Source: Streptomyces fagopyri (lineage in GTDB: Bacteria > Actinomycetota > Actinomycetes > Streptomycetales > Streptomycetaceae). Taken from it: 64,000 nt of DNA. The stretch's first letter is position 1, and each line of letters starts with the position of its first letter. Position numbers and translations under genes: made by a program. Positions 1 through 64,000 of this stretch are shown here, piece after piece. The stretch covers positions 4,898,001 through 4,962,000 of the forward strand of contig NZ_CP045643.1 in assembly GCF_009498275.1 (NCBI RefSeq), written 5' to 3'. The notes beneath the pieces are model-generated. The model saw nothing but the letters and a program-made list of their open reading frames with translations. It was not told the origin of the DNA and did no database searches.

Positions 1-1
1 C

Positions 2-454
2 GAGGAGTTGTACGGCATCGACCGCGCCGGTCTGGTGCGCGCTGCCGTCGAGGAGGCGGCCGCTCGGCCGCTCGGCGTCTGGGGCGACAGCCACCGCCTC
101 GCCCCCTGGCGGGCGACGGCCGGCGACGCGTACGACGAACCGGGGCTCGCCGGCGACCACGACTGCGTGCTGTGCACCTCGGCCGTCCCCGGCCTCACCG
201 ACCTGAGCGCGCGCGGACCGGCCGCCCGTTACGTCTGGGACCTCGCCGACCGCGACAACAGCCTCTGGGTGGTGCCGTTCGGCGCCTCGGGGGTTCCCGG
301 CTCGGCCCATCACCGCGACCAGCTCCCCCTGTGGCTGGCGGGAGAACTGGTGCCCGTACGCACCGACTGGGACCGGCTGACCGGGGAACGGCGACCGGCC
401 CCGCACACCACCCCGGAATCCGTCCGGGACGACCAGGAGAACCATGATCACTGA
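2..454 (+). CDS. Penicillin acylase family protein, C-terminal end (partial)
   Basis: The reading frame is open to the left edge, so only about the last 150 residues are present. The tail reads like the C-terminus of Ntn-hydrolase penicillin/acyl-homoserine-lactone acylases: an R-Y-V-W-D-L-A-D strand, a V-P-F-G-A-S-G loop, an H-H-R-D-Q-L-P-L-W helix and V-R-T-D-W near the end. Members are secreted, self-processed amide hydrolases; the signal peptide and catalytic Ser would lie outside the window. The stop overlaps the next start by 11 nt, so the acetyltransferase downstream is probably translationally coupled. Family assignment is by recognition of the tail only, and the substrate cannot be inferred. 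Confidence 0.7.
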   Translation, partial: EELYGIDRAGLVRAAVEEAAARPLGVWGDSHRLAPWRATAGDAYDEPGLAGDHDCVLCTSAVPGLTDLSARGPAARYVWDLADRDNSLWVVPFGASGVPGSAHHRDQLPLWLAGELVPVRTDWDRLTGERRPAPHTTPESVRDDQENHDH

Positions 455-1112
455 GCCGTACGCCCCCGCCCGCGAGGCCGTCCACGAAGAGGAGGTCGAC
501 GGCTTCGGCACCGTCCGCGTGCTGCCCGTCGACCCCCGCGCCGACCTGGACGTCATCCACCGGTGGGTGACACAGGAGCGCGCCGGCTTCTGGGGCATGA
601 CCGGATTCACCAGGCAACAGGTCCTGGAGACCTACCTCCTCCTCGACTCGCTCGACACCCACCACGCCTTCCTCGCGGTCAAGGACGGCGAGCCCGCCGC
701 GCTCTTCCAGACGTACGAGCCCGAGGCCGACCGGGTCAGCGAGTGCTACCGGGCCGAGCCCGGCGACATCGGGATCCACCTGCTGATCGGCCCCGCGGGG
801 GACGAGGGCGCCCGGCCGGGCTGGTCCTCGAAACTGCTGACCGCCTTCACCACCTATGTGCTGATCGGCCTCGACCGCCGACGGGTCGTGGTCGAACCCG
901 ACGCACGCAACACGAAGGCGATCTCCCGTCTGGTCCGGCAGGGCTTCGAACCGGGCCCCGAGATCGTGCTTCCCGAAATCGACCTTCCCGGGGTCTACTT
1001 GCCCGAGAAGCGCGCCCGGCTCGCCTTCCTGAACCGGGAAGCGGTGTTCGGGGCCGGCTCGCCCGCCACCCCGGGCGTCCCGGCCGGACCGCGCGCTTCG
1101 CCGGTGGAGTGA
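444..1112 (+). CDS. GNAT acetyltransferase, siderophore (AlcB/IucB) type
   Basis: A 222-residue GNAT protein. The segment G-D-I-G-I-H-L-L-I-G-P followed by V-V-V-E-P-D-A-R-N and a terminal G-F motif (about residues 110-175) is typical of the AlcB/IucB/RhbD branch, which acylates N-hydroxylated diamines or lysine in hydroxamate siderophores using acyl-CoA. The ATG has a GGAG 4 nt upstream, inside the end of the preceding gene. No NIS synthetase (IucA/C) or N-monooxygenase is visible here, so a role in siderophore synthesis is inferred from family resemblance only. The last 25 residues are Ala/Pro-rich and probably disordered. Confidence 0.7.
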   Translation: MITEPYAPAREAVHEEEVDGFGTVRVLPVDPRADLDVIHRWVTQERAGFWGMTGFTRQQVLETYLLLDSLDTHHAFLAVKDGEPAALFQTYEPEADRVSECYRAEPGDIGIHLLIGPAGDEGARPGWSSKLLTAFTTYVLIGLDRRRVVVEPDARNTKAISRLVRQGFEPGPEIVLPEIDLPGVYLPEKRARLAFLNREAVFGAGSPATPGVPAGPRASPVE

Positions 1113-1192
1113 GCACGGCGCCGGATTCGTCCGTACGTATCCGTGACTCCGGAAACACGGGGACTCTGGAAACACGGAGACGGTGACGGCGT

Positions 1193-3124
1193 GTGAGCGG
1201 ACGAGGACAGCGGGAGCGACGGCGTGTGGCCCGGGGGCTGGCCCTGCTGGGCACGGTGCTGGTTCTGGTCCTCTTCGGCGGGGTGGGCGGCGCGTCCGCC
1301 CACGCGGCGCTGACCGGTGCCGACCCCGAGGACGGCAGCGTGCTGAAGACGGCTCCCCGCCAGGTGACGCTGACGTTCACCGAGTCGATCGGGCTCCTCG
1401 ACGACTCCTTCCGCGTGCTGGACCCGGGCAACCGGCGCGTCCACACCGGCGAGCCGGGTCACGCGGACGGACGTTCCGACACCGCCCGAGTGACCCTGCC
1501 CAAGGGCCTCGGCACCGGCACCTTCACCGTGGCCTGGCGCGTCGTCTCGGCGGACAGCCACCCGGTCTCCGGCGCCTTCACCTTCTCCATCGGCAAACCC
1601 TCCGCGACCGTCGCGCCGGTCCCCGTCGACCCCGCCGGGGACCGGGTCTCCGCCACGCTCTACGACGTCGCCCGCTACTTCGCGTACGGCGGTCTCGCCC
1701 TGCTCATCGGCGCCGCCGCCTTCGTCCTGGTCTGCGGATTCCCGGGCCCGGTACGGCGGCTGCTCCTCGCGGGCTGGTGGACGCTGTTCCTGTCGACCTT
1801 CGCGCTGCTCCTGCTGCGGGGCCCCTACGAACGCGGCACCGGCCCCATGGACGCCCTCGATCCGTCCGTCCTGAACGAGACACTGGTCAGCAGGCCGGGC
1901 CTCACCCTGCTGGCCCGGCTGGTGCTGCTGGCGGTGGTGGCCTTCCTCCCGGTACGCGCGGACCGGCGGGAGCGCGCCGTCCTCGCGCTCGGCGCGCTGC
2001 TGACCGTCTCCCTCGCCGTCACCTGGGCGGCCGCCGAGCACGCGTCCGCCGGGATCCAGGTACCCGTGGCCATGGTCTCCTCCGTCCTGCACCTGCTGTC
2101 CATGGCGGTCTGGCTGGGCGGACTCACCGCGTTGCTGACCGCGCTGTACCGGTCGGCCGAGCCGCTCCCCGCGGCGACCGTCAACCGTTTCTCCCGGCTC
2201 GCCCTCGGGTCCGTGGCCGTCCTCGTCGTCACCGGCGTCTACCAGTCCTGGCGCGGCCTCGGCTCCTGGGACGCCCTCACCTCGACCTCGTACGGCCGCA
2301 TCCTCGTCGCCAAGCTGGTCGCGGTGCTGTGCCTGCTGGCGGGGGCGGCGTACTCGCGGCGCTGGGCGGGGCGGCTGATGGTGGCGGCGCAGGAGCGCGT
2401 CGAGGCGGCCGTGGCCGTGGCCGAGCGCGTGCCGGAGACCGTCGGGGCACCGGCGGTCGTGGACGGGACCGTCTCCGGGGTCGTGTCCGGCGCCTCGACG
2501 ACGGGGGACACGGCCGCCGGCGGAGCCGATTCCGCCGGTGCCGCCGACGCGGACGACATCACGGGCGACGGTTCGGACCCGGCCCCCGCCGCGGACCCGG
2601 CCCCGGACTCGTCTCCTTCCGCCGAGACCGCCCGCTACCGGCGGGCCCTGCGCGGCTCGGTCCTGGCCGAGGTCACCGTGGGCATCGTCGTGCTGGTGAT
2701 CACCACGCTGCTCACCGGGACGCAGCCGGGCAGGGCCGCCACCGAGGCCGCCGCGAGCTCGGCGACCACGGCCGCCGGTGAGCCGGCGGGCGCTCCGACG
2801 GTCATCCCGTTCGACGTGGGCACACCGGGCGGTCACGGCAAGGTGCAGATCGAACTGACGCCGGGCCGGGTGGGCGAGAACTCCGTACAGGCCGTGACCT
2901 TCGGCCCCGACGGAGGGATCGTGTCGGTCCCCGAACTGCGCCTCACCTTCACCCTGGAGTCCCAGCGCATCGGCCCGATCGACGCGGAACTGGCCGACCG
3001 GGGCGGCTACTGGGGGGCCGACGGCGTCACCCTCCCGGTGGCCGGCACCTGGACGATGAAAACGACGGTCCGCACCTCCGACATCGACCAGGTCACGGTC
3101 TCGAAGACCGTACGGATCGGCTGA
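1193..3124 (+). CDS. CopC-CopD copper resistance fusion membrane protein (YcnJ-like)
   Basis: A 643-residue protein. Residues 1-36 are a signal peptide ending A-S-A; the mature chain starts with the His-Ala characteristic of periplasmic CopC, whose N-terminal His helps bind Cu(II). The CopC domain spans about 37-133 and contains D-S-H-P-V-S-G. Several membrane helices of a CopD domain follow (about 155-375), then an acidic/Ala-rich linker (about 400-470), another membrane helix, and a C-terminal beta domain (about 520-643) resembling YtkA/FixH modules. The likely role is copper binding outside the membrane and transfer across it. The GTG start is chosen because it directly precedes the basic signal-peptide N-region; its ribosome site is weak. 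Confidence 0.85.
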   Translation: MSGRGQRERRRVARGLALLGTVLVLVLFGGVGGASAHAALTGADPEDGSVLKTAPRQVTLTFTESIGLLDDSFRVLDPGNRRVHTGEPGHADGRSDTARVTLPKGLGTGTFTVAWRVVSADSHPVSGAFTFSIGKPSATVAPVPVDPAGDRVSATLYDVARYFAYGGLALLIGAAAFVLVCGFPGPVRRLLLAGWWTLFLSTFALLLLRGPYERGTGPMDALDPSVLNETLVSRPGLTLLARLVLLAVVAFLPVRADRRERAVLALGALLTVSLAVTWAAAEHASAGIQVPVAMVSSVLHLLSMAVWLGGLTALLTALYRSAEPLPAATVNRFSRLALGSVAVLVVTGVYQSWRGLGSWDALTSTSYGRILVAKLVAVLCLLAGAAYSRRWAGRLMVAAQERVEAAVAVAERVPETVGAPAVVDGTVSGVVSGASTTGDTAAGGADSAGAADADDITGDGSDPAPAADPAPDSSPSAETARYRRALRGSVLAEVTVGIVVLVITTLLTGTQPGRAATEAAASSATTAAGEPAGAPTVIPFDVGTPGGHGKVQIELTPGRVGENSVQAVTFGPDGGIVSVPELRLTFTLESQRIGPIDAELADRGGYWGADGVTLPVAGTWTMKTTVRTSDIDQVTVSKTVRIG

Positions 3125-3146
3125 TCCGGCGCCGGGAGCGGCCCGG

Positions 3147-3184
3147 CGTACGTCCCGGGCGCCAGAACGTACGTCCCGGGCGCC
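3147..3184. repeat. 17-bp direct repeat between convergent genes
   Basis: The 17-mer CGTACGTCCCGGGCGCC occurs at 3147-3163 and again at 3168-3184, between the end of the copCD gene and the end of the convergent oxoamine synthase gene. Each copy contains a CCCGGG core. No canonical hairpin plus T-run is visible, so a terminator role is only possible. Confidence 0.5.
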
Positions 3185-3193
3185 GACCGGGTG

Positions 3194-4558
3194 CTAAGGG
3201 GTGGCCCGCCACGTCCCCGCACCGGTGGACCTGCCGTCGTGCGCGACGGTCAGGGGGCCGCGCGGTCGGGCGATCCGCACCGGGGTGTGCGTGGCGGGCG
3301 CGGAGCCGGGGATGACCCCCTCGACGCGGCCCACGTGTGCGAACGCCGCCAGGACCCGCTCCAGTTGGCCGTCGGTGTGCGCGGCGGTGAGGGTGACCCG
3401 CAGTACCTCGCGGCCGGCCCTGACGACCGGGTGGACCATGGGCGCGGCGAACACCCCGGCGTCGAACAGCTCCCGCCACATCCGCATGCACCGCTCGCGC
3501 CCGGCCACCAGCACCGGCACCACCGGTGTGACCGACGCCCCGGTGTCGAAGCCGAGCGCGCGCAGTCCGTTGTGCAGCCGCTCGGCGAGGTCCAGGACCC
3601 GCGAGCGGCGTTCGGGTTCGGCGCGCAGGATCCGCAGCGCGGCCAGCGCGGCGGCGACGTTGGCCGGTGAGGCCGCCGCGGTGAACAGCGCCGTCCGCGC
3701 GTGGAACCGCAGATAGCGGATCACGTCGGCGGGGCCGGCGATCACCCCGCCCACCGAGGCCAGGCTCTTGGACAGGGCACTGGTGACGAGGTCGGGACGC
3801 AGCCCGAAGTGCTCACCGGCGCCCGCTCCGGTCGGGCCGAGCACCCCGAGGTCGTGGGAGCTGTCGACGACGACCCGCGCCCCGTGCGCGCCCGCCAGCT
3901 CCATGAGGCCCGGAAGATCGCAGACGTCCCCGTCCACCGAGAAGACCCCGTCCGTGAGGATCAGCTTTCCGCCGGTTCCGTTCCCGTCTCCTCCTGTTCT
4001 GTCTTTTCCGGTTCCGTCTCCTTCGTTTCCGTCCGCTTCTTTTCCGTTCCTGATTCCGTCGGCGGTGCGGAGCAATTCCTCCAGGTGATCAAGGTCGCCG
4101 TGCAGGAATTTGCGTTCTTTCGCCCTGCCGAGACGGACGGCCTCTTCCAGTGAAACATGATTGGAAAAGTCGCTGAATACCATGTCCCCGTCCCCGAGGA
4201 GCGGGGCCAGCATCAAATTCGCCTGATATCCGGAAGGGAGCACGGCGGCGGCCTCGTGGCCCAGGAACGCCGCCAGGCCGTGCTCCAGCTCCTCGTGCAG
4301 TTCCAGCGAGCCGCTCACCGCCCGGGACCCTCCCATCGAGGTGCCGAAGCGCCGTACCGCGGCGACGGCGGCCTCGCGCACCCGGGGTTCCGCGGAGAGT
4401 CCCAGATAGTCGTGGGAGGCCGCGACGATCACTCGGCGGCCCTCGAAATCGGCCTCCGTGCCGTCGAACGTATCGCCGATCGCCCGGAAGTAGCAGTCCC
4501 GTCCCGTCACCCGCAGATGCTCCGCGGTCCATGGCCGGCACTTTTCCAGAATATCCAT
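3194..4558 (-). CDS. PLP-dependent alpha-oxoamine synthase (AONS/SPT/KBL fold)
   Basis: A 454-residue fold-type I PLP enzyme of the group that condenses an amino acid with an acyl thioester, releasing CO2 (BioF, serine palmitoyltransferase, ALA synthase). Visible hallmarks are S-H-D-Y-L-G-L near residue 48, G-S-G-S-R-like R-A-V-S-G near 80, the D-x-x-H pair (Asp232, His235) before G-V-L-G-P-T-G, and the Schiff-base Lys264 in S-K-S-L-A-S-V-G-G. Residues about 168-197 are an extra Gly/Asp/Lys/Thr/Asn-rich loop absent from typical members. It diverges from an ACP-ketosynthase pair, suggesting an acyl-ACP donor. No biotin genes are nearby, so it is not called BioF. The ATG at 4558 has only a weak ribosome site. 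Confidence 0.85.
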   Translation of the reverse strand: MDILEKCRPWTAEHLRVTGRDCYFRAIGDTFDGTEADFEGRRVIVAASHDYLGLSAEPRVREAAVAAVRRFGTSMGGSRAVSGSLELHEELEHGLAAFLGHEAAAVLPSGYQANLMLAPLLGDGDMVFSDFSNHVSLEEAVRLGRAKERKFLHGDLDHLEELLRTADGIRNGKEADGNEGDGTGKDRTGGDGNGTGGKLILTDGVFSVDGDVCDLPGLMELAGAHGARVVVDSSHDLGVLGPTGAGAGEHFGLRPDLVTSALSKSLASVGGVIAGPADVIRYLRFHARTALFTAAASPANVAAALAALRILRAEPERRSRVLDLAERLHNGLRALGFDTGASVTPVVPVLVAGRERCMRMWRELFDAGVFAAPMVHPVVRAGREVLRVTLTAAHTDGQLERVLAAFAHVGRVEGVIPGSAPATHTPVRIARPRGPLTVAHDGRSTGAGTWRATP

Positions 4559-4591
4559 GCCTGCGTTCGCCCATCGCTCGCCTGTAGCATT

Positions 4592-4608
4592 AATTCTCTC
4601 GGAGAATT
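4592..4608. promoter_or_regulatory. Inverted repeat in the divergent promoter region
   Basis: AATTCTC (4592-4598) and GAGAATT (4602-4608) form a perfect 7-bp inverted repeat with a 3-nt spacer. It lies in the AT-richer 111-bp gap between the divergently transcribed oxoamine synthase and ACP genes, where an operator controlling both directions would be expected. No regulator gene is present beside it. Confidence 0.4.
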
Positions 4609-4669
4609 CGGTTCCGTTGGAGATGGTACTTTGAGGTGTCTGCCCTGCTATCCATGCGACGGAGAAAAA

Positions 4670-4888
4670 GTGTCATACGAAGAACTCAAAAGCGTTCTTG
4701 TTTCTCTTGGGCTTTCCGAGGATGACATCAGCCCGGACGCGACGCGCGAGGAAGCGGGACTGGATTCCATCGCCGTCGTCGAACTGGCCCTGGTCCTGCG
4801 CCGCGAGAAAGGGGTGGCGGTGACGGAGGAGGAGATCGGCGCCACCCTCACCGTCGCGGACGTGGCCGCCCTCGTCGGAGCCAGGTGA
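4670..4888 (+). CDS. Acyl carrier protein
   Basis: A 72-residue, acidic, four-helix ACP. The phosphopantetheine attachment site is Ser33 in G-L-D-S-I-A-V-V-E-L. The GTG start is fixed by a GGAG five nucleotides upstream and gives the usual ACP length. It ends 7 bp before the ketosynthase start, so the two are cotranscribed, and it diverges from the oxoamine synthase. It probably carries the acyl chain built by the ketosynthase and may present it to the oxoamine synthase. A role in general fatty acid synthesis is less likely because no FabD, FabH or FabG is next to it. Confidence 0.88.
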   Translation: MSYEELKSVLVSLGLSEDDISPDATREEAGLDSIAVVELALVLRREKGVAVTEEEIGATLTVADVAALVGAR

Positions 4889-4895
4889 CCTCCGT

Positions 4896-6116
4896 ATGAC
4901 CGGTCGACAGGACGTGTGCGTCACCGGCCTCGGACTCGTGACCCCGGCGGGAGACGGCTGGGCCCCCGGCTGGGAGCGGGTCTGCAAGGGGCTGCCGACC
5001 GCCGTACTGGCGGGGGAGCGGGAGACGGTCCCGCCGCACCTGGCCTGCCGGGTGGGCGGCTTCGACCCGGTCCGGCTGGGCGGGGCCCGCGCGCGCAGGC
5101 CCGACCGCTGCGCGCAACTGGCCCTGCTCGCCGCGCGGGAGGCACTGGCCGACGCCGGGCTGGACCCGGCACGGTGGGACGGCGCGCGCGTCGCCGTGAT
5201 CGTGGGCTCCGGCACCGGCGGTGCCCAGACCCTGGAGTCCGAGCACCGCGCGCTGCTGACGGCCGGCCCGCGGGACATGTCGCCGTACGCGGTGCCCGCC
5301 GCGCTGGGCAACTCCCTGGCCGCGCAGCTGACCATCGAGTTCGGTGCCTCCGGCGCCAGTTGTACGGTCAACACCGCCTGCGCGTCGGGTGCGACCGCCC
5401 TCGGCATGGCACGGGACCTGCTGGCCCTGGACCGGTGCGACATCGCGCTGGCCGGAGGCGCCGACGCCGCCATCACACCGTTCTACGTCGCCGGGTTCGA
5501 CCGGATCGGCGCGCTCTCCCACCGCTTCGGCGATCCCACCGGGGCGCCGCGCGCCTTCGACCGGGGGCGGGACGGCTTCGTCATCGGCGAGGGGGCCGGG
5601 ATGCTGGTCCTGGAGCGCGCCGCCGACGCGCGCGCCCGCGGCGCGCGGACCCGCGCCCGGATCCGGGGCTTCGGAGCCTCCTCGGACGCGCACCACGTGG
5701 TGCGTCCCCACCCGGACGGCACCGGCCTCGGCACGGCCGTCCGCGAGGCACTCGCGCAGGCGGGCGCGAGCGAACGGGACGTGACCCACGTCAACGCCCA
5801 CGGCACCGGGACCCCGGCCGGCGACCGGGCCGAGGCCGCGGCGCTGGCCGGGCTCTTCCCGCACCGGCCGCCGGTGACGTCCACCAAGCCGGTGACCGGG
5901 CACCTGCTCGGCGCGGCGGGCGCGGTGGAGGCGGCGTTCACCGTCCTCGCCGTCGAGCAGGGGCTCGTTCCGCCCACCGCCAACCTGGAGGAACCCGATC
6001 CGGCGATCGACCTCGACATCCCGACCGAGGTCCGCCCGGGAGGGCTAGGGCTGGCGCTCTCGCTGTCCATGGGCTTCGGCGGACAGAACGCCGTCCTGGC
6101 CGTCACTCCCGACTGA
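4896..6116 (+). CDS. Beta-ketoacyl-ACP synthase, FabF (KAS II) type
   Basis: A 406-residue condensing enzyme of normal KAS II length. The nucleophile is Cys162 in N-T-A-C-A-S-G; the decarboxylation residues are His302 in N-A-H-G-T-G-T and His336 in G-H-L-L-G-A-A-G, with Lys331 in S-T-K-P. This Cys-His-His set marks a decarboxylating FabF-like synthase rather than a KAS III or a chain-length-factor partner. The gene starts 7 bp after the ACP stop. Its 3' end overlaps the convergent SDR gene by 72 bp. It probably extends an acyl chain on the neighbouring ACP; chain length and starter cannot be read from the sequence. Confidence 0.9.
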   Translation: MTGRQDVCVTGLGLVTPAGDGWAPGWERVCKGLPTAVLAGERETVPPHLACRVGGFDPVRLGGARARRPDRCAQLALLAAREALADAGLDPARWDGARVAVIVGSGTGGAQTLESEHRALLTAGPRDMSPYAVPAALGNSLAAQLTIEFGASGASCTVNTACASGATALGMARDLLALDRCDIALAGGADAAITPFYVAGFDRIGALSHRFGDPTGAPRAFDRGRDGFVIGEGAGMLVLERAADARARGARTRARIRGFGASSDAHHVVRPHPDGTGLGTAVREALAQAGASERDVTHVNAHGTGTPAGDRAEAAALAGLFPHRPPVTSTKPVTGHLLGAAGAVEAAFTVLAVEQGLVPPTANLEEPDPAIDLDIPTEVRPGGLGLALSLSMGFGGQNAVLAVTPD

Positions 6117-6965
6117 CTCCCGCCCGCCGGGCCGCTGCTCCCCGATCCCGTACGACGGCCGTCGCGCCTCGTACGAGGTGAGGGTGAAGTCGTCGGCCAG
6201 GTGGGGCAGGGCGGCGACCCGGCGCGGGAGATGACGCAGCAGCGCGGCCAGCACTTTGTAGCGGACGCTGGGTACGCAGACGACGGGCGGGCGGCGCCGC
6301 AGGATCGCCCGCACCGCCCGCTCGGCGACGTACGGCGAGGCGAGCGTGAGCGACGGAGGGGACGGCGGGATACCGGCCCGCTCGTGGAACTCCGAGACGG
6401 TGTGCCCGAGCAGGAGGGCGGTCAGCGCCACCGGTGAGGTGCGGATGCGGCGCGTGTGGGCCAGCGACTCGGTCAGCGCCAGCGCGTACGCCTTGGAGGC
6501 GCTGTACGAGGTGCCCTGCCAGACCGGCGCGGTGGCGGCCACCGAGGAGACGTTCAGGATGCGTCCGCGGCCCCGGGCGAGCATCGCGGGCAGCGCCGCG
6601 TGGACGAGCCGGGAGGGAGCGACGACGTTGAGGGCGAGCATCCGCCGCTCCTCCTCCCACGTCGTGCGCTCGAAGGACAGGCCGAGTCCCGCACCGGCGT
6701 TGTTGACGAGGATGTCGGCGTCGCACGCGAGCGCGGCGGTCAGTTCCATGCCGGCCTCGGTGCTCAGGTCGGCGGCCAGCGGGCGGGCGCTGACCCCGTA
6801 CTCGGCTTCGAGGGCGCCCGCGAGCCGGTCCAGGGGTCCGGCGCTCCGGGCCACCAGGACGAGGTGGTGGCCGCGGGCGGCGAGGGCACGGGCGATGTCC
6901 GCGCCGATGCCGTAACTGGCGCCCGTGACCAGGGCTGTCGACCCTTCCGGACCGGTCGTGCTCAT
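6045..6965 (-). CDS. SDR-family NAD(P)-dependent oxidoreductase
   Basis: A 306-residue classical short-chain dehydrogenase/reductase. The cofactor loop T-G-A-S-Y-G-I-G is at residues 14-21, N-N-A-G at 88-91, the catalytic Ser near 140, and Y-S-A-S-K (Tyr154, Lys158) follows. It is about 45 residues longer than a typical FabG, with a C-terminal extension that runs over the 3' end of the ketosynthase gene. Its ATG overlaps the stop of the upstream acyltransferase (ATGA), so the two are coupled. In this setting it may reduce a 3-keto or aminoketone product, as ketosphinganine reductases do, but this is inference. Confidence 0.85.
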   Translation of the reverse strand: MSTTGPEGSTALVTGASYGIGADIARALAARGHHLVLVARSAGPLDRLAGALEAEYGVSARPLAADLSTEAGMELTAALACDADILVNNAGAGLGLSFERTTWEEERRMLALNVVAPSRLVHAALPAMLARGRGRILNVSSVAATAPVWQGTSYSASKAYALALTESLAHTRRIRTSPVALTALLLGHTVSEFHERAGIPPSPPSLTLASPYVAERAVRAILRRRPPVVCVPSVRYKVLAALLRHLPRRVAALPHLADDFTLTSYEARRPSYGIGEQRPGGRESVGSDGQDGVLSAEAHGQRERQP

Positions 6966-8413
6966 GAGTTCTCCCCGGGACGGGACGCGTGCGGATCTCT
7001 GTGACTGGCGTGACTGGCAGGGCTGGCAGGGGTGACGGGATCTGCGGAGACGAAGGGGGCGCCGGGGTTTCCCGGGCCGCCGGGATCGCCGGGGGCGTCG
7101 GGGGCGCCGGGGGCGACGGTGACCTCGCGCCACAGCCGCTCGACGGCATCGGCCCACAAGGCGGCGAGATCGCCGACGTCGTCCAGTGCCCGGTCGAGGG
7201 TGAAGCTCACCCGGACCTGCCCCTGGTACGAGAGGAACGACACCGCGAAGAAGTGGTCGCCGTGCAGGAACAGCGTGGGCACCACCCCCTCGACCGGATC
7301 CGCGCCGACCGCCAGCCGGCGGGGAAGGCGCAGCAGTCCGGAGGTGTCCACCGCGCTGCTCGCGGCGCAGGACTGCCGGACGAAGCGGTAGACGAGCCAC
7401 TCCGGAAGACACTCCAACTGCGCCCGCAGCACCCGGCGCATCCCCTCGGTCCTGACCCGGCGGGTCGCGCGGGCGACGGCGACCACCCGGTCGGCGGGGG
7501 ACTTCGCCCAGTAGGACAGCGGAATGCGGACGGCCGAGACCCTGTTGCCCACCGCGAACCGCTCCTCCGGCCTGCGGAGACTGACCGGCAGTCCCACGTG
7601 CAGCTCCCGGCCGGGCCCGGGGCCGGCCCCCCACTCCTCGGGCACCCAGTCCCGTACCGCCTCCGCCAGCGCGGCCAGGCAGACGTCGTTGGGCGTGGCC
7701 CCGAGGGCCTTCGCGACATCGCGGGGCCAGGACACCGGCACCGCCGCCGACAGGAGCCGCGTCCGGCCGGTGAGGGGGCGGTGCGGCGCCCAGGTCAGGG
7801 TGGACCGCAGGCCGCGTACGGTGTCGGCCGCGTTCTGCGCGATCGCCCGCGCCGGGATGTTCCTCACCCACGCGAGCGGGTCCCGGTTCCCGCCGGTGCC
7901 GCGGACGCCGGGTGCTTCGGCCACGGCCTGCCGGGGCGGAACGGCGGGCCCCACCCCGAACAGCGCCGTGAGCGCGTCCAGTACCGCCTGCCCGTCCTGG
8001 GCGGCGTGGTGCGCGCGGTAGAACAGCGCGTACGTGTCCGGGGAGTAGCCGTGGATGACCCAGACCCCCCAGCGTGGCGCGCCGGCGCTGATCGGTTCAC
8101 CGAGCAGGGCGTCCACGGCCCGGCCGAGCGAGGGCCGGCCGTCCTCCACGAGGATCTCGTGCACATGGCGGCGCGGGTCGAAACCGGGATCGAGCTCCCA
8201 GACCGTCCGGCGGCCGCGGCGGCCGACCTTGCAGGCGAGGCTCGGCATGCGGTCCACGCGGTCGGCGATCTGCTCGCGCACCGGGTCCGGACCCGGGCAG
8301 GAGCCGGCCACCTCCAGGACCGCCCCGACATAGGGCCGGAACCGGGGCTCGTCCCGCTCGTAGCTGAGGAAGCAGCCGTCGACCGCGTTGGGGCTGGGAA
8401 CCGTCGTGGTCAT
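6962..8413 (-). CDS. WS/DGAT-type acyltransferase (wax ester synthase/diacylglycerol acyltransferase family)
   Basis: A 483-residue protein with the active-site motif H-H-A-A-Q-D-G at residues 135-141, matching HHxxxDG of the WS/DGAT and condensation-domain superfamily. Length, the N-terminal segment and a V-G-N-R-V-S region in the second half fit WS/DGAT enzymes, which move acyl groups from CoA to an alcohol. The ATG at 8413 is chosen because homologous sequence begins there; an open extension to 8533 has no family character. The last 50 residues are a P-G-x repeated low-complexity tail. It is coupled to the downstream SDR by an ATGA overlap and probably acts on the product of this locus. 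Confidence 0.8.
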   Translation of the reverse strand: MTTTVPSPNAVDGCFLSYERDEPRFRPYVGAVLEVAGSCPGPDPVREQIADRVDRMPSLACKVGRRGRRTVWELDPGFDPRRHVHEILVEDGRPSLGRAVDALLGEPISAGAPRWGVWVIHGYSPDTYALFYRAHHAAQDGQAVLDALTALFGVGPAVPPRQAVAEAPGVRGTGGNRDPLAWVRNIPARAIAQNAADTVRGLRSTLTWAPHRPLTGRTRLLSAAVPVSWPRDVAKALGATPNDVCLAALAEAVRDWVPEEWGAGPGPGRELHVGLPVSLRRPEERFAVGNRVSAVRIPLSYWAKSPADRVVAVARATRRVRTEGMRRVLRAQLECLPEWLVYRFVRQSCAASSAVDTSGLLRLPRRLAVGADPVEGVVPTLFLHGDHFFAVSFLSYQGQVRVSFTLDRALDDVGDLAALWADAVERLWREVTVAPGAPDAPGDPGGPGNPGAPFVSADPVTPASPASHASHRDPHASRPGENS

Positions 8414-8561
8414 GGGCGCACCGCCGGACGCGGCCTGGTCATTGTCATGAGGACTTCCCTGGCACAGGTGGGCGGCGGGCAGAGTCGCTAACAGGGCACA
8501 CGGCGGAAAGGTCACGGCGTGCCCTGTGCGCACCCGCCGGTACCGGTCCCGCGCGGGCCGC

Positions 8562-8951
8562 TCAGAGGGGGCCGGGACGGTCCGTACCGGGGGCGGACCC
8601 GTCGGCGCAGTCCGCAGGGGCGGCGTCCGCCCGGCGCGCGAGGGGCAGGAAGAGGACCGGGCGGGCGGTCCAGGTGAGCCGGGTGGTCTCGTTGTCGACC
8701 GACACCGAACACGGTTCCGAACGCAGCAGCGCCTGTCTCATCTCGATGCGGCCGTCGTAGAGCCAGTCCCAGGCCTCGTCCGCCGCGGCGGGGCCGAGCG
8801 CCGGTGTGATGGTGCGCAGGGCGACCGCTATCCACCGGTCGGCCTGCGCGGCCGAGTGCGCGTGCATCGACGCGAGCAGCGCCGGTGGGCCGCCCGCGGC
8901 GAGGTCCTCGGTCCGGCACTCGCACCAGTAGCCGCGGACGGTTTCCTTCAT
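8562..8951 (-). CDS. Small protein of unknown function beside the acyltransferase
   Basis: A 129-residue protein starting at an ATG with an M-K-E-T-V-R-G-Y-W-C-E-C N-terminus. It is mixed alpha/beta, with a Cys pair at the start, a D-E-A-W-D-W-L-Y helix in the middle and a Val/Leu-rich strand near the end; no signal peptide or membrane segment is seen. I do not recognise the family. It lies 148 bp upstream of the acyltransferase on the same strand and may be the first gene of the acyltransferase-SDR unit. The open frame continues upstream to 9167, but the added stretch is Arg/Ala-rich and unlikely to be coding. Confidence 0.55.
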   Translation of the reverse strand: MKETVRGYWCECRTEDLAAGGPPALLASMHAHSAAQADRWIAVALRTITPALGPAAADEAWDWLYDGRIEMRQALLRSEPCSVSVDNETTRLTWTARPVLFLPLARRADAAPADCADGSAPGTDRPGPL

Positions 8952-9555
8952 CGAGGCGCCCCCGGCGGCCAGTTCACGGACAGTTGGCGGGTGTTCTCGT
9001 CGTACATGGCTGAGTGAGCGGGCCGTTCTCGTGGTCGGGACGGACGCGAGCACGTACGTACTCGGGCTCATTCGGCGCCGAGTGGCGCCGTGGATGCGCT
9101 CGCGGGACACGGAGTCGACCCGGGCCGCGCGAGCCACACGCCGGGGACGTGCCGCGGCCGCCGCCACACGCCGGGGACGTCCGCGATCCGCCGGAAGGGC
9201 CGGCCTTCTCCGGTATCGCGTCCGGTGCCGGCCGGGGGAAGCGGGTTCCCGTGCCGCTCCCGTCGGCCCGTTCGACGCGCTCGGTGAGACAGCCGCGCGC
9301 CCGATCCGGTGTCAGCACCCCGGGGAAGAACACCCGCAGGACGTGTCGCTGGTCCGGACGGTCGGCGGGAGAGGGCTCCGCGGAGCCGGCGGCGACCCCG
9401 GCACCACGGTGCGTCCAGGCAGTCGGCCGGGACGGTCGCGGTCCTCGCCAGGATCTTCTCGCCGAGGGCCCGTACGCGAGCCCGTACGAGGGCGCACAGC
9501 TCACGCGCGCTCCTCCTGGGCAGTGCGTGAAGCGGCGCGGGGCTATCGTGCGGCC
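8952..9555. other. Intergenic region with an 18-bp direct repeat
   Basis: About 600 bp separate the small unknown gene from the HAD gene. I see no convincing gene. GCCACACGCCGGGGACGT is present at 9133-9150 and 9163-9180, a 30-bp period. The frame of the HAD gene stays open back to 9031, but that stretch has shadow-like composition. Promoters for the two divergent genes must lie here. Confidence 0.5.
9544..9555 (+). promoter_or_regulatory. Probable leaderless promoter (-10) of the HAD gene
   Basis: TATCGT at 9544-9549 is followed by 6 nt and then the GTG start at 9556, so the transcript would begin at or very near the start codon. No Shine-Dalgarno sequence precedes the GTG, consistent with a leaderless mRNA. 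Confidence 0.45.
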
Positions 9556-10116
9556 GTGACCCACGCCGTGGAGCGCCCCGTCCTCTTCCTCGACGTCGAC
9601 GGCCCGCTCATCCCGTTCGGACCGTCCGCCGGCCGGCTTCAGGCTCCCGTTGCCGGTCCGGAGGAGCCCCCCGACGAGGGGAACCCGCTGCTCGGACGAC
9701 TCGACCGCGCCGTCGGCCCGCGTCTGTTGGCGCTCGGGTGCGACCTGGTCTGGGCCACGACATGGATGGAGGAGGCCAACGAGCACGTCGCCGCGCGGAT
9801 CGGGCTGCCCAGACTGCCTGTCGTGGAGTGGCCCGAGGCCTTTGCCGACGCGGGCCCGCGCGGCCTGCACTGGAAGACGCGCCCCCTGGTGGAGTGGGCC
9901 GGCCGCCGTCCCTTCATCTGGGTCGACGACGAGATCAGCGCCGTGGATCGGCTCTGGGTCGCCGCGCAGCATCCGGCACCGTCACTGCTTCACCGCGTCG
10001 ACCCGGCCGAGGGCCTCACCGAGCGCGATTTCTCCGCGCTCGCCCGCTGGCTGCGTACCGACCTGCCAGGACGGTCCCCCGGGGAGTCGCCCGGAGCCGA
10101 GGAGAGAACCGACTGA
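9556..10116 (+). CDS. HAD-like hydrolase domain protein
   Basis: A 186-residue protein with the HAD motif I D-V-D-G-P-L near its N-terminus and an acidic W-V-D-D-E segment (about residue 120) that may serve as the metal-binding motif IV. The family hydrolyses phosphate esters through an Asp nucleophile; the second Asp of DxD is present. It resembles a group of short actinobacterial HAD proteins of unknown substrate. The GTG start fits motif I at the N-terminus and a -10-like element 6 nt upstream. It stands alone, 73 bp before the left repeat of a decayed element, and marks the last intact chromosomal gene on that side. Confidence 0.75.
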   Translation: MTHAVERPVLFLDVDGPLIPFGPSAGRLQAPVAGPEEPPDEGNPLLGRLDRAVGPRLLALGCDLVWATTWMEEANEHVAARIGLPRLPVVEWPEAFADAGPRGLHWKTRPLVEWAGRRPFIWVDDEISAVDRLWVAAQHPAPSLLHRVDPAEGLTERDFSALARWLRTDLPGRSPGESPGAEERTD

Positions 10117-10189
10117 CACAAAAAACCGGACCGGCCGACACGACAACCGGCACGGATGAGATCCAGCGGGGCGGATTTACCAACAGCGT

Positions 10190-10222
10190 CCGCGAACGGT
10201 GGGGCCCTTCGAGTCGTGCCCG
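10190..10222 (+). repeat. Left 33-bp direct repeat (putative attL)
   Basis: This 33-bp sequence (core CGAACGGTGGGGCCCTTCGA) is repeated exactly at 12076-12108, next to the tRNA-Ser gene. The copies bound a 1.9-kb segment with an integrase remnant at its right end, the layout expected for an integrated element. The left copy lacks the complementary arm that makes the right copy a hairpin. Confidence 0.6.
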
Positions 10223-10439
10223 CGTCTCGCGGACGCCGTACCCGCGGGGACCGGAGAGGGCCGGGTCACGGCGTCAGTGCCGGTCCGGTCCCTTCGGGCG
10301 CGGACCGGCACACGCGGGGGGAATTCGATCACCCGCGTACCGGCCGCCTCGGGTGATCGTGCCGTGGAGCAGATCACGACAGCGATCGAGCGGCTTCTGG
10401 ACTGGTGGGCACGGTGTCCACAGTGGCGGAGCCGGCGGA

Positions 10440-11429
10440 TCACGGGCGGTGGAAGACGTGGAGCGCGCCGTACTCCGTCGCCTCGCTGCCGGCGAGTTCA
10501 GGGTGTTCGGGGACACGCTCCCGGAGGATGCCGATGGTGTCGGGCCACGTGGTGAACCGCGCTCCGGTGCCGGTGAGGACGCCGTCCCAGTCCTGGGCAG
10601 CTGAGACGCCGGTCCGGTCGATGACGAATCCACGGCACCCCGCCGCGTCCTGGTCGAGGATGCGCACCAGCGCCGCCACGGCCTCTTCGCGGTCGGGCTC
10701 GGGGATGTCGGCAATGCGCAGTGTGATGCTCTGCGTCGTCTCGTCCGTGCGTCGCACGATGCCGGTCAGGGACTGGTCGTAGCCCTTCCAGCAGGTGAAC
10801 TCGACTCGTGTGCAGCGGCTCTCGGCCAGAGCGGCGGCGAGGACGGCGCCGTCACCCATCAGGGGCTCGCGGGTGCCGGTTGGCGTCTCGCAGAACCCGA
10901 AGAGAGCCCCCGTCAGGGGGGGGACGGCGAAGAGCCCGGCGCTGTCCAGGTGCGCGAGGAGCCGATCGGCGGCGGCGCTGGTCAGCTTCGGCACGTACCA
11001 GGTGAAGAAGGCGGCGGACTTGGAGGAGACGGCGGTCGGGGCGCTGTCCGGGAACTCCTCCCGAAAGATCTGCCTCGCCCGTTCGTCGGATACGGCGGGG
11101 ACCGTGTAGCCGCCGGCCCGCATGTGGTCCAGGAACTCCTGAGGGAGGGAGACGTGGTGGCGGCGCACGTAGTGCATGAGGTCGATCGGCCAGATCCAGG
11201 TGCCGTCGGTCATCAGGGATTCGGAGCCCGCGATCCACTCGTCGTCGGTGAGAGCGTCACGCCGAGCGCCCATCGTGGTGTAGATCTCCCGAGCCGATTC
11301 CAGGTAGGCGAGGATGCGGTCCTCGTCCCAGGGTCCGCTGCTGCGTACGGCATCGCGCAGGGACGGCGCGCCGTCTGCGGCGGCGTCCGGGCCGCTGATC
11401 TCCTGGTAGAAGCCCGCTCGCTTGGTCAT
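10440..11429 (-). CDS. Immunity-like protein of unknown mechanism
   Basis: A 329-residue acidic cytosolic protein. The first 120 residues (R-A-G-F-Y-Q-E-I, then L-M-T-D-G-T-W-I-W-P-I-D-L and H-H-V-S-L-P-Q-E-F-L) resemble a domain I associate with actinobacterial proteins encoded beside polymorphic or type VII toxins. The second half repeats a similar alpha/beta pattern with F-F-T-W-Y-V-P-K and a hydrophobic C-terminus. The ATG at 11429 is preferred over the GTG at 11435 because an AGGAG lies five nucleotides before it. It sits inside the decayed element, just downstream of a toxin-like fragment. Function is inferred from context and vague resemblance, not from a catalytic motif. Confidence 0.5.
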   Translation of the reverse strand: MTKRAGFYQEISGPDAAADGAPSLRDAVRSSGPWDEDRILAYLESAREIYTTMGARRDALTDDEWIAGSESLMTDGTWIWPIDLMHYVRRHHVSLPQEFLDHMRAGGYTVPAVSDERARQIFREEFPDSAPTAVSSKSAAFFTWYVPKLTSAAADRLLAHLDSAGLFAVPPLTGALFGFCETPTGTREPLMGDGAVLAAALAESRCTRVEFTCWKGYDQSLTGIVRRTDETTQSITLRIADIPEPDREEAVAALVRILDQDAAGCRGFVIDRTGVSAAQDWDGVLTGTGARFTTWPDTIGILRERVPEHPELAGSEATEYGALHVFHRP

Positions 11430-11459
11430 TTTCACTCCTGTGAGCCTGCCGCTAGTGGG

Positions 11460-11603
11460 TCATGGGCCGGTCACGCCCAGGGTGGCGGCGATCTCCACGA
11501 CGCTTGCGGTCGCCGCAGCGGCCGCGGCCTCGGAGATGCCGGCGGTGAAGATGGCCAAGGCCGTGCCGGCCACGACGGTGGCGCCGACGATCTCCAGTTC
11601 GTG
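11460..11603 (-). pseudogene. Toxin-like hydrophobic fragment upstream of the immunity-like gene
   Basis: This stretch encodes an Ala/Val/Ile-rich segment (E-I-V-G-A-T-V-V-A-G-T-A-L, then a run of alternating Ala and small residues, ending A-T-L-G-V-T-G-P and a stop) like the hydrophobic region before the toxic domain of WXG100-type polymorphic toxins. The rest of such a protein is missing on both sides. It is read on the same strand as, and 31 bp upstream of, the immunity-like gene. It may be a toxin remnant; the similarity is compositional and weak. Confidence 0.3.
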
Positions 11604-11608
11604 AGGGG

Positions 11609-12052
11609 GTGGCCGTTGGCACGCGCGAGTTCCGATGGGCCGCACGGGCAACGGAGAGCCCTGCTGTCGCCGAGACGCAGGCGCGTGAGCGCACGGCGGC
11701 CGGCGACCTGTGGGGCGGGTCGGGCTACGTGTTCACCAAGCCGCTGGGTGGCCCGCCGAGTCCGAACACGGACCATGCGCGACCGGAAGCGGCCGCTGGA
11801 GGACGCGGGGGTTCTGCCCGCTCGGCTGTATGACGCGCGTCACACGGCCGCGCCGTGCTCGTGCCGCCCGGTGTCCCGGCTCGTGTCATTGATCGGACCA
11901 TGGGGTGGGAACCGGGTGCCTCCGCGAGCACGCGGGCGCGGTACCCGCATGTGCGGGACGCCGCGCTCAAGGACATGGCCCGGAAGATCGCCGAGGCCAT
12001 CCGGTGGCCCCCGGGAAGCGCCCTTCGTGGACAAAAAACAGGACGGTGAGGG
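11609..12052 (+). pseudogene. Tyrosine recombinase (integrase) remnant, frameshifted
   Basis: The C-terminal catalytic half of a phage-type integrase can be read in pieces across two frames. A-A-G-D-L-W-G-G-S-G-Y-V-F and P-N-T-D-H are in one frame; P-A-R-L-Y-D-A-R-H-T-A-A (the R-H-x-x-A box) is in another; and D-R-T-M-G-W-E-P followed by R-Y-P-H-V, with the nucleophile Tyr, returns to the first frame. At least two frameshifts (near 11770 and 11850) and the missing N-terminal half make it inactive. It stops 24 bp before the right 33-bp repeat, as integrase genes usually abut their att site. Confidence 0.75.
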
Positions 12053-12062
12053 CTGAGGAACG

Positions 12063-12096
12063 TCGAAGGGCCCCACCGCGAACGGTGGGGCCCTTC
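12063..12096 (-). terminator. Hairpin downstream of tRNA-Ser
   Basis: TCGAAGGGCCCCACC and GGTGGGGCCCTTCGA form a near-perfect stem with a 6-nt loop (GCGAAC). It lies 22 bp past the 3' end of the minus-strand tRNA-Ser gene and probably ends its transcript. The right half lies within the 33-bp repeat. Confidence 0.6.
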
Positions 12097-12108
12097 GAGT
12101 CGTGCCCG
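12076..12108 (+). repeat. Right 33-bp direct repeat (putative attR)
   Basis: Exact copy of the sequence at 10190-10222. It lies between the end of the integrase remnant (12052) and the 3' end of the tRNA-Ser gene (12118), a usual integration position for actinobacterial elements. Confidence 0.6.
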
Positions 12109-12117
12109 GTGAGGCAC

Positions 12118-12205
12118 TGGCGGAGGATACGAGATTCGAACTCGTGAGGGGTTGCCCCCAACACGCTTTCCAAGCGTGCGCCCTAGGCCACTAGGCGAAT
12201 CCTCC
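12118..12205 (-). tRNA. tRNA-Ser(GGA)
   Basis: An 88-nt class II tRNA including an encoded CCA. The acceptor stem pairs GGAGGAT with ATCCTCC, the anticodon loop is CTTGGAAA with anticodon GGA, a long variable arm (GTTGGGGGCAACCCC) follows, and the T-arm has GTTCGAATC. The 3' flank holds a terminator hairpin and the right repeat of an integrative element. Confidence 0.95.
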
Positions 12206-12280
12206 GCGGCAAACAATACAAGACGTTGAGGAGTGCTCGCGAACTCGTTCCCCCCGCTCGGATCGGGTACTGTGAGCGCA

Positions 12281-12366
12281 GCCCCTCACGTGGCGCTATC
12301 TGACTGAACTCCCCCAGGGCCGGAAGGCAGCAAGGGTAGGTTGGCTCTGGCGGGTGCGTGGGGGGC
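12281..12366 (+). ncRNA. ffs: Signal recognition particle RNA (small bacterial, 4.5S type)
   Basis: The universally conserved apical domain is present: GGCCGGAAGGCAGCAAGGGT with the GGAA tetraloop and the asymmetric AGCA internal loop that binds Ffh. The ends GCCCCTCACG and CGTGGGGGGC pair to close a roughly 86-nt hairpin without an Alu domain. It lies between tRNA-Ser and dnaX, its usual place in Streptomyces. The ends are estimated from the pairing. Confidence 0.9.
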
Positions 12367-12454
12367 GCTTGCGTCTGCCGGGGGTGTGAGGGAGAGCCGT
12401 CCCCGCCGCCGAGCGCTGTCATCACGGGCGGTCCCTGTTGTCAGTGGGCGCCTA

Positions 12455-12467
12455 TAACCTCGTATGT
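12455..12467 (+). promoter_or_regulatory. Probable leaderless promoter (-10) of dnaX
   Basis: TAACCT at 12455-12460 is followed by 7 nt and the GTG at 12468, with no ribosome-binding site between. The spacing places the transcription start at the start codon. Confidence 0.45.
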
Positions 12468-14837
12468 GTGTCGTCTCTCGCGCTGTACCGCCGCTATCGC
12501 CCGGAGTCGTTCGCCGAGGTCATCGGGCAGGAGCATGTCACCGACCCGTTGCAGCAGGCGCTGCGGAACAACCGGGTCAATCACGCGTACCTGTTCAGCG
12601 GTCCGCGCGGGTGCGGCAAGACCACCAGCGCGCGCATCCTGGCCAGGTGTCTCAACTGCGAGCAGGGGCCCACGCCGACGCCCTGCGGGGAGTGCCAGTC
12701 CTGCCGCGACCTCGCCCGCAACGGCCGGGGATCCATCGACGTCATCGAGATCGACGCCGCTTCGCACGGCGGTGTCGACGACGCCCGTGACCTGCGCGAG
12801 AAGGCGTTCTTCGGGCCCGCGAGCAGCCGGTACAAGATCTACATCATCGACGAGGCCCACATGGTCACCTCGGCGGGTTTCAACGCGCTGCTGAAGGTCG
12901 TCGAGGAGCCGCCGGAGCATCTCAAGTTCATCTTCGCCACCACGGAGCCCGAGAAGGTCATCGGGACGATCCGGTCCCGTACGCACCACTACCCGTTCCG
13001 GCTGGTGCCCCCGGGGACCCTGCGCGAGTACCTCGGTGAGGTCTGCGGCAGCGAGGGCATTCCCGTCGAGGACGGGGTGCTGCCGCTGGTCGTGCGGGCC
13101 GGCGCGGGGTCCGTGCGTGACTCCATGTCCGTCATGGACCAGCTCCTCGCGGGAGCGGCGGACGCCGGTGTGACCTACGCCATGGCCACCTCGCTGCTGG
13201 GGTACACGGACGGGTCGCTGCTCGACTCGGTCGTGGAGGCGTTCGCCTCGGGGGACGGCGCCGCGGCCTTCGAGATCGTGGACCGTGTGATCGAGGGGGG
13301 CAACGATCCACGGCGGTTCGTCGCCGACCTGCTGGAGCGGCTGCGCGACCTGGTGATCCTGGCGGCCGTGCCCGACGCCGCCGAGAAGGGGCTCATCGAC
13401 GCCCCGTCCGATGTGGTGGAGCGCATGCAGGCGCAGGCCGGGGTCTTCGGCGCCGCCGAGCTGAGCCGCGCCGCCGATCTCGTCAACGAGGGGCTGACGG
13501 AGATGCGCGGCGCCACCTCGCCGCGGCTCCAGCTCGAACTCATCTGCGCGCGCGTGCTCCTGCCCGCCGCCTACGGGGACGAGCGCGCCCTCATGGCCCG
13601 GCTGGACCGTATCGAGCGCGGGGTGAACTTCTCCGGCGGCGGCGCCCCCGCCATGGGGTACGTGCCCGGTCCCGAGGTGCACGGAGTGGCCGCGGCGGCT
13701 CCGGCCCCCGGCGGCCCCGGTGTCCCGCCGGGCGGCGGACCCGCCGCGGCCCGGGCCGCCGTACGGGCGCAGGGCCCGGGTGGCGCGGGCGCCGAGGGGC
13801 ATGGCGGGTACGACACCGCTGGTGCCGGCGGCGGTGCTCCGGCGCAGGGTGCGGGGGCTCCCGCCCCGGCCGCGCCCGCCGTCGTACCCCCGGCAGCGCA
13901 GCCCCCGGCTCCCCCGGCCCCCGCGCCTGCTACCCCCGCGCCGACGAGCGAGCCGGCGTACGCTCCGGCCGCCGCGGCAACCCCCCCGGCGGGGCCCGCA
14001 CCCGGTGCGTGGCCCGCCGCGACGGCCGCCGGCAGCGGCAGGCGCCCCGGCGGCTGGCCGACGCCGGCCTCCGCGGGCGGTGGGCAGGCCCCGGCCGCGC
14101 CCGCGCCGCCGGGGACCGCTTCGGCCCCCGCCGCCTCCGGTACCCCCGCCTCCGGCACCCCGGCCGCGCCCGCCGCCGCTCCGACGCAGGCGCCGCCGGC
14201 CGGTGGCCCCGACCCCCGCGTGCTGTGGCCGAACATCCTGGAGGCGGTCAAGAACCGCCGCCGCTTCACCTGGATCCTGCTCAGCCAGAACGCCCAGGTG
14301 ACCGGGTACGACGGCACGACCCTGCAGATCGGCTTCGTCAACGCGGGCGCGCGGGACAACTTCGCGAGCAGCGGCAGCGAGGACGTTCTCAAGCAGGCGC
14401 TGGCCGAGCAGTTCAACATCCAGTGGAAGATCGAGGCGATCGTCGACGCCTCGGGCGGCTCGGCATCACCCCCGATGACGGCACCCGGCCCCGGGTTCGG
14501 CGGCGGTGGCGGTGGCGCGGGCGGCGGGTTCGGTGGCGGTGGCGGATACGGCGGCGGTGCCGGATACGGCGGGGCGCCTGCCGCGTCGCGTCCCGCGGCC
14601 CCGCAGTCGCCGGCTCCGGGCTCACGCCCCGCCGCGCCGCAGGGGCCGTCCGCGGGCCAGGCCGCGCCCGCGCCGAGACCCAGCGGACCTCCCGCCCCCG
14701 AGCCGCCCCCGGTCGCCCCCGAGGACGACATTCCCGAGGACGACGACCCCGACCTCGACGAGTCCGCCCTCTCCGGCCACGACCTGATCGTCCGTGAACT
14801 GGGTGCGACGGTGGTCGAGGAGTTCTCGAACGAGTAG
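12468..14837 (+). CDS. dnaX: DNA polymerase III subunit gamma/tau
   Basis: A 789-residue AAA+ clamp-loader ATPase that assembles the replicative polymerase and loads the sliding clamp. Visible are the N-terminal L-Y-R-R-Y-R-P, Walker A G-P-R-G-C-G-K-T at 45-52, zinc-binding Cys64, Cys73, Cys76 and Cys79, the Walker B I-I-D-E-A-H, and the sensor 1 region. The AAA+ and collar domains end near residue 385. A Pro/Ala-rich linker (about 400-580), a folded tau-type domain (about 585-675) and a Gly/Pro-rich tail with an acidic end follow, making it longer than E. coli tau. GTG 12468 is preferred to an in-frame upstream start because homology begins at M-S-S-L-A-L-Y-R. No slippery frameshift heptamer was seen. 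Confidence 0.95.
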   Translation: MSSLALYRRYRPESFAEVIGQEHVTDPLQQALRNNRVNHAYLFSGPRGCGKTTSARILARCLNCEQGPTPTPCGECQSCRDLARNGRGSIDVIEIDAASHGGVDDARDLREKAFFGPASSRYKIYIIDEAHMVTSAGFNALLKVVEEPPEHLKFIFATTEPEKVIGTIRSRTHHYPFRLVPPGTLREYLGEVCGSEGIPVEDGVLPLVVRAGAGSVRDSMSVMDQLLAGAADAGVTYAMATSLLGYTDGSLLDSVVEAFASGDGAAAFEIVDRVIEGGNDPRRFVADLLERLRDLVILAAVPDAAEKGLIDAPSDVVERMQAQAGVFGAAELSRAADLVNEGLTEMRGATSPRLQLELICARVLLPAAYGDERALMARLDRIERGVNFSGGGAPAMGYVPGPEVHGVAAAAPAPGGPGVPPGGGPAAARAAVRAQGPGGAGAEGHGGYDTAGAGGGAPAQGAGAPAPAAPAVVPPAAQPPAPPAPAPATPAPTSEPAYAPAAAATPPAGPAPGAWPAATAAGSGRRPGGWPTPASAGGGQAPAAPAPPGTASAPAASGTPASGTPAAPAAAPTQAPPAGGPDPRVLWPNILEAVKNRRRFTWILLSQNAQVTGYDGTTLQIGFVNAGARDNFASSGSEDVLKQALAEQFNIQWKIEAIVDASGGSASPPMTAPGPGFGGGGGGAGGGFGGGGGYGGGAGYGGAPAASRPAAPQSPAPGSRPAAPQGPSAGQAAPAPRPSGPPAPEPPPVAPEDDIPEDDDPDLDESALSGHDLIVRELGATVVEEFSNE

Positions 14838-15208
14838 CCGGGCCCCGGCCCGCGCCCGCGTCATCCGTCCCGGCCCCGGCCCGGTCCCTCCGGCCTGCAC
14901 CCCGACCTCGGCCCGGGCTCGGACTCCCAGGCCCAGGTGAGGACCTCACCAAGAAGCAACTCCGTCGGACCCCAAGGCGCGGCTCCAAGACGCGTGCCCA
15001 CCGGACCCCACCCCGAAGGCCCACCGCGCCACAAGGCGCGGGCCCACCGCACCACAAGGCGCAGGCCCACAGAACCTCAGAACCACCTCGCCGCACCCCA
15101 CCCCGCAGGCCCACCGAACCGCAGAACAACCCCACCCTTGGAGAATCCCACCAACCCCGCGGACCCCCCGCTTCGGAAGCCCCCACAAAGGCAGTCACCT
15201 CCGGCGGA
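14838..15208. repeat. Degenerate repeat-rich spacer before purD
   Basis: No gene is seen in this gap of about 370 bp. From about 14970 to 15130 it is built of imperfect direct repeats of a roughly 25-30-bp unit containing AAGGCGCGGGCCCACCG or CGCAGGCCCACCGAACC. These look like degenerate tandem duplication rather than a known element. Confidence 0.5.
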
Positions 15209-15221
15209 TAGGCTGAACCCC
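15209..15221 (+). promoter_or_regulatory. Probable leaderless promoter (-10) of purD
   Basis: TAGGCT at 15209-15214 lies 7 nt before the GTG of purD, and there is no Shine-Dalgarno sequence in between, so translation probably starts at the transcript 5' end. Confidence 0.5.
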
Positions 15222-16499
15222 GTGAAGGTCCTTGTCATCGGCGGCGGCGCCCGCGAACACGCCCTGTGCCGTTCCCTGTCCCTCGATCCCGCCGTCACCG
15301 CCCTGCACTGCGCCCCCGGGAACGCAGGCATCGCGGACGTGGCCGAGCTGCGCGCGGTCGACGCCCTCGACGGCGCCGCGGTGGCCGCGCTGGCCACGGA
15401 GCTCGGTGCCGAGCTGGTCGTCGTGGGCCCGGAGGCACCGCTCGTCGCCGGTGTCGCCGACGCCGTGCGCGCCGCGGGCATCCCCTGTTTCGGCCCCTCC
15501 GAGGAGGCCGCGCAGCTGGAGGGCTCCAAGGCCTTCGCCAAGGACGTGATGGCGCGGGCAGGTGTCCCGACCGCCCGCTCGTACGTCTGTACGGCGCCTG
15601 ACGAGGTCGACGAGGCGCTGGACGCGTTCGGCGCCCCCTATGTCGTGAAGGACGACGGCCTCGCGGCCGGCAAGGGCGTCGTGGTGACCGACGACCTCGC
15701 CGCCGCCCGGGAGCACGCCAACGCCTGCGAACGCGTCGTCATCGAGGAGTTCCTCGACGGTCCCGAGGTCTCCCTCTTCGCGATCACCGACGGCGAGACG
15801 GTCGTCCCGCTGCAACCCGCCCAGGACTTCAAGCGCGCGCTGGACGGCGACGAGGGCCCGAACACCGGCGGCATGGGCGCGTACTCGCCCCTCCCGTGGG
15901 CGGACCCGAAGCTGGTCGAGGAGGTCATGGAGACCGTCCTCCAGCCGACCGTCGACGAGCTGCGCCGCCGCGGCACCCCCTTCTCCGGGCTCCTCTACGC
16001 GGGCCTGGCGATCACGACCCGCGGCGTACGGGTGATCGAGTTCAACGCCCGCTTCGGCGACCCCGAGACGCAGGTGGTCCTCGCCCGCCTGAAGACCCCG
16101 CTGGCCGGTGTCTTGCTCGCCGCGGCCGAGGGCGCGCTCATCGACCTGCCGCCGCTGCGCTGGAGCGACGACGCGGCGGTCACCGTGGTCGTGGCCTCGC
16201 ACAACTACCCGGACACCCCGCGCACCGGCGATCCCATCACCGGGCTCGACGAGGTGGCGGCCCAGGACGCCCCGCACGCGTACGTCCTGCACGCCGGGAC
16301 GAAGCGGGACGGTGACGCGGTCGTGAGCGCCGGCGGCCGCGTGCTGTCCGTCACGGCCACCGGCACCGGCCTCACCGAGGCACGCGCCCGCGCGTACGCG
16401 GCGGTCGCCCGTATCGGCCTCGACGGTTCCCAGCACCGTACGGACATCGCCGCGAAGGCCGCGGCGGAGTCCTCGGCGGGGGCCCCGGCGACGGCGTAG
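15222..16499 (+). CDS. purD: Phosphoribosylamine-glycine ligase (GAR synthetase)
   Basis: A 425-residue ATP-grasp ligase that joins glycine to 5-phosphoribosylamine, step 2 of de novo purine synthesis. It begins M-K-V-L-V-I-G-G-G-A-R-E-H-A, the family N-terminus. It contains the D-G-L-A-A-G-K-G-V nucleotide loop near residue 145, the N-T-G-G-M-G-A-Y-S-P block near 210, and the metal-binding E-F-N-A-R-F-G-D-P-E-T-Q near 270. Length is normal for a monofunctional PurD. The GTG start is fixed by the family N-terminus and the -10 element. It is followed by a strong terminator and so is probably monocistronic. Confidence 0.97.
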   Translation: MKVLVIGGGAREHALCRSLSLDPAVTALHCAPGNAGIADVAELRAVDALDGAAVAALATELGAELVVVGPEAPLVAGVADAVRAAGIPCFGPSEEAAQLEGSKAFAKDVMARAGVPTARSYVCTAPDEVDEALDAFGAPYVVKDDGLAAGKGVVVTDDLAAAREHANACERVVIEEFLDGPEVSLFAITDGETVVPLQPAQDFKRALDGDEGPNTGGMGAYSPLPWADPKLVEEVMETVLQPTVDELRRRGTPFSGLLYAGLAITTRGVRVIEFNARFGDPETQVVLARLKTPLAGVLLAAAEGALIDLPPLRWSDDAAVTVVVASHNYPDTPRTGDPITGLDEVAAQDAPHAYVLHAGTKRDGDAVVSAGGRVLSVTATGTGLTEARARAYAAVARIGLDGSQHRTDIAAKAAAESSAGAPATA

Positions 16500-16523
16500 A
16501 ACCCGCCCTTCGAACCTCCCTCG

Positions 16524-16553
16524 GGCCCCGGATTCTGTACGGAATCCGGGGCC
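16524..16553 (+). terminator. Terminator of purD
   Basis: GGCCCCGGATTC and GAATCCGGGGCC form a perfect 12-bp stem with a 6-nt loop, 25 bp after the purD stop. There is no long T-run, which is usual in this genus. Confidence 0.75.
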
Positions 16554-16799
16554 TGATCATTGCCCACCGTCATCCACCTTTCCCCAAAGCCATTCCATCG
16601 AGTGAGCGATGTTCTAACGGGCTGACGGGGGCCGGGGCCCCAACTATGGTGCGGCGAAAGCATTCCGGCACTTGGCCCACCGGCATTGCGATGTCGGTGG
16701 CGGGTGCCACAGTGGGGGAGTGAGCAAAGCCAGGGCATCCGCCGGCGCGGGCTGTGCAACAGCCCCGTACGAGCGGACAGTAGGGGGTGACCTCCGGTC

Positions 16800-18677
16800 G
16801 TGACCGGTATGGGTGTGGAGGTGGGCGCGCAGGCCGCGCGCTCCCGGGCTCTCGCCGTGCTGCGGATCCGCAGCCGGGCGCTGGCCGTAGCCCTGCTGCC
16901 CGCGGCTGTCGCCGTCGTGCTGCTCGTCGGCGGCTCGACCGGCCACCTCACCGGCGGCCCCTGGCCCGTCACGCGCTGGGTCGTGTCGGTCCTCGCCGGC
17001 CTCGTCCTCCTGGCGGCCGCGGGCATCGCGCTCGTCGTCGCCCGCGCCCGGCCCGCCGTGAGCCCCACGGTCCCGATCGCCGAGGAGTCCGCCCCCGACC
17101 TGTACCGCATGGTCCGGGACCTGGCCGACCGCCTCGACGTCCCGCCCCCCTCCGCGATAGCGCTCACCCCAGACTGCGACAGCTGGCTGGAGGACCGCAC
17201 CCACCCGGCGCACGGGCCGCCGCCGCCCGAGGCCAGGGACGAGATAGCGGGCGTCCGGGGAGCGTCGGGGCACCCCCGTCGCACCCCCGCCGCTCCCGTC
17301 CTCGTCATCGGCTCGCCCTTCCTGTGGTGGATGCGCGTCGGCGAGCTGCGCGCGGTCCTCGCCCCGGTCGTCGCCGGTACGGGCCCCTCCGCCCACCCCG
17401 ACATAGCCGCGGCCCGGCGTTTCGTACGGGGGCTGGACGCGGCCGTGGCCGTGACCTCGGCGCCCGCCCACGGCCCGGTGGTCCGCGCGGTGCTGGCCGG
17501 TGCCGGCTGGGTGACCCGCCTGCTGCTGCGCAGCTGCCGGGGGCACGCGGCCGAGATGGAGCGGGGAGTGGCCGCCGCGGCGGCCGAGCGCGCGCAGGCC
17601 GTGGACTACGGCCTGCGGATCGTCGCCCAGGAACAGGTGGGCCTGGCCTACGCGGGCTGGGACCGGCTGCTCAACCGCGTCGCGCTGCCCGCCTGGCGAA
17701 TGGGCCGCTGGCCGTCCCGGCTGGACGTGGGTGTCGTCGCGGCCCTCACCGAGCTCTCCCGGCGCGACCGCCTGGCCGAGGGCTTCACCTCGCGCCTCGG
17801 TGAGCGCCCCGCCTGCGACCTGCTCGAAGAGCCCGGCACGGTGGACGAGGCGGCCTCGCTGCTCGCCGCCCGGCTCTTCCACGGCGGGCCCGCGGAGAAC
17901 GGACCCGACTGGGCTCCGGTGGACTGGCAGGAGTATCCGGACGAGGTCGTCGACCGGACCTGGCGGACCGACGCGGCCCGTCTGCACCGCGTCCTGGACG
18001 CGCTGGGCGTACGCCATTCCTCGGACCCGACGGTGCCCGACCGGGGCGGCCCGACCCTGGCACGCGTCCTGGACCACCTGACCGCGCCGCCGACCGGATC
18101 CGAGACCGGCACGGGCACCGGCACAGACCTGGGCGCGGGCACCGGCGCCGACACGAGCGCCGCCTCAGGGACGGCCCCGGCGCCGGATTCCGTCCCCGTC
18201 GTCACCAGGCGGCGCGGAGCGTACGAGCAGATGAGCGCGGACGAGGACGACGGCGATCTCGGCCTCGGGAGCGAACGGACGGCCGCGCTCGCGGCCGGAC
18301 TCAGCGCGGAGCTGGCCCGGGACGAGGCGTCGGCGCCGGCCCCCGTACCGAGTGGCGGCGCGGAGCAGCCGGGCCCCGACCTGGCGTTCTGGGAGGACGG
18401 CATGCTGCCGCTCTTCCCGCTCCAGCCGCCCCGCACCGGACGCGAGCTGCTGGCCGACCACGTCACCGCGATGGTCTGCTGCGCCGCGATGGACACCGCG
18501 GGCGCGGCGCCGGGTCTGGACTGGCTCGACGGCCCGTCCCTCCTGGTCGGCGGGGAACGCGCCGCCGATCTGGGTCCCCACGTCCTGACCCTGGTCGAGG
18601 ACGGGGACCCGGCACCCCTCCGCGACTGGCTCCGCCGCCTCGGCGTCCGCCCGGAGAAACCGGTCCGGCTGGTCTGA
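16800..18677 (+). CDS. Membrane protein resembling M48 peptidases but lacking the zinc motif
   Basis: A 625-residue protein. Two membrane helices lie at about 32-54 and 62-88, followed by a cytoplasmic-type region. The stretch D-L-Y-R-M-V-R-D-L-A-D-R-L-D-V-P-P-P, then V-L-V-I-G-S-P-F-L-W-W-M and E-L-R-A-V-L-A-P-V-V, follows the layout of HtpX/Ste24 (M48) proteases, where the last part would be L-x-A-V-L-A-H-E-x-x-H. Here the His-Glu is Pro-Val and no HExxH occurs, so it is probably a non-catalytic relative. The region about 400-530 is Gly/Thr/Asp-rich and disordered. It lies alone between purD and the DMFase-like gene. The GTG start is the first plausible one. Confidence 0.5.
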   Translation: MTGMGVEVGAQAARSRALAVLRIRSRALAVALLPAAVAVVLLVGGSTGHLTGGPWPVTRWVVSVLAGLVLLAAAGIALVVARARPAVSPTVPIAEESAPDLYRMVRDLADRLDVPPPSAIALTPDCDSWLEDRTHPAHGPPPPEARDEIAGVRGASGHPRRTPAAPVLVIGSPFLWWMRVGELRAVLAPVVAGTGPSAHPDIAAARRFVRGLDAAVAVTSAPAHGPVVRAVLAGAGWVTRLLLRSCRGHAAEMERGVAAAAAERAQAVDYGLRIVAQEQVGLAYAGWDRLLNRVALPAWRMGRWPSRLDVGVVAALTELSRRDRLAEGFTSRLGERPACDLLEEPGTVDEAASLLAARLFHGGPAENGPDWAPVDWQEYPDEVVDRTWRTDAARLHRVLDALGVRHSSDPTVPDRGGPTLARVLDHLTAPPTGSETGTGTGTDLGAGTGADTSAASGTAPAPDSVPVVTRRRGAYEQMSADEDDGDLGLGSERTAALAAGLSAELARDEASAPAPVPSGGAEQPGPDLAFWEDGMLPLFPLQPPRTGRELLADHVTAMVCCAAMDTAGAAPGLDWLDGPSLLVGGERAADLGPHVLTLVEDGDPAPLRDWLRRLGVRPEKPVRLV

Positions 18678-18935
18678 CCACGGCGGCGACGCGCCGGTGC
18701 CGAGCCGAGTACCGGGCCCGGCGCCCGGTGAGTGGGACCCTTCCCACCCACCCCGGTCCGGATTCTCCCGCCCGGGGTCCGGATTCCCCCGTTCCGTTCA
18801 CGTCAATTCGCGACGAACGGTGACGGAGTGCGTGCGTAATGTGATGTGCTGGGACCGATCGCGCGCAGGGCAGAGGCTCACGCGCGGAGCACAGGCTCAC
18901 AGAACCGACGGGGGCACCGAGGGAGGGGAGCAGGC

Positions 18936-20444
18936 ATGGGATCGGAGCAGATCCGCCGCTGGGAGTCGGGAGCTCTCGCGCACGCCGTGACGGACCCCTT
19001 CGGCCAGGGACCCGTTCCCTGGCTCCGCGGCGACGAGCAGTACTTCGACGACACCGGGCACGTCGTCCCCTGGTACATCGACCACGCCCCCGGCGCGACC
19101 CTCCTGCGCGATGCCACGAAGCCGGTGAAGGGCGCCATCCCCCAGCCCAGGATCGGCGGACCCCGCTCCGCGGACGACGTGCACCGCCAGATCAAGGGCT
19201 TCGCCTCCAACGGCGCCGCCGCCCCGGGCGAGGCCATCGACTTCCACGTCACCGTCGACCCGCCCCAGGAATTCAGCGTCGACATCTACCGCATCGGGCA
19301 CTACGGGGGCGACGGCGCCAGCAAGATCACCACCAGCCCCCGCCTGTCGGGGATCGTCCAGCCCCCGCCGCTCACCGCCGACAGAACCGTTTCCTGCCAT
19401 CACTGGTGGCTGTCCTGGCGCCTGCAGATCCCGAGCTACTGGAACATCGGCGCGTACGTGGCCGTACTGACCACCGCCGACGGCTACCGCTCCCACGTCC
19501 CCTTCACGGTCCGCGACAACCACCCCGCGGACCTGCTGCTCCTGCTCCCGGACGTGACCTGGCAGGCCTACAACCTCTACCCGGAGGACGGCCGCACGGG
19601 CGCCAGCCTCTATCACGCGTGGGACGAGAACGGCCGGCTCCTCGGCGAGGCGGACGCGGCGACGACGGTCTCCTTCGACCGTCCGTACGCCGGCGCGGGC
19701 CTCCCCCTCCACGTCGGCCACGCCTACGACTTCATCCGCTGGGCCGAGCGCTACGGCTACGACCTCGCCTACGCCGACGCCCGCGACCTGCACGCCGGCC
19801 GCGTCGACCCCTCCCGTTACCGGGGCCTGGTCTTCCCGGGTCATGACGAGTACTGGTCGTCGGCCATGCGCCGCACCGTGGAGCTCGCCAGCGCGAACGG
19901 CACCTCGCTGGTCTTCCTCTCCGCCAACACCATGTACTGGCAGGTGGAGCTGGGGCCCTCGCCGTCCGGTGTCGCGGACCGCCTGCTGACCTGCCGCAAG
20001 CGCAGGGGGCCCGGGAAGCCGGCGCTGTGGCGGGAGATCGACCGGTCCGAGCAGCAGCTCATCGGCATCCAGTACGCGGGCCGGGTCCCCGACCCCCACC
20101 CCCTGGTCGTGCGCAACTCCGACCACTGGCTGTGGGACGCCACCGGCGCGCACGAGGGCGACGAACTCGAGGGCATGGTCGCCGGCGAGGCCGACCGCTA
20201 CTTCCCCCGCGCCCCGCTGCCGGAACACGACGGCCGCATCCTCCTCGCCCACTCCCCGTACCGGGACAGCGAGGGCACCGTCCGCCACCAGGAGACCTCC
20301 CTGTACCGGGCGCCCTCCGGCGCGCTGGTCTTCGCGTCCGGGACGTTCGCCTGGTCCCCGGCCCTGGACCGGCCGGGCCACGTCGACACGCGTGTCCAGC
20401 GGGCCACGGCCAACCTTCTCGACCGCATCTGCAAACGCGACTGA
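18936..20444 (+). CDS. N,N-dimethylformamidase beta-subunit-like protein
   Basis: A 502-residue soluble protein matching the large-subunit C-terminal domain of dimethylformamidase-like proteins. Features include P-W-Y-I-D-H-A-P-G near the N-terminus, a beta-sandwich segment with I-Y-R-I-G-H-Y-G-G (about 118), and then a large domain with W-Q-A-Y-N, F-P-G-H-D-E-Y-W-S near 305 and L-S-A-N-T-M-Y-W-Q-V near 330. The E-Y-W-S and surrounding His/Tyr/Glu residues are the best candidates for the iron site of true DMFases. Most actinobacterial members have no proven substrate. GAGGGGAG before the ATG fixes the start. There is no small-subunit gene nearby, which argues against true DMF hydrolysis. Confidence 0.75.
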   Translation: MGSEQIRRWESGALAHAVTDPFGQGPVPWLRGDEQYFDDTGHVVPWYIDHAPGATLLRDATKPVKGAIPQPRIGGPRSADDVHRQIKGFASNGAAAPGEAIDFHVTVDPPQEFSVDIYRIGHYGGDGASKITTSPRLSGIVQPPPLTADRTVSCHHWWLSWRLQIPSYWNIGAYVAVLTTADGYRSHVPFTVRDNHPADLLLLLPDVTWQAYNLYPEDGRTGASLYHAWDENGRLLGEADAATTVSFDRPYAGAGLPLHVGHAYDFIRWAERYGYDLAYADARDLHAGRVDPSRYRGLVFPGHDEYWSSAMRRTVELASANGTSLVFLSANTMYWQVELGPSPSGVADRLLTCRKRRGPGKPALWREIDRSEQQLIGIQYAGRVPDPHPLVVRNSDHWLWDATGAHEGDELEGMVAGEADRYFPRAPLPEHDGRILLAHSPYRDSEGTVRHQETSLYRAPSGALVFASGTFAWSPALDRPGHVDTRVQRATANLLDRICKRD

Positions 20445-20577
20445 ACGGGCGGCGCGGCGCGCACCCGCCGGCCACCCGCACCGCACCTCCCCGTCCCCGT
20501 CCAGGCACCCCGTGGCCGGAGCCGCTCCCCGCATACGGGAGAATCGAGCCACTTGGACAGAAATACGGGGAGGAACC

Positions 20578-21477
20578 GTGTCCGGATTCGTCGAAAAGCC
20601 CGAGCCCCTCCAGGTCCCGGGTCTGGTGCATCTGCACACCGGCAAGGTGCGCGACCTGTACCGGAACGAGGCGGGCGACCTCGTGATGATCGCCAGTGAC
20701 CGTCTTTCCGCCTACGACTGGGTGCTGCCCACCGAGATCCCCGACAAGGGCCGGGTCCTCACCCAGCTCTCCCTGTGGTGGTTCGACAAGCTCGCCGACC
20801 TGGTCCCCCACCACGTCCTGAGCACCGAACTCCCGCCCGGTGCCCCCGCCGACTGGGCCGGCCGCACCCTGATCTGCAAGTCGCTGCGGATGGTCCCGGT
20901 CGAGTGCGTCGCACGCGGCTACCTCACCGGCTCCGGCCTTGTGGAGTACGACGCCTCCCGTACGGTCTGCGGTCTCGCGCTGCCCGAAGGCCTCGTCGAC
21001 GGCTCGGAACTCCCCGCGCCGATCTTCACCCCCGCCACCAAGGCCGAGGTGGGCGAGCACGACGAGAACGTCTCGTACGAGGAGGTCGCCCGCCAGGTCG
21101 GCGCCGAGACGGCGGCCGAGCTGCGCCAGACGACCCTCGCCGTCTACGGCCGCGCCCGCGACATCGCGCGCGAACGCGGGATCGTTCTCGCCGACACCAA
21201 GTTCGAGTTCGGCTACGAGGACGGGACCCTCGTCCTGGCCGACGAGGTGCTGACCCCGGACTCGTCCCGTTTCTGGCCGGCCGACGCGTGGGAGCCGGGC
21301 CGCGCCCAGCCGTCCTTCGACAAGCAGTTCGTCCGCGACTGGCTGACGTCCTCCGCGTCGGGCTGGGACCGCAGGAGCGAGCAGCCGCCGCCCGCGCTCC
21401 CGGCGGAGGTCGTGGAAGCGACCAGCGCCAAGTACATCGAGGCGTTCGAGCGGCTGACCGGCACCAGCTGGAGCTGA
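20578..21477 (+). CDS. purC: Phosphoribosylaminoimidazole-succinocarboxamide synthase
   Basis: A 299-residue SAICAR synthetase that ligates aspartate to CAIR with ATP. The N-terminus has the family G-K-V-R-D-L-Y (about 22-28), then A-S-D-R-L-S-A-Y-D near 40, the E-C-V-A-R-G-Y-L-T-G-S-G block near 110, and the D-T-K-F-E-F-G signature near 205. The length matches the longer PurC form of actinobacteria and yeast. The GTG start has a clear GGGGAGG upstream. The gene is separate from the other pur genes and closes with a strong hairpin shared with the convergent tRNA-Gly. Confidence 0.97.
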   Translation: MSGFVEKPEPLQVPGLVHLHTGKVRDLYRNEAGDLVMIASDRLSAYDWVLPTEIPDKGRVLTQLSLWWFDKLADLVPHHVLSTELPPGAPADWAGRTLICKSLRMVPVECVARGYLTGSGLVEYDASRTVCGLALPEGLVDGSELPAPIFTPATKAEVGEHDENVSYEEVARQVGAETAAELRQTTLAVYGRARDIARERGIVLADTKFEFGYEDGTLVLADEVLTPDSSRFWPADAWEPGRAQPSFDKQFVRDWLTSSASGWDRRSEQPPPALPAEVVEATSAKYIEAFERLTGTSWS

Positions 21478-21496
21478 GGACGCCGAAGGGCACACG

Positions 21497-21530
21497 CAGA
21501 AGCCCCCGGCCTGAGGCCGGGGGCTTCTGC
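21497..21530. terminator. Bidirectional terminator between purC and tRNA-Gly
   Basis: GCAGAAGCCCCCGGCC and GGCCGGGGGCTTCTGC form a perfect 16-bp stem with a 2-nt centre. It serves purC on the plus strand and the tRNA-Gly gene on the minus strand. Confidence 0.85.
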
Positions 21531-21532
21531 AC

Positions 21533-21608
21533 TGGAGCGGACGACCAGGTTCGAACTGGCGACCTCAACCTTGGCAAGGTTGCGCTCTACCAACTGAGCT
21601 ACGTCCGC
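21533..21608 (-). tRNA. tRNA-Gly(GCC), copy 1
   Basis: 76 nt including an encoded CCA. The acceptor stem is GCGGACG/CGTCCGC, the anticodon loop is CTTGCCAA with anticodon GCC, and the T-arm has GTTCGAAC. The whole gene is identical to the copy at 25742-25817. Confidence 0.95.
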
Positions 21609-21630
21609 ATGCGCTGTGGTGCGAGAGCAA

Positions 21631-22275
21631 CTATACCCAACCTCGCTGCCGTGCGAGACGCACCGCCGCGTGCCGGTTCTCCGCGCCCAGTTTGGAGACG
21701 GCGGACGACAGATAGTTCCGTACCGTCCCCTGTGACAGCGCGGCCCGCTCCGCGATCTCCGCGACGGGCGCCCCGTCGGCGGCGAATTCCAGCACCTCGG
21801 CCTCCCGGGCGGTCAGCGGGGAGTCCCCGGCGGAGATCGCGTCGGCGGCCAACTCCGGGTCCACGTAACGGTTTCCCGCGTGCACGGTGCGGATGATCTC
21901 GGCGAGCCGTCGCGCACTGACGGTCTTCGGGACAAAGCCGCGTACACCCGCCGCAAGCGCCCGCTTCAGGTGACCGGGCCGCCCGTGACTCGTCACGATC
22001 AGTACCCGGCAGCCGGGCAGTTCGGCCCGCAGGGATGTGGCCACGCTCACACCGTCCGCCCCTGGCATCTGGAGATCGAGCACGGCGACATCGGGAGTGT
22101 GCGCCCGCGCCATCGCCAGTGCCTCGGGCCCGGTCGCCGCCTCGGCGACCACCACGAGATCGTCCTCCAGCGCCAGCAGGGCGGCGAGCGCGCCCCGGAT
22201 CAGATGTTCGTCGTCGGCGAGCAGCAGACGGACGGGTGGTGCGGAGGGCGCCGCCGGCGGCGGTACGTGCGTCAT
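21631..22275 (-). CDS. LuxR/NarL-type response regulator
   Basis: A 214-residue regulator. The receiver domain has the acidic D-D-E pair near residue 20, the phosphoacceptor Asp in V-A-V-L-D-L-Q-M-P near 65, the T/S switch in I-V-T-S and the conserved Lys in F-V-P-K near 115. The C-terminal HTH contains L-T-A-R-E-A-E-V-L and G-T-V-R-N-Y-L-S-S, typical of NarL/FixJ DNA-binding domains. Its ATG overlaps the stop of the kinase gene (ATGA), so the two are coupled partners. It is the last gene of the four-gene operon and most likely controls the ABC exporter at its head. Confidence 0.92.
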   Translation of the reverse strand: MTHVPPPAAPSAPPVRLLLADDEHLIRGALAALLALEDDLVVVAEAATGPEALAMARAHTPDVAVLDLQMPGADGVSVATSLRAELPGCRVLIVTSHGRPGHLKRALAAGVRGFVPKTVSARRLAEIIRTVHAGNRYVDPELAADAISAGDSPLTAREAEVLEFAADGAPVAEIAERAALSQGTVRNYLSSAVSKLGAENRHAAVRLARQRGWV

Positions 22276-23600
22276 GATCTGACCTCGTTCACTCGACGCG
22301 GCACGGGCACCGCTGACGGATCCGGCGCCGGCGGATCCGGCGCCGGCGGGTTCGGTCCGGGTGGATCGGGCATCGGCACCTCGGCCGTGAGACGGAACGT
22401 GCCGCCCTCGACAGGGCCCGCCCTGAGGGTCCCGTCCAGCCCGGTCAGCCGCTCCCGCAGGCCCGCGAGTCCGGAGCCGCCACCGGGCCCGGTGCCCTCT
22501 CCCGCTCCGGGGGCGCCGGGGACAGCGTCCGGCACCCCGTCGTTCTCCACGGTGAGGGTGACCCGCCCGTCCGTCACCCGCAGCGAGACCCCGCACCACC
22601 GAGCGTCCCCGTGCCGCAGCACGTTCGTGGTCGCTTCCCGTACGACCCAGCCGAGCGCCGACTGGACCTGCGCGGGAAGCCCCGGCGCCGAACCGGTCAC
22701 CTCGCAGGCGATGCCGGCGGCCTTCAGCACGCCCTGCGCGCCCGCGAGTTCGACGGCGAGGTCGGCCTCGCGGTAGCCGCGTACGACCTCGCGCACCTCG
22801 CGCTGGGACTCCCGGGCCATCCGCTGCACCTCGGTCATCTGGTCGACGGCCTCCGGCCGCCCGCGCCGGGCCAGCTGGACGGCGAGTTCGCTCTTCAGCG
22901 CGATCACCGCGAGGTTGCGGCCCATCACGTCGTGCAGATCGCGCCCGAAGCGCAGCCGCTCCTCGGCGACCGCGAGGCGGGCCCGGGTCTCGCGGGCCGC
23001 GTCGAGTTCGTACACGGCGTCGAGCAGCCAGACGGAGAAGGCGGCGGTGAAGGTGAGGAATCCGGCGGTGAGCAGGACCGTGCCGGCGGTGACCAGCGCG
23101 GCGGGGCCGGGGACGCCGAGCGGGAACGACGCCGCGCCCGCGCCCACCGTCGCCCCGAGCACCACATGCGTCATCCGGCGCCGGTCGCGCGTGCCGAGGG
23201 CGAGGGTGCCGGTGCCGAAGGCGATGACGCCGACGAACACCGAGGCGCCCAGGCGTACCTCGGCGTCGGTCGCCGGACGCCAGTCCGTGCCCGAGAGGGT
23301 GAGCGCCGCCACGGCCACCAGAGCGGTGGTCGCCGCCAGCGCGGTCAGCAACCGCCGGGGGCGGTCGCGGGTGCCGCGTACCCAGTCCAGCGCCCTCGAC
23401 GCGGTCACCGCGCAGAGCACGGCGTGCCCGCACACCAGCGGGAACAGCCACCAGGACAGCGTGCTGGGCACGTTCGCGAACAGGGGCAGTCCGATCGAGG
23501 TGAGCTCGATCAGGGCGAAGAAGTGGAACGACCACCGTGTGTAGGTCTCGACCTTCGCCGGAGTGCTCTTGCCCCGCCACCAGCCACCCGGCCCGCTCAT
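22272..23600 (-). CDS. NarL-family sensor histidine kinase
   Basis: A 442-residue HisKA_3-type kinase. About six membrane helices occupy residues 20-170, as in the DesK/LiaS-like kinases paired with ABC-2 exporters. The dimerisation helix has R-F-G-R-D-L-H-D-V-M-G-R-N (phospho-His about residue 230), and the ATPase domain has V-R-E-A-T-T-N-V-L-R-H (N box) near 325 and G-L-A-G-L-R-E-R at the G2 box. The tail is a P-x-P-D repeated low-complexity stretch. The ATG at 23600 has GGAGG upstream. It follows the permease by 22 bp and overlaps the regulator by 4 bp. Confidence 0.9.
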   Translation of the reverse strand: MSGPGGWWRGKSTPAKVETYTRWSFHFFALIELTSIGLPLFANVPSTLSWWLFPLVCGHAVLCAVTASRALDWVRGTRDRPRRLLTALAATTALVAVAALTLSGTDWRPATDAEVRLGASVFVGVIAFGTGTLALGTRDRRRMTHVVLGATVGAGAASFPLGVPGPAALVTAGTVLLTAGFLTFTAAFSVWLLDAVYELDAARETRARLAVAEERLRFGRDLHDVMGRNLAVIALKSELAVQLARRGRPEAVDQMTEVQRMARESQREVREVVRGYREADLAVELAGAQGVLKAAGIACEVTGSAPGLPAQVQSALGWVVREATTNVLRHGDARWCGVSLRVTDGRVTLTVENDGVPDAVPGAPGAGEGTGPGGGSGLAGLRERLTGLDGTLRAGPVEGGTFRLTAEVPMPDPPGPNPPAPDPPAPDPSAVPVPRRVNEVRS

Positions 23601-23622
23601 ACCGACCTCCGAGGGTCCGTGG

Positions 23623-24423
23623 TCACCGCCGCGGCTCCCAGCGGAACCACCGCCGTACAGCAAACACCGCGAACACGATCCAGGCCACCGCCGTCCCGAC
23701 GGCACCCAGGGTGTCGTGCGCGGACAGACCGCCGGTCCAGCCGCCGCGGAGCAGGGTGATCACCGGGGTCAGGGGCAGCAGTTCGCAGGCCGAGGCCAGC
23801 GCGTCCGGCATCACCTGGAGGGGGACGAAGGTGCCCGATCCGAGCAGGGACAGCAGCATCAGCGGCATGGCGGCCACCTGCGCGCCTTCCACACTCCTGC
23901 TGAGGCTCGCGGTGACGGCCGCGAGCGGAGGCCACATCGCCAGCCCCAGAAGCAGTCCCAGGACGGCGAGATGGGGGGCTCGGGGTGCCCCGACGTCCAG
24001 CAGGGCGACACACGCGCCGGTCAGGGCCAGGCACTGTACGAGACCGATCGCGACCGAAGGCAGGGCCGCGCCCGCGAGGATCTCCGCGTCCCGCGGCTCG
24101 CCGGTGCGCAGCCGCTTGAGGACGAGCTCCTCGCGTCGGGCCGCGTACACGCTCACCAGCGAGCTGTAGACCGCGAAGAGGAGGGAGAACCCGACGGAGG
24201 ACGGCAGGACGACCGAGCCGACCGAGAGGCCGGTGCCCTTGAGGTCCATCTGGCCGACGGTCGAGCGCAGACTGAACGGCAGGGCCAGCGGCACGAACAC
24301 GGCAGCGGCGAGCGTCGCCTTCGTGCGGCCCAGCAGGGTCAGCTCGGCGCGAGCCAGTGCCGCCATCCGCCCCGCCGCCGTGGTGGTCCCCGCACGGGGG
24401 CCGGTCGTGGTCGCCGAGCTCAT
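23623..24423 (-). CDS. ABC-2 type transporter permease
   Basis: A 266-residue membrane protein with six predicted helices. It begins with a short cytoplasmic segment leading into R-A-E-L-T-L-L-G-R-T and helix 1, and contains the R-R-E-E-L-V-L-K-R-L-R-T-G-E element typical of ABC-2 permeases between helices 2 and 3. It would pair with the ATPase encoded just upstream as a homodimeric export channel. Its ATG overlaps the ATPase stop by 4 nt. Exporters of this type with a LuxR two-component system commonly move peptides, lipids or antibiotics; the substrate is not visible here. Confidence 0.88.
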   Translation of the reverse strand: MSSATTTGPRAGTTTAAGRMAALARAELTLLGRTKATLAAAVFVPLALPFSLRSTVGQMDLKGTGLSVGSVVLPSSVGFSLLFAVYSSLVSVYAARREELVLKRLRTGEPRDAEILAGAALPSVAIGLVQCLALTGACVALLDVGAPRAPHLAVLGLLLGLAMWPPLAAVTASLSRSVEGAQVAAMPLMLLSLLGSGTFVPLQVMPDALASACELLPLTPVITLLRGGWTGGLSAHDTLGAVGTAVAWIVFAVFAVRRWFRWEPRR

Positions 24424-25463
24424 GCCACGGCCTCCTTCGCCGCCGCGGCGCCCGTGCCAGGGTCACCGCCGCCACGGTCACCGGCACCGGCGCTGTCCCC
24501 GGCACCGGCACCGGCACCGGAGCCTCCGTCCGTGCCGGCCGCGTCCCGCGCGATCCGCAGGAACGCGTCCTCCAGGGAGGCCGACCGCACGTCGAGTCCC
24601 CGTAGTTCGACCCGTTCGTCCCGGGCCCACAGCAGCAGTCCGGTCGCGGTCCGCTGGAGTTCGTCGGTACGCAGCCTGACGGTGCGGCCCGCCGTCTCGT
24701 GGCCGGTCACGCCGAGCGCGCCGAGCGGCGGCAGGTCTCCGGGGAAGTAGCCGGCGGGCAGTTCGAAGGAGATCCGGGACGGCTGGGACGCGGTCACCTC
24801 GGCGGGGGTGCCGGAGACCGCGACGCGCCCTTCGTGGAGGACCGCGAGCCGGTCGGCCAGGTGTTCCGCCTCCTCCAGGTAGTGCGTGGTCAGCAGCACG
24901 GTCGTACCGGTGTCGCGCAGTTCCCGCACCAACTCCCAGGTGTCCCGGCGCCCTTCGGCGTCCAGCCCGGTCGTCGGCTCGTCCAGGAAGAGGACCTCGG
25001 GGCGGCCGAGGAGGGCGAGCGCCAGGTCCAGGCGCCGCTTCTCGCCTCCGGACAGCTGCTTCACCCGTACCCGGGACCGCCGCGCGAGTCCCACCAGGTC
25101 CAGCGCCTGGTCCGTGGGCCGTGCTCCGCTCGTGCAGCCCGCCCACATCCGTACGGTCTCCGCGACCGTCAGTTCGGAGGGGAAGCCGCCCTCCTGAAGC
25201 ATCACGCCGATCCGGGGCCGGACGGCGGCGCGTTCCTCGTACGGATCGTGCCCGAGGACCCGGACCCGTCCGCCGGCCGGCGGGGCGAGGCCTTCCAGCA
25301 GTTCGACCGTGGAGGTCTTGCCCGCGCCGTTCGTTCCCAGCAGGGCGAAGACCTCACCGCGGCCCACGGAGAAGGTGACACCGCGCACGGCCTCGAAATC
25401 TCCCCCGTACACGCGCCGCAGATCGGTGACCTCAATCACGTCATCGTGCTCGTTCGTGTTCAT
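24420..25463 (-). CDS. ABC transporter ATP-binding protein
   Basis: A 347-residue ABC-2 export ATPase of the DrrA/CcmA group. Walker A is G-T-N-G-A-G-K-T near residue 43, the Q-loop L-Q-E near 90, the signature L-S-G-G-E-K-R-R near 139 and Walker B V-L-F-L-D-E-P near 160, followed by the D-loop G-L-D and the H-loop T-T-H. A C-terminal domain (220-310) is of the kind seen in drug exporters, and the final 35 residues are a Gly/Ala/Asp low-complexity tail. First gene of the ATPase-permease-kinase-regulator operon. The ATG start is consistent with the short N-terminus typical of the family. Confidence 0.93.
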   Translation of the reverse strand: MNTNEHDDVIEVTDLRRVYGGDFEAVRGVTFSVGRGEVFALLGTNGAGKTSTVELLEGLAPPAGGRVRVLGHDPYEERAAVRPRIGVMLQEGGFPSELTVAETVRMWAGCTSGARPTDQALDLVGLARRSRVRVKQLSGGEKRRLDLALALLGRPEVLFLDEPTTGLDAEGRRDTWELVRELRDTGTTVLLTTHYLEEAEHLADRLAVLHEGRVAVSGTPAEVTASQPSRISFELPAGYFPGDLPPLGALGVTGHETAGRTVRLRTDELQRTATGLLLWARDERVELRGLDVRSASLEDAFLRIARDAAGTDGGSGAGAGAGDSAGAGDRGGGDPGTGAAAAKEAVA

Positions 25464-25705
25464 GAAATCAGCGTCCCCGCGGACCGGATGTGTCAGCAGT
25501 GCGCGGTGTCATCACTCCGCATGACAAATGTCAGTCGCCCGCATGCCGCCTTCCCGATGTTCCTTCTCGCCGGGCTCCACCGGGACACGCCTTTCACCCG
25601 GGCCTTGGACACGAGCAGTGGGCACAGGCCTCGGACACAGACCTTCGACACACGACCTGGACACACGCGCCCGGCACATGTGCCGACCGTGCGGCGGACA
25701 TACGA

Positions 25706-25737
25706 CAAAGACCCCGGTCTGCTGACCGGGGTCTTTG
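25706..25737 (-). terminator. Terminator of tRNA-Gly copy 2
   Basis: CAAAGACCCCGGTC and GACCGGGGTCTTTG form a 14-bp stem with a 4-nt loop, starting 4 bp beyond the 3' end of the minus-strand tRNA gene. It also separates the tRNA from the ABC operon. Confidence 0.8.
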
Positions 25738-25741
25738 CTTC

Positions 25742-25817
25742 TGGAGCGGACGACCAGGTTCGAACTGGCGACCTCAACCTTGGCAAGGTTGCGCTCTACC
25801 AACTGAGCTACGTCCGC
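25742..25817 (-). tRNA. tRNA-Gly(GCC), copy 2
   Basis: 76 nt with encoded CCA, identical base for base to the copy at 21533-21608 and in the same orientation. Anticodon GCC lies in CTTGCCAA. Confidence 0.95.
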
Positions 25818-25884
25818 ATTTGCCCCCGACCGGCTTTCACCGATCGGTGCGAGCACCACCCTACCTGATCGGTAAGGGTTGCAG

Positions 25885-25956
25885 AGCGGGTGACAGGAAT
25901 TGCACACTGCGCCTTCCCCCTGGAAGGGGGATGTTCTGCTACTGAACTACACCCGC
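25885..25956 (-). tRNA. tRNA-Gly(TCC)
   Basis: 72 nt without an encoded CCA. The acceptor stem is GCGGGTG/CACCCGC, the anticodon stem TCCCC/GGGGA holds the loop CTTCCAG with anticodon TCC, and the T-arm carries GTGCAATTC in place of the usual GTTCAAATC. It lies 67 bp upstream of tRNA-Gly(GCC) copy 2 on the same strand and is probably cotranscribed with it. Confidence 0.88.
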
Positions 25957-26046
25957 GTGACTCCTCGGGGTTCGGGCCTTTCGGCCTTGCCCCTCGGCGT
26001 GTTCCAGACTGTAGCTGATCACCTGGGGGTCTGCGCAAGTCGGTTG

Positions 26047-26076
26047 CCGCGAGGGCCCGCTGACGGGCCCTCGCGG
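26047..26076. terminator. Terminator downstream of lsr2
   Basis: CCGCGAGGGCCCG and CGGGCCCTCGCGG form a 13-bp perfect stem with a 4-nt loop. It lies 47 bp after the lsr2 stop (minus strand). Confidence 0.7.
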
Positions 26077-26123
26077 GCACTCCCGGCGGTGGGAGCGCCC
26101 CGACGCGGCGGACGGCGCGGTCC

Positions 26124-26441
26124 TCAGTGAGCCTCGGCGAACGCCTCGTAGACCTTCTTGGGGATGCGACCGCGCGGCGGCACGTCCAGCTTGTTGGAGC
26201 GGGCCCAGGCGCGGACGGCGGCCGGGTCGGGCGTCAACGCGGTGTGCGTGTAGGCCTTCCCGGACTTCGACTGCTTGCGGCCGGCCTCGACGTAGGGCGC
26301 GAGAACCTTACGCAGTTTCTTGGCATTGGTTCGATTGAGGTCGATCTCGTACGACTTGCCGTCGAGTCCGAAGGCGATCGTTTCCGCCGCTTCCGAGCCG
26401 TCGATGTCGTCGAAGAGAGTGACCACGACACGCTGCGCCAC
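26124..26441 (-). CDS. lsr2: Lsr2 nucleoid-associated protein
   Basis: A 105-residue Lsr2-family xenogeneic silencer of actinobacteria. The N-terminal beta-sheet dimerisation domain contains V-T-L-F-D-D-I-D-G and F-G-L-D-G-K-S-Y-E-I-D-L. The C-terminal DNA-binding domain ends with the AT-hook-like P-R-G-R-I-P motif that inserts in the minor groove of AT-rich DNA, followed by V-Y-E-A-F. Length and both domains are normal. It starts with GTG at 26441, diverging from purS across an AT-richer 360-bp region. The protein bridges DNA and represses horizontally acquired and specialised-metabolite genes. Confidence 0.95.
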   Translation of the reverse strand: MAQRVVVTLFDDIDGSEAAETIAFGLDGKSYEIDLNRTNAKKLRKVLAPYVEAGRKQSKSGKAYTHTALTPDPAAVRAWARSNKLDVPPRGRIPKKVYEAFAEAH

Positions 26442-26802
26442 GAATATCGGTCCCTTCGCGCGGCACCTCTGCGATCACACCCCATGACGTGCGCGGACGC
26501 CACGGAGTTGTCGGGGAGATGCCGACTGTCCGGCTGTTATTGGGCAAAGTATCGGCTATTGCCAATTCCTTTGTACAGTGCCGGGCATTGCATTGTGAAG
26601 CCCGACTAAATCCTTCCGCGTGTCAGGAGGCAATGGGGTCCCACCGCTCTTCTGCGGTTTTTCCCAGGATTTTCCGTGCAGGCCCCCGCGTCGATGCGGG
26701 ATCGTGATCGGGCTCACGTAGGATTCTACGAATCTACGCGGGTAGAAATTTTGTACGGGTAGTCTGAAGGGACCTGCTCAGCACCACACACCGGGAGTGC
26801 CA
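26442..26802. promoter_or_regulatory. Divergent lsr2/purS control region
   Basis: This 360-bp gap has no gene and is notably less GC-rich than its surroundings, with TTATTGGGCAAAGTATCGG near 26536. Before purS there is an inverted repeat TTCTAC (26724-26729)/GTAGAA (26742-26747) with a direct TCTACG repeat inside it. It is followed by TAGTCT at 26760-26765, a plausible -10, about 32 nt before the ribosome site. The inverted repeat is a candidate operator for purine control; no proof is visible. Confidence 0.4.
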
Positions 26803-27069
26803 GTGGCACGCGTCGTAGTCGACGTCATGCTCAAGCCGGAGATCCTCGACCCCCAGGGCCAGGCGGTGCAGCGTGCACTGCCGCGTCTCGGTTTCGAAGG
26901 CGTCTCCGACGTACGTCAGGGAAAGCGATTCGAACTGGAAGTGGACGGACCGGTCGACGACGCCGCGCTCGCCCGCATCCACGAACTGGCGGAATCCTTC
27001 CTCGCCAACACCGTGATCGAGGACTTCACCGTGAAGGTGGAGGACGAGAAGGTGGAGGCGGGAAAGTGA
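26803..27069 (+). CDS. purS: Phosphoribosylformylglycinamidine synthase subunit PurS
   Basis: An 88-residue PurS, the small subunit that joins PurL and PurQ into the FGAM synthase complex of Gram-positives. It has the family pattern [25 protein letters not shown] and the helix L-A-N-T-V-I-E-D-F. Two in-frame GTG codons are possible; 26803 is chosen because GGGAG lies five bases before it, whereas the GTG at 26797 overlaps that ribosome site. It overlaps purQ by 4 nt and heads the purSQL operon. Confidence 0.95.
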
Positions 27070-27742
27070 CCGCTCGTATTGGAGTCGTCACTTTTCCGGG
27101 CAGCCTCGACGACCGTGACACCCAGCGAGCGATCCGGCTCGCGGGCGCCGAACCCGTCGCCCTCTGGCACAAGGACAAGGACCTCAAGCAGGTCGACGCC
27201 GTGGTGCTGCCCGGCGGTTTCTCGTACGGCGACTATCTGCGGGCCGGCGCCATCTCGCGCTTCTCGCCCGTGATGGAGACCGTGATCGCGCAGGCGAAGG
27301 CCGGAATGCCGGTTCTCGGCATCTGCAACGGCTTCCAGGTCCTCACCGAGGCGCACCTCCTGCCGGGCGCGATGCTCGGCAACAACCACCTCCACTTCAT
27401 CTGCCGCGACCAGAAGCTGCGGGTGGAGAACGCGGGAACCTCCTGGACCGCCGACTACGCGTCCGGCCAGGAGATCCACATCCCGCTGAAGAACATGGAC
27501 GGGCGGTACGTCGCCGACGAGCGCACGCTCGACATGCTGGAGGCGGAGGGCCGGGTCGTGTTCCGCTACGTGGACGTCAACCCGAACGGCTCGCTGCGGG
27601 ACATCGCCGGCATCACGAACGAGGCGGGCAACGTCGTCGGCCTGATGCCGCACCCGGAGCACGCCGTCGAGCCCCTCGTCGGCTCCGGCCGCACCGACGG
27701 CCTCCCCTTCTTCACCTCGATCCTCAAGAAGCTGGTCACCGC

Positions 27743-27746
<4 letters not shown>
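27066..27746 (+). CDS. purQ: Phosphoribosylformylglycinamidine synthase subunit PurQ (glutaminase)
   Basis: A 226-residue class I glutamine amidotransferase that supplies ammonia to PurL. The nucleophile is Cys87 in L-G-I-C-N-G-F-Q; His196 and Glu198 of M-P-H-P-E-H complete the triad. [11 protein letters not shown] near residue 48 is the oxyanion-strand motif typical of PurQ. It starts at a GTG that overlaps the purS stop (GTGA), and its stop overlaps the purL ATG, so the three subunits are translationally coupled and made in balanced amounts. Confidence 0.97.
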
Positions 27747-30019
<2,273 letters not shown>

Positions 30020-30043
30020 CACCGGCGGCCGTACGAGTGTCAG

Positions 30044-30079
30044 GGCCCCGCCCGGGGAGACGGAATCCCGGGCGGGGCC
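30044..30079 (+). terminator. Terminator of purSQL
   Basis: GGCCCCGCCCGGG and CCCGGGCGGGGCC form a perfect 13-bp stem around a 10-nt loop, just after purL. Confidence 0.8.
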
Positions 30080-30121
30080 TTCGCGCGCGCCCGCGCCCCG
30101 CGCCCGCGTCCGTCCACCGCC

Positions 30122-30134
30122 TACCCTGGGGATC
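30122..30134 (+). promoter_or_regulatory. Probable leaderless promoter (-10) of the isomerase-like gene
   Basis: TACCCT at 30122-30127 is followed by 7 nt and the ATG at 30135. No ribosome site is present. Confidence 0.45.
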
Positions 30135-30968
30135 ATGCCTCCGGCCAGGAAACGCGCCCGCACCTATGACCCCGTCAAGACGCGCGCGGCGGTGCTCGCG
30201 CAGTTCGCCCACGTGCGCGACGGCGTACGCGGCCTCGACGAGGAGCGGTTGGCGCGGGCCTCGGACCTCGGTGACTGGAGCGTGCGGGACCTGGCAGCGC
30301 ACCTGACGACGGCCCTCGAGAACGTCAGCCGCAACCTCGACCTGCCGGAGCCCGCGAGCCGGGAACTCGCGCTGCTCGACTGGCCGTTCGCCACCGCGGG
30401 ACGGGCACAGGCCATCGCCGACGGCACGCGCCGGCTGGCCGCGGACCACCCCGACCTGGACGCGCTCTACGCCCGCACCGAGGAGCGGTACACCGAGCGA
30501 CTGGCCGCCGCACCGGACGGACGGCTGCTCGCCACGCTCCGCCGGGCCCCCGGCTCCGGCCCGGAGACCGGGGCGCGCACCGGCGCCATGACCCTCGCGG
30601 ACTATCTCGTCACCCGTACGGTGGAACTTGTCGTGCACACCGACGACCTGAACCGTGCCGCGGGGACGGACATCCCGTTCGACCGTCAGGCGCTGGCCAT
30701 CTGCACCCGGCTGCTGGCCGACGCGCTCGCGGTGAAGGCGCCCGGCGCGTCGACGGAGGTGCGGATCCCGCCGTACGCCGTCGTGCAGTGCGTGGAGGGC
30801 CCCCGGCACACCCGGGGCACGCCGCCGAACGTCGTCGAGACCGACCCGCTGACCTGGATCCGGCTCGCCACGGGACGGGCGGACTGGCGGACGGCGCTGG
30901 ACGAGGCCAAGGTCGGCGCGAGTGGGGACCGGGCGGATCTCGCCTCGCTCCTGCCGCTCATGGGCTGA
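30135..30968 (+). CDS. Maleylpyruvate isomerase/mycothiol-dependent DinB-fold protein
   Basis: A 277-residue protein of the actinobacterial MDMPI family. The N-terminal four-helix DinB-like bundle has the V-R-D-L-A-A-H-L metal-ligand helix near residue 57 and E-L-V-V-H-T-D-D-L near 165, which supply His ligands. The C-terminal part (about 200-277) ends in V-E-T-D-P-L-T-W-I-R-L-A-T-G-R, the SCP2-like segment usual in this family. Such enzymes use mycothiol as cofactor or co-substrate, but few have known substrates. It is transcribed alone after purSQL. Confidence 0.8.
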   Translation: MPPARKRARTYDPVKTRAAVLAQFAHVRDGVRGLDEERLARASDLGDWSVRDLAAHLTTALENVSRNLDLPEPASRELALLDWPFATAGRAQAIADGTRRLAADHPDLDALYARTEERYTERLAAAPDGRLLATLRRAPGSGPETGARTGAMTLADYLVTRTVELVVHTDDLNRAAGTDIPFDRQALAICTRLLADALAVKAPGASTEVRIPPYAVVQCVEGPRHTRGTPPNVVETDPLTWIRLATGRADWRTALDEAKVGASGDRADLASLLPLMG

Positions 30969-31358
30969 CCCGCACCCGCGCCGCCGGAGCGTCCGGGCAC
31001 CGCCGCGCGACGACCGCGGGGCGCGCCTCGCGTGCCGGTCACCCGGTGCGGCCTGGCCTCCGCGAGAGGCCCCTGCCGGTGCCCGTCAGCGCGTGCCGAG
31101 CCCCCTCGCGCACCCGAGGCCCCTGCCGGTGCCCGTCAGCGCGTGCGGTGGGGCCTTGCGGTAGCGGCCCCGTGTCCCTCGCGGTGCGGCCTTGCGGCCC
31201 GGCCCCGTGTCCCTCGCGGACCCACCCGCGGAGCCACCCGCGGAGCCACCCGCTGAGCCACCCACGGAGCGACCCGTGGAGCGACGTCCCGTGGCGGTGG
31301 CGGATCCGGCGTCCCGGGCGAAGGGAACCGATCACCCCACCCGCCCCGTCCCAACGCC
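30969..31358. repeat. Repeat-rich intergenic region with two repeat families
   Basis: No gene is seen. A 31-bp unit (GAGGCCCCTGCCGGTGCCCG onward) occurs at 31066-31096 and 31116-31146, 50 bp apart. GCCCCGTGTCCCTCGCGG is then duplicated near 31167 and 31202. From about 31220 to 31279 there are five tandem copies of a 12-bp unit, AGCCACCCGCGG, decaying to the right. The structure points to slippage or unequal exchange. Confidence 0.7.
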
Positions 31359-32171
31359 ATGGACAAGCAGCGACTGACCCTCGGCGTCCTGGCCCTGCTT
31401 CCGCTCGCCGTCGCCTGCGGTACCGAGACGGCCGGCGGTGGCCCCGCGGGGACGGGCTCGTCGTCGGTCACCGCCGCGCGCACCGGCGTCACCGGTGTCC
31501 ACTGGAACGTCGACAGCCTGACCGTCGACGGGAGGACCACCCGCACGCCCGCCGGCGCCTACCTGCGCATCGGCCGGGACGGCACTGTCGGCGGCAACCT
31601 CGGCTGCAACGGCTTCGGATCGACCGCCACCCTCAAGGACGACCGCGTCGGCTTCGGCGACGTCCGGATGACGGAGATGGCCTGCGGGAAGACCCCGATG
31701 GCCTTCGAGAGGAGCCTGGCCCGCGTCGTCGCCCGGGACACGTTCAACGCCGCGGTCAAGGGCGACAAGCTCACACTGACCAGCGGCGACGGCGACCGGA
31801 TCGGTCTCACCAGGGAGGCGGACGCCCCGCTCCGGGGTACGAAGTGGACCATCACGTCCGTCGGCTCCGGCGACGTGGCCCGGTCGCTGCCCGCGGGAGC
31901 CGTGGCGTTCTTCGTCCTGGACGAGCGCCAGGACGCGCTCTCCGGCCGTCTCGGCTGCAACAACGTCTCGGCGAAGGCCACCGTCCGCGACGGACATATC
32001 ACCCTCGGCGCCCCGAGGACCACCCGGATGGTGTGCGACGCCTCACTCATGGAGACCGAGCGCGCCCTGCTGCGCCTCTTCGACGGGACCGTCAGCTACG
32101 TACTGGATCACCGTTCCCTGGCCCTGACCAGCACAAACGGCACCCGTGTGACGGCGCTCGCCGACAAGTGA
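31359..32171 (+). CDS. META-domain lipoprotein (HslJ-like)
   Basis: A 270-residue exported lipoprotein. The signal sequence ends in the lipobox-like L-A-V-A-C with the lipidated Cys at residue 20. Two consecutive META domains follow: the first (about 45-150) contains G-G-N-L-G-C-N-G-F-G, the second (about 155-270) contains L-R-G-T-K-W-T-I and G-R-L-G-C-N-N-V. Each carries the later M-x-C motif, so the paired cysteines could form disulfides. META proteins include HslJ and heat- or stress-linked surface proteins; the function in actinobacteria is unknown. The ATG precedes a standard signal peptide. Confidence 0.85.
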   Translation: MDKQRLTLGVLALLPLAVACGTETAGGGPAGTGSSSVTAARTGVTGVHWNVDSLTVDGRTTRTPAGAYLRIGRDGTVGGNLGCNGFGSTATLKDDRVGFGDVRMTEMACGKTPMAFERSLARVVARDTFNAAVKGDKLTLTSGDGDRIGLTREADAPLRGTKWTITSVGSGDVARSLPAGAVAFFVLDERQDALSGRLGCNNVSAKATVRDGHITLGAPRTTRMVCDASLMETERALLRLFDGTVSYVLDHRSLALTSTNGTRVTALADK

Positions 32172-32219
32172 GCCGCAGCGGCCCCGTATCCCCAATTCGG
32201 ACCAGTGGTCGATCTCGCC

Positions 32220-32232
32220 TACACTCGGAGCC
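32220..32232 (+). promoter_or_regulatory. Probable leaderless promoter (-10) of purF
   Basis: TACACT at 32220-32225 lies 7 nt before the GTG of purF; a TTCGGA at 32196-32201 is spaced 18 bp as a possible -35. No Shine-Dalgarno sequence is present. Confidence 0.5.
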
Positions 32233-33762
32233 GTGCCACGTGGTGACGGTCGACTCAATCATGATCTGCTCCCCGGCGAGAAAGGCCCCCAGGACGCTTG
32301 CGGCGTCTTCGGAGTCTGGGCCCCCGGTGAAGAGGTCGCCAAGCTCACTTACTTCGGGCTCTACGCCCTCCAGCATCGAGGCCAGGAATCCGCGGGTATC
32401 GCGGTCAGCAACGGCTCCCAGATCCTCGTCTTCAAGGACATGGGCCTCGTGTCCCAGGTCTTCGACGAGACCTCGCTCGGTTCGCTCCAGGGTCATATCG
32501 CGGTCGGTCACGCCCGCTACTCGACCACCGGCGCCTCCGTGTGGGAGAACGCCCAGCCGACGTTCCGTGCCACCGCGCACGGCTCCATCGCGCTCGGCCA
32601 CAACGGCAACCTGGTGAACACGGCGCAGCTCGCCGAGATGGTCGCCGACCTGCCGAAGGACACCAACGGCCGGTCCACCCGGGTGGCCGCCACCAACGAC
32701 ACCGACCTGCTCACCGCGCTGCTCGCGGCCCAGGTCGACGACGACGGCAAGCCGCTGACCGTGGAGGAGGCCTCCGCGAAGGTCCTCCCGCAGGTCCAGG
32801 GCGCCTTCAGCCTCGTCTTCATGAACGAGCACACGCTCTACGCCGCCCGTGACCCGCAGGGCATCCGCCCGCTGGTCCTCGGCCGTCTGGAGCGCGGCTG
32901 GGTGGTCGCCTCCGAGTCCGCCGCCCTCGACATCTGCGGTGCCGCGTACGTCCGCGAGATCGAGCCGGGCGAGTTCGTCGCCATCGACGAGAACGGCCTG
33001 CGCACCTCGCGATTCGCGGAAGCGAAGCCCAAGGGCTGTGTCTTCGAGTACGTCTACCTGGCCCGCCCCGACACGGACATCGCCGGCCGGAACGTGTATC
33101 TGTCGCGTGTCGAGATGGGTCGCAAGCTCGCCGCGGAGGCCCCCGCGGAGGCCGACCTGGTGATAGCGACTCCGGAGTCCGGGACGCCCGCCGCGATCGG
33201 TTACGCGGAGGCCAGCGGAATCCCCTTCGGCGCGGGTCTGGTCAAGAACGCGTACGTCGGGCGGACCTTCATCCAGCCCTCGCAGACCATCCGGCAGCTC
33301 GGCATCCGCCTGAAACTGAATCCCCTGAAGGAAGTCATCAAGGGGAAGCGGCTGGTCGTCGTCGACGACTCGATCGTGCGCGGCAACACCCAGCGCGCGC
33401 TGGTGCGGATGCTGCGCGAGGCGGGCGCCGCCGAGGTCCACATCCGGATCTCCTCCCCGCCCGTGAAATGGCCCTGCTTCTTCGGCATCGACTTCGCGAC
33501 CCGCGCGGAGCTGATCGCCAACGGCATGACCATCGAGGAGATCGGCACCTCGCTCGGCGCCGACTCCCTGTCGTACATCTCCCTCGACGGCATGATCGAG
33601 GCCACCACCATCGACAAGCCGAACCTGTGCCGCGCCTGTTTCGACGGCGAGTACCCGATGGAGCTTCCCGACCCCGAGCTGCTCGGCAAGCAGCTCCTGG
33701 AGACCGAGCTGGCCGCGGGTCCCGCAGCCACGGCCGCGGCTGACGCCATCCGTCGCCCGTAA
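32233..33762 (+). CDS. purF: Amidophosphoribosyltransferase
   Basis: A 509-residue PurF that commits PRPP to purine synthesis by making phosphoribosylamine from glutamine. It is a B. subtilis-type enzyme with a propeptide of 22 residues before the nucleophilic Cys23 (D-A-C-G-V-F-G). The PRPP loop V-V-D-D-S-I-V-R-G-N-T is near residue 375, and the iron-sulfur cluster cysteines are visible in W-P-C-F-F-G-I-D and L-C-R-A-C-F-D-G near the end. The GTG is chosen because it follows a -10 element and leaves a propeptide of normal size. purM follows after 43 bp. Confidence 0.97.
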   Translation: MPRGDGRLNHDLLPGEKGPQDACGVFGVWAPGEEVAKLTYFGLYALQHRGQESAGIAVSNGSQILVFKDMGLVSQVFDETSLGSLQGHIAVGHARYSTTGASVWENAQPTFRATAHGSIALGHNGNLVNTAQLAEMVADLPKDTNGRSTRVAATNDTDLLTALLAAQVDDDGKPLTVEEASAKVLPQVQGAFSLVFMNEHTLYAARDPQGIRPLVLGRLERGWVVASESAALDICGAAYVREIEPGEFVAIDENGLRTSRFAEAKPKGCVFEYVYLARPDTDIAGRNVYLSRVEMGRKLAAEAPAEADLVIATPESGTPAAIGYAEASGIPFGAGLVKNAYVGRTFIQPSQTIRQLGIRLKLNPLKEVIKGKRLVVVDDSIVRGNTQRALVRMLREAGAAEVHIRISSPPVKWPCFFGIDFATRAELIANGMTIEEIGTSLGADSLSYISLDGMIEATTIDKPNLCRACFDGEYPMELPDPELLGKQLLETELAAGPAATAAADAIRRP

Positions 33763-33805
33763 CTGCCGCAGAGCCCCGTTTCACCAACCCGAAAGATCCC
33801 AGGCA

Positions 33806-34906
33806 ATGTCTTCTGTCTCTGATCAGTCATCTCCGGCGACGGGCCGTCCCTCCGGCGCTTCCTACGCGGCCGCCGGCGTCGACATCGAAGCGGGCGACCG
33901 CGCCGTGGAGCTGATGAAGGAGTGGGTGAAGAAGACGCAGCGCCCCGAGGTACTCGGCGGCCTCGGCGGCTTCGCCGGCCTCTTCGACGCCTCCGCCCTG
34001 AAGCGGTACGAGCGTCCGCTGCTCGCCTCCGCCACGGACGGCGTGGGCACCAAGGTCGACCTGGCCCGGCAGCTCGGCGTGTACGACTCGATCGGCCACG
34101 ACCTGGTCGCGATGGTCATGGACGACATCGTGGTGTGCGGCGCCGAGCCGCTCTTCATGACCGACTACATCTGCGTCGGCAAGGTCCACCCGGAGCGCGT
34201 CGCGGCCATCGTGAAGGGCATCGCCGAGGGCTGCGTCCTCGCGGGCTGCGCCCTGGTGGGCGGCGAGACGGCCGAACACCCGGGTCTGCTGGGTCCGGAC
34301 GACTTCGACGTCGCGGGCGCCGGTACGGGCGTGGTCGAGGCCGACCTGCTGCTCGGGGCGGATCGTATCCGCACGGGTGACGCGGTGATCGCCATGGCGG
34401 CCTCCGGGCTTCACTCGAACGGGTACTCCCTCGTCCGGCACGTCCTCTTCGAGCGGGCGAACCTCAGCCTCGACCAGCACATCGATGAGTTCGGCCGCAC
34501 GCTCGGCGAGGAGCTGCTGGAGCCCACCAAGATCTACTCGCTGGACTGCCTGGCGCTCACCCGGACCACCGAGGTGCACGCCTTCAGCCACATCACCGGC
34601 GGCGGCCTCGCGGCGAACCTCGCCCGGGTGATCCCGGACGGCCTGCACGCGATCGTCGACCGTGAGACCTGGACCCCGGCCCCGGTCTTCGATCTCGTCG
34701 GCCGGACCGGCGAGGTCGAGCGGCTGGAGCTGGAGAAGACGCTGAACATGGGCGTGGGCATGATCGCGATCGTCCCCGAGGAATCGGCGGACGCGGCGCT
34801 CGCCACCCTCGGGGACCGTGGTGTGGACGCCTGGATCGCCGGCGAGATCACCGAGCGCGGCGAGCACACGACGGGCGCGGCCCTGGTCGGCGACTACGCG
34901 AGCTGA
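33806..34906 (+). CDS. purM: Phosphoribosylformylglycinamidine cyclo-ligase (AIR synthase)
   Basis: A 366-residue AIR synthase that closes the imidazole ring of FGAM with ATP. It contains the family G-G-F-A-G-L-F near residue 52, A-T-D-G-V-G-T-K near 75, the M-V-M-D-D-I-V-V-C-G-A-E-P motif near 97 and G-G-E-T-A-E near 152, then S-G-L-H-S-N-G-Y near 200 and the I-T-G-G-G-L near 262. The N-terminal 15 residues are Ser/Pro-rich and variable. It is 43 bp downstream of purF and probably shares its transcript. Confidence 0.97.
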   Translation: MSSVSDQSSPATGRPSGASYAAAGVDIEAGDRAVELMKEWVKKTQRPEVLGGLGGFAGLFDASALKRYERPLLASATDGVGTKVDLARQLGVYDSIGHDLVAMVMDDIVVCGAEPLFMTDYICVGKVHPERVAAIVKGIAEGCVLAGCALVGGETAEHPGLLGPDDFDVAGAGTGVVEADLLLGADRIRTGDAVIAMAASGLHSNGYSLVRHVLFERANLSLDQHIDEFGRTLGEELLEPTKIYSLDCLALTRTTEVHAFSHITGGGLAANLARVIPDGLHAIVDRETWTPAPVFDLVGRTGEVERLELEKTLNMGVGMIAIVPEESADAALATLGDRGVDAWIAGEITERGEHTTGAALVGDYAS

Positions 34907-34926
34907 CGCCCTTCGGGCAGCACAGA

Positions 34927-34958
34927 ACCCGGTCCGGCGCTGACGCCCCGGACCGGGT
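34927..34958 (+). terminator. Terminator of purF-purM
   Basis: ACCCGGTCCGG and CCGGACCGGGT form an 11-bp stem with a 10-nt loop, 20 bp past the purM stop. A second inverted repeat, CTGCCGACAGA/TCTGTCGGCAG, lies at about 34982-35032. Confidence 0.75.
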
Positions 34959-35092
34959 GAAGTGCGGTTGCTACGAGAATTCTGCCGACAGAACCCACCG
35001 ACGGAGAACCGCCGGCGAAGATCTGTCGGCAGAAGTCCGCCAACAGGAATCTGCTACGAGAGATCGCGGAAACCGCGAGGGACGCTGTTGCG

Positions 35093-35347
35093 TCAAGCGC
35101 CGCGACGTTGAGACTGGGGACCGGACTGTTCGTCCTCGTCCTCATCGTCGTCGTTGTAGAGATCCGCGTACTGGGCGTACGGGTCGTCTTCCTCGTCGTC
35201 GTCCTCGAACGGCTCGCCATTCGGCGGCTGGCTCGAAGTCGAAGCGCCCAGCTCATTGGCCAGGCGCGAGAGGTCAGTCCCGCCGCTGCTGTACTTCAGC
35301 TGGCGGGCGACCTTCGTCTGCTTGGCCTTTGCCCGGCCGCGCCCCAT
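35093..35347 (-). CDS. DUF3073 family protein
   Basis: An 84-residue protein of the actinobacterial DUF3073 family. It begins M-G-R-G-R-A-K-A-K-Q-T-K-V-A-R-Q-L-K-Y, a basic N-terminal half that could bind nucleic acid. It continues with T-D-L-S-R-L-A-N-E-L and ends in a strongly acidic D/E-rich tail. The charge split is characteristic. The start at 35347 is set by an AGGGGG upstream; an open frame to 35473 has no family character. Function is unknown. Its place between purM and vdh is usual for Streptomyces. Confidence 0.85.
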   Translation of the reverse strand: MGRGRAKAKQTKVARQLKYSSGGTDLSRLANELGASTSSQPPNGEPFEDDDEEDDPYAQYADLYNDDDEDEDEQSGPQSQRRGA

Positions 35348-35568
35348 GGCTCGACCCCCTCGGATACGGGGCTCGGTGGCCCCAGAGTCTTGACACGCGT
35401 TCATGATCTGGAACGGACTCTCCGTGGAGAGACCGGTCCGTAGGGCTTCCACGGTACCTGAGCCCGCGCCCATACGGTACGTCGCCCGCAGGACGCGCCT
35501 TGGCCCAGAACCGGCGAGGTGCCCTGTCCCCGCTGGTCAACCGCGATTTTAACCTCTTCTTGGCGTCC

Positions 35569-35618
35569 GACCCGCCGACGGGGGTGAGAGTTCTCTCCAA
35601 GTCTTCCGTCGGCGGGTC
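35569..35618 (-). terminator. Long-loop hairpin downstream of vdh
   Basis: GACCCGCCGACGG (35569-35581) and CCGTCGGCGGGTC (35606-35618) form a perfect 13-bp stem with a 24-nt loop. It lies 53 bp beyond the end of the minus-strand vdh gene and ahead of the DUF3073 gene. Confidence 0.6.
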
Positions 35619-35670
35619 CCTGACAACCAGGAAGTGGGCCGGAACGAGGGGTTCCGAATGGCCGGTTCCG

Positions 35671-36759
35671 TCAGCCGCGCCCGCGTGCCTCCGCCATCCG
35701 CTGCTCGGCGATCCGGTCGGCCGCGGCGGCCGGCGGAATCCCGTCCTCCTTCGCACGTGCGAATATGGCCAGCGTGGTGTCGAAGATCTTCCCGGCCTTC
35801 GCCTTGCACCGGTCGAAGTCGAAACCGTGCAGTTCGTCGGCGACCTGGATGACACCGCCCGCGTTCACGACGTAGTCGGGCGCGTACAGGATCCCGCGGT
35901 CCGCGAGGTCCTTCTCGACGCCCGGGTGCGCGAGCTGGTTGTTGGCGGCGCCGCACACGATCCTCGCCGTGAGGACCGGCACGGAGTCGTCGTTCAGTGC
36001 CCCGCCGAGCGCGCAGGGGGCGTAGATGTCCAGCCCCTCCACGCGGATCAGCGCCTCGGTGTCGGCGACGGCGGTGACGCCGGCCGGGTGCTTGTCCAGG
36101 ATCCGCCGCACGGAGTCCGCCCGCACGTCCGTGATGACGACCTCGGCGCCGTCCTGGCGCAGATGGTCCACGAGGTGGTGGCCCACCTTGCCGACGCCCG
36201 CGACGCCCACCCTGCGGCCCCGCAGCGTCGGGTCGCCCCACAGGTGCTGGGCGCTCGCCCGCATGCCCTGGAAGACCCCGTAGGCGGTGAGCACCGACGA
36301 GTCGCCCGCGCCGCCGTTCTCCGGCGAACGGCCGGTCGTCCAGGAGCACTCCCGGGCCACGACGTCCATGTCGGCGACGTAGGTGCCGACGTCGCAGGCT
36401 GTGACGTAACGCCCGCCGAGCGAGGCCACGAACCGGCCGTAGGCCAGCAGCAGCGCCTCGCTCTTGATCTGTTCCGGGTCGCCGATGATGACGGCCTTGC
36501 CGCCGCCGTGGTCGAGACCGGCCATGGCGTTCTTGTACGACATCCCGCGGGAGAGGTTCAGCGCGTCGGCGACGGCCTCCTCCTCGCTCGCGTAGGGGTA
36601 GAAACGCGTCCCGCCGAGGGCGGGGCCCAGAGCGGTGGAGTGGATGGCGATGACGGCCTTGAGGCCGCTGGCCCGGTCCTGGCACAGCACGACTTGCTCA
36701 TGACCCCCCTGGTCCGAGTGGAACAGGGTGTGCAGGACGCCGTCGGTTACGTCGGTCAC
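35671..36759 (-). CDS. vdh: Valine (branched-chain amino acid) dehydrogenase
   Basis: A 362-residue Glu/Leu/Phe/Val dehydrogenase-family enzyme that oxidatively deaminates valine to 2-oxoisovalerate with NAD, feeding branched acyl-CoA starters. Visible are G-G-T-R-F near residue 50, the catalytic Lys in D-H-G-G-G-K-A, the A-C-D-V-G-T region, the nucleotide loop G-V-G-K-V-G near 185, and V-C-G-A-A-N-N-Q-L near 265. The sequence agrees closely with what I remember of Streptomyces Vdh. The GTG start at 36759 has GGGAG upstream and gives the known N-terminus V-L-H-T-L-F-H. Confidence 0.93.
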
Positions 36760-37004
36760 TGTGGTGACTCCCAGGTAAGTAGCGGCGGTTGAGGACGGTG
36801 CCCGTGCGGATGGCGGGCGCCCGTGGGCACGAGGGTAGAGCCTGTGCCCGGTCACCATCCGCGCAGTGTTCAGGATCACCTTCTCCCGGAGTACGTTTCC
36901 GCACGGCCGTGGGACGATTTGCAGTGTTTTCCCGGTCGCTCGTGTGCCGGTTGAACACGTTCCCGTCCGGGTTTCGTGTTCGGCCCGATGGGGAGGGAGC
37001 AGAG

Positions 37005-37853
37005 GTGCCCAAGGTGTCCCCGGTGGTCGTCCCGTACGCGTCCTATCTGCGCGTCTACGAACCGCTGGCCGCCTTTGCGGAGCCGGAGCGCGGCCACTGG
37101 GCGCGCTATGCCCGGCGCGCGGAGCGTCCGTCGTACCAGGACGAACTGCGCCGCTCCCTGGCCGATTTGCTGCCGACGCCGCCGATCCCCGTGCCGGTGC
37201 ACGAGAGCGCCGACGCGTTCGTGCTGGACGTCGACGGCGTGCTCTGTGTCTGTCCCTGGCGCACCCGGCTGCGGGGCTGGCAGGCGTTGGGGGAGCTGGC
37301 GGAGGAACTGCCGGCGTCGGTCCTGGACGCGGTGCTGCCCCCGCTCGTCCGCCGCCAGGCCGCCCTGGACCACGAGCGCTGGATGGCCCGCAACCCCGAC
37401 GCCCGCCCGTGGATCCGCACCTCCACCTGGCAGGTGCCGCTGAACTGGTTCGTGCTCGTCTCCGACGAGGAGCGGGAGTACGAGAAGGGCGCGGGCGGTG
37501 ACGGGGCGGCGCCGGTGCTGCGCTACCGGACACCGATGGTGCAGGCGCGCCGGCGGACCGCGCGGGCGCTGAAGACGCTCCGGGACACCCTCGACGAGGG
37601 GCCGCTCATCGACGGTCTGGTGGACGTGGGGCGCTGGCTGGAGGAGTTCCACCCGCGCTCGCTGGTCGAACTGGACTACGGCGGGCTGGTGCACGCCCTG
37701 CCGGCCGGGCATCTGGAGGACGACCACTCGGCGGCGGACGTCGCCGAGGGCATCGAGGCGCTGCGCAGCGGGGACGGGGCCGCCGCGGGCGAGGCGTACG
37801 GGCGGCTCGTGGAGCGCTGGCGCTCGGTCAGGGACCGGCAGTCCTCGAACTGA
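37005..37853 (+). CDS. Conserved actinobacterial protein of unknown function
   Basis: A 282-residue cytoplasmic protein starting at a GTG preceded by GGGAGGGAG. It has an N-terminal [13 protein letters not shown] segment, an [11 protein letters not shown] region, a Trp-rich stretch ([14 protein letters not shown]), and a D-Y-G-G-L-V-H motif near 225 followed by an alpha-helical C-terminus. No catalytic motif, signal peptide or membrane segment is evident. I recognise it only as the conserved gene between vdh and bldC in Streptomyces. It diverges from vdh across 245 bp. Confidence 0.8.
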
Positions 37854-38525
37854 GGTCCAGCGGGTGATTCGGGTGATTCGGGTGGATCACGTGGGACGCG
37901 TGGGACGTGCGTGCCGTGCGGGGTGGGTGGGTCGCGCAGAACGGGCGGGACGGGTGCGTCGTGTGAGGCCGTCCGGGGCGTGTGACGCGTATCTCAGCCG
38001 ACGGCAACCGAACTGACGTATGGTCCTCGCACGCCGAAGAGGTGCCACTGTGGGACGTAGTTCCTGACTACGGGACGTAGGTCCCGATCCGGTCTTTTGC
38101 GTCAAGGGCGTGTCAAGCGTGACGGATGGCACTTACCTGGCTCTTGCATCGCTTACCCCTCCCCGTGCCAAAATAGGACAAGGAGTCCGGGGAGGGCTCC
38201 TTCTACCCGTGTTTGGGTGGAATCTCCGCATTGCACGCTATGGGGGGTCTGGTGACTCCTGATCGCCCTGTGACTGATCGTCACAGTGTCGTGACTGTCC
38301 GCTATGGCATGGTCCATCGGCTTCCGTCGCTGATGAACACCTGGGAGGGCAATTCCATCGGTTTGGCCGACGCGGCTGGACGGATGGTGTAGTTGTAGTG
38401 CCGAGGACAAGCCGTTCGTCCTATAACCGACTCGACTCGCGTCCGCCATTTCGGGCAACGCGGGTCAAGGTGCAGAATTTAGAGGAAAGAACCGAGAAGG
38501 TTCGGTTCTCCCGAGGAGGCCGCTC
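37854..38525. promoter_or_regulatory. Long upstream region of bldC
   Basis: A gap of about 670 bp. The first 130 bp are G-rich with repeats of GGGTGATTCGG and GTGGGACG. Around 38050-38090 is a GGGACGTAG/CTACGGGACGT repeat. A 50-codon open frame (38239-38391) has no ribosome site. Just before bldC, AGAACCGA (38488-38495) and TCGGTTCT (38502-38509) can form a hairpin ending 4 nt before the GAGGAGG ribosome site. A long regulated leader is plausible but unproven. Confidence 0.4.
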
Positions 38526-38732
38526 ATGACCGCTCGCACCCCTGATGCCGAGCCGCTGCTGACCCCGGCTGAGGTCGCCACCATGTTCCGCGTCGACCCC
38601 AAGACGGTCACACGGTGGGCGAAGGCCGGCAAGCTCACGTCCATCCGTACGCTCGGCGGGCACCGCCGCTACCGCGAAGCGGAGGTCCGTGCACTGCTCG
38701 CGGGCATCCCGCAGCAGCGTAGCGAGGCCTGA
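38526..38732 (+). CDS. bldC: BldC, MerR-like developmental regulator
   Basis: A 68-residue single-domain MerR-type DNA-binding protein. It has the winged-helix pattern L-L-T-P-A-E-V-A-T-M-F-R-V-D-P-K-T-V-T-R-W-A and wing residues L-G-G-H-R-R-Y-R-E-A-E-V, without the coiled-coil effector domain of classical MerR. BldC binds head-to-tail on direct repeats and holds off sporulation genes during vegetative growth. The ATG has a strong GAGGAGG upstream. It is monocistronic, bounded by a T-rich terminator. Confidence 0.97.
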   Translation: MTARTPDAEPLLTPAEVATMFRVDPKTVTRWAKAGKLTSIRTLGGHRRYREAEVRALLAGIPQQRSEA

Positions 38733-38869
38733 ACAATTACATAATCGGGCAATTCGGCAGCTCCCCCAACCCGCCGAAAGGTCCGAACCACAGCTTCAAG
38801 CGACGCGGGTCCTGCCCCAACAGGGCTCCCGCCCGACCCAGTTCCACTCATGACAAGGGTGCGTCGTCG

Positions 38870-38907
38870 ATCGCGCTGGACTCCGCCGGGTCCAGCGCGA
38901 TTTTTTT
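38870..38907 (+). terminator. Rho-independent terminator of bldC
   Basis: ATCGCGCTGGA and TCCAGCGCGAT form an 11-bp stem with a 10-nt loop, followed by seven T residues, unusually canonical for this genome. It lies about 140 bp after the stop. Confidence 0.85.
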
Positions 38908-39192
38908 GTGCCCCGACGGGGTCCCGGCCCGGCTCCGCCCGTGCTCCTGTGGTGCCCCGGGCGCGCCTCCTTGACGCCCTGTCCGGGCGCCGGCGGGGCG
39001 CGTGAGCGGAGGTGCGGAGGGTCTGTGAGCGGCCTTGCGCGAGTCTGGGGAGGGCTGTCGGATCTCCTGTGGGAGTCCTTGGCAGGTGGTGCAATTGCAC
39101 ATATTAAATTGACTAGTTGTAGGTGGGGTGTAAGTTTCGCTGTTCTGAAAACTTATGCGGTGACACCCGTCACATGCCAGAGTCCTTGTCGC
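38908..39192. other. Spacer with an AT-rich stretch
   Basis: About 285 bp without a recognisable gene. Around 39090-39165 (CAATTGCACATATTAAATTG, then GAAAACTTATG) the sequence is much richer in A/T than its surroundings; it could be a preferred Lsr2 target or a remnant of foreign DNA. Confidence 0.4.
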
Positions 39193-39438
39193 TCATGACT
39201 CCTCTGCGCTAAAGGAGTTGGGGGGATGATGTATTCCCGGCGTCCCGGCGCAGGCACTGGAGTGGCTCTCGTCCTCGGCCGCCGTCTCGTCCTCCTCGCC
39301 GTGCGGGGCCGGTTCCATGGCCAGCCTCAGGAGCCGGTGGCAGATCGGGCAGTGCCGCGTCAGATGGCGGTATCCGGAGGCGGCCGACAGATGGGCGCGG
39401 AGCAGGGCGCGCGTCTCGTGCCGGGCCGATGCCGCCAT
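39193..39438 (-). CDS. Small CxxC protein (DUF6274-like)
   Basis: An 81-residue protein starting at an ATG with GGAGG six bases upstream. It opens with a basic helix (R-H-E-T-R-A-L-L-R-A-H-L) and has T-R-H-C-P-I-C-H-R-L-L-R-L, a CxxC knuckle with flanking His residues that could hold zinc, then an acidic, Ser-rich and probably disordered tail. I think it corresponds to the small Streptomyces family DUF6274, but that name is from memory. No partner motif is seen. It is transcribed alone between bldC and hrpA. Confidence 0.65.
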   Translation of the reverse strand: MAASARHETRALLRAHLSAASGYRHLTRHCPICHRLLRLAMEPAPHGEEDETAAEDESHSSACAGTPGIHHPPNSFSAEES

Positions 39439-39625
39439 GGGCCACCTCCAAGGGGTCGAGAGCCCTGGTTTCTGGGGTACCCGGGGAATGTGGCGCCGTC
39501 AAGACGCGGGAGCCCCGCGGACGGGGACGGGGTGGGGGTGCGGGGCGGTGTGGAGCGCGAGGGGTGCCGGACGTACGGGGGCGCCGGACGCGCCAGGGTG
39601 TGGGGCGCGCGAGGGCGCCGGACGC

Positions 39626-39659
39626 ACGAGAGCCCGGGTCCGAAGACCCGGGCTCTCGT
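39626..39659 (-). terminator. Terminator of tRNA-Asp copy 1
   Basis: ACGAGAGCCCGGGTC and GACCCGGGCTCTCGT make a 15-bp stem with a 4-nt loop, just downstream of the minus-strand tRNA gene. Confidence 0.8.
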
Positions 39660-39667
39660 ATCTACTG

Positions 39668-39742
39668 CGGTCCTGACGGGATTTGAACCCGCGGCCTCCA
39701 CCTTGACAGGGTGGCGAGCACTCCAAACTGCTCCACAGGACC
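39668..39742 (-). tRNA. tRNA-Asp(GTC), copy 1
   Basis: 75 nt without encoded CCA. The acceptor stem is GGTCCTG/CAGGACC, the anticodon loop CTGTCAA has anticodon GTC, and the T-arm contains GTTCAAATC. Identical to the copy at 44781-44855. Confidence 0.95.
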
Positions 39743-39836
39743 AGGTTTCGCAGCCACTGTTCGTGCGCTGTGCTGCGAAAAGAGACTGTACAGGAGGGTG
39801 AGCCCGGGGTCGAACTCACCCACCGTACGGGCCCCG

Positions 39837-42800
39837 TTACGGTGCCGCGGCGTCGATCGCCTTCACGATGCGCTTGTCGGAGACGGGGTACGCCGTGCCG
39901 AGCGCGTGGGCGAAATAGCTGACCCGGAGCTCCTCGACCATCCAGCGGATGTCCAGGACCTGTTGCGGGACCGGCCGGCCCTGCGGCATCTGCTCCAGGA
40001 GCCAGGCGTACTCGTCCTGCATCTCGTGGACCTTCTCCATGCGGGTGGTGTCCCGCTGGACGTTGGTCGGCATCTGCTGGAGCCGGCGGTCCGCCGCGAC
40101 CAGATAGCGCATGAGGTCGGCGAGCCGCCGCAGACCGGTCGCCGTGACGAAGCCGGGCTTCACGAGGGCGTCCAGCTGCTTGCGCACGTCCGCGAGGTTC
40201 GCCAGCAGCACGGCGCTCCTGACGCCCTTCAGACGGCGCTCACAGGCCTGCCAGGCGGCCAGTACCTGCTGCACCTGACCGACTGTGCGCACCGTCGTGT
40301 CGACGATCTCGGCGCGCACCCTGTCGTACAGCTTGCGGTACGACTCCTCGTCCCACGCCGGGCCCCCGAAGTCGCCGATCAGCTTGTCCGCCGCGGCCGT
40401 CGCACAGTCGTCGAAGAGGGCCTGCACGGTGCCGTGCGGATTGGCGGACAGGGCGAGCTTCTGGGCGTTCGTCAGCTTGTCCGAGGCGAACTTGCCCGGG
40501 TTCACCGGGATGTTGCGCAGGATCAGCCGCCGGGTGCCCTTCCACATGGCCTGCGCCTGCTCGGCCTCGGTGTCGAAGAGGCGTACGGAGACCGTGTCGC
40601 CGTCGTCCACCAGGGCCGGGTAGGCCTTGACCGGCTGGCCCGCCCGGCGTGTCTCGAAGACGCGCGCCAGCGAGCCGATCGTCCAGTCCGTCAGGCCCGT
40701 GCGCTCCAGGGACTCGCCGCCCTCGCGCTCCGCCGTCGCCGCCGCGGCCTGTGAGATCGCCTTGCGGGCCTTCGGCTTCAGCTGAAGCTGCAAGGCCTCG
40801 AGGTCCTTGTCCTCGGCGAGCTTGCGGCGCCGCTCGTCGACGATCCGGAAGGTGATCTTCAGATGGTCGGGGACCCGGGACCAGTCGAAGTCGTCGGCGG
40901 TGAGCGTGACACCGACCATGCGCTTCAGCTCGCGGGCCATCGTCGTCGTGAGCGGCTCCTGGAGGGGGACCGCACGGTCGAGGAAGGCCCGCGCGACGTT
41001 CGGGGCGGGCACGTAGTTGCGGCGGATGGGCTTGGGGAGGGAACGGATCAGCTCCGTCACGACCTCCTCCCGCAGACCCGGGATCTGCCAGTCGAAGCCC
41101 TCGTCCGTCACCTGGTTCAGCACCTGGAGCGGGATGTGGACGGTCACGCCGTCGGCGTCCGCGCCCGGCTCGAACTGGTACGTCACACGGAACTTGAGAG
41201 GCCCCTGACGCCACGAGTCGGGGTAGTCGTCCTTGGTGACGGTCCCCGCCTTCTCGTTGATGAGCATCGAACGCTCGAAGTCGAGAAGCTCGGGCTCGTC
41301 GTGGCGCTTGTGCTTCCACCAGGAGTCGAAGTGCGCTCCGGACACGACGTCCGCCGGCACCCGCTGGTCGTAGAAGTCGAAGAGCGTCTCGTCGTCGACC
41401 AGGATGTCCCGGCGCCGGGCACGGTGCTCCAGCTCCTCCACCTCGGTCAGCAGCCGGCGGTTGTCGGCGAAGAACTTGTGGTGCGTGCGCCAGTCGCCCT
41501 CCACGAGGGCGTTGCGGATGAAGAGTTCGCGGGACGTCTCGGGGTCGATCCGCCCGTAGTTCACCTTCCGCTGGGCGACGATCGGTACGCCGTAGAGGGT
41601 GACCTTCTCGTACGCCATCACCGCCGCCTGGTCCTTCTCCCAGTGCGGTTCGCTGTACGTCCGCTTGAGGAGGTGCCCGGCAAGCGGCTCCACCCACTCC
41701 GGCTCGATCCTCGCGTTGACCCGCGCCCAGAGGCGGGAGGTCTCCACCAGCTCGGCCGACATCACGAAGCGCGGGGGCTTCTTGAAGAGCGCCGAACCGG
41801 GGAAGATCGCGAACTTGGCGCTGCGGGCGCCGAGGTACTCGTTCTTGCCGGTGCCGCGGCCGCTCTCGCCGCCGGTCTCCTTCACGTCCTTCATGCCGAC
41901 GTGGGAGAGCAGTCCGGCCAGGAGCGAGACATGGACGCTCTGCTCGGCCGCGTCCTCCTCGTTCGGGTGGATGCCCATCTGCTTCGCGACCGTGCGCAGC
42001 TGGGTGTAGATGTCCTGCCACTCGCGGATGCGCAGGAAGTTCAGGAATTCCTGCTTGCACATGCGGCGGAAGGCGGAGGAGCCTCGCTCCTTCTGCTGCT
42101 CGCGGACGTACCGCCACAGGTTCAGGAACGCGAGGAAGTCGCTGGTCTCGTCCCTGAAGCGGGCGTGCTGCTGGTCGGCCTGCGTCTGCTTCTCGGAGGG
42201 GCGCTCGCGCGGGTCCTGGATGGACAGCGCCGCGGCGATCACCATCACCTCGCGGGCGCAGCCGTTCTTGTCGGCCTCCAGCACCATCCGGGCGAGGCGG
42301 GGGTCGACCGGGAGCTGGGCGAGCTTGCGGCCCGTCTCGGTCAGGCGCTTGCGCACGTCCTTCTGGGACGGGTCCAGCGCGCCCAGCTCCTGGAGGAGCT
42401 GCACGCCGTCACGGATGTTGCGGTGGTCCGGCGGGTCGATGAAGGGGAACTTCTCGATGTCGCCGAGGCCGGCCGCGGTCATCTGGAGGATGACGCTCGC
42501 CAGGTTCGTCCGGAGGATCTCCGCGTCCGTGAACTCCGGGCGGGTGGTGAAGTCGTCCTCGGAGTACAGGCGGATGCAGATGCCGTCGGACGTACGGCCG
42601 CAGCGGCCCTTGCGCTGGTTGGCGCTGGCCTGCGACACGGGTTCGATCGGCAGGCGCTGGACCTTGGTGCGGTGGCTGTAGCGGGAGATGCGGGCGGTGC
42701 CCGGGTCGATGACGTACTTGATGCCCGGGACGGTGAGGGACGTCTCCGCGACGTTGGTCGCGAGCACGATCCTGCGGCCGGTGTGGGGCTGGAAGACGCG

Positions 42801-43805
42801 GTGCTGCTCGGCGTGCGAGAGGCGGGCGTAGAGGGGGAGGACCTCGGTGAAGCGGTAGTTCTTCTTGGTGAGCGCGTCCGCCGTGTCGCGGATCTCGCGC
42901 TCGCCGGAGAGGAAGACGAGGATGTCGCCCTTGCCCTCGGCCTGGAGCTCCTCCACGGCGTCGGTGATCGCGGTGATCTGGTCGCGGTCCGCGTCGTCGC
43001 CGTCCTCCTCCAGGAGGGGGCGGTAGCGGACCTCCACGGGGTAGGTGCGGCCGCTGACCTCGACGATCGGGGCGTCGCCGAAGTGACGGGAGAAGCGTTC
43101 GGGGTCGATGGTCGCCGAGGTGATGACGACCTTGAGGTCCGGGCGCTTGGGGAGCAGCTGGGCGAGGTAGCCCAGCAGGAAGTCGATGTTGAGGGACCGC
43201 TCGTGGGCCTCGTCGATGATGATCGTGTCGTAGGCGCGCAGCTCGCGGTCGGTCTGGATCTCGGCGAGCAGGATGCCGTCCGTCATGAGCTTGACGAAGG
43301 TGCCGTCCGGGTTGACCTGGTCGGTGAAGCGGACCTTCCAGCCGACGGCCTCGCCCAGGGGGGTGTCCAGCTCGTCGGCGACGCGTTCGGCCACCGTGCG
43401 GGCGGCGATGCGGCGGGGCTGGGTGTGGCCGATCATGCCGCGGACGCCGCGGCCGAGTTCGAGGCAGATCTTGGGGATCTGGGTGGTCTTGCCGGAGCCG
43501 GTCTCGCCGGCGACGATCACGACCTGGTGGTCGCGTATGGCGTCGGCGATGTCCGACTTCTTCTGGCTGACCGGGAGCTGCTCGGGGTACGTGACGGTGG
43601 GCACGCGGGAGCGGCGCTCGGCCATGCGGGCCTCGGCCTTGGTGACCTCCGCCTCGATCTCGGCGAGCACGGCGGTCCGGGCCTCGGGCTTGCGGATCCG
43701 GCGCGCGCCCTCGAGCCTGCGGCCGATCCGGTGCGCGTCGCGCAGGGACAGCTCGGCCAGGCGGGGGGCGAGATCGCCGAGGGCGGGGGCAGGGTGCGTA
43801 GACAT
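39837..43805 (-). CDS. hrpA: ATP-dependent RNA helicase HrpA
   Basis: A 1322-residue DEAH-box helicase of normal HrpA length. Motif I is G-E-T-G-S-G-K-T-T near residue 97, motif II D-E-A-H near 195, motif III S-A-T near 230 and motif VI Q-R-K-G-R-C-G-R near 405. Winged-helix/ratchet and OB-fold regions follow to about 690, and the long HrpA-specific C-terminal domain fills the rest. HrpA acts on mRNA and rescues stalled or collided ribosomes in E. coli. The ATG at 43805 gives the conserved start. It is flanked by two identical tRNA-Asp genes. Confidence 0.95.
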   Translation of the reverse strand: MSTHPAPALGDLAPRLAELSLRDAHRIGRRLEGARRIRKPEARTAVLAEIEAEVTKAEARMAERRSRVPTVTYPEQLPVSQKKSDIADAIRDHQVVIVAGETGSGKTTQIPKICLELGRGVRGMIGHTQPRRIAARTVAERVADELDTPLGEAVGWKVRFTDQVNPDGTFVKLMTDGILLAEIQTDRELRAYDTIIIDEAHERSLNIDFLLGYLAQLLPKRPDLKVVITSATIDPERFSRHFGDAPIVEVSGRTYPVEVRYRPLLEEDGDDADRDQITAITDAVEELQAEGKGDILVFLSGEREIRDTADALTKKNYRFTEVLPLYARLSHAEQHRVFQPHTGRRIVLATNVAETSLTVPGIKYVIDPGTARISRYSHRTKVQRLPIEPVSQASANQRKGRCGRTSDGICIRLYSEDDFTTRPEFTDAEILRTNLASVILQMTAAGLGDIEKFPFIDPPDHRNIRDGVQLLQELGALDPSQKDVRKRLTETGRKLAQLPVDPRLARMVLEADKNGCAREVMVIAAALSIQDPRERPSEKQTQADQQHARFRDETSDFLAFLNLWRYVREQQKERGSSAFRRMCKQEFLNFLRIREWQDIYTQLRTVAKQMGIHPNEEDAAEQSVHVSLLAGLLSHVGMKDVKETGGESGRGTGKNEYLGARSAKFAIFPGSALFKKPPRFVMSAELVETSRLWARVNARIEPEWVEPLAGHLLKRTYSEPHWEKDQAAVMAYEKVTLYGVPIVAQRKVNYGRIDPETSRELFIRNALVEGDWRTHHKFFADNRRLLTEVEELEHRARRRDILVDDETLFDFYDQRVPADVVSGAHFDSWWKHKRHDEPELLDFERSMLINEKAGTVTKDDYPDSWRQGPLKFRVTYQFEPGADADGVTVHIPLQVLNQVTDEGFDWQIPGLREEVVTELIRSLPKPIRRNYVPAPNVARAFLDRAVPLQEPLTTTMARELKRMVGVTLTADDFDWSRVPDHLKITFRIVDERRRKLAEDKDLEALQLQLKPKARKAISQAAAATAEREGGESLERTGLTDWTIGSLARVFETRRAGQPVKAYPALVDDGDTVSVRLFDTEAEQAQAMWKGTRRLILRNIPVNPGKFASDKLTNAQKLALSANPHGTVQALFDDCATAAADKLIGDFGGPAWDEESYRKLYDRVRAEIVDTTVRTVGQVQQVLAAWQACERRLKGVRSAVLLANLADVRKQLDALVKPGFVTATGLRRLADLMRYLVAADRRLQQMPTNVQRDTTRMEKVHEMQDEYAWLLEQMPQGRPVPQQVLDIRWMVEELRVSYFAHALGTAYPVSDKRIVKAIDAAAP

Positions 43806-44226
43806 ACGCGGTCCAGGATCTCACCTCGCCGAAATTCCTGGCGAACGGTTTTGGGTGGGTGGGGGCTGTGGCGGTGTCGGGGCTGTGGTGGGTGGGTCGG
43901 GGCCGTGCCGGTGTGTCGAGGCCGTCGCCGTTGGATCAGACGTGGGTCCGGGGTGGTGGACGCTGCTCGATCCGGGCGTGAGCGACGGCCTTGCGACACA
44001 CCGGCACGGCCCCTTCCGTGCGTCGTCAGTCGTCAGCCGTCGGTCGGCAGCTGTCAGCTGTCGGTCGTCAGCCGTCGGTCATCTGTCATCGGTTGCCGGT
44101 GATCGGTCGCCCGTCGCGGTCGCGGGTGAGTGGCTGGGTGGAGGTGGTGGGTGGATCTTTGCTTGGGACGGGTCGGAGTGAGGGACCTGCGGGCGGTTGG
44201 TGCGGTCCCTTTTGTACGGCGGTGGG
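43806..44226. repeat. Intergenic spacer with degenerate tandem repeats
   Basis: About 420 bp without a supported gene. At 43850-43930 it is a G/T-rich series of GGTGGGTGGGGGCTGTGGCG-like units. At 44025-44100 GTCGTCAGCCGTCGGTC is repeated several times with decay, including exact CGTCAGCCGTCGGTC at 44031 and 44066. It looks like slippage-generated sequence. Confidence 0.55.
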
Positions 44227-44577
44227 TTACGGGTTTTTGGGGGGTGCCGCGGGTGGTGCGGGAGGGGTCGGGTCCCGGCGGGTGGGGTCCGACTGGGCCA
44301 TCGCCTGGGCCGTGTTGGAGACGGCCTTGATGCCCAGGTACGCCGTGGTCATGCTGCTGACGGCGGTGAAGGCCGCGGTGAGGACGCCGATGATGACGGA
44401 CTTGTCGCCGTCCAGGCGCCAGACGCCGAAGATCGCCACGCCGGCGATCGCCAGATTGCTCAGGAGGACCGCCTGCAGTCCGTATCTGGCTCGGTAGCGC
44501 TCCAGGTCGAGTTCGCGCACCGGCGCCTGCCGCCTGGCCGCGGTCTGCGGCTTCGGCTCGCCCTTGAGTAACACCAT
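44227..44577 (-). CDS. Small membrane protein of unknown function
   Basis: A 116-residue protein. After a basic N-terminal region (E-P-K-P-Q-T-A-A-R-R) come two hydrophobic segments at about residues 38-53 and 61-82, separated by a W-R-L-D-G-D-K-S turn, suggesting a two-helix membrane hairpin. The C-terminus is Pro-rich (P-T-P-P-A-P-P-A-A-P-P). The ATG at 44577 is chosen because the open frame upstream crosses tRNA genes. Its ribosome site is weak. I do not recognise a family. Confidence 0.6.
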   Translation of the reverse strand: MVLLKGEPKPQTAARRQAPVRELDLERYRARYGLQAVLLSNLAIAGVAIFGVWRLDGDKSVIIGVLTAAFTAVSSMTTAYLGIKAVSNTAQAMAQSDPTRRDPTPPAPPAAPPKNP

Positions 44578-44642
44578 GGGTTCCCTATCCCCGGACACCG
44601 CGTCCTGCACGGTGCATGCCAAGTTCAGGGGTGAACCATACG

Positions 44643-44678
44643 ATGAAGGGCCCCGTCCGACCGGACGGGGCCCTTCAT
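44643..44678 (-). terminator. Terminator of the tRNA-Glu-Asp-Phe unit
   Basis: ATGAAGGGCCCCGTCCG and CGGACGGGGCCCTTCAT form a perfect 17-bp stem with a 2-nt centre directly after tRNA-Phe. Its GAAGGGCCCC arm also occurs in the tRNA-Ser terminator. Confidence 0.85.
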
Positions 44679-44679
44679 G

Positions 44680-44756
44680 TGGTGGCTGGGGCCGGGGTCG
44701 AACCGGCGACCTATCGCTTTTCAGGCGATCGCTCGTACCAACTGAGCTACCCAGCC
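44680..44756 (-). tRNA. tRNA-Phe(GAA)
   Basis: 77 nt with encoded CCA. The acceptor stem is GGCTGGG/CCCAGCC, the anticodon stem ATCGC/GCGAT has the loop CTGAAAA with anticodon GAA, and the T-arm has GTTCGACC. Third gene of a three-tRNA unit. Confidence 0.95.
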
Positions 44757-44780
44757 ACGAGGTTTCCTGGGAAACCTCAG

Positions 44781-44855
44781 CGGTCCTGACGGGATTTGAA
44801 CCCGCGGCCTCCACCTTGACAGGGTGGCGAGCACTCCAAACTGCTCCACAGGACC
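44781..44855 (-). tRNA. tRNA-Asp(GTC), copy 2
   Basis: 75 nt, identical to the gene at 39668-39742 and in the same orientation. The anticodon GTC is in CTGTCAA. Middle gene of the Glu-Asp-Phe cluster. Confidence 0.95.
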
Positions 44856-44901
44856 AAGCTGTTGCGTGCGACGCGTGAACAGTGTCGCACACGGTGTTGC
44901 G

Positions 44902-44974
44902 TGCCCCCAACGGGATTCGAACCCGTGCTACCGCCTTGAAAGGGCGGCGTCCTAGGCCGCTAGACGATGAGGGC
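44902..44974 (-). tRNA. tRNA-Glu(TTC)
   Basis: 73 nt without CCA. The acceptor stem is GCCCTCA/TGGGGGC with one G-T pair, the anticodon stem CCGCC/GGCGG has the loop CTTTCAA with anticodon TTC, and the T-arm has GTTCGAATC. First gene of the Glu-Asp-Phe cluster. Confidence 0.95.
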
Positions 44975-45055
44975 TATCGGCCCGCCTGGGCGCTTCCTCA
45001 GCGCGTCGGGGACGTGAGAAGCATATGGGATGGCGGGAGGTATCGCCAAAACGGT

Positions 45056-46666
45056 TTACGGGGTGGTGCCGGAAGGGCTGGAGGAGAGAGGAGGAGGGGG
45101 AGAAGTGGGAGGGGGAGAGGTGGGGGCGCCGGGGTGGTTCTCCTTCGGGAGGTGGCGGCTGACCTCGGCCGTGGTGAGGCCGAGGCCGCCCAGTTTGATC
45201 TCGTCCCAGGCCTGGAGGCGGCGGGTGTCCCGGTCGACGTAGAGGACCGAGGCCTCGATGGGATCCGGGTAGGTGCCCTCGATCGCGCGCAGACCGCTGC
45301 CGCCCGTCGAGCCCTCGACGCGCAGCCGGGTGCCGTACTTCATGACCTCGGTCTGCTCGTGGTGCAGGTGGCCGGCCAGGACCAGGGGCACCTCGCCGTC
45401 CGTCAGCCGGGCCGCCGAGGGTTCGTGGGCGACGGCTATGTCGACGGGCGTGCCCGCCGCGCGCTGGTCGCGCAGGGACGAGGCGAGGCGCGCGCCGGCC
45501 AGTTCCTCCGCCGCGCCGCCGCCGGGCGCGGTCGAGCGGTCGGGGGTGAACTGCGGGTCGCCGATGCCCGCGAAACGCAGGCCCGCGACCGTGAGCGCGC
45601 GCCCGTCGTCCAGGACGTGCGCGTTCTTCAGGTGTTCCAGATGACGCTGGGTGAGGCGGCTGTCGTGGTTGCCCCTGACCCAGACGTAGGGCGCGCCCAG
45701 GTCGGCGATCGGGTCCAGGAAGCCGTTCTCGGCCGCCGTGCCGTGGTCCATGGTGTCGCCGGAGTCGACGATCACGTTGATGTCGTACTGCTTCACCAGC
45801 GACGCGACGATCTTCCAGCTCGCCGGGTTGAGGTGGATGTCGGACACGTGCAGGACCCGGATCGTGCTGGGGTCCGGTTCGTAGGCCGGGAGCGTGGAGG
45901 TGACGTCGTACAGCTTCGTCACGTTCGTCACCAGGCGCGCCAGTTCCTTCTGGTACACGTCGAATTCGCTGACGATGCTGCGGGCGTTGCCGACGAGGGA
46001 GGGGGCGGAGGAGAGCAGGCCCGAGAACTTCGGTTCCAGCACCGAGTCCGGGTTCCAGGTGGCGAAGGCCGTCGCTCCGGAGGCGGCGAGGAGGGTGAGG
46101 GCCAGGCCGCCGGCGGCGAGGGCGCGGCGTGGCCGCCGGTAGACCGCGAGGCCGAGTGCCGTGGCCCCGGAGACGACCGCGACGCAGGACCGTACGGCCA
46201 GGTCGAGGGTGCCGTGCTCGACGTCGTGCGCCACCTCGTCCTGGAGGCCCGAGAGACGCTCGGGGTGGTCGACCAGGGCCTGGGCGCGGACGGGGTCGAG
46301 CTGGTCGACGTTGACGTCGAGCCGGACGGGGGCGACGTGACTGTCGAGTTCGAGGGCGCCCAGCGGGGAGACGTTTATCTTCGTGCCGCCGGTCAGCGAG
46401 GGGCGCAGGGTCATCGTGGTGTTCATCGGGCCGACCGGGACGCGCACGTTGCCCACGATGAGCAGGCCCAGCCAGGCGCCGAGCAGGACGACGGCCGTCA
46501 GGCCGAGGGCCCTGGTGTACGGGGACGGCTGCTGGACCAGCTCCTGGGCCACGGGACGGACCCGGGGGGCGCGGCGGGCGGTGCGGCGGACGCGGCTGCC
46601 GAGGACGCTGCAGCGGCGGGCCAGGGCGGTCGCGGGGACGGATACGGCGGCGGGGACGCGGACCAT
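45056..46666 (-). CDS. Membrane-anchored metallophosphoesterase
   Basis: A 536-residue calcineurin-like phosphoesterase. Membrane segments lie near residues 50-70 and, paired, near 150-210, with an extracytoplasmic loop between. The phosphoesterase domain (about 265-500) has all metal motifs: D-I-H near 280, G-D-T-M-D-H-G near 308, G-N-H-D near 337, a later H-E and G-H-L-H. The C-terminus is Pro/Thr/Ser-rich. ATG 46666 is chosen because the open frame beyond is Pro/Arg-rich without family character. It diverges from the zincin gene. The substrate is not predictable. Confidence 0.88.
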   Translation of the reverse strand: MVRVPAAVSVPATALARRCSVLGSRVRRTARRAPRVRPVAQELVQQPSPYTRALGLTAVVLLGAWLGLLIVGNVRVPVGPMNTTMTLRPSLTGGTKINVSPLGALELDSHVAPVRLDVNVDQLDPVRAQALVDHPERLSGLQDEVAHDVEHGTLDLAVRSCVAVVSGATALGLAVYRRPRRALAAGGLALTLLAASGATAFATWNPDSVLEPKFSGLLSSAPSLVGNARSIVSEFDVYQKELARLVTNVTKLYDVTSTLPAYEPDPSTIRVLHVSDIHLNPASWKIVASLVKQYDINVIVDSGDTMDHGTAAENGFLDPIADLGAPYVWVRGNHDSRLTQRHLEHLKNAHVLDDGRALTVAGLRFAGIGDPQFTPDRSTAPGGGAAEELAGARLASSLRDQRAAGTPVDIAVAHEPSAARLTDGEVPLVLAGHLHHEQTEVMKYGTRLRVEGSTGGSGLRAIEGTYPDPIEASVLYVDRDTRRLQAWDEIKLGGLGLTTAEVSRHLPKENHPGAPTSPPPTSPPPPLSSSPSGTTP

Positions 46667-46809
46667 TGGTCCCGTATGCCCAAGGGCGCGGGCGGGTATG
46701 CGGTGCGGCGCCGGGGGGCGGTCCTCCCGCCCCCCGGCGGGGCCCGGTGGCTCCGGTGCCGGGACGGCTCGGTGACCGTCTGTCCCGCCGACTCTCGTGG
46801 GGAGCGGTC

Positions 46810-47178
46810 GTGCCGGACAATGGCGGTGTGCTGGAGATGACGCGCGAGGAGTTCGAGGAACTGGTCGCCGAGTCGTTGGACCGGATTCCGCCGGAGCTGA
46901 CACGGCTGATGGACAACGTGGCGGTGTTCGTCGAGGACGAGCCCGACCCGTCCGACCCGGGGCTGCTCGGGCTCTACGAGGGGACTCCGCTGACCGATCG
47001 CGGGGAGTGGTACGCGGGGGTGCTGCCGGACCGGATCACGATCTACCGGGGACCGACCCTGCGGATGTGCGCGACCCGGGAGGACGTGATCGCGGAGACC
47101 GAGGTGACCGTGGTGCACGAGATCGCCCACCACTTCGGGATCGACGACGAGCGGTTGCACGCGCTCGGATACGGGTGA
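46810..47178 (+). CDS. Zincin-like metallopeptidase family protein (PF06262 type)
   Basis: A 122-residue minimal zincin. The metal site is V-V-H-E-I-A-H-H-F-G-I-D-D-E-R-L near the C-terminus, an HExxHxxGxxD arrangement. It starts with M-T-R-E-E-F-E-E-L-V-A-E-S-L-D-R-I-P preceded by a few extra residues, and has the V-F-V-E-D-E-P and L-G-L-Y-E-G-T-P-L signatures of this short bacterial family. GTG 46810 is preferred because GGAG lies five bases upstream; ATG 46837 is the alternative. No signal peptide is present. The biological role is unknown. Confidence 0.85.
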   Translation: MPDNGGVLEMTREEFEELVAESLDRIPPELTRLMDNVAVFVEDEPDPSDPGLLGLYEGTPLTDRGEWYAGVLPDRITIYRGPTLRMCATREDVIAETEVTVVHEIAHHFGIDDERLHALGYG

Positions 47179-47311
47179 GCCGTCCGGCGGGCGGGCGTCC
47201 TGCCGCGTGTCCTCTTGCGGGCGGCGGGAGTTGGGCAGGGGGACCCGCCGAACTTCCCCGGGCTCTCGGCAGCGATCGAGCAGGGGAGACCCCACCCGGA
47301 GGTGGCTGCCC

Positions 47312-47851
47312 GTGCGCGCCCTGTACGTACCCGTCCGTCTGGCCGCCACGGTCATCGTCGTAGCGGCCGCCGCCGGCTGCATGAGCGTGGGTGACGACGC
47401 GGGCCACCCCGAGCCCGCGCACTCCGCCGGGCACCACGGGGCCGGGGCACGGGGCGGGGGATCCGCGGGGGGCGGGGGCGGGGGCGGGTTCCACGGGGGG
47501 ACGGGGGCGAAGGGGGGTGCCCCCGACCGGCCCGGCGAGTCACGGTCCGGGACGGCGTCCGCGTCGGCGTCGGCGTCGGGTGCGGCGAAGCCGTCCGGCG
47601 GAGCGAGCGGGAGCGGGGACGGGAAGGGCCGGCCGGCCGGGCCCGGTCCGTCCGGCGGTGTGCCGAGTCCCACACGCGCGACGTCCGATCCGACACCGCC
47701 GCCCCCGCCTCCGCCGCCGCCCTCGTCGCCGTCCCCCGAGCCGAGCACGGCGGAGCCGTCGTCGTCCGCGCACGAGCAGGCCACCCAGATGCTGAACCGG
47801 GAGCCGGCGCCGCGGGCCGGGGATCCGGTCCGGCGCAACCGGTGGTGGTGA
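47312..47851 (+). CDS. Predicted lipoprotein with Gly- and Pro-rich low-complexity body
   Basis: A 179-residue protein. The signal sequence (R-L-A-A-T-V-I-V-V-A-A-A-A-G-C) ends in a lipobox with Cys23. The body is Gly-rich (50-80), Ser/Ala-rich (95-105) and Pro-rich (about 125-150, a run of nine Pro), so it is probably extended through the wall. Only the end, E-Q-A-T-Q-M-L-N-R-E-P-A-P-R-A-G-D-P-V, looks conserved. GTG 47312 follows a GGAGG by nine bases. It lies 133 bp after the zincin on the same strand. Function unknown. Confidence 0.6.
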   Translation: MRALYVPVRLAATVIVVAAAAGCMSVGDDAGHPEPAHSAGHHGAGARGGGSAGGGGGGGFHGGTGAKGGAPDRPGESRSGTASASASASGAAKPSGGASGSGDGKGRPAGPGPSGGVPSPTRATSDPTPPPPPPPPPSSPSPEPSTAEPSSSAHEQATQMLNREPAPRAGDPVRRNRWW

Positions 47852-48207
47852 GGACGCGAGCGGGCCGGTACGAGGAGGAGGCGGCGGGGCGGACGGGGAG
47901 CGGCGGGAGGAAGTGTCGGGCGAGAGACGGGAAAAGGGTGGGGTGAGGGGGCCGGGAATAGGTTCGGAGACGGGGATGTTCCTCTCCCTGTACGCGCCTG
48001 ACCTGGCTCTTCGCGGTCAGTTTGCCTTCAGGGGTGAGGGGTGCGTATGGTAGTAGATCGTTTGATCCCATTTGCCCGGCGCCAACGCAGAGAGCGCCGC
48101 GTGGCGCGTACTCTCCCTTGCCGTGGCCGGACCGCATAGAGGCGGTCGATTGCGACTTCACGGAGTTTGGGCGCGTGCCGAAGAACTCCGGAAGGTTCGC
48201 ATTTCGC
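47852..48207. promoter_or_regulatory. Promoter and leader of the DEAD-box helicase gene
   Basis: This 356-bp gap contains TTGCCT (48022-48027) and TATGGT (48046-48051) spaced by 18 bp, a fair vegetative promoter. Transcription from there would leave a leader of about 150 nt containing GGCGCC-type inverted repeats, as is common for cold-inducible helicase genes. No gene was found. Confidence 0.4.
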
Positions 48208-50466
48208 ATGTCTGTTTCCAGTACTGATCACGTCGTCGTGCCCGAGAACAACGAGGGCGACAACATCGAGGGCGCCCAGGCCGCTGTCGAGACCGTGGAG
48301 GCCGTCGAGGCCACCGAGTCCGCCGCTGCCGCCCCCGAGATCACCTTCGCCTCCCTCGGTCTGCCCGAGGGCGTCGTCCGCAAGCTCGCTCAGAACGGCG
48401 TGACCAGCCCGTTCCCGATCCAGGCCGCGACCATCCCGGACGCCCTGGCCGGCAAGGACATCCTCGGCCGCGGCCGCACCGGCTCCGGCAAGACCCTCTC
48501 CTTCGGTCTGCCGACCCTGGCGCGGCTCGCGGGCGGCCACACCGAGAAGAAGAAGCCGCGCGCCGTCATCCTCACCCCGACCCGTGAGCTGGCCATGCAG
48601 GTGGCCGACGCGCTCCAGCCCTACGGCGACGTCCTCGGCCTGAAGATGAAGGTCGTCTGCGGCGGTACGTCGATGGGCAACCAGATCTACGCCCTGGAGC
48701 GCGGCGTCGACGTCCTCGTCGCCACCCCGGGCCGTCTGCGCGACATCATCAACCGCGGCGCCTGCTCGCTGGAGAACACCCAGATCGCCGTCCTCGACGA
48801 GGCCGACCAGATGTCGGACCTGGGCTTCCTGCCCGAGGTCACCGAGCTGCTCGACCAGATCCCGGCCGGCGGCCAGCGCATGCTGTTCTCCGCCACGATG
48901 GAGAACGAGATCTCCACGCTGGTCAAGCGCTACCTGACCAACCCGGTCACGCACGAGGTCGACAGCGCCCAGGGCAACGTCACGACCATGTCGCACCACA
49001 TCCTCATCGTGAAGCCCAAGGACAAGGCGCCGGTCACCGCCGCGATCGCCTCCCGCAAGGGCCGCACGATCATCTTCGTCCGCACCCAGCTGGGCGCCGA
49101 CCGCATCGCCGAGCAGCTGCGCGACGCCGGTGTGAAGGCCGACGCGCTGCACGGCGGCATGACGCAGGGCGCCCGCACCCGGACGCTGGCCGACTTCAAG
49201 GACGGTTACGTCAACGCGCTCGTCGCGACCGACGTCGCCGCCCGCGGCATCCACGTCGACGGCATCGACCTGGTCCTGAACGTGGACCCGGCCGGTGACC
49301 ACAAGGACTACCTGCACCGCTCCGGCCGCACCGCCCGCGCCGGCCGCTCCGGCACCGTCGTGTCGCTGTCGCTGCCGCACCAGCGCCGTCAGATCTTCCG
49401 GCTGATGGAGGACGCGGGCGTCGACGCCGCGCGTCACATCATCAACTCCGGTACGGCCTTCGAGCCCGAGGTCGCCGAGATCACCGGCGCCCGGTCGATG
49501 ACCGAGGTCCAGGCGCAGTCCGCGGGCGACGCCGCCCAGCAGGCTGAGCGCGAGGTCACGCAGCTCACCAAGGAGCTGGAGCGCGCGCAGCGTCGTGCCG
49601 CCGAGCTGCGCGGTGAGGCCGACCGTCTGGTCGCCCGTGCCGCGCGTGAGCGCGGCGAGGACCCGGAGACCGCGGTCGCCGCGGCCGCGGAGGCCGTGGT
49701 CGAGCAGGCCGCGGCGGAGGCTCCCGCCGAGGTGCCGGCCGCCGTGTCCGAGCAGCCCGCGGAGCGTCCGGCCTACGAGCAGTCGCGTCCGCGCCGTGAC
49801 GAGCGGGGCAACTACGAGCGTCGTGACAACGACCGTGGCGGCTTCCGCCGGGACAACGACCGTGGCGGTTTCAACCGCGACGACCGTGGCGCCCGCCGGG
49901 ACGACCGTGGCGGCGACCGTGGTGGCTTCCGCCGCGACAACGACCGTCGGGACGACCGTGGCGGCCGTTCCTTCGAGCGTCGTGACGACAACCGCGGTGG
50001 CGGCTTCAACCGTGACAACCGTGGCGGTGGCTTCAACCGCGACGACCGTGGCGGCCGTTCTTTCGAGCGTCGTGACGACAACCGTGGCGGTGGCTTCAAC
50101 CGCGACGACCGCGGTGGCCGTTCTTTCGAGCGTCGTGACGACAACCGTGGTGGCGGTTTCAACCGCGACGACCGCGGTGGCCGTTCTTTCGAGCGTCGTG
50201 ACGACAACCGCGGTGGCGGTTTCAACCGCGATGACCGCGGTGGCCGTTCTTTCGAGCGTCGTGACGACAACCGCGGTGGCCACCGGGGCAGCGACCGTCC
50301 CTTCAACCGTGACCGTCAGGGCGACCGCCCCACGGGCGGCGGCTTCCGCTCCGGCGGCCACGACCGCCCGCAGGGCCGTCGTGACGACCACCGCACGACG
50401 GGCACCGGCACCGGCACCGGCTCCTTCCGCCGTGACGAGAAGCCGCGCTGGAAGCGCAACGGCTGA
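48208..50466 (+). CDS. DEAD-box RNA helicase with a tandem-repeat Arg/Gly/Asp tail
   Basis: A 752-residue helicase. The core (about 45-420) has the Q motif F-P-I-Q near 69, motif I G-R-T-G-S-G-K-T at 89-96, P-T-R-E-L near 125, D-E-A-D near 195, S-A-T, and H-R-S-G-R-T-A-R-A-G near 370. A coiled-coil/Ala-Glu linker follows, then from about 530 a 200-residue tail of R-R-D, R-G-G and F-N-R-D repeats. The central block is a 21-residue unit (G-G-R-S-F-E-R-R-D-D-N onward) repeated about five times, likely an RNA-binding or phase-separating region. ATG 48208 is used; a GTG at 48175 is possible. Confidence 0.92.
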   Translation: MSVSSTDHVVVPENNEGDNIEGAQAAVETVEAVEATESAAAAPEITFASLGLPEGVVRKLAQNGVTSPFPIQAATIPDALAGKDILGRGRTGSGKTLSFGLPTLARLAGGHTEKKKPRAVILTPTRELAMQVADALQPYGDVLGLKMKVVCGGTSMGNQIYALERGVDVLVATPGRLRDIINRGACSLENTQIAVLDEADQMSDLGFLPEVTELLDQIPAGGQRMLFSATMENEISTLVKRYLTNPVTHEVDSAQGNVTTMSHHILIVKPKDKAPVTAAIASRKGRTIIFVRTQLGADRIAEQLRDAGVKADALHGGMTQGARTRTLADFKDGYVNALVATDVAARGIHVDGIDLVLNVDPAGDHKDYLHRSGRTARAGRSGTVVSLSLPHQRRQIFRLMEDAGVDAARHIINSGTAFEPEVAEITGARSMTEVQAQSAGDAAQQAEREVTQLTKELERAQRRAAELRGEADRLVARAARERGEDPETAVAAAAEAVVEQAAAEAPAEVPAAVSEQPAERPAYEQSRPRRDERGNYERRDNDRGGFRRDNDRGGFNRDDRGARRDDRGGDRGGFRRDNDRRDDRGGRSFERRDDNRGGGFNRDNRGGGFNRDDRGGRSFERRDDNRGGGFNRDDRGGRSFERRDDNRGGGFNRDDRGGRSFERRDDNRGGGFNRDDRGGRSFERRDDNRGGHRGSDRPFNRDRQGDRPTGGGFRSGGHDRPQGRRDDHRTTGTGTGTGSFRRDEKPRWKRNG
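49963..50286 (+). repeat. 63-bp tandem repeats inside the helicase gene
   Basis: The motif GGCCGTTCTTTCGAGCGTCG recurs at 50053, 50116, 50179 and 50242, exactly 63 bp apart, with a first copy (GGCCGTTCC) at 49963 separated by 90 bp. The unit encodes 21 residues, keeps frame, and differs only at a few synonymous positions, so the expansion is recent. Confidence 0.9.
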
Positions 50467-50487
50467 CCGTCGCTGACCTGATCAACC

Positions 50488-50525
50488 GATGTGGCCCCCA
50501 CCCGAGTTCGGGTGGGGGCCACATC
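50488..50525 (+). terminator. Terminator of the DEAD-box helicase gene
   Basis: GATGTGGCCCCCACCCGA and TCGGGTGGGGGCCACATC make an 18-bp perfect stem with a 2-nt centre, 21 bp after the stop. Confidence 0.85.
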
Positions 50526-50677
50526 GCTGTCCGGGCCCGCCTGCGGCGAAAAAACGCACGTTCGACGGTCAACTCTCTGTATGATCGGCCGACTTGCGTG
50601 CGGGGGATGCGGCGGCCGGGGGCCGGGCCGACATCTGGGACGGCTTTGCCTCTCCGCACTGTTCCGGGAGGGGACCC

Positions 50678-53600
50678 TTGCTTCACCATGCCTCAGTCCG
50701 ACATGCCCGAGTGAGACGCGTCGCCGTCGCCACCGCCGCGTCGGCGGCGCTCGCCGGCGGTCTGATCCCGCTGCTGCCGGCGTCCGCGTCCGCGGTGGGG
50801 GCGGCTCAGGAGACGGTGGTTCCGGCCACGCAGCGGAGCACCTACACGTCGGCGGCGCTCTTCAACGGTTCGACCTACGGGGGGCACGACGGTGCGGGCG
50901 CGCGGGGGGTCTTCCACCGGCTGGAGGGATACTCCGGGCTGGTCTGGACGCGCTACGCGGACGGGGTGTCCGTACCGGTGAAGCAGCCGGCGGGCGTCCT
51001 CGGCACCTGGGGCACGGGCAGTGACGTCCTGGCCTACCGCTACGAGAACCGTCGGGTCGACCTGTGGGACGCCACCGACGGGTCCACGCGCACCGTCCAG
51101 CCGCCCGCGGGCATGGGCCTGTTCACCGCGTACGGCGATCTGGCGATCGGGTACCGCGTCGTCACCGCCGAGGACGGCAGGACCAGCAAGGAGATGCACC
51201 TGCTGTTCCCCGAGCCGGACGGCACGACACGTGACGTGCCGGTCACCGGACTGCCCGCGGGGCTCCAGTTGCTCTCCCCGCGGGGCGGGGACTCCGACGG
51301 ACTGCTCTTCGACGCGTTCCAGGACGGTCGGTACCGGGCGGTCATGGTCGACCGGCGGACGGGGCAGGTGAGTGGCATGACCGCACCGCGCTCCGAGGTC
51401 TACCTGGACGCGCAGGTCACTCCGGAGCACGTCGTCCTGTTCAACGCGGGCGAGGCGAAGGTTCTGGTGCTCGGGCGGTCCGATCTGTCGGCCGCGCCCA
51501 CCGAGGTCACGCTGGACGGCGGGAGCGGCGTGAACCCCGCTCAGGACCTCGCCGTGGTCGGCGACTGGCTGGTCCACCGGCCGAGCGGCGGGACGACGGT
51601 GACCGCCGTCCCGGTCACCGGCGGGCCCGCGGTGACCGTGCTGCCCGTGTCGGACCCGTACATCTCCGCCGTCCCGGACGGCACCGCAGTCGCGATGGGC
51701 CGTACGGCCTCCGGGGACTGGGGCATCCAGCGGATCCACGCCGGTGACGACGGCAGGCCCGTCGTCACCCCCGTCAAGCCGCTGCCCAAGCCGCCCGCCC
51801 GGGTTCAGGGGATCTCCCTCGACCAGGGCCGTCTCGTCGTCACGGACACCAGCAGGAACGGAACGCGGGACGACTACGCGCGGACCGTCGCCGTGACCGG
51901 AAGCCCCGAGTTCGGGGAGCGTGCCGACTTCACCCCGCGCCTCGCGTCCAACGTGGTGTTCGGCTCCTGCGCGACCGACGGCGAGGCCTGTGCGCCGCTG
52001 CACGGCACGGCCGACGGCCGGATCGTCTGGCTGGAGCACGGGTCGGCGACCGAAGAGGTGCTTCGGGCGAACGGTCCCACGGCGGCGGGACTGTGGCAGC
52101 GGAGCGTGCCCGCGGGCGGCCGGGTCACCGATGTCTCGGGCAGGTACGTCCTCCACACCACCGCCGACAAGCAGTACGTGTACGCGATCGGCGACGACGG
52201 CGCCCCCGTGGTCACCCGCGCCCCCGGCGCCGCCGCCCTCTCCGGCAACGTGCTCTGGACGCCCGGCGCGACGCCCGGCACCGTCACCGCGTACGACCTG
52301 AGCGCGAAGAGGACCGTCGAGACCCTCACCACCGACGCGGGCTGCGCGCCCACCGAACTCCAGGCACTCGGCCGCTGGATCTACTGGACCTGTGACGGCA
52401 GGGCCGGAGTCTTCGACCGGACCACGAAGCGGTCCGTGGCCGTGCCGGCGGACGAGGCGAAGCTCGGCGACGGGTACGTCGTCACGCACGACAGGCGGGC
52501 CGGGAAGCTGACGCTCACGACGGTCGCCGGCGGCGGCGCCGAGAGCAGGGTCATCGGCGATCTGCCCGACACCGGGGTCTCGCAGCGGGACGTGCGCTGG
52601 ACGGTCGACGAGTCCGGGGCGAACGCCGCGTACGTGGACGACCAGGAGCGCGTGCACCTCGTGCCGTCGGGCGTGCCGCAGCAGCCGCTGGGCCTGCTGT
52701 CGCCGGCCGCGAACGCGTCGTCCGTGCACGCGCGCACCAGCGACGCCACGCCGGACACCCTGACGACCCTGCTGCTGTCGAAGCCGGCCGCGAAGTGGGA
52801 CCTGACGGTGCGCAGCCGCGCCACCGGCAAGGTGTACGACGACGGCCGCGACGGAGGCGCCGCGCGCGGTGAGCTGAACGTCGGCTGGTCCGGTGACGAT
52901 CCGGCGCTCAACGGCGACACCTCCCTGCCGGACGGCTCCTACGACTGGACCGTGTCCGTCACGCCCGCGGACGGTGTCGGCGGGCCGCTCCAGGTGCGCG
53001 GCACCGTCCGGTTGAAGGGCGGCAGCCCGGTGCGCCACGACCACGTGGGGTCCGACGGGCAGCCGGACGGTGTCGGTGACCTGCTCACCCTCAACTCCTC
53101 GGGCGGTCTGACCTTCCAACAGGGCGACGGGAAGGGCGCGTTCGCCGGGAAGGTCACCGGCGGCGGCTGGTCGGCGAAGACGGTCGCGGTGCCGTTCGGT
53201 GATCTGAACGGCGACCGCTGCAACGACGTCCTGGTGCGGATGAGCGACGGGTCCCTGCGCGGCTACAAGCCGTCGTGCGGGACGGCGCCGGCTTCCTCGA
53301 CGTCGTACAAGTCGCTCGGCACCGGCTGGAACGCGTACGACGTGCTCACCTCGCCCGGTGACCTGACCGGTGACCGGCGGGCCGATCTGCTCGCGCGCAA
53401 GGCATCGACCGGCGACCTGTACCTGTTCGCCGCGAAGAGCGACGGAACGCTCGCCGCGGGCAAGAAGATCCGTTCCGCGTGGACCGGCTACACGAAGATC
53501 GTCGGTGCCGGGGACCTGAACGGCGACGGGATCGGTGACCTCCTCGCCCGCGACAAGGCCGGGACGCTGTACCGCTACAGCGGCACGGGTACGGGGCTGT

Positions 53601-53809
53601 TGAAGGACCGGGTGAAGGTCTTCTCCGCCTGGGGGGCGTCCTACAACGCGGTCGTCGGGGTCGGCGACATCACCGGCGACGGGAAGAGCGACCTCGTCGA
53701 ACGCGACACCGCGGGGAACCTCTACCGCAACGCCGGCACGGGGACCGGGTCGTTCGGGTCGCGGGTGAAGATCGCCGGCGGCTGGCAGGGCTACAAGGGC
53801 CTTTTCTAG
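50678..53809 (+). CDS. Large secreted FG-GAP/VCBS repeat protein
   Basis: A 1043-residue exported protein. A signal peptide with core A-T-A-A-S-A-A-L-A-G-G-L ends at P-A-S-A-S-A. Residues about 45-670 have the repeated beta-strand pattern of a propeller-like domain; about 690-780 is an Ig-like/FlgD-like module with S-Y-D-W-T-V-S-V. Four FG-GAP repeats follow, each with a calcium loop such as G-D-L-N-G-D-G-I-G-D-L-L and G-D-I-T-G-D-G-K-S-D-L-V. A TTG start at 50678 is chosen because a strong GGGAGGGGA precedes it; GTG 50711 lacks a ribosome site. It probably acts outside the cell in binding; no enzyme motif was seen. Confidence 0.85.
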   Translation: MLHHASVRHARVRRVAVATAASAALAGGLIPLLPASASAVGAAQETVVPATQRSTYTSAALFNGSTYGGHDGAGARGVFHRLEGYSGLVWTRYADGVSVPVKQPAGVLGTWGTGSDVLAYRYENRRVDLWDATDGSTRTVQPPAGMGLFTAYGDLAIGYRVVTAEDGRTSKEMHLLFPEPDGTTRDVPVTGLPAGLQLLSPRGGDSDGLLFDAFQDGRYRAVMVDRRTGQVSGMTAPRSEVYLDAQVTPEHVVLFNAGEAKVLVLGRSDLSAAPTEVTLDGGSGVNPAQDLAVVGDWLVHRPSGGTTVTAVPVTGGPAVTVLPVSDPYISAVPDGTAVAMGRTASGDWGIQRIHAGDDGRPVVTPVKPLPKPPARVQGISLDQGRLVVTDTSRNGTRDDYARTVAVTGSPEFGERADFTPRLASNVVFGSCATDGEACAPLHGTADGRIVWLEHGSATEEVLRANGPTAAGLWQRSVPAGGRVTDVSGRYVLHTTADKQYVYAIGDDGAPVVTRAPGAAALSGNVLWTPGATPGTVTAYDLSAKRTVETLTTDAGCAPTELQALGRWIYWTCDGRAGVFDRTTKRSVAVPADEAKLGDGYVVTHDRRAGKLTLTTVAGGGAESRVIGDLPDTGVSQRDVRWTVDESGANAAYVDDQERVHLVPSGVPQQPLGLLSPAANASSVHARTSDATPDTLTTLLLSKPAAKWDLTVRSRATGKVYDDGRDGGAARGELNVGWSGDDPALNGDTSLPDGSYDWTVSVTPADGVGGPLQVRGTVRLKGGSPVRHDHVGSDGQPDGVGDLLTLNSSGGLTFQQGDGKGAFAGKVTGGGWSAKTVAVPFGDLNGDRCNDVLVRMSDGSLRGYKPSCGTAPASSTSYKSLGTGWNAYDVLTSPGDLTGDRRADLLARKASTGDLYLFAAKSDGTLAAGKKIRSAWTGYTKIVGAGDLNGDGIGDLLARDKAGTLYRYSGTGTGLLKDRVKVFSAWGASYNAVVGVGDITGDGKSDLVERDTAGNLYRNAGTGTGSFGSRVKIAGGWQGYKGLF

Positions 53810-53867
53810 CCAATCCCGCGTCTTGATCGGTGCATGTCGAGCCCCCGGTGAGGGAATCGCTGGGGGC

Positions 53868-55403
53868 ATGACAGATGACGCCAGGACGAGTGGGCTGTCG
53901 GACGAAGAACGGCTTGCCCAGCTCGGCTATACGCAGGTTCTCGCCCGCCGCATGTCGGCGTTCTCCAACTACGCGGTCTCCTTCACGATCATCTCGGTGC
54001 TCTCGGGGTGTCTGACGCTTTATCTGTTCGGCATGAACACCGGCGGCCCCGCCGTGATCACCTGGGGTTGGGTCGCGGTCGGACTGATGACGCTGTTCGT
54101 CGGGCTGTCGATGGCCGAGATCTGTTCGGCCTATCCGACGTCGGCAGGGCTGTACTTCTGGGCGCACCGGCTCGCCCCCGAGCGGTCCGCGGCGGCCTGG
54201 GCGTGGTTCACGGGGTGGTTCAACGTCCTCGGGCAGGTCGCGGTGACCGCGGGCATCGACTTCGGCGCGGCGTCGTTCCTGGGCGCCTACCTGAACCTGC
54301 AGTTCGATTTCGAGGTCACGCCGGGCCGGACGATCCTGCTCTTCGCGGGCATCCTCGTCCTGCACGGGCTGCTCAACACCTTCGGGGTACGGATCGTCGC
54401 CCTCCTCAACGACATCAGCGTGTGGTGGCACGTGCTGGGCGTCGCGGTGATCGTGGGCGCCCTCGCCTTCGTGCCGGACCACCACCAGTCCGCCTCCTTC
54501 GTGTTCACGCACTTCGTGAACAACACCGGGTGGGGCAGCGGTGTGTACGTCGTCCTCGTCGGCCTGCTGATGGCGCAGTACACGTTCACCGGGTACGACG
54601 CCTCCGCCCATATGACGGAGGAGACACACGACGCGTCGACGGCCGGTCCCAAGGGCATCGTGCAGTCCATCTGGACGTCGTGGATCGCCGGCTTCGTCCT
54701 CCTGCTCGGCTTCACCTTCGCCATCCAGTCGTACGACAAGGAGCTGGGCTCGGCGACCGGCGCGCCGCCGGCGCAGATCCTGCTCGACGCGCTCGGGGCG
54801 ACCGCGGGCAAGCTCCTGCTGCTGGTCGTGATCGGCGCGCAGCTGTTCTGCGGGATGGCGTCGGTGACCGCCAACAGCCGCATGATCTACGCCTTTTCGC
54901 GCGACGGGGCGCTGCCCTTCTCCCGCGTGTGGCACACCGTGAGCCCGCGCACGCGCACACCGGTCGCGGCGGTGTGGCTGGCGGCGCTGGCGGCGTTGGT
55001 GCTGGGGCTGCCCTACCTCATCAACGTGACCGCGTACGCGGCCGTGACGTCGATCGCCGTGATCGGGCTCTACATCGCGTACGTCATCCCGACGTTGCTG
55101 CGGCTGCGCAAGGGCGAGGCGTTCGAACGGGGGCCGTGGCACCTGGGCCGCTGGTCGCGCGCGATCGGTGTCGTCTCGGTCGTCTGGGTGGCCGTCATCA
55201 CCGTTCTGTTCATGCTGCCGCAGGTCTCCCCGGTCACCTGGGAGACGTTCAACTACGCCCCGGTCGCGGTCCTCGTGGTCCTGGGTTCGGCGGCGGCCTG
55301 GTGGACGGCGTCGGCCCGCCACTGGTTCCTCAACCCCGACCACGCCCGTAACCGGGCCCGTGAGGCGGCGCGCAAGGGTGCGCCCGAACCGGTCGATCCG
55401 TAG
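53868..55403 (+). CDS. APC-family amino acid permease
   Basis: A 511-residue transporter with about 12 membrane helices. The N-terminal L-G-Y-T-Q-V-L-A-R-R-M-S-A-F-S-N-Y-A-V-S-F and helix 1 S-G-C-L-T-L-Y-L-F-G, followed by G-G-P-A in helix 2 and S-M-A-E-I-C-S-A-Y-P-T-S-A-G-L-Y, match the ACT/BAT1-like amino acid and choline group. The loop T-G-Y-D-A-S-A-H-M-T-E-E-T is the conserved motif after helix 6. The substrate may be GABA or another amino acid; no catabolic gene is adjacent. The ATG follows a purine-rich tract only loosely like a ribosome site. Confidence 0.9.
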   Translation: MTDDARTSGLSDEERLAQLGYTQVLARRMSAFSNYAVSFTIISVLSGCLTLYLFGMNTGGPAVITWGWVAVGLMTLFVGLSMAEICSAYPTSAGLYFWAHRLAPERSAAAWAWFTGWFNVLGQVAVTAGIDFGAASFLGAYLNLQFDFEVTPGRTILLFAGILVLHGLLNTFGVRIVALLNDISVWWHVLGVAVIVGALAFVPDHHQSASFVFTHFVNNTGWGSGVYVVLVGLLMAQYTFTGYDASAHMTEETHDASTAGPKGIVQSIWTSWIAGFVLLLGFTFAIQSYDKELGSATGAPPAQILLDALGATAGKLLLLVVIGAQLFCGMASVTANSRMIYAFSRDGALPFSRVWHTVSPRTRTPVAAVWLAALAALVLGLPYLINVTAYAAVTSIAVIGLYIAYVIPTLLRLRKGEAFERGPWHLGRWSRAIGVVSVVWVAVITVLFMLPQVSPVTWETFNYAPVAVLVVLGSAAAWWTASARHWFLNPDHARNRAREAARKGAPEPVDP

Positions 55404-55535
55404 CCTTGGGCGCGATCGGTCCCCGGCCGTGCGCGCCTTCGGCGTGGCCGGGAGACCGATACCCGATCGGAGTCCCGGCCTCGTCCGGCTATGCTCGGGG
55501 ATGCGTCGGCGCGGGATGGATGCGGGCCGGTGCGT

Positions 55536-55608
55536 GGACCCTTAGCTCAATTGGCAGAGCAGTGGACTTTTAATCCATTGGTTGTGGGTTCGAGTCCCAC
55601 AGGGTCTA
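55536..55608 (+). tRNA. tRNA-Lys(TTT)
   Basis: 73 nt without CCA. The acceptor stem GGACCCT/AGGGTCT starts with a G-T pair, the anticodon stem TGGA/TCCA holds CTTTTAA with anticodon TTT, and the T-arm has GTTCGAGTC. Confidence 0.92.
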
Positions 55609-55614
55609 CCGACG

Positions 55615-55647
55615 AGCCCCGGACCGGAACGCTTCCGGTCCGGGGCT
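55615..55647 (+). terminator. Bidirectional terminator between tRNA-Lys and ribA
   Basis: AGCCCCGGACCGGAA and TTCCGGTCCGGGGCT form a 15-bp stem with a 3-nt loop. It serves the tRNA on the plus strand and the convergent ribA gene. Confidence 0.8.
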
Positions 55648-55671
55648 CCGGTGTGTCCGGGGCGGCCGGGC

Positions 55672-56298
55672 TCAGCCCGCCGTGAGCTCCGGCAGCGAGA
55701 GCGTGTGCTGGGTCTGGAGGACCTTGGCGCGGAGGTAGCGCACGTTGTGGGCCGTGGTGAAGACACCCGTGGGCACGCGGTGGGAGACCTCGATACCGAG
55801 GTCGCGGAGCTGCTCGGCCTTGTCGGGGTTGTTGGAGAGCAGGTCGAGGGAGCCGATGCCGAGGGCCCGGAGCATCTGGGCCGCCGCGGTGTAGTCGCGG
55901 TCGTCCTCGGGCAGGCCGAGGGCGGCGTTGGCGGCGTAGGTGTCGAGGCCCTGGTCCTGGAGGGCGTACGCGTCGAGCTTGTTGTAGAGGCCGATGCCGC
56001 GGCCCTCCTGACGCAGGTACAGGAGCACGCCGCCGCGTTCCGCGATCCGCTCCACCGCCTCGCGCAGCTGGGGTCCGCAGTCGCAGCGGGCCGAGCCGAA
56101 GACGTCGCCGGTCAGGCACTCGGAGTGCAGCCGCACCAGCGGGGTCGCGCCCGCGTCGCCGATCACGACGGCGAGGTGTTCGCGGCCGTCGGTCAGACCG
56201 TGGAAGGTGACCAGCTCCGCGTCGACCGAGTAGCCGTCGCCGAAGCGCAGGGGCACGGCGACGCGGGTGCGCACCGTGGCGGTGGGGAAGTCGCGCAT
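55672..56298 (-). CDS. ribA: GTP cyclohydrolase II
   Basis: A 208-residue stand-alone GTP cyclohydrolase II, which opens GTP to the diaminopyrimidine of the riboflavin pathway. Zinc ligands are Cys61, Cys72 and Cys74 ([10 protein letters not shown] and R-C-D-C-G); the catalytic segment [11 protein letters not shown] and D-T-Y-A-A-N follow, then L-L-S-N-N-P near 155. The ATG has GGAGAG upstream. It lies downstream of a marR gene on the same strand, with two palindromes in its promoter, and a RibD gene is divergent. Not being fused to RibB, it may be an accessory paralogue; that is inference. Confidence 0.93.
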
Positions 56299-56347
56299 GT
56301 TGTCTCTCCGGTCCAGCGGGTCGGTGGCAGTGGTTTCCCGGCGGTGT

Positions 56348-56363
56348 GTTTCATATTTGAAGC
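56348..56363 (-). promoter_or_regulatory. Predicted MarR site A upstream of ribA
   Basis: GTTTCATATTTGAAGC is an imperfect palindrome of the type TTnAA(n)TTnAA. It lies about 50 bp before the ribA start and resembles sites B and C. Confidence 0.45.
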
Positions 56364-56391
56364 ACAGTCTCGGAAAGCGACCGTACATGAT

Positions 56392-56407
56392 GCTTTAAAG
56401 TTCAAGC
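56392..56407 (-). promoter_or_regulatory. Predicted MarR site B upstream of ribA
   Basis: GCTTTAAAGTTCAAGC has matching half-sites GCTTnAA and TTnAAGC. It is 44 bp from site A in the same AT-rich promoter region between marR and ribA. Confidence 0.5.
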
Positions 56408-56466
56408 AACACTTTCGGGGGAGACGCGCCGACCGCGGCCCGGCCGCCTCCCCCGTCCGCGCGTCC

Positions 56467-56970
56467 TCAGGAGGAACGCCGCCGCCATGGCAGATCTTCC
56501 CCCTGGATCCCGGGCCCGTCCCCCTGGATGCCGTGGATGACGCTCGCGCAGATCTCCTCCAACTGCCCCACCTGCTCCGGGGTCAGCCGGTCGAAGAGCG
56601 CCGTGCGCACCTGCTCCACATGTCCGGGCGCCGCCCGTTCGAGAACGTCCATGCCCTCGTCCGTGAGGACCGCGACATGACCGCGCCGGTCCGTGGGGCA
56701 GCCCTCGCGGCGCACCAGGCCGTCGTTCGCCAGCCGGGTCACGCCGTACGTCAGCCGGCTGCGGGTGATCTTCAGGACCTCGGCGAGGTCGGTCATCCGC
56801 AGCTGCCGCTCCGGGGCCTCGGACAGCATGGCCAGGATGGAGTAGTAAAGGTGGGGCATGCCGGCCTCCGCCTGGAGCTGCCGGTCGATCGTGTCCTCCA
56901 GGAGCGAGGCGGCGGCGACGTACGAGCGCCAGGCGCGTTGCTCGGCGGGGGTGAGCCAGCGGGTCGTCAT
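56467..56970 (-). CDS. MarR-family transcriptional regulator
   Basis: A 167-residue winged-helix regulator. Dimerisation helices flank the HTH (about 40-100) with L-R-M-T-D-L-A-E-V-L-K-I-T-R-S-R-L-T-Y, and the wing follows with D-R-R-G-H-V-A-V-L-T, a typical MarR signature. The ATG at 56970 ends in the family N-terminal helix (W-L-T-P-A-E-Q-R-A-W). It is the first gene on its strand before ribA and is divergent from ribD. Similar palindromes stand before all three genes, so it probably controls this group and itself. The ligand is unknown. Confidence 0.9.
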   Translation of the reverse strand: MTTRWLTPAEQRAWRSYVAAASLLEDTIDRQLQAEAGMPHLYYSILAMLSEAPERQLRMTDLAEVLKITRSRLTYGVTRLANDGLVRREGCPTDRRGHVAVLTDEGMDVLERAAPGHVEQVRTALFDRLTPEQVGQLEEICASVIHGIQGDGPGIQGEDLPWRRRSS

Positions 56971-56988
56971 GCCGTCAGTCTAGGTATT

Positions 56989-57003
56989 GTTTAAAACTTG
57001 AAC
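56989..57003. promoter_or_regulatory. Predicted MarR site C between marR and ribD
   Basis: GTTTAAAACTTGAAC is an imperfect palindrome (GTTnAA/TTnAAC) 19 bp from the marR start and 70 bp from the ribD start, placed to control both. Confidence 0.5.
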
Positions 57004-57073
57004 CACTACTGAACGCCCATCTGAGTCACCAGCAGCACCAGAGCGCAGAGCTCGGAGCCGGAGGCAGCGTCCC

Positions 57074-58216
57074 ATGCCCCATCCCTACGTCCTGTTGTCC
57101 GCCGCCGTCTCTCTCGACGGCTTCCTGGACGACACCGGCCCCGAACGGCTGCTGCTCTCGGGTCCGGCCGACTTCGACCGGGTCGACGAGGTGCGGGCGT
57201 CCAGCGACGCCATCCTGGTCGGCGCGGGCACGATCCGCTCGGACAACCCCCGGCTCCTCGTCAACTCCGCCGAGCGGCGGGCGGCCCGGGTCGACGCGGG
57301 CCGCCCCGCCTACCCGTTGAAGGTCACCGTCAGCGGGTCCGGGGACCTCGACCCCGACGCGCGGTTCTGGCACACGGGCGGCGAGAAGATCGTCTACACC
57401 ACGGACAAGGGGGCCGCACGGGCCGCCGACGCCCTGCGCGGTCCGGCCGTCGACGTGGTCTCGACGGGGGCCGAACTGGACTGGCGCACCGTGCTCGAAC
57501 ACCTTTACGGCGTTCGGGGGGTGCGACGCCTCATGGTCGAGGGCGGCGGACGGGTGCACACCCAGCTCATGGGCCAGGGCCTGGCCGACGAGCTGCAGCT
57601 CGCCGTCGCGCCGCTCTTCGTGGGCCAGGCGGACGCGCCACGGCTGTTCGGACCCGGGGGATACCCGCCCGGGCGGATGCGGCTGGTGGAGACCCGGGCG
57701 GTGGGAGACGTCGTCCTCATCCGCTACGTCCCCACGGCACCCGGCACCGGTGCGCTCGCCACCGCCGCGGACCGGCGGTGGCTCGGCGTGGCGTGCGAGC
57801 TGGCCGCGCTGTGCCCCCCGTCACGGACCGCGTTCAGCGTGGGCGCGGTGGTGGTGGCCGCGGACGGCACCGAGCTGGCCCGCGGACACTCGCGGGAGGG
57901 GGGAGACCCGGTCGCCCACGCCGAGGAGGCGGCACTCGCCAAGATCGCCGCCGGGGATGCGCGGCTGGCGTCCGCCACCGTCTACAGCAGCCTGGAGCCC
58001 TGCGCCCGGCGGGCCTCGCGGCCCGCGCCCTGCGCCCGGCTGATCCTCGACGCGGGGGTGCGCAGGGTGGTGACCGCCTGGCGGGAGCCGGACACGTTCG
58101 TCGCGGGCGCGGACGGAAGCGGGCTGCTGGCGGCCGCGGGGGCGGACGTCGTCGTGCTCCCGGAGTTCGCCGAGCGGGCCGAGGCGCCCAACCGGCACCT
58201 TCTCGGCGCCGGCTAG
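57074..58216 (+). CDS. Bifunctional RibD-like protein with reductase-first domain order
   Basis: A 380-residue protein with both RibD activities in reversed order. Residues 1-220 form the RibD reductase domain (S-A-A-V-S-L-D-G-F-L-D-D, V-G-A-G-T-I-R-S-D-N-P near 50, V-E-G-G-G near 157). Residues about 230-370 form the deaminase domain with H-A-E at 282-284 and the zinc cysteines 310 and 320 in S-L-E-P-C-A-R-R-A-S-R-P-A-P-C. Standard RibD has the deaminase first. With RibA nearby, it could process the diaminopyrimidine product. The ATG has GGAGG nine bases before it. It diverges from marR. Confidence 0.88.
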   Translation: MPHPYVLLSAAVSLDGFLDDTGPERLLLSGPADFDRVDEVRASSDAILVGAGTIRSDNPRLLVNSAERRAARVDAGRPAYPLKVTVSGSGDLDPDARFWHTGGEKIVYTTDKGAARAADALRGPAVDVVSTGAELDWRTVLEHLYGVRGVRRLMVEGGGRVHTQLMGQGLADELQLAVAPLFVGQADAPRLFGPGGYPPGRMRLVETRAVGDVVLIRYVPTAPGTGALATAADRRWLGVACELAALCPPSRTAFSVGAVVVAADGTELARGHSREGGDPVAHAEEAALAKIAAGDARLASATVYSSLEPCARRASRPAPCARLILDAGVRRVVTAWREPDTFVAGADGSGLLAAAGADVVVLPEFAERAEAPNRHLLGAG

Positions 58217-58345
58217 CGGAGGGGTTCCCGCGGCCGGGTCGCCCGGCCGCGGGCGTCGCGGTCGGGGGTCGGGGGGCCTGCCCGTGGGGCGTGCGTGAAC
58301 GGGTGTGCTCGGGGGGTCGAACATGGCGTACACTGGTGTCAACGA

Positions 58346-58419
58346 CGCGGGGTGGAGCAGCTCGGTAGCTCGCTGGGCTCATAACCCAGAGGTCGCAGGT
58401 TCAAATCCTGTCCCCGCTA
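58346..58419 (+). tRNA. Initiator tRNA-fMet(CAT)
   Basis: 74 nt without CCA. The anticodon stem has three consecutive G-C pairs (GGGCTCATAACCC) and the first acceptor pair is a C-T mismatch, both initiator marks. The T-arm has GTTCAAATC. Confidence 0.95.
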
Positions 58420-58426
58420 CTGAAGG

Positions 58427-58466
58427 CCAAGGGCCGGAACTCGGATTCACGAGTTCCGGCCCTTGG
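58427..58466 (+). terminator. Terminator of tRNA-fMet
   Basis: CCAAGGGCCGGAACTCG and CGAGTTCCGGCCCTTGG make a 17-bp stem with a 6-nt loop, starting 8 bp after the tRNA. Confidence 0.85.
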
Positions 58467-58616
58467 TGTTTCCGGCCCTTCTCAGCGATTCCGGACCTTT
58501 CCCTTCCCTGGTGTTTCCCGTCCTCGCCTTTTTGGCGCGCGCCACCGGAAACGGGGCCGTCGCCCGGTCGGGCCACACCGCTGGCCGCCTCCCCCCGCTG
58601 CGGGAAACCTGGACGG

Positions 58617-59858
58617 GTGGGGCAACGAGGACGTGCGCAGCGGGCCGAGCGGCCCTACGGCCGGCCGGGCGGACGGCTGCCCGGTGCCCCCGTGCCCGAT
58701 CCCGGGCCGGCCGGCGAGCCGCCACGGGTTCCGGTCGGGACGGAAGCGCGCCGGATCTCCGGCGCCTCGACCCTGGTACGGGCGCTGCCGGTGCTGCTCG
58801 TCGTCGTCGCGGTGGTCTACGACGTCCTGACGCCCCCCGACTTCACCGCGGCCCCGCTCTTCACGGCCGCCCCGCTCGTCGCCGCGCCGCTCTTCTCACT
58901 GCGCGGCACCTTGCTCACGGGGGCCCTGACGCTGGCCGCGCTGCTCGCGATGCGGCTCAGGTTCGGTCTGCGCCTGGGGATCGGCTCGATCACCGAGGTC
59001 GTCACGGTGGCGACCGTCGTCGTCCTCGCCGTCCTCATCAACGTCCTCGCCCGCCGCTCGGACGAACGGCTCGCCTCGGCCCGCCAGATCGCCGAGGCGG
59101 CGCAGCGCGCCGTGCTCCCGGAACCCGAGGGGCGGATCGGCGGCCTGGAGGTCGCGGCGCGCTACGAGGCCGCCCAGGAGGGCGCGTCCATCGGCGGCGA
59201 CCTGTACGCGGTGCAGGACACACCGCACGGCGTACGGCTGGTGGTGGGCGACGTCCGCGGGAAGGGCATCGGCGCGGTGGCCGCCGTGGCGGTGGTCATC
59301 GGGGCGTTCCGGGAGGCGGCCGAGCAGGAGGCGACGGTCGAGGCGGTCGCGCGGCGGCTGGAACGGGCCCTGGCCCGCGAGGGCACCCGGCGCGAGGACC
59401 CGGACGCCTTCGAGGGCTTCACCACGGCCGTCCTCGCGGAGGTCCCGCACGACGGCGACGTGGTGCGGATCGTCAACCGCGGCCATCCCTCACCGCTGCT
59501 CCTGCACGCGGACGGCACGCTGGTCACCCTCGCCGCCGCGGATCCCGCGCTGCCGCTCGGCATGGGCGAGCTCGGATCCTGGCCCGACCGCACGGAGACG
59601 GTGGACTTCCCGCCCGGCTCCACGCTGCTGGTCCACACGGACGGGCTGTCCGAGGCGCGCGACGGCCGGGGCGACTTCTACGAGCCGGCCGAACGGCTCG
59701 CGGGACGGACCTTCCGTGACCCGGACGCCCTGCTGGCCGAGCTCGCTGCGGGGGTCCGCCGGCACACCGGTGGCGCGCTCTCGGACGACATGGCACTGCT
59801 CGCCGTACGGCGGCCCGGGCGGACGGCCGAGTTCCTCGGCCCTTGTCACGAGGGGTAG
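58617..59858 (+). CDS. SpoIIE-type PP2C serine phosphatase, membrane-anchored
   Basis: A 413-residue protein. Residues about 55-145 hold three to four membrane helices, and the rest is a SpoIIE/PP2C phosphatase: A-S-I-G-G-D-L-Y near 205, V-G-D-V-R-G-K-G near 225, N-R-G-H-P-S-P near 290, H-T-D-G-L-S-E-A-R near 347 and S-D-D-M-A-L-L-A-V near the end. The Asp residues are the metal ligands. Such proteins dephosphorylate anti-anti-sigma factors in Streptomyces; no partner anti-sigma gene is adjacent. The start is uncertain; GTG 58617 is the only credible codon before the helices. Confidence 0.85.
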   Translation: MGQRGRAQRAERPYGRPGGRLPGAPVPDPGPAGEPPRVPVGTEARRISGASTLVRALPVLLVVVAVVYDVLTPPDFTAAPLFTAAPLVAAPLFSLRGTLLTGALTLAALLAMRLRFGLRLGIGSITEVVTVATVVVLAVLINVLARRSDERLASARQIAEAAQRAVLPEPEGRIGGLEVAARYEAAQEGASIGGDLYAVQDTPHGVRLVVGDVRGKGIGAVAAVAVVIGAFREAAEQEATVEAVARRLERALAREGTRREDPDAFEGFTTAVLAEVPHDGDVVRIVNRGHPSPLLLHADGTLVTLAAADPALPLGMGELGSWPDRTETVDFPPGSTLLVHTDGLSEARDGRGDFYEPAERLAGRTFRDPDALLAELAAGVRRHTGGALSDDMALLAVRRPGRTAEFLGPCHEG

Positions 59859-60080
59859 TCGGACGCTGTCCCTCCGCACGGCGCCTGACGCACCGTCAGA
59901 ACGAGTGGCGGAAACAGGTCCGGTCGACTCGCCCGGTTTCCCTCGGTCATGCCCCGTAAGTCCTGGCCAAGAGTGCGCAATGATCAGCACGAACGGCTTG
60001 GAATCCGGTACCCGCGTCTATTAACGTTCGATAACGCAGCGCGGTTGTCCCAGCCGTCACAAGAGATGGCTCCGTGCGCA

Positions 60081-60217
60081 CGCGCCGAATCCCGCGAGGG
60101 AACCGGGGAACCACCAACTTGGGGTGAATCGAGCGTCTTTCACGGTGGAGACACCGTGGGGTGACGCGCGTAGGAGACCTTCCTGCTCCGAACCCGTCAG
60201 CTAACCCGGTAGGCGAG
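60081..60217 (+). ncRNA. c-di-AMP riboswitch (ydaO/yuaA type)
   Basis: The conserved blocks of this class are present in order: GCCGAATCC, GGGGAACCACCAACTTGGGGTGAATC, a variable arm, then CTGCTCCGAACCCGTCAGCT and CTAACCCGGTAGGCGA. It begins about 160 bp before the M23 peptidase start and ends 24 bp before it. In Streptomyces this riboswitch class precedes cell-wall hydrolase genes, where ligand binding lowers expression. The ends are estimated to within about 10 bp. Confidence 0.9.
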
Positions 60218-60241
60218 AAGGAAGGAAAGGAGCGCGCCCAC

Positions 60242-61279
60242 GTGGCGTCCAACCGGCCTGCCCAGGCCTCTTCGTTCGCGCCGAACGACATCCAGACATT
60301 CGGGTACGACCGCGGCGACGACGAGGGCCCCTGGGAGGAGTGGAATCCCACCGCGGATTCCGTCGCTCCCGTCCGCGGCCGGCACCGCGTCTCCAAGCAG
60401 CGCGGAGGCGGACTCGCCCGCAGCTCCACCGTTCTCGGCGTCGGTGTCCTGGCCGCCGTCGGCGCGGGTGGCATCGCCACCGCCGCGCCCGGCAAGCCGC
60501 CCGTGTCGATCTCGCTGCCCGACCTCTCCTCGGTCACCCAGTCGGCCAAGGCCCTGATATCCGACGGCGGTTCCAGCACGCCGAAGGGCTCCTCCACCCC
60601 GCTCACCGGCGCCGGCCTCACCACCGCCGACGCCGCGCAGGGCAACGCGGACGCCGGTGAGGCGCTGCGTGCCCGGATCATCGAGCAGGCCGAGTCCCAG
60701 CAGGACCAGGTCGACCGTGCCGCCCAGAGCGCCGCCGAGACCGCCGCCGCGAAGAAGGCGGTCGCGCTGGCCGCCGAGCAGCAGGACAAGGCCGAGGCCA
60801 AGGTCGCCGCCGACAAGAAGAAGGCGGAGGACGAGGCCAAGCAGAAGGCCGAGACCGCGCGCCTCGCGGAGCTCGCGAAGAGCTACTCGCTGCCGACCTC
60901 CTCGTACACCCTGACCTCCCGCTTCGGCGACGCCGGATCCATGTGGTCCTCCGGTTACCACACCGGTCTCGACTTCGCCGCCCCCACCGGCACGCTGATC
61001 AAGGCGGTCCACAGCGGCACCGTCACGGAGGCGGGCTGGGCCGGCGCGTACGGCTACCGGACGATCCTCACCCTCGACGACGGCACGGAGCTGTGGTTCT
61101 GCCACCAGTCGTCGATCAGCGTCAGCGTGGGGCAGAAGGTGGCCACGGGCGACGTCATCGGACGGGTGGGCGCGACCGGCAACGTGACCGGGCCGCACCT
61201 CCACCTGGAGGTCCACCCCGGCGGCGGTGACGCGATCGACCCGATGGCGTGGCTGCACAGCAAGGGCATCAACCCCTGA
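60242..61279 (+). CDS. M23-family peptidoglycan endopeptidase
   Basis: A 345-residue exported protein. After a basic segment, a membrane/signal helix (V-L-G-V-G-V-L-A-A-V-G-A-G-G) lies near residue 70. A long Ala/Lys/Glu coiled coil occupies about 140-220, and the LytM/M23 domain follows with Y-H-T-G-L-D-F-A-A-P (metal His and Asp) and G-P-H-L-H-L-E-V (HxH). Such enzymes cut peptide cross-links of the wall. GTG 60242 follows AAGGAG. The riboswitch directly upstream ties its expression to c-di-AMP, the turgor and wall-stress signal. Confidence 0.92.
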   Translation: MASNRPAQASSFAPNDIQTFGYDRGDDEGPWEEWNPTADSVAPVRGRHRVSKQRGGGLARSSTVLGVGVLAAVGAGGIATAAPGKPPVSISLPDLSSVTQSAKALISDGGSSTPKGSSTPLTGAGLTTADAAQGNADAGEALRARIIEQAESQQDQVDRAAQSAAETAAAKKAVALAAEQQDKAEAKVAADKKKAEDEAKQKAETARLAELAKSYSLPTSSYTLTSRFGDAGSMWSSGYHTGLDFAAPTGTLIKAVHSGTVTEAGWAGAYGYRTILTLDDGTELWFCHQSSISVSVGQKVATGDVIGRVGATGNVTGPHLHLEVHPGGGDAIDPMAWLHSKGINP

Positions 61280-61346
61280 GCCAACACCCGCCATGAGTAC
61301 GGCGGGTGCGGAATGCAGTCGTCCGGTACGGCTGTTGCAATGGGGT

Positions 61347-62291
61347 ATGACACCTCTCCGCAAGCTCGGTTCCTCAGACCTCGAGGTCTTCCCGCTCGCC
61401 CTCGGCGGCAACGTCTTCGGCTGGACCGCCGACGAGGCGCAGTCCTTCGCCGTCCTCGACGCGTACACGGCCGGGGGCGGCAACTTCGTCGACACCGCGG
61501 ACAGCTACTCGGCGTGGGTGCCCGGCAACAAGGGCGGTGAGTCCGAGACGATCATCGGCAAGTGGTTCGCCGCGCGCGGCAACCGCTCCGACGTCGTCCT
61601 CGCCACCAAGGTCGGCGCCCATCCGCAGTACAAGGGGCTGGCCCCGGACACCATCAGGGCGGCGGCCGACGCGTCACTGCGCCGGCTCGGCACGGACCAC
61701 ATCGACCTCTACTACACGCACTTCGACGACACCTCGGTCCCGGTCGAGGAGATCATCGGCACGCTCGACGAGCTGGTCCGGGCCGGCAAGGTCCGGGAGA
61801 TCGGCGCCTCCAACCTCTCCGCCGAGCGGCTCGCGGAGTCCCTGGAGTTCTCCGACCGCGAGGGCCTCGCGCGCTACACCGTGCTCCAGCCCCACTACAA
61901 CCTCGTCTCGCGCGACACCTACGAGGGCCCGCTCCAGGAGGTCGCCTCCCGGACCGGACTGGCCGCCGTCCCGTACTTCGCCCTCGCCGCCGGCTTCCTC
62001 ACCGGCAAGTACCGTCCCGGCACGTCCGTCGACTCGGCGCGGGCCGAGGGCGCGGGCAAGCACCTGGAGACGGAGCGGGGCCCGCGGGTCCTCGACGCCC
62101 TCGCCGAGATCGCCGGGGCCCATGACGTCGCGGTCGCCACCGTCGCCCTCGCCTGGCTCGCCGCCCGGCCCACGGTCGCCGCCCCGATCGCCTCCGCCCG
62201 GACGGTCGACCAGCTTCCGGCGCTGCTCGCGGTCGCGGACCTGACACTCAAGGACGACGAACTGGCGCGGCTGACGGAGGCGTCGGCCTGA
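61347..62291 (+). CDS. Aldo/keto reductase
   Basis: A 314-residue TIM-barrel NADPH reductase. The catalytic residues are visible: Asp and Tyr in V-D-T-A-D-S-Y-S near residue 52, Lys in L-A-T-K-V-G near 85, and His in Y-Y-T-H-F-D near 125. N-L-V-S-R and the nucleotide-binding C-terminal T-V-A-A-P-I-A-S-A-R-T are present. Sequence and length fit the AKR11/AKR12-like bacterial group. ATG 61347 is the family start. The ribosome site is poor (TGGGGT). It follows the M23 gene by 67 bp. The substrate is unknown. Confidence 0.93.
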   Translation: MTPLRKLGSSDLEVFPLALGGNVFGWTADEAQSFAVLDAYTAGGGNFVDTADSYSAWVPGNKGGESETIIGKWFAARGNRSDVVLATKVGAHPQYKGLAPDTIRAAADASLRRLGTDHIDLYYTHFDDTSVPVEEIIGTLDELVRAGKVREIGASNLSAERLAESLEFSDREGLARYTVLQPHYNLVSRDTYEGPLQEVASRTGLAAVPYFALAAGFLTGKYRPGTSVDSARAEGAGKHLETERGPRVLDALAEIAGAHDVAVATVALAWLAARPTVAAPIASARTVDQLPALLAVADLTLKDDELARLTEASA

Positions 62292-62319
62292 GCGATCCGC
62301 GCCGCGGCCGGCGCCCCGC

Positions 62320-63711
62320 TCAGGACCGGTGGGGGTCGTACGCCGGGTGGGGCGCGGCCGGGTGCGGGTGGGTCCGGCCGTCCCGGCCGGACGGCTGCAC
62401 CGGCACATAGCCGTAGCCGTAGCCGTAGGGGCCGCCGGGGCCGTATCCGTAGCCGTACGTGGGCCACGGCGGCCGCACCGGTACGACGGCCGGGGCGGTC
62501 ACCCGTGCCGCGTACGCGAGGGAGGGGCGGGCGACCTCCCGGCGGCGCCACAGCTCATGGAGCAGCTCCCGCTCCCGTACGACGAAATCCGCGCCCGCGC
62601 GGCCGCTCCGCCCCCGGTGCCGCAGGAACGCGAGCGAGGTCGCGCAGGCCTCGTACCGCGCGACCGACCGGGCCGCCGACCTGCCGAAGTGATGGGTCGC
62701 GTACTGACGGGCGAGCCGGCGCGCCCGCATCGAACCGAGCGCGTACGGCTCCGGCGGGGTCAGCCACCCGGCGACGGCGTACGCCGGGAGTTCGGCGCGG
62801 ACGGTCCGCAGCTCGCGCTGCCGCGTCCAGATGACGAGGAAGGTGAGCACCCCGAACGCCGGCACCATGAACGTGCCGTACACCGCGAAGAACCCGTACT
62901 CCCCGAAGCCCGACGAGCCGTTCCACATCGCGTGCATGCCCATCGCGAGCAGCAGTCCGACCACGGGCAGCAGGACACGGCGCAGCCGCCGGCGCTCGGC
63001 GGACAGCGCCGCGACGCCGAAGCCGATGCCGGTGAACACGGTGAACAGCGGGTGCGCGAAGGGCGCCATCACGACCCGGACGAAGAAGGTCGCGGCGGTG
63101 ACGGAGGCCAGTCCGCGCTCGCCGCTGAGCTGGTCCGTGCCGAAGGCGTTGCCGAGGTAGAGGATGTTCTCGGTGAAGGCGAAGCCGGTCGCGGTGACCC
63201 CGGCGATGACCACGCCGTCGACGATCCCGGTGAAGTCCCGTCTGCGGAACAGGAAGACCAGCAGGACGGCCGTGGCCTTGGCGGTCTCCTCGACGATCGG
63301 GGCTATGACCGTCGCGCCGAGCGTGTCCGCGTGCGAGGGGTCGGCGGTGGCGGTCGCTATCCACCGGGTCGCGAAGCTGTTGGCGACGATCGCTATCAGC
63401 GCCGCCGCGCACGCGCCCCAGGCGAACGAGAAGAGCAGGTTCCGCCAGGGGCCGGGCTCGACCCGGTCCAGCCAGCGGAACGCGGCGAGCAGGAGCGGGA
63501 CGGGCAGCACGGCGAGGCCGAGGCCCACCAGGAAGCCCTCGGTGCCGGTCTGCTGGCGCACCATGGCCAGGATGACGAGACCGGAGAGCGCGAGCAGGGT
63601 GCTCAGCGCGCCGTAACGCACCCAGGTCCGCTGCCACCAGTGCGGGTGCCGCGGCGCACCGGCGGCAGGCGCGGCGCCGGGGTGCGTGGGGTACGCGGGA
63701 AAGGTGGCCAC
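62320..63711 (-). CDS. PrsW-family intramembrane metalloprotease
   Basis: A 463-residue membrane protein with about eight helices. The PrsW motifs are seen: V-E-E-T-A-K-A (EExxK) near residue 142, G-F-A-F-T-E-N-I-L-Y near 178 and a later H-A-M-W-N-G near 260, with H-P-L-F-T between, together forming the metal and catalytic sites. B. subtilis PrsW cleaves an anti-sigma factor. The C-terminus ends in a Gly/Tyr/Pro-rich tail. GTG 63711 follows TAGGGT by 7 nt, suggesting a leaderless transcript. It converges on the aldo/keto reductase gene. Confidence 0.9.
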   Translation of the reverse strand: MATFPAYPTHPGAAPAAGAPRHPHWWQRTWVRYGALSTLLALSGLVILAMVRQQTGTEGFLVGLGLAVLPVPLLLAAFRWLDRVEPGPWRNLLFSFAWGACAAALIAIVANSFATRWIATATADPSHADTLGATVIAPIVEETAKATAVLLVFLFRRRDFTGIVDGVVIAGVTATGFAFTENILYLGNAFGTDQLSGERGLASVTAATFFVRVVMAPFAHPLFTVFTGIGFGVAALSAERRRLRRVLLPVVGLLLAMGMHAMWNGSSGFGEYGFFAVYGTFMVPAFGVLTFLVIWTRQRELRTVRAELPAYAVAGWLTPPEPYALGSMRARRLARQYATHHFGRSAARSVARYEACATSLAFLRHRGRSGRAGADFVVRERELLHELWRRREVARPSLAYAARVTAPAVVPVRPPWPTYGYGYGPGGPYGYGYGYVPVQPSGRDGRTHPHPAAPHPAYDPHRS

Positions 63712-63724
63712 GGCATTGACCCTA
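63712..63724 (-). promoter_or_regulatory. Probable leaderless promoter (-10) of prsW-like gene
   Basis: On the minus strand TAGGGT (63724-63719) is followed by CAATGCC and the GTG at 63711. The 7-nt spacing equals that at purD, purF, dnaX and the isomerase gene. Confidence 0.45.
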
Positions 63725-63775
63725 ACGAGGCAGGGGCGGTGCCCACGACGGTGCCGGAGGCGGTCCGCGGGGGTG

Positions 63776-64000
63776 TCAGTCGCCCGGAGTGTGCTGCTCC
63801 CGGTGGTGTACGCGCCGGAAGAGGAGGTCGTTCACCACATGACCCTTCTCCAGCCCCTGGCCCTCGAAACGGGTCAGCGGCCGGAAGCCCGGACGGGGCG
63901 CGAAACCGCCGTCGGTCGCGGTGTTCTCGAAGTCCGGATGCGCGGTCAGCACCTCCAGCATCTGTTCGGCGTACGGCTCCCAGTCGGTCGCGCAGTGCAC
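63776..64000 (-). CDS. trmB: tRNA (guanine-N7)-methyltransferase, C-terminal end (partial)
   Basis: Only the last 74 residues lie in the window. They include [14 protein letters not shown], the His-x-x-T/x-D tRNA-binding block of TrmB, and [22 protein letters not shown], where the invariant T-R-F-E-x-x-G signature appears. The enzyme methylates G46 of tRNAs with SAM; the SAM-binding half is beyond the right edge. Confidence 0.88.

Follow-up and report, generated by a model that had tools for sequence, protein, structure and literature searches.

The window analysed here, a stretch of 64,000 nucleotides from Streptomyces fagopyri, contains near its start a group of genes for an oxoamine synthase (OAS), an acyl carrier protein (ACP), a ketosynthase (KS), a short-chain dehydrogenase/reductase (SDR) and a WS/DGAT-type acyltransferase (Table 1). 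The original prediction had placed five enzymes in 5.8 kb, and a Pfam search found all five, each above the family cut-off, but the interval given for them runs to position 8951 and includes an ORF that is no part of the set; the enzyme genes end at 8413. ACP and KS are separated by 7 bp. KS and SDR converge and share 72 bp at their 3′ ends, and WS/DGAT overlaps SDR by 4 bp. The ORF at 8562-8951 was rejected as a pathway member. It encodes a common Streptomyces hypothetical protein (of 478 candidates, 376 are homologous at E ≤ 1e-5) and matched no Pfam or NCBIfam family. A search of 26 related loci gave nothing significant for it (best E 0.25).

Table 1. Predicted features of the oxoamine synthase locus (positions within the window).
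Feature	Position	Strand	Size and layout	Assignment	Evidence
Oxoamine synthase (OAS)	3194-4558	(-)	454 aa	SPT-lineage PLP alpha-oxoamine synthase	Pfam, trees, active-site columns
OAS-ACP intergenic region	4559-4669		111 bp, divergent		sequence
ACP	4670-4888	(+)	72 aa, GTG start	dedicated acyl carrier protein	PF00550
KS	4896-6116	(+)	406 aa	FabF/KAS II-like ketosynthase	Pfam, NCBIfam, tree
SDR	6045-6965	(-)	306 aa	classical short-chain dehydrogenase/reductase	PF00106
WS/DGAT-type acyltransferase	6962-8413	(-)	483 aa, divergent	WS/DGAT-type acyltransferase	PF03007 + PF06974
GGAAA(A)GGTCACG	8505-8516	(+)	upstream of WS/DGAT gene	candidate conserved motif	
ORF	8562-8951		129 aa	hypothetical protein, outside enzyme set	

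By eye, an inverted repeat (ATTCTC-TCG-GAGAAT) was found between OAS and ACP, and it was not seen in the inspected intergenic regions of relatives. The motif GGAAA(A)GGTCACG occurs once close to the WS/DGAT gene of the window and likewise once in each of the related loci L124, L126 and L127, and is absent from L125. The window carries the 12-base form, and a search of it with the 13-base form gave no match with one mismatch allowed. In an empty-site comparison, CopCD-like proteins were found in other Streptomyces, in one genome (G009) adjoining the same GNAT gene, but no clean empty site could be made out.

The ACP matches the PP-binding family PF00550 with 37 bits and has its phosphopantetheine serine, Ser33, in the sequence GLDSI. 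The KS matches the N- and C-terminal ketoacyl-synt families of Pfam (158 and 122 bits), has the triad Cys162/His302/His336 and passes the NCBIfam model NF005589 (394.7 bits, cut-off 387), while staying below the fabF equivalog TIGR03150 (399/494). In the tree it groups with KS of the type-B loci described below and with RedR-like KS (support 100/99), apart from housekeeping FabF. The SDR matches adh_short (PF00106, 122 bits) and contains Ser141/Tyr154/Lys158; among curated families it comes closest to mycolate reductase and not to KDSR, its best NCBIfam score being 135 bits for the mycolate reductase model, below the cut-off of 380. Like bacterial WS/DGAT enzymes, the acyltransferase has both Pfam domains (WS_DGAT_cat, PF03007, 57 bits; WS_DGAT_C, PF06974, 35 bits) and the HHxxxDG motif, here HHAAQDG at residues 135-141, of which HH...DG is invariant in eight aligned homologues; unlike them, it scores far too low for the wax/TAG synthase model TIGR02946 (147 of 310 bits). 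We take Ser33 of the ACP, the named residues of KS and SDR, and His135-His136...Asp140-Gly141 of the acyltransferase to be catalytic. One separate, higher-scoring WS/DGAT is encoded elsewhere in the same genome. A WS/DGAT-like protein was found at E ≤ 1e-5 in 14 of 16 genomes, and one with at least 56% identity only in G000, G108, G534 and G546. For G120 the genome search gave no match at 1e-5; beside its OAS lies a weakly matching protein with HHxxxDG (28.7% identity; E 2e-11, the database searched being small), which we treated as a distant member of the family.

The OAS matches Aminotran_1_2 (PF00155) with 149 bits, and the solved chains closest to it are those of Sphingobacterium SPT (3a2b/8guh, 261 bits). 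It falls within the SPT superclade in both trees calculated, with support of 99/95 in the first and 95/97 in the second, for which the L128 and L138 rows were replaced, 24 others removed (near-duplicates, fragments and long branches, RedL among them) and 19 added. The main groups are the same in both trees, and the clade of the OAS itself is supported with 100/100. BioF, KBL and RedN lie apart from it in both trees and RedL in the first, RedN and RedL being represented by a prodiginine-like cluster recognised by its gene content. The scores of the OAS are below all NCBIfam SPT cut-offs (313/640, 283/500 and 214/670 bits), one of these models being passed by a Roseomonas SPT (613/500), and likewise below the models for bioF (317/426) and glycine C-acetyltransferase (277/460 and 240/493). 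The same genome has separate KBL and BioF-like genes. A BioF or KBL function was rejected on model scores and trees, and a prodiginine-type OAS on the position of RedN (both trees) and RedL (first tree) outside the OAS group. Judged from sequence, the OAS is therefore of the SPT lineage and not of the BioF, KBL or prodiginine type. This grouping with SPT agrees with the sphingoid-base logic from which the original prediction started. Of the outcomes that it named as refuting, neither was observed: the genes do co-occur in relatives (see below), and the OAS does not group with BioF or KBL.

The PLP and substrate residues His134, Asp232, His235, Lys264 and Arg387 are present in the OAS and match the SPT PLP set His138, Asp210, His213 and Lys244 (Sphingobacterium numbering) plus the C-terminal arginine. 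Lys264, Asp232 and His235 had been named before, as had the HHxxxDG motif of the acyltransferase, and all were found at their places. At the substrate/PLP-pocket positions Asn52, Ala212 and Thr241 of SPT the OAS of the window has His49, Ser234 and Ala261. In an alignment of 182 sequences, His/Ser/Ala is found in all 34 members of the OAS clade and Asn/Ala/Thr in 138 of the 148 sequences outside it; in the proteobacterial SPT 2x8u, position 52 is occupied by Tyr. According to PMC10196870, Asn52 of SPT touches the serine hydroxyl via a water molecule. The amino-acid specificity of the OAS is thus probably altered, and because these three changes are fixed in the clade, calling the product a sphingoid base may presuppose the wrong amino acid.

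The order and orientation of the five genes recur in three other Streptomycetaceae genomes, at L126 (Kitasatospora sp. GAS204B), L127 and L124; in L124 the SDR is decayed and WS/DGAT is present in two genes. The intact proteins of these loci are 60-78% identical to those of the window, and their ACP homologues, located between KS and OAS, 72-74%. This co-occurrence in kept order and orientation supports the earlier assumption, made from divergence, overlaps and proximity, that the genes belong together. A P450 adjoins the cluster in three relatives; the window has none. In G090, the fifth genome of the OAS clade, SDR and OAS stand alone within 10 kb, and the best WS/DGAT-like protein, encoded elsewhere in the genome, is 32% identical; KS, ACP and WS/DGAT are therefore not always needed. 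The decay of the SDR in G108 may mean that reduction is dispensable, that it is done elsewhere or that the cluster is decaying. Among the matches listed in our literature searches there was no published account of this gene set.

By its sequence, the OAS derives from the lineage known for bacterial ceramide synthesis, an origin that the original prediction had not recognised. Other OAS of this lineage often have BcerS and CerR as neighbours: across 80 related OAS loci, a homologue of the ceramide N-acyltransferase BcerS is present within 3 kb of the OAS in 47 and one of the reductase CerR in 29. Searches of 16 whole genomes at E ≤ 1e-5 gave no BcerS match in six, these being the five genomes of the OAS clade (G000, G108, G090, G534 and G546) and G120. 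All 10 remaining genomes gave a match; they belong to a set of 14 sister genomes with compared loci, and in the four others of this set BcerS lies beside the OAS. Within the window's first 20 kb no CerR/Epi-type reductase was found. A classical SDR lies near the OAS in 10 of the 33 loci without nearby BcerS, the present cluster being counted among these as L031, compared with 1 of the 47 loci that have BcerS, a comparison that ignores relatedness, and 23 loci have neither, the counts of 33 and 23 being due partly to contig ends. Within Streptomycetaceae, the SDR is present at all six loci without BcerS (once decayed) versus none of the 14 with it. Two separate OAS lineages, this clade and G120, thus lack BcerS and have a classical SDR close to the OAS. 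Several small ORFs next to the OAS of sister loci were considered as ACPs and rejected; they have no Pfam match and lie inside or beside BcerS frames.

The locus resembles the clusters for bacterial ceramide synthesis (Spt, BcerS/Aca, CerR/Epi, AcpR and AasR; Caulobacter and E. coli BL21), which likewise combine an OAS of the SPT lineage with an adjoining dedicated ACP and also include genes for a ketone reductase and an acyltransferase. Unlike these, it has a classical SDR and a WS/DGAT enzyme, while BcerS is unmatched genome-wide and CerR is missing next to the OAS; it further has a KS where they have the acyl-ACP synthetase AasR, and three changed active-site residues in the OAS. Stankeviciute et al. 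in 2022, in work on bacterial ceramide genes, are said to have reported ceramide from a Streptomyces. The SPT of Caulobacter prefers acyl-AcpR as substrate (PMC9386255). The SgaAB(C) system of Pseudomonas makes sphingolipids by a PKS-fed SPT; PMC12134224 describes a type I iterative PKS that supplies the chain, serine as the substrate shown and an SDR proposed as ketosphinganine reductase. Our locus would be similar in bringing a specialised acyl chain to an SPT-type OAS and differs in its single KAS II with an ACP and in the additional WS/DGAT enzyme. Three further Streptomyces loci, termed type B (L128, L138 and L142 in G391, G043 and G214), have KS and ACP no more than 5 kb from the OAS, together with a neighbouring HHxxxDG acyltransferase whose match is weak in L138. 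Their KS belong to a different subclade from that of the window, and they keep BcerS, CerR and the Asn/Ala/Thr residues without a classical SDR, the window being the opposite in each respect. A prodiginine-like cluster (L143) has a KS 53% and an ACP 35% identical to those of the window; unlike in prodiginine clusters (RedN/RedL, RedQ, RedR and RedK), the OAS here is of another clade and none of the five genes encodes a RedK-type reductase or a KAS III.

We consider it fairly probable that the locus encodes a specialised SPT-derived pathway for an amino-lipid, fed by acyl-ACP and descended from bacterial ceramide synthesis; CerR and BcerS would be replaced there by a classical SDR and an enzyme of the WS/DGAT type. 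Primary type II fatty acid synthesis together with the dedicated KAS II and ACP would supply a chosen chain as acyl-ACP, which the OAS would condense with an amino acid, maybe no longer serine, to a 2-amino-3-ketone with loss of CO2. The SDR would then reduce the ketone in the manner of the eukaryotic 3-ketosphinganine reductase, and the WS/DGAT-type enzyme would acylate the amine or a hydroxyl. The product would probably be an amino-lipid not yet described. The observed basis of this proposal consists of the gene content, the catalytic residues, co-inheritance, OAS ancestry, the lack of a genome-wide BcerS match and the fixed active-site changes, and from it we infer all of the reactions with their substrates and sequence, as well as the product. 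Speaking against it are the OAS scores below the SPT models, the reduced locus of G090, the decayed SDR of G108, the P450 found in three relatives, the 33 related loci without nearby BcerS and the 23 without a classical SDR as well, and the closeness of the SDR to mycolate reductase. More tentatively, and with somewhat less than even confidence, we suggest a separate actinobacterial class of amino-lipids, neither sphinganine nor ceramide, made by an amino-acid-switched SPT (His49/Ser234/Ala261) with its own KAS II/ACP-derived acyl-ACP and an ester or amide cap added by the WS/DGAT enzyme.

It is unlikely that the cluster makes an ordinary (dihydro)ceramide by non-orthologous parts, with a serine palmitoyltransferase, an SDR that reduces 3-ketosphinganine and a WS/DGAT enzyme that N-acylates. 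For the sphingolipid cluster of Pseudomonas, PMC12134224 proposes such a reduction by an SDR. The SPT ancestry of the OAS, its retained PLP residues and carboxylate-holding histidine and, in Streptomycetaceae, a classical SDR exactly at the loci missing BcerS and CerR would also fit such a route. However, three near-constant SPT positions, Asn52 included, are changed and fixed here, and WS/DGAT enzymes mostly make esters. Quite improbable is a dissociated chemistry of the type known from the prodiginine biosynthetic route, in which the KS would form a β-ketoacyl-ACP, the OAS would use an amino acid to release it, and cyclisation of the aminodiketone would give a 2-alkyl pyrrolinone or pyrrole tailored by SDR and WS/DGAT. 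The KS groups with RedR-like and type-B KS, the ACP adjoins it and Pfam finds no ketoreductase or dehydratase among the five genes, the SDR aside; but RedR is a chain-elongation KS and not the KS of RedL, the OAS lies outside RedN (both trees) and RedL (first tree) of the prodiginine-like cluster in G060, and the reductase of that cluster is of the extended epimerase type and not a classical SDR. That the genes are mere neighbours and the OAS a free-standing enzyme, as SDR-OAS alone in G090 and the decayed SDR in G108 could indicate, is very improbable given the conserved five-gene arrangement in Streptomyces and Kitasatospora and the KS and ACP near OAS in the type-B loci.

The genome comparison suggests that a bacterial ceramide pathway was dismantled and rebuilt here, its first enzyme being kept with changes at three active-site positions, its BcerS-type N-acyltransferase lost from the genome, and reductase and acyltransferase taken from other families. 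Predictions follow on the amino acid accepted by the altered pocket and on the ability of a WS/DGAT enzyme to form an amide or ester of a sphingoid-type amine. If these are borne out, the result would mean a new lipid class for Streptomyces and a natural set of mutations for changing the specificity of SPT.

The genome holding the window, a single contig of 8.88 Mb, contains all five enzymes of the original prediction, and every expected catalytic residue was found. The divergent genes for the PLP α-oxoamine synthase (OAS, minus strand) and the ACP and FabF/KAS II-like ketosynthase (KS; both plus strand) are separated by 111 bp, and those for the WS/DGAT enzyme and the SDR, both on the minus strand, overlap by 4 bp. 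KS and SDR overlap tail to tail by 72 bp, an overlap of equal length to that in the called ORFs of the related loci L126 and L127. The closest named relative of the OAS is an S. fagopyri protein with 97% identity. The predicted interval was too wide, as it included a 129-aa ORF for a widespread Streptomyces hypothetical protein, which matched nothing significantly when the related loci were searched.

Positions of the five genes and of further features in the window and in fetched loci (L-numbers)
Feature	Locus	Position	Strand
OAS	window	3194-4558	-
ACP	window	4670-4888	+
KS	window	4896-6116	+
SDR	window	6045-6965	-
WS/DGAT	window	6962-8413	-
129-aa ORF	window	8562-8951	
OAS insertion (residues ~168-196)	window	~3971-4057	
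GGAAA(A)GGTCACG motif	window	8505-8516	
GGAAA(A)GGTCACG motif	L124	14326	
GGAAA(A)GGTCACG motif	L126	14292	
GGAAA(A)GGTCACG motif	L127	5420	
Decayed SDR	L124	12263-12763	
SPT-like OAS, then SDR	L106	10001-11993	
PapA/condensation-type gene	L129	11272-12621	
PapA/condensation-type gene	L137	6455-7963	

A search for the OAS in 392 Streptomyces genomes (E ≤ 1e-66) matched 13, three of which (G000, the genome of the window, G090, and G108) fell into the OAS clade of the window; among 200 genomes of the family ten matched, again with three in the clade (G000, G534, and G546). These few clade genomes indicate that the cluster is rare and patchy. That the genes belong together, as had been proposed, was supported by gene-neighborhood comparison: four of the five clade genomes keep the set in one order and orientation, namely the window, L126 (G534), L127 (G546), and L124 (G108). 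Identities to the window proteins were 73-74% for OAS, 72-74% for ACP, 71-78% for KS, 60-61% for WS/DGAT, and, in L126 and L127, 68-69% for SDR. The L126 OAS is identical to that of L031 (Kitasatospora sp. GAS204B). In L124 the OAS, ACP, and KS frames are intact throughout, a second WS/DGAT gene lies across OAS on the other side, and SDR has decayed, with shifted frames and missing pieces. G090 (L125) has only an SDR-OAS tandem within 10 kb. A cytochrome P450 gene adjoins the WS/DGAT gene in three of the four clusters; a search of the window for it gave no match. Each cluster carries one copy of the motif GGAAA(A)GGTCACG 5′ of the WS/DGAT gene, possibly a regulatory site common to all four; the window lacks the 13-base form.

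The OAS scored below the cut-off of every curated model matched, including those for BioF, KBL, serine palmitoyltransferase (SPT), ALAS, and autoinducer synthases. Its top solved match was SPT of Sphingobacterium multivorum (261 bits), followed by a BioF/KBL-named chain (227 bits), the best KBL (187 bits), and the best chain named only BioF (171 bits). Two maximum-likelihood trees, with 77 rows (two mis-framed) and 72 rows, placed it outside BioF and KBL, in a superclade that also holds every SPT reference (99/95 and 95/97, respectively), and apart from the OAS of a prodiginine-like cluster. Within this superclade it belongs to an actinobacterial clade (100/99, 72-row tree) adjoining Myxococcota sequences, which agrees with PMC9386255, where Bacteroidetes and Myxococcus-type enzymes make up one of two SPT subgroups. 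The genome has two further OAS-family genes; in the trees one is paired with E. coli KBL and the other, on long branches, with E. coli BioF. A hypervariable insertion rich in Gly, Asp, Asn, Thr, and Lys is long in the window OAS and in the protein rows P0001-P0007; the remaining aligned clade members have a short form or none.

For Sphingobacterium SPT, PMC10196870 describes His138 as holding the L-serine carboxylate and stacking on PLP, Asp210 and His213 as binding PLP, Lys244 as forming the Schiff base, Ala212 as packing against PLP, Thr241 as touching its phosphate, and Asn52 as contacting the serine hydroxyl via water. In an alignment of 182 sequences the window OAS retains His134, Asp232, His235, Lys264, and Arg387, and has His49, Ser234, and Ala261 in place of Asn52, Ala212, and Thr241. 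His/Ser/Ala occurred in all 34 clade-assigned sequences (five loci plus P0001-P0029, all differing as strings, although some locus and P rows represent one protein). Asn/Ala/Thr occurred in 138 of the 148 others, including all of types A and B (see below), the myxobacterial and Chloroflexota-type rows, and the nearest outgroup P0044. The ten exceptions were two KBLs (Ser at 212), SPT 2x8u (Tyr at 52), L065 (Ala at 241), P0087, P0089, P0106, P0113, and two fragments from within the clade, P0030 and P0034. Three joint changes are thus tied to the clade, which lacks the ceramide N-acyltransferase BcerS; they may affect specificity. L065 (Nonomuraea candida), also without BcerS nearby, may be a further lineage with changed chemistry.

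The fetched loci were searched in six frames with the E. coli BL21 ceramide genes yghO/aca, aasR, epi, acpR, and spt as references, their roles being those assigned in PMC9386255. BcerS homologues often adjoin OAS relatives, as in part do homologues of the reductase CerR: among the best 80 loci of the scan, BcerS lay within 3 kb of OAS in 47, CerR in 29, both in 26, and neither in 30, with contig ends truncating part of the remaining loci. Three layouts were distinguished in Streptomycetaceae. Type A (L129-L135, L137, L139-L141) combines OAS with BcerS and, except in L140 and L141, CerR; type B (L128, L138, L142) has OAS, BcerS, CerR, KS, ACP, and an HHxxxDG acyltransferase; type C (window, L124-L127) has neither BcerS nor CerR and contains a classical SDR. 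A genome-wide protein search of 16 genomes found BcerS in all ten type A/B genomes included (of 14 fetched) and gave no match in the five type-C genomes or in G120. The latter (L136) is a separate lineage near type B; its OAS, which has Asn/Ala/Thr, lies near KS and a classical SDR. Around OAS, classical SDRs and BcerS tended to exclude one another. Classical SDRs were near OAS in 10 of 33 loci without BcerS (one, L031, being this cluster) versus 1 of the 47 loci that have it (Fisher p 0.0004, relatedness of loci ignored), and, among the window and L124-L142, in 6/6 (L124's decayed) versus 0/14.

Other SPT-like OAS genes also lie near SDRs. L106 (Streptomyces roseolilacinus), whose OAS groups with Chloroflexota and is immediately followed by an SDR 47% identical to that of the window, is a candidate for another amino-lipid locus. 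L049, L051, L055, L060, and L067 (Chloroflexota), L084 (Bipolaricaulota), and L085 and L093 (Spirochaetota), with a classical SDR close to OAS and no BcerS found within 2.5 kb, are possibly unstudied amino-lipid or sphingoid-base loci. PapA/condensation-type acyltransferase genes near certain type-A OAS genes show that HHxxxDG-superfamily acyltransferases recur with the OAS family.

The KS shares 42% identity with the housekeeping FabF; the values for a second KS of the genome and for a RedR-like KS are 49% and 53%. A 14-row tree united type-C KS, type-B KS, and RedR in one clade (100/99), within which type-B KS was closer to RedR (93/93) than type C is; this branching hints at separate recruitment of KS by the two types. 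The WS/DGAT enzyme (ACYLTRANSFERASE) has both Pfam domains and scored far below the wax/TAG synthase model (147/310 bits); one other WS/DGAT enzyme of the genome scored higher.

In the route considered most likely, KS and ACP would supply acyl-ACP, the OAS would perform a decarboxylative condensation, the SDR would reduce the ketone, and the WS/DGAT enzyme would carry out an acylation, each reaction being predicted. Caulobacter SPT uses acyl-ACP (PMC9386255), and for a polyketide-fed sphingolipid cluster of Pseudomonas PMC12134224 proposes an SDR as ketosphinganine reductase and reports that the OAS uses serine. Among the matches listed in searches of the open-access PMC literature, no paper described the five-gene set. 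Type-B loci are candidates for unusual-chain or O-acylated ceramides. According to PMC12134224, earlier work had detected the genes for ceramide synthesis in some Actinobacteria, which makes type A a known layout; the variant that appears to be undescribed is type C.
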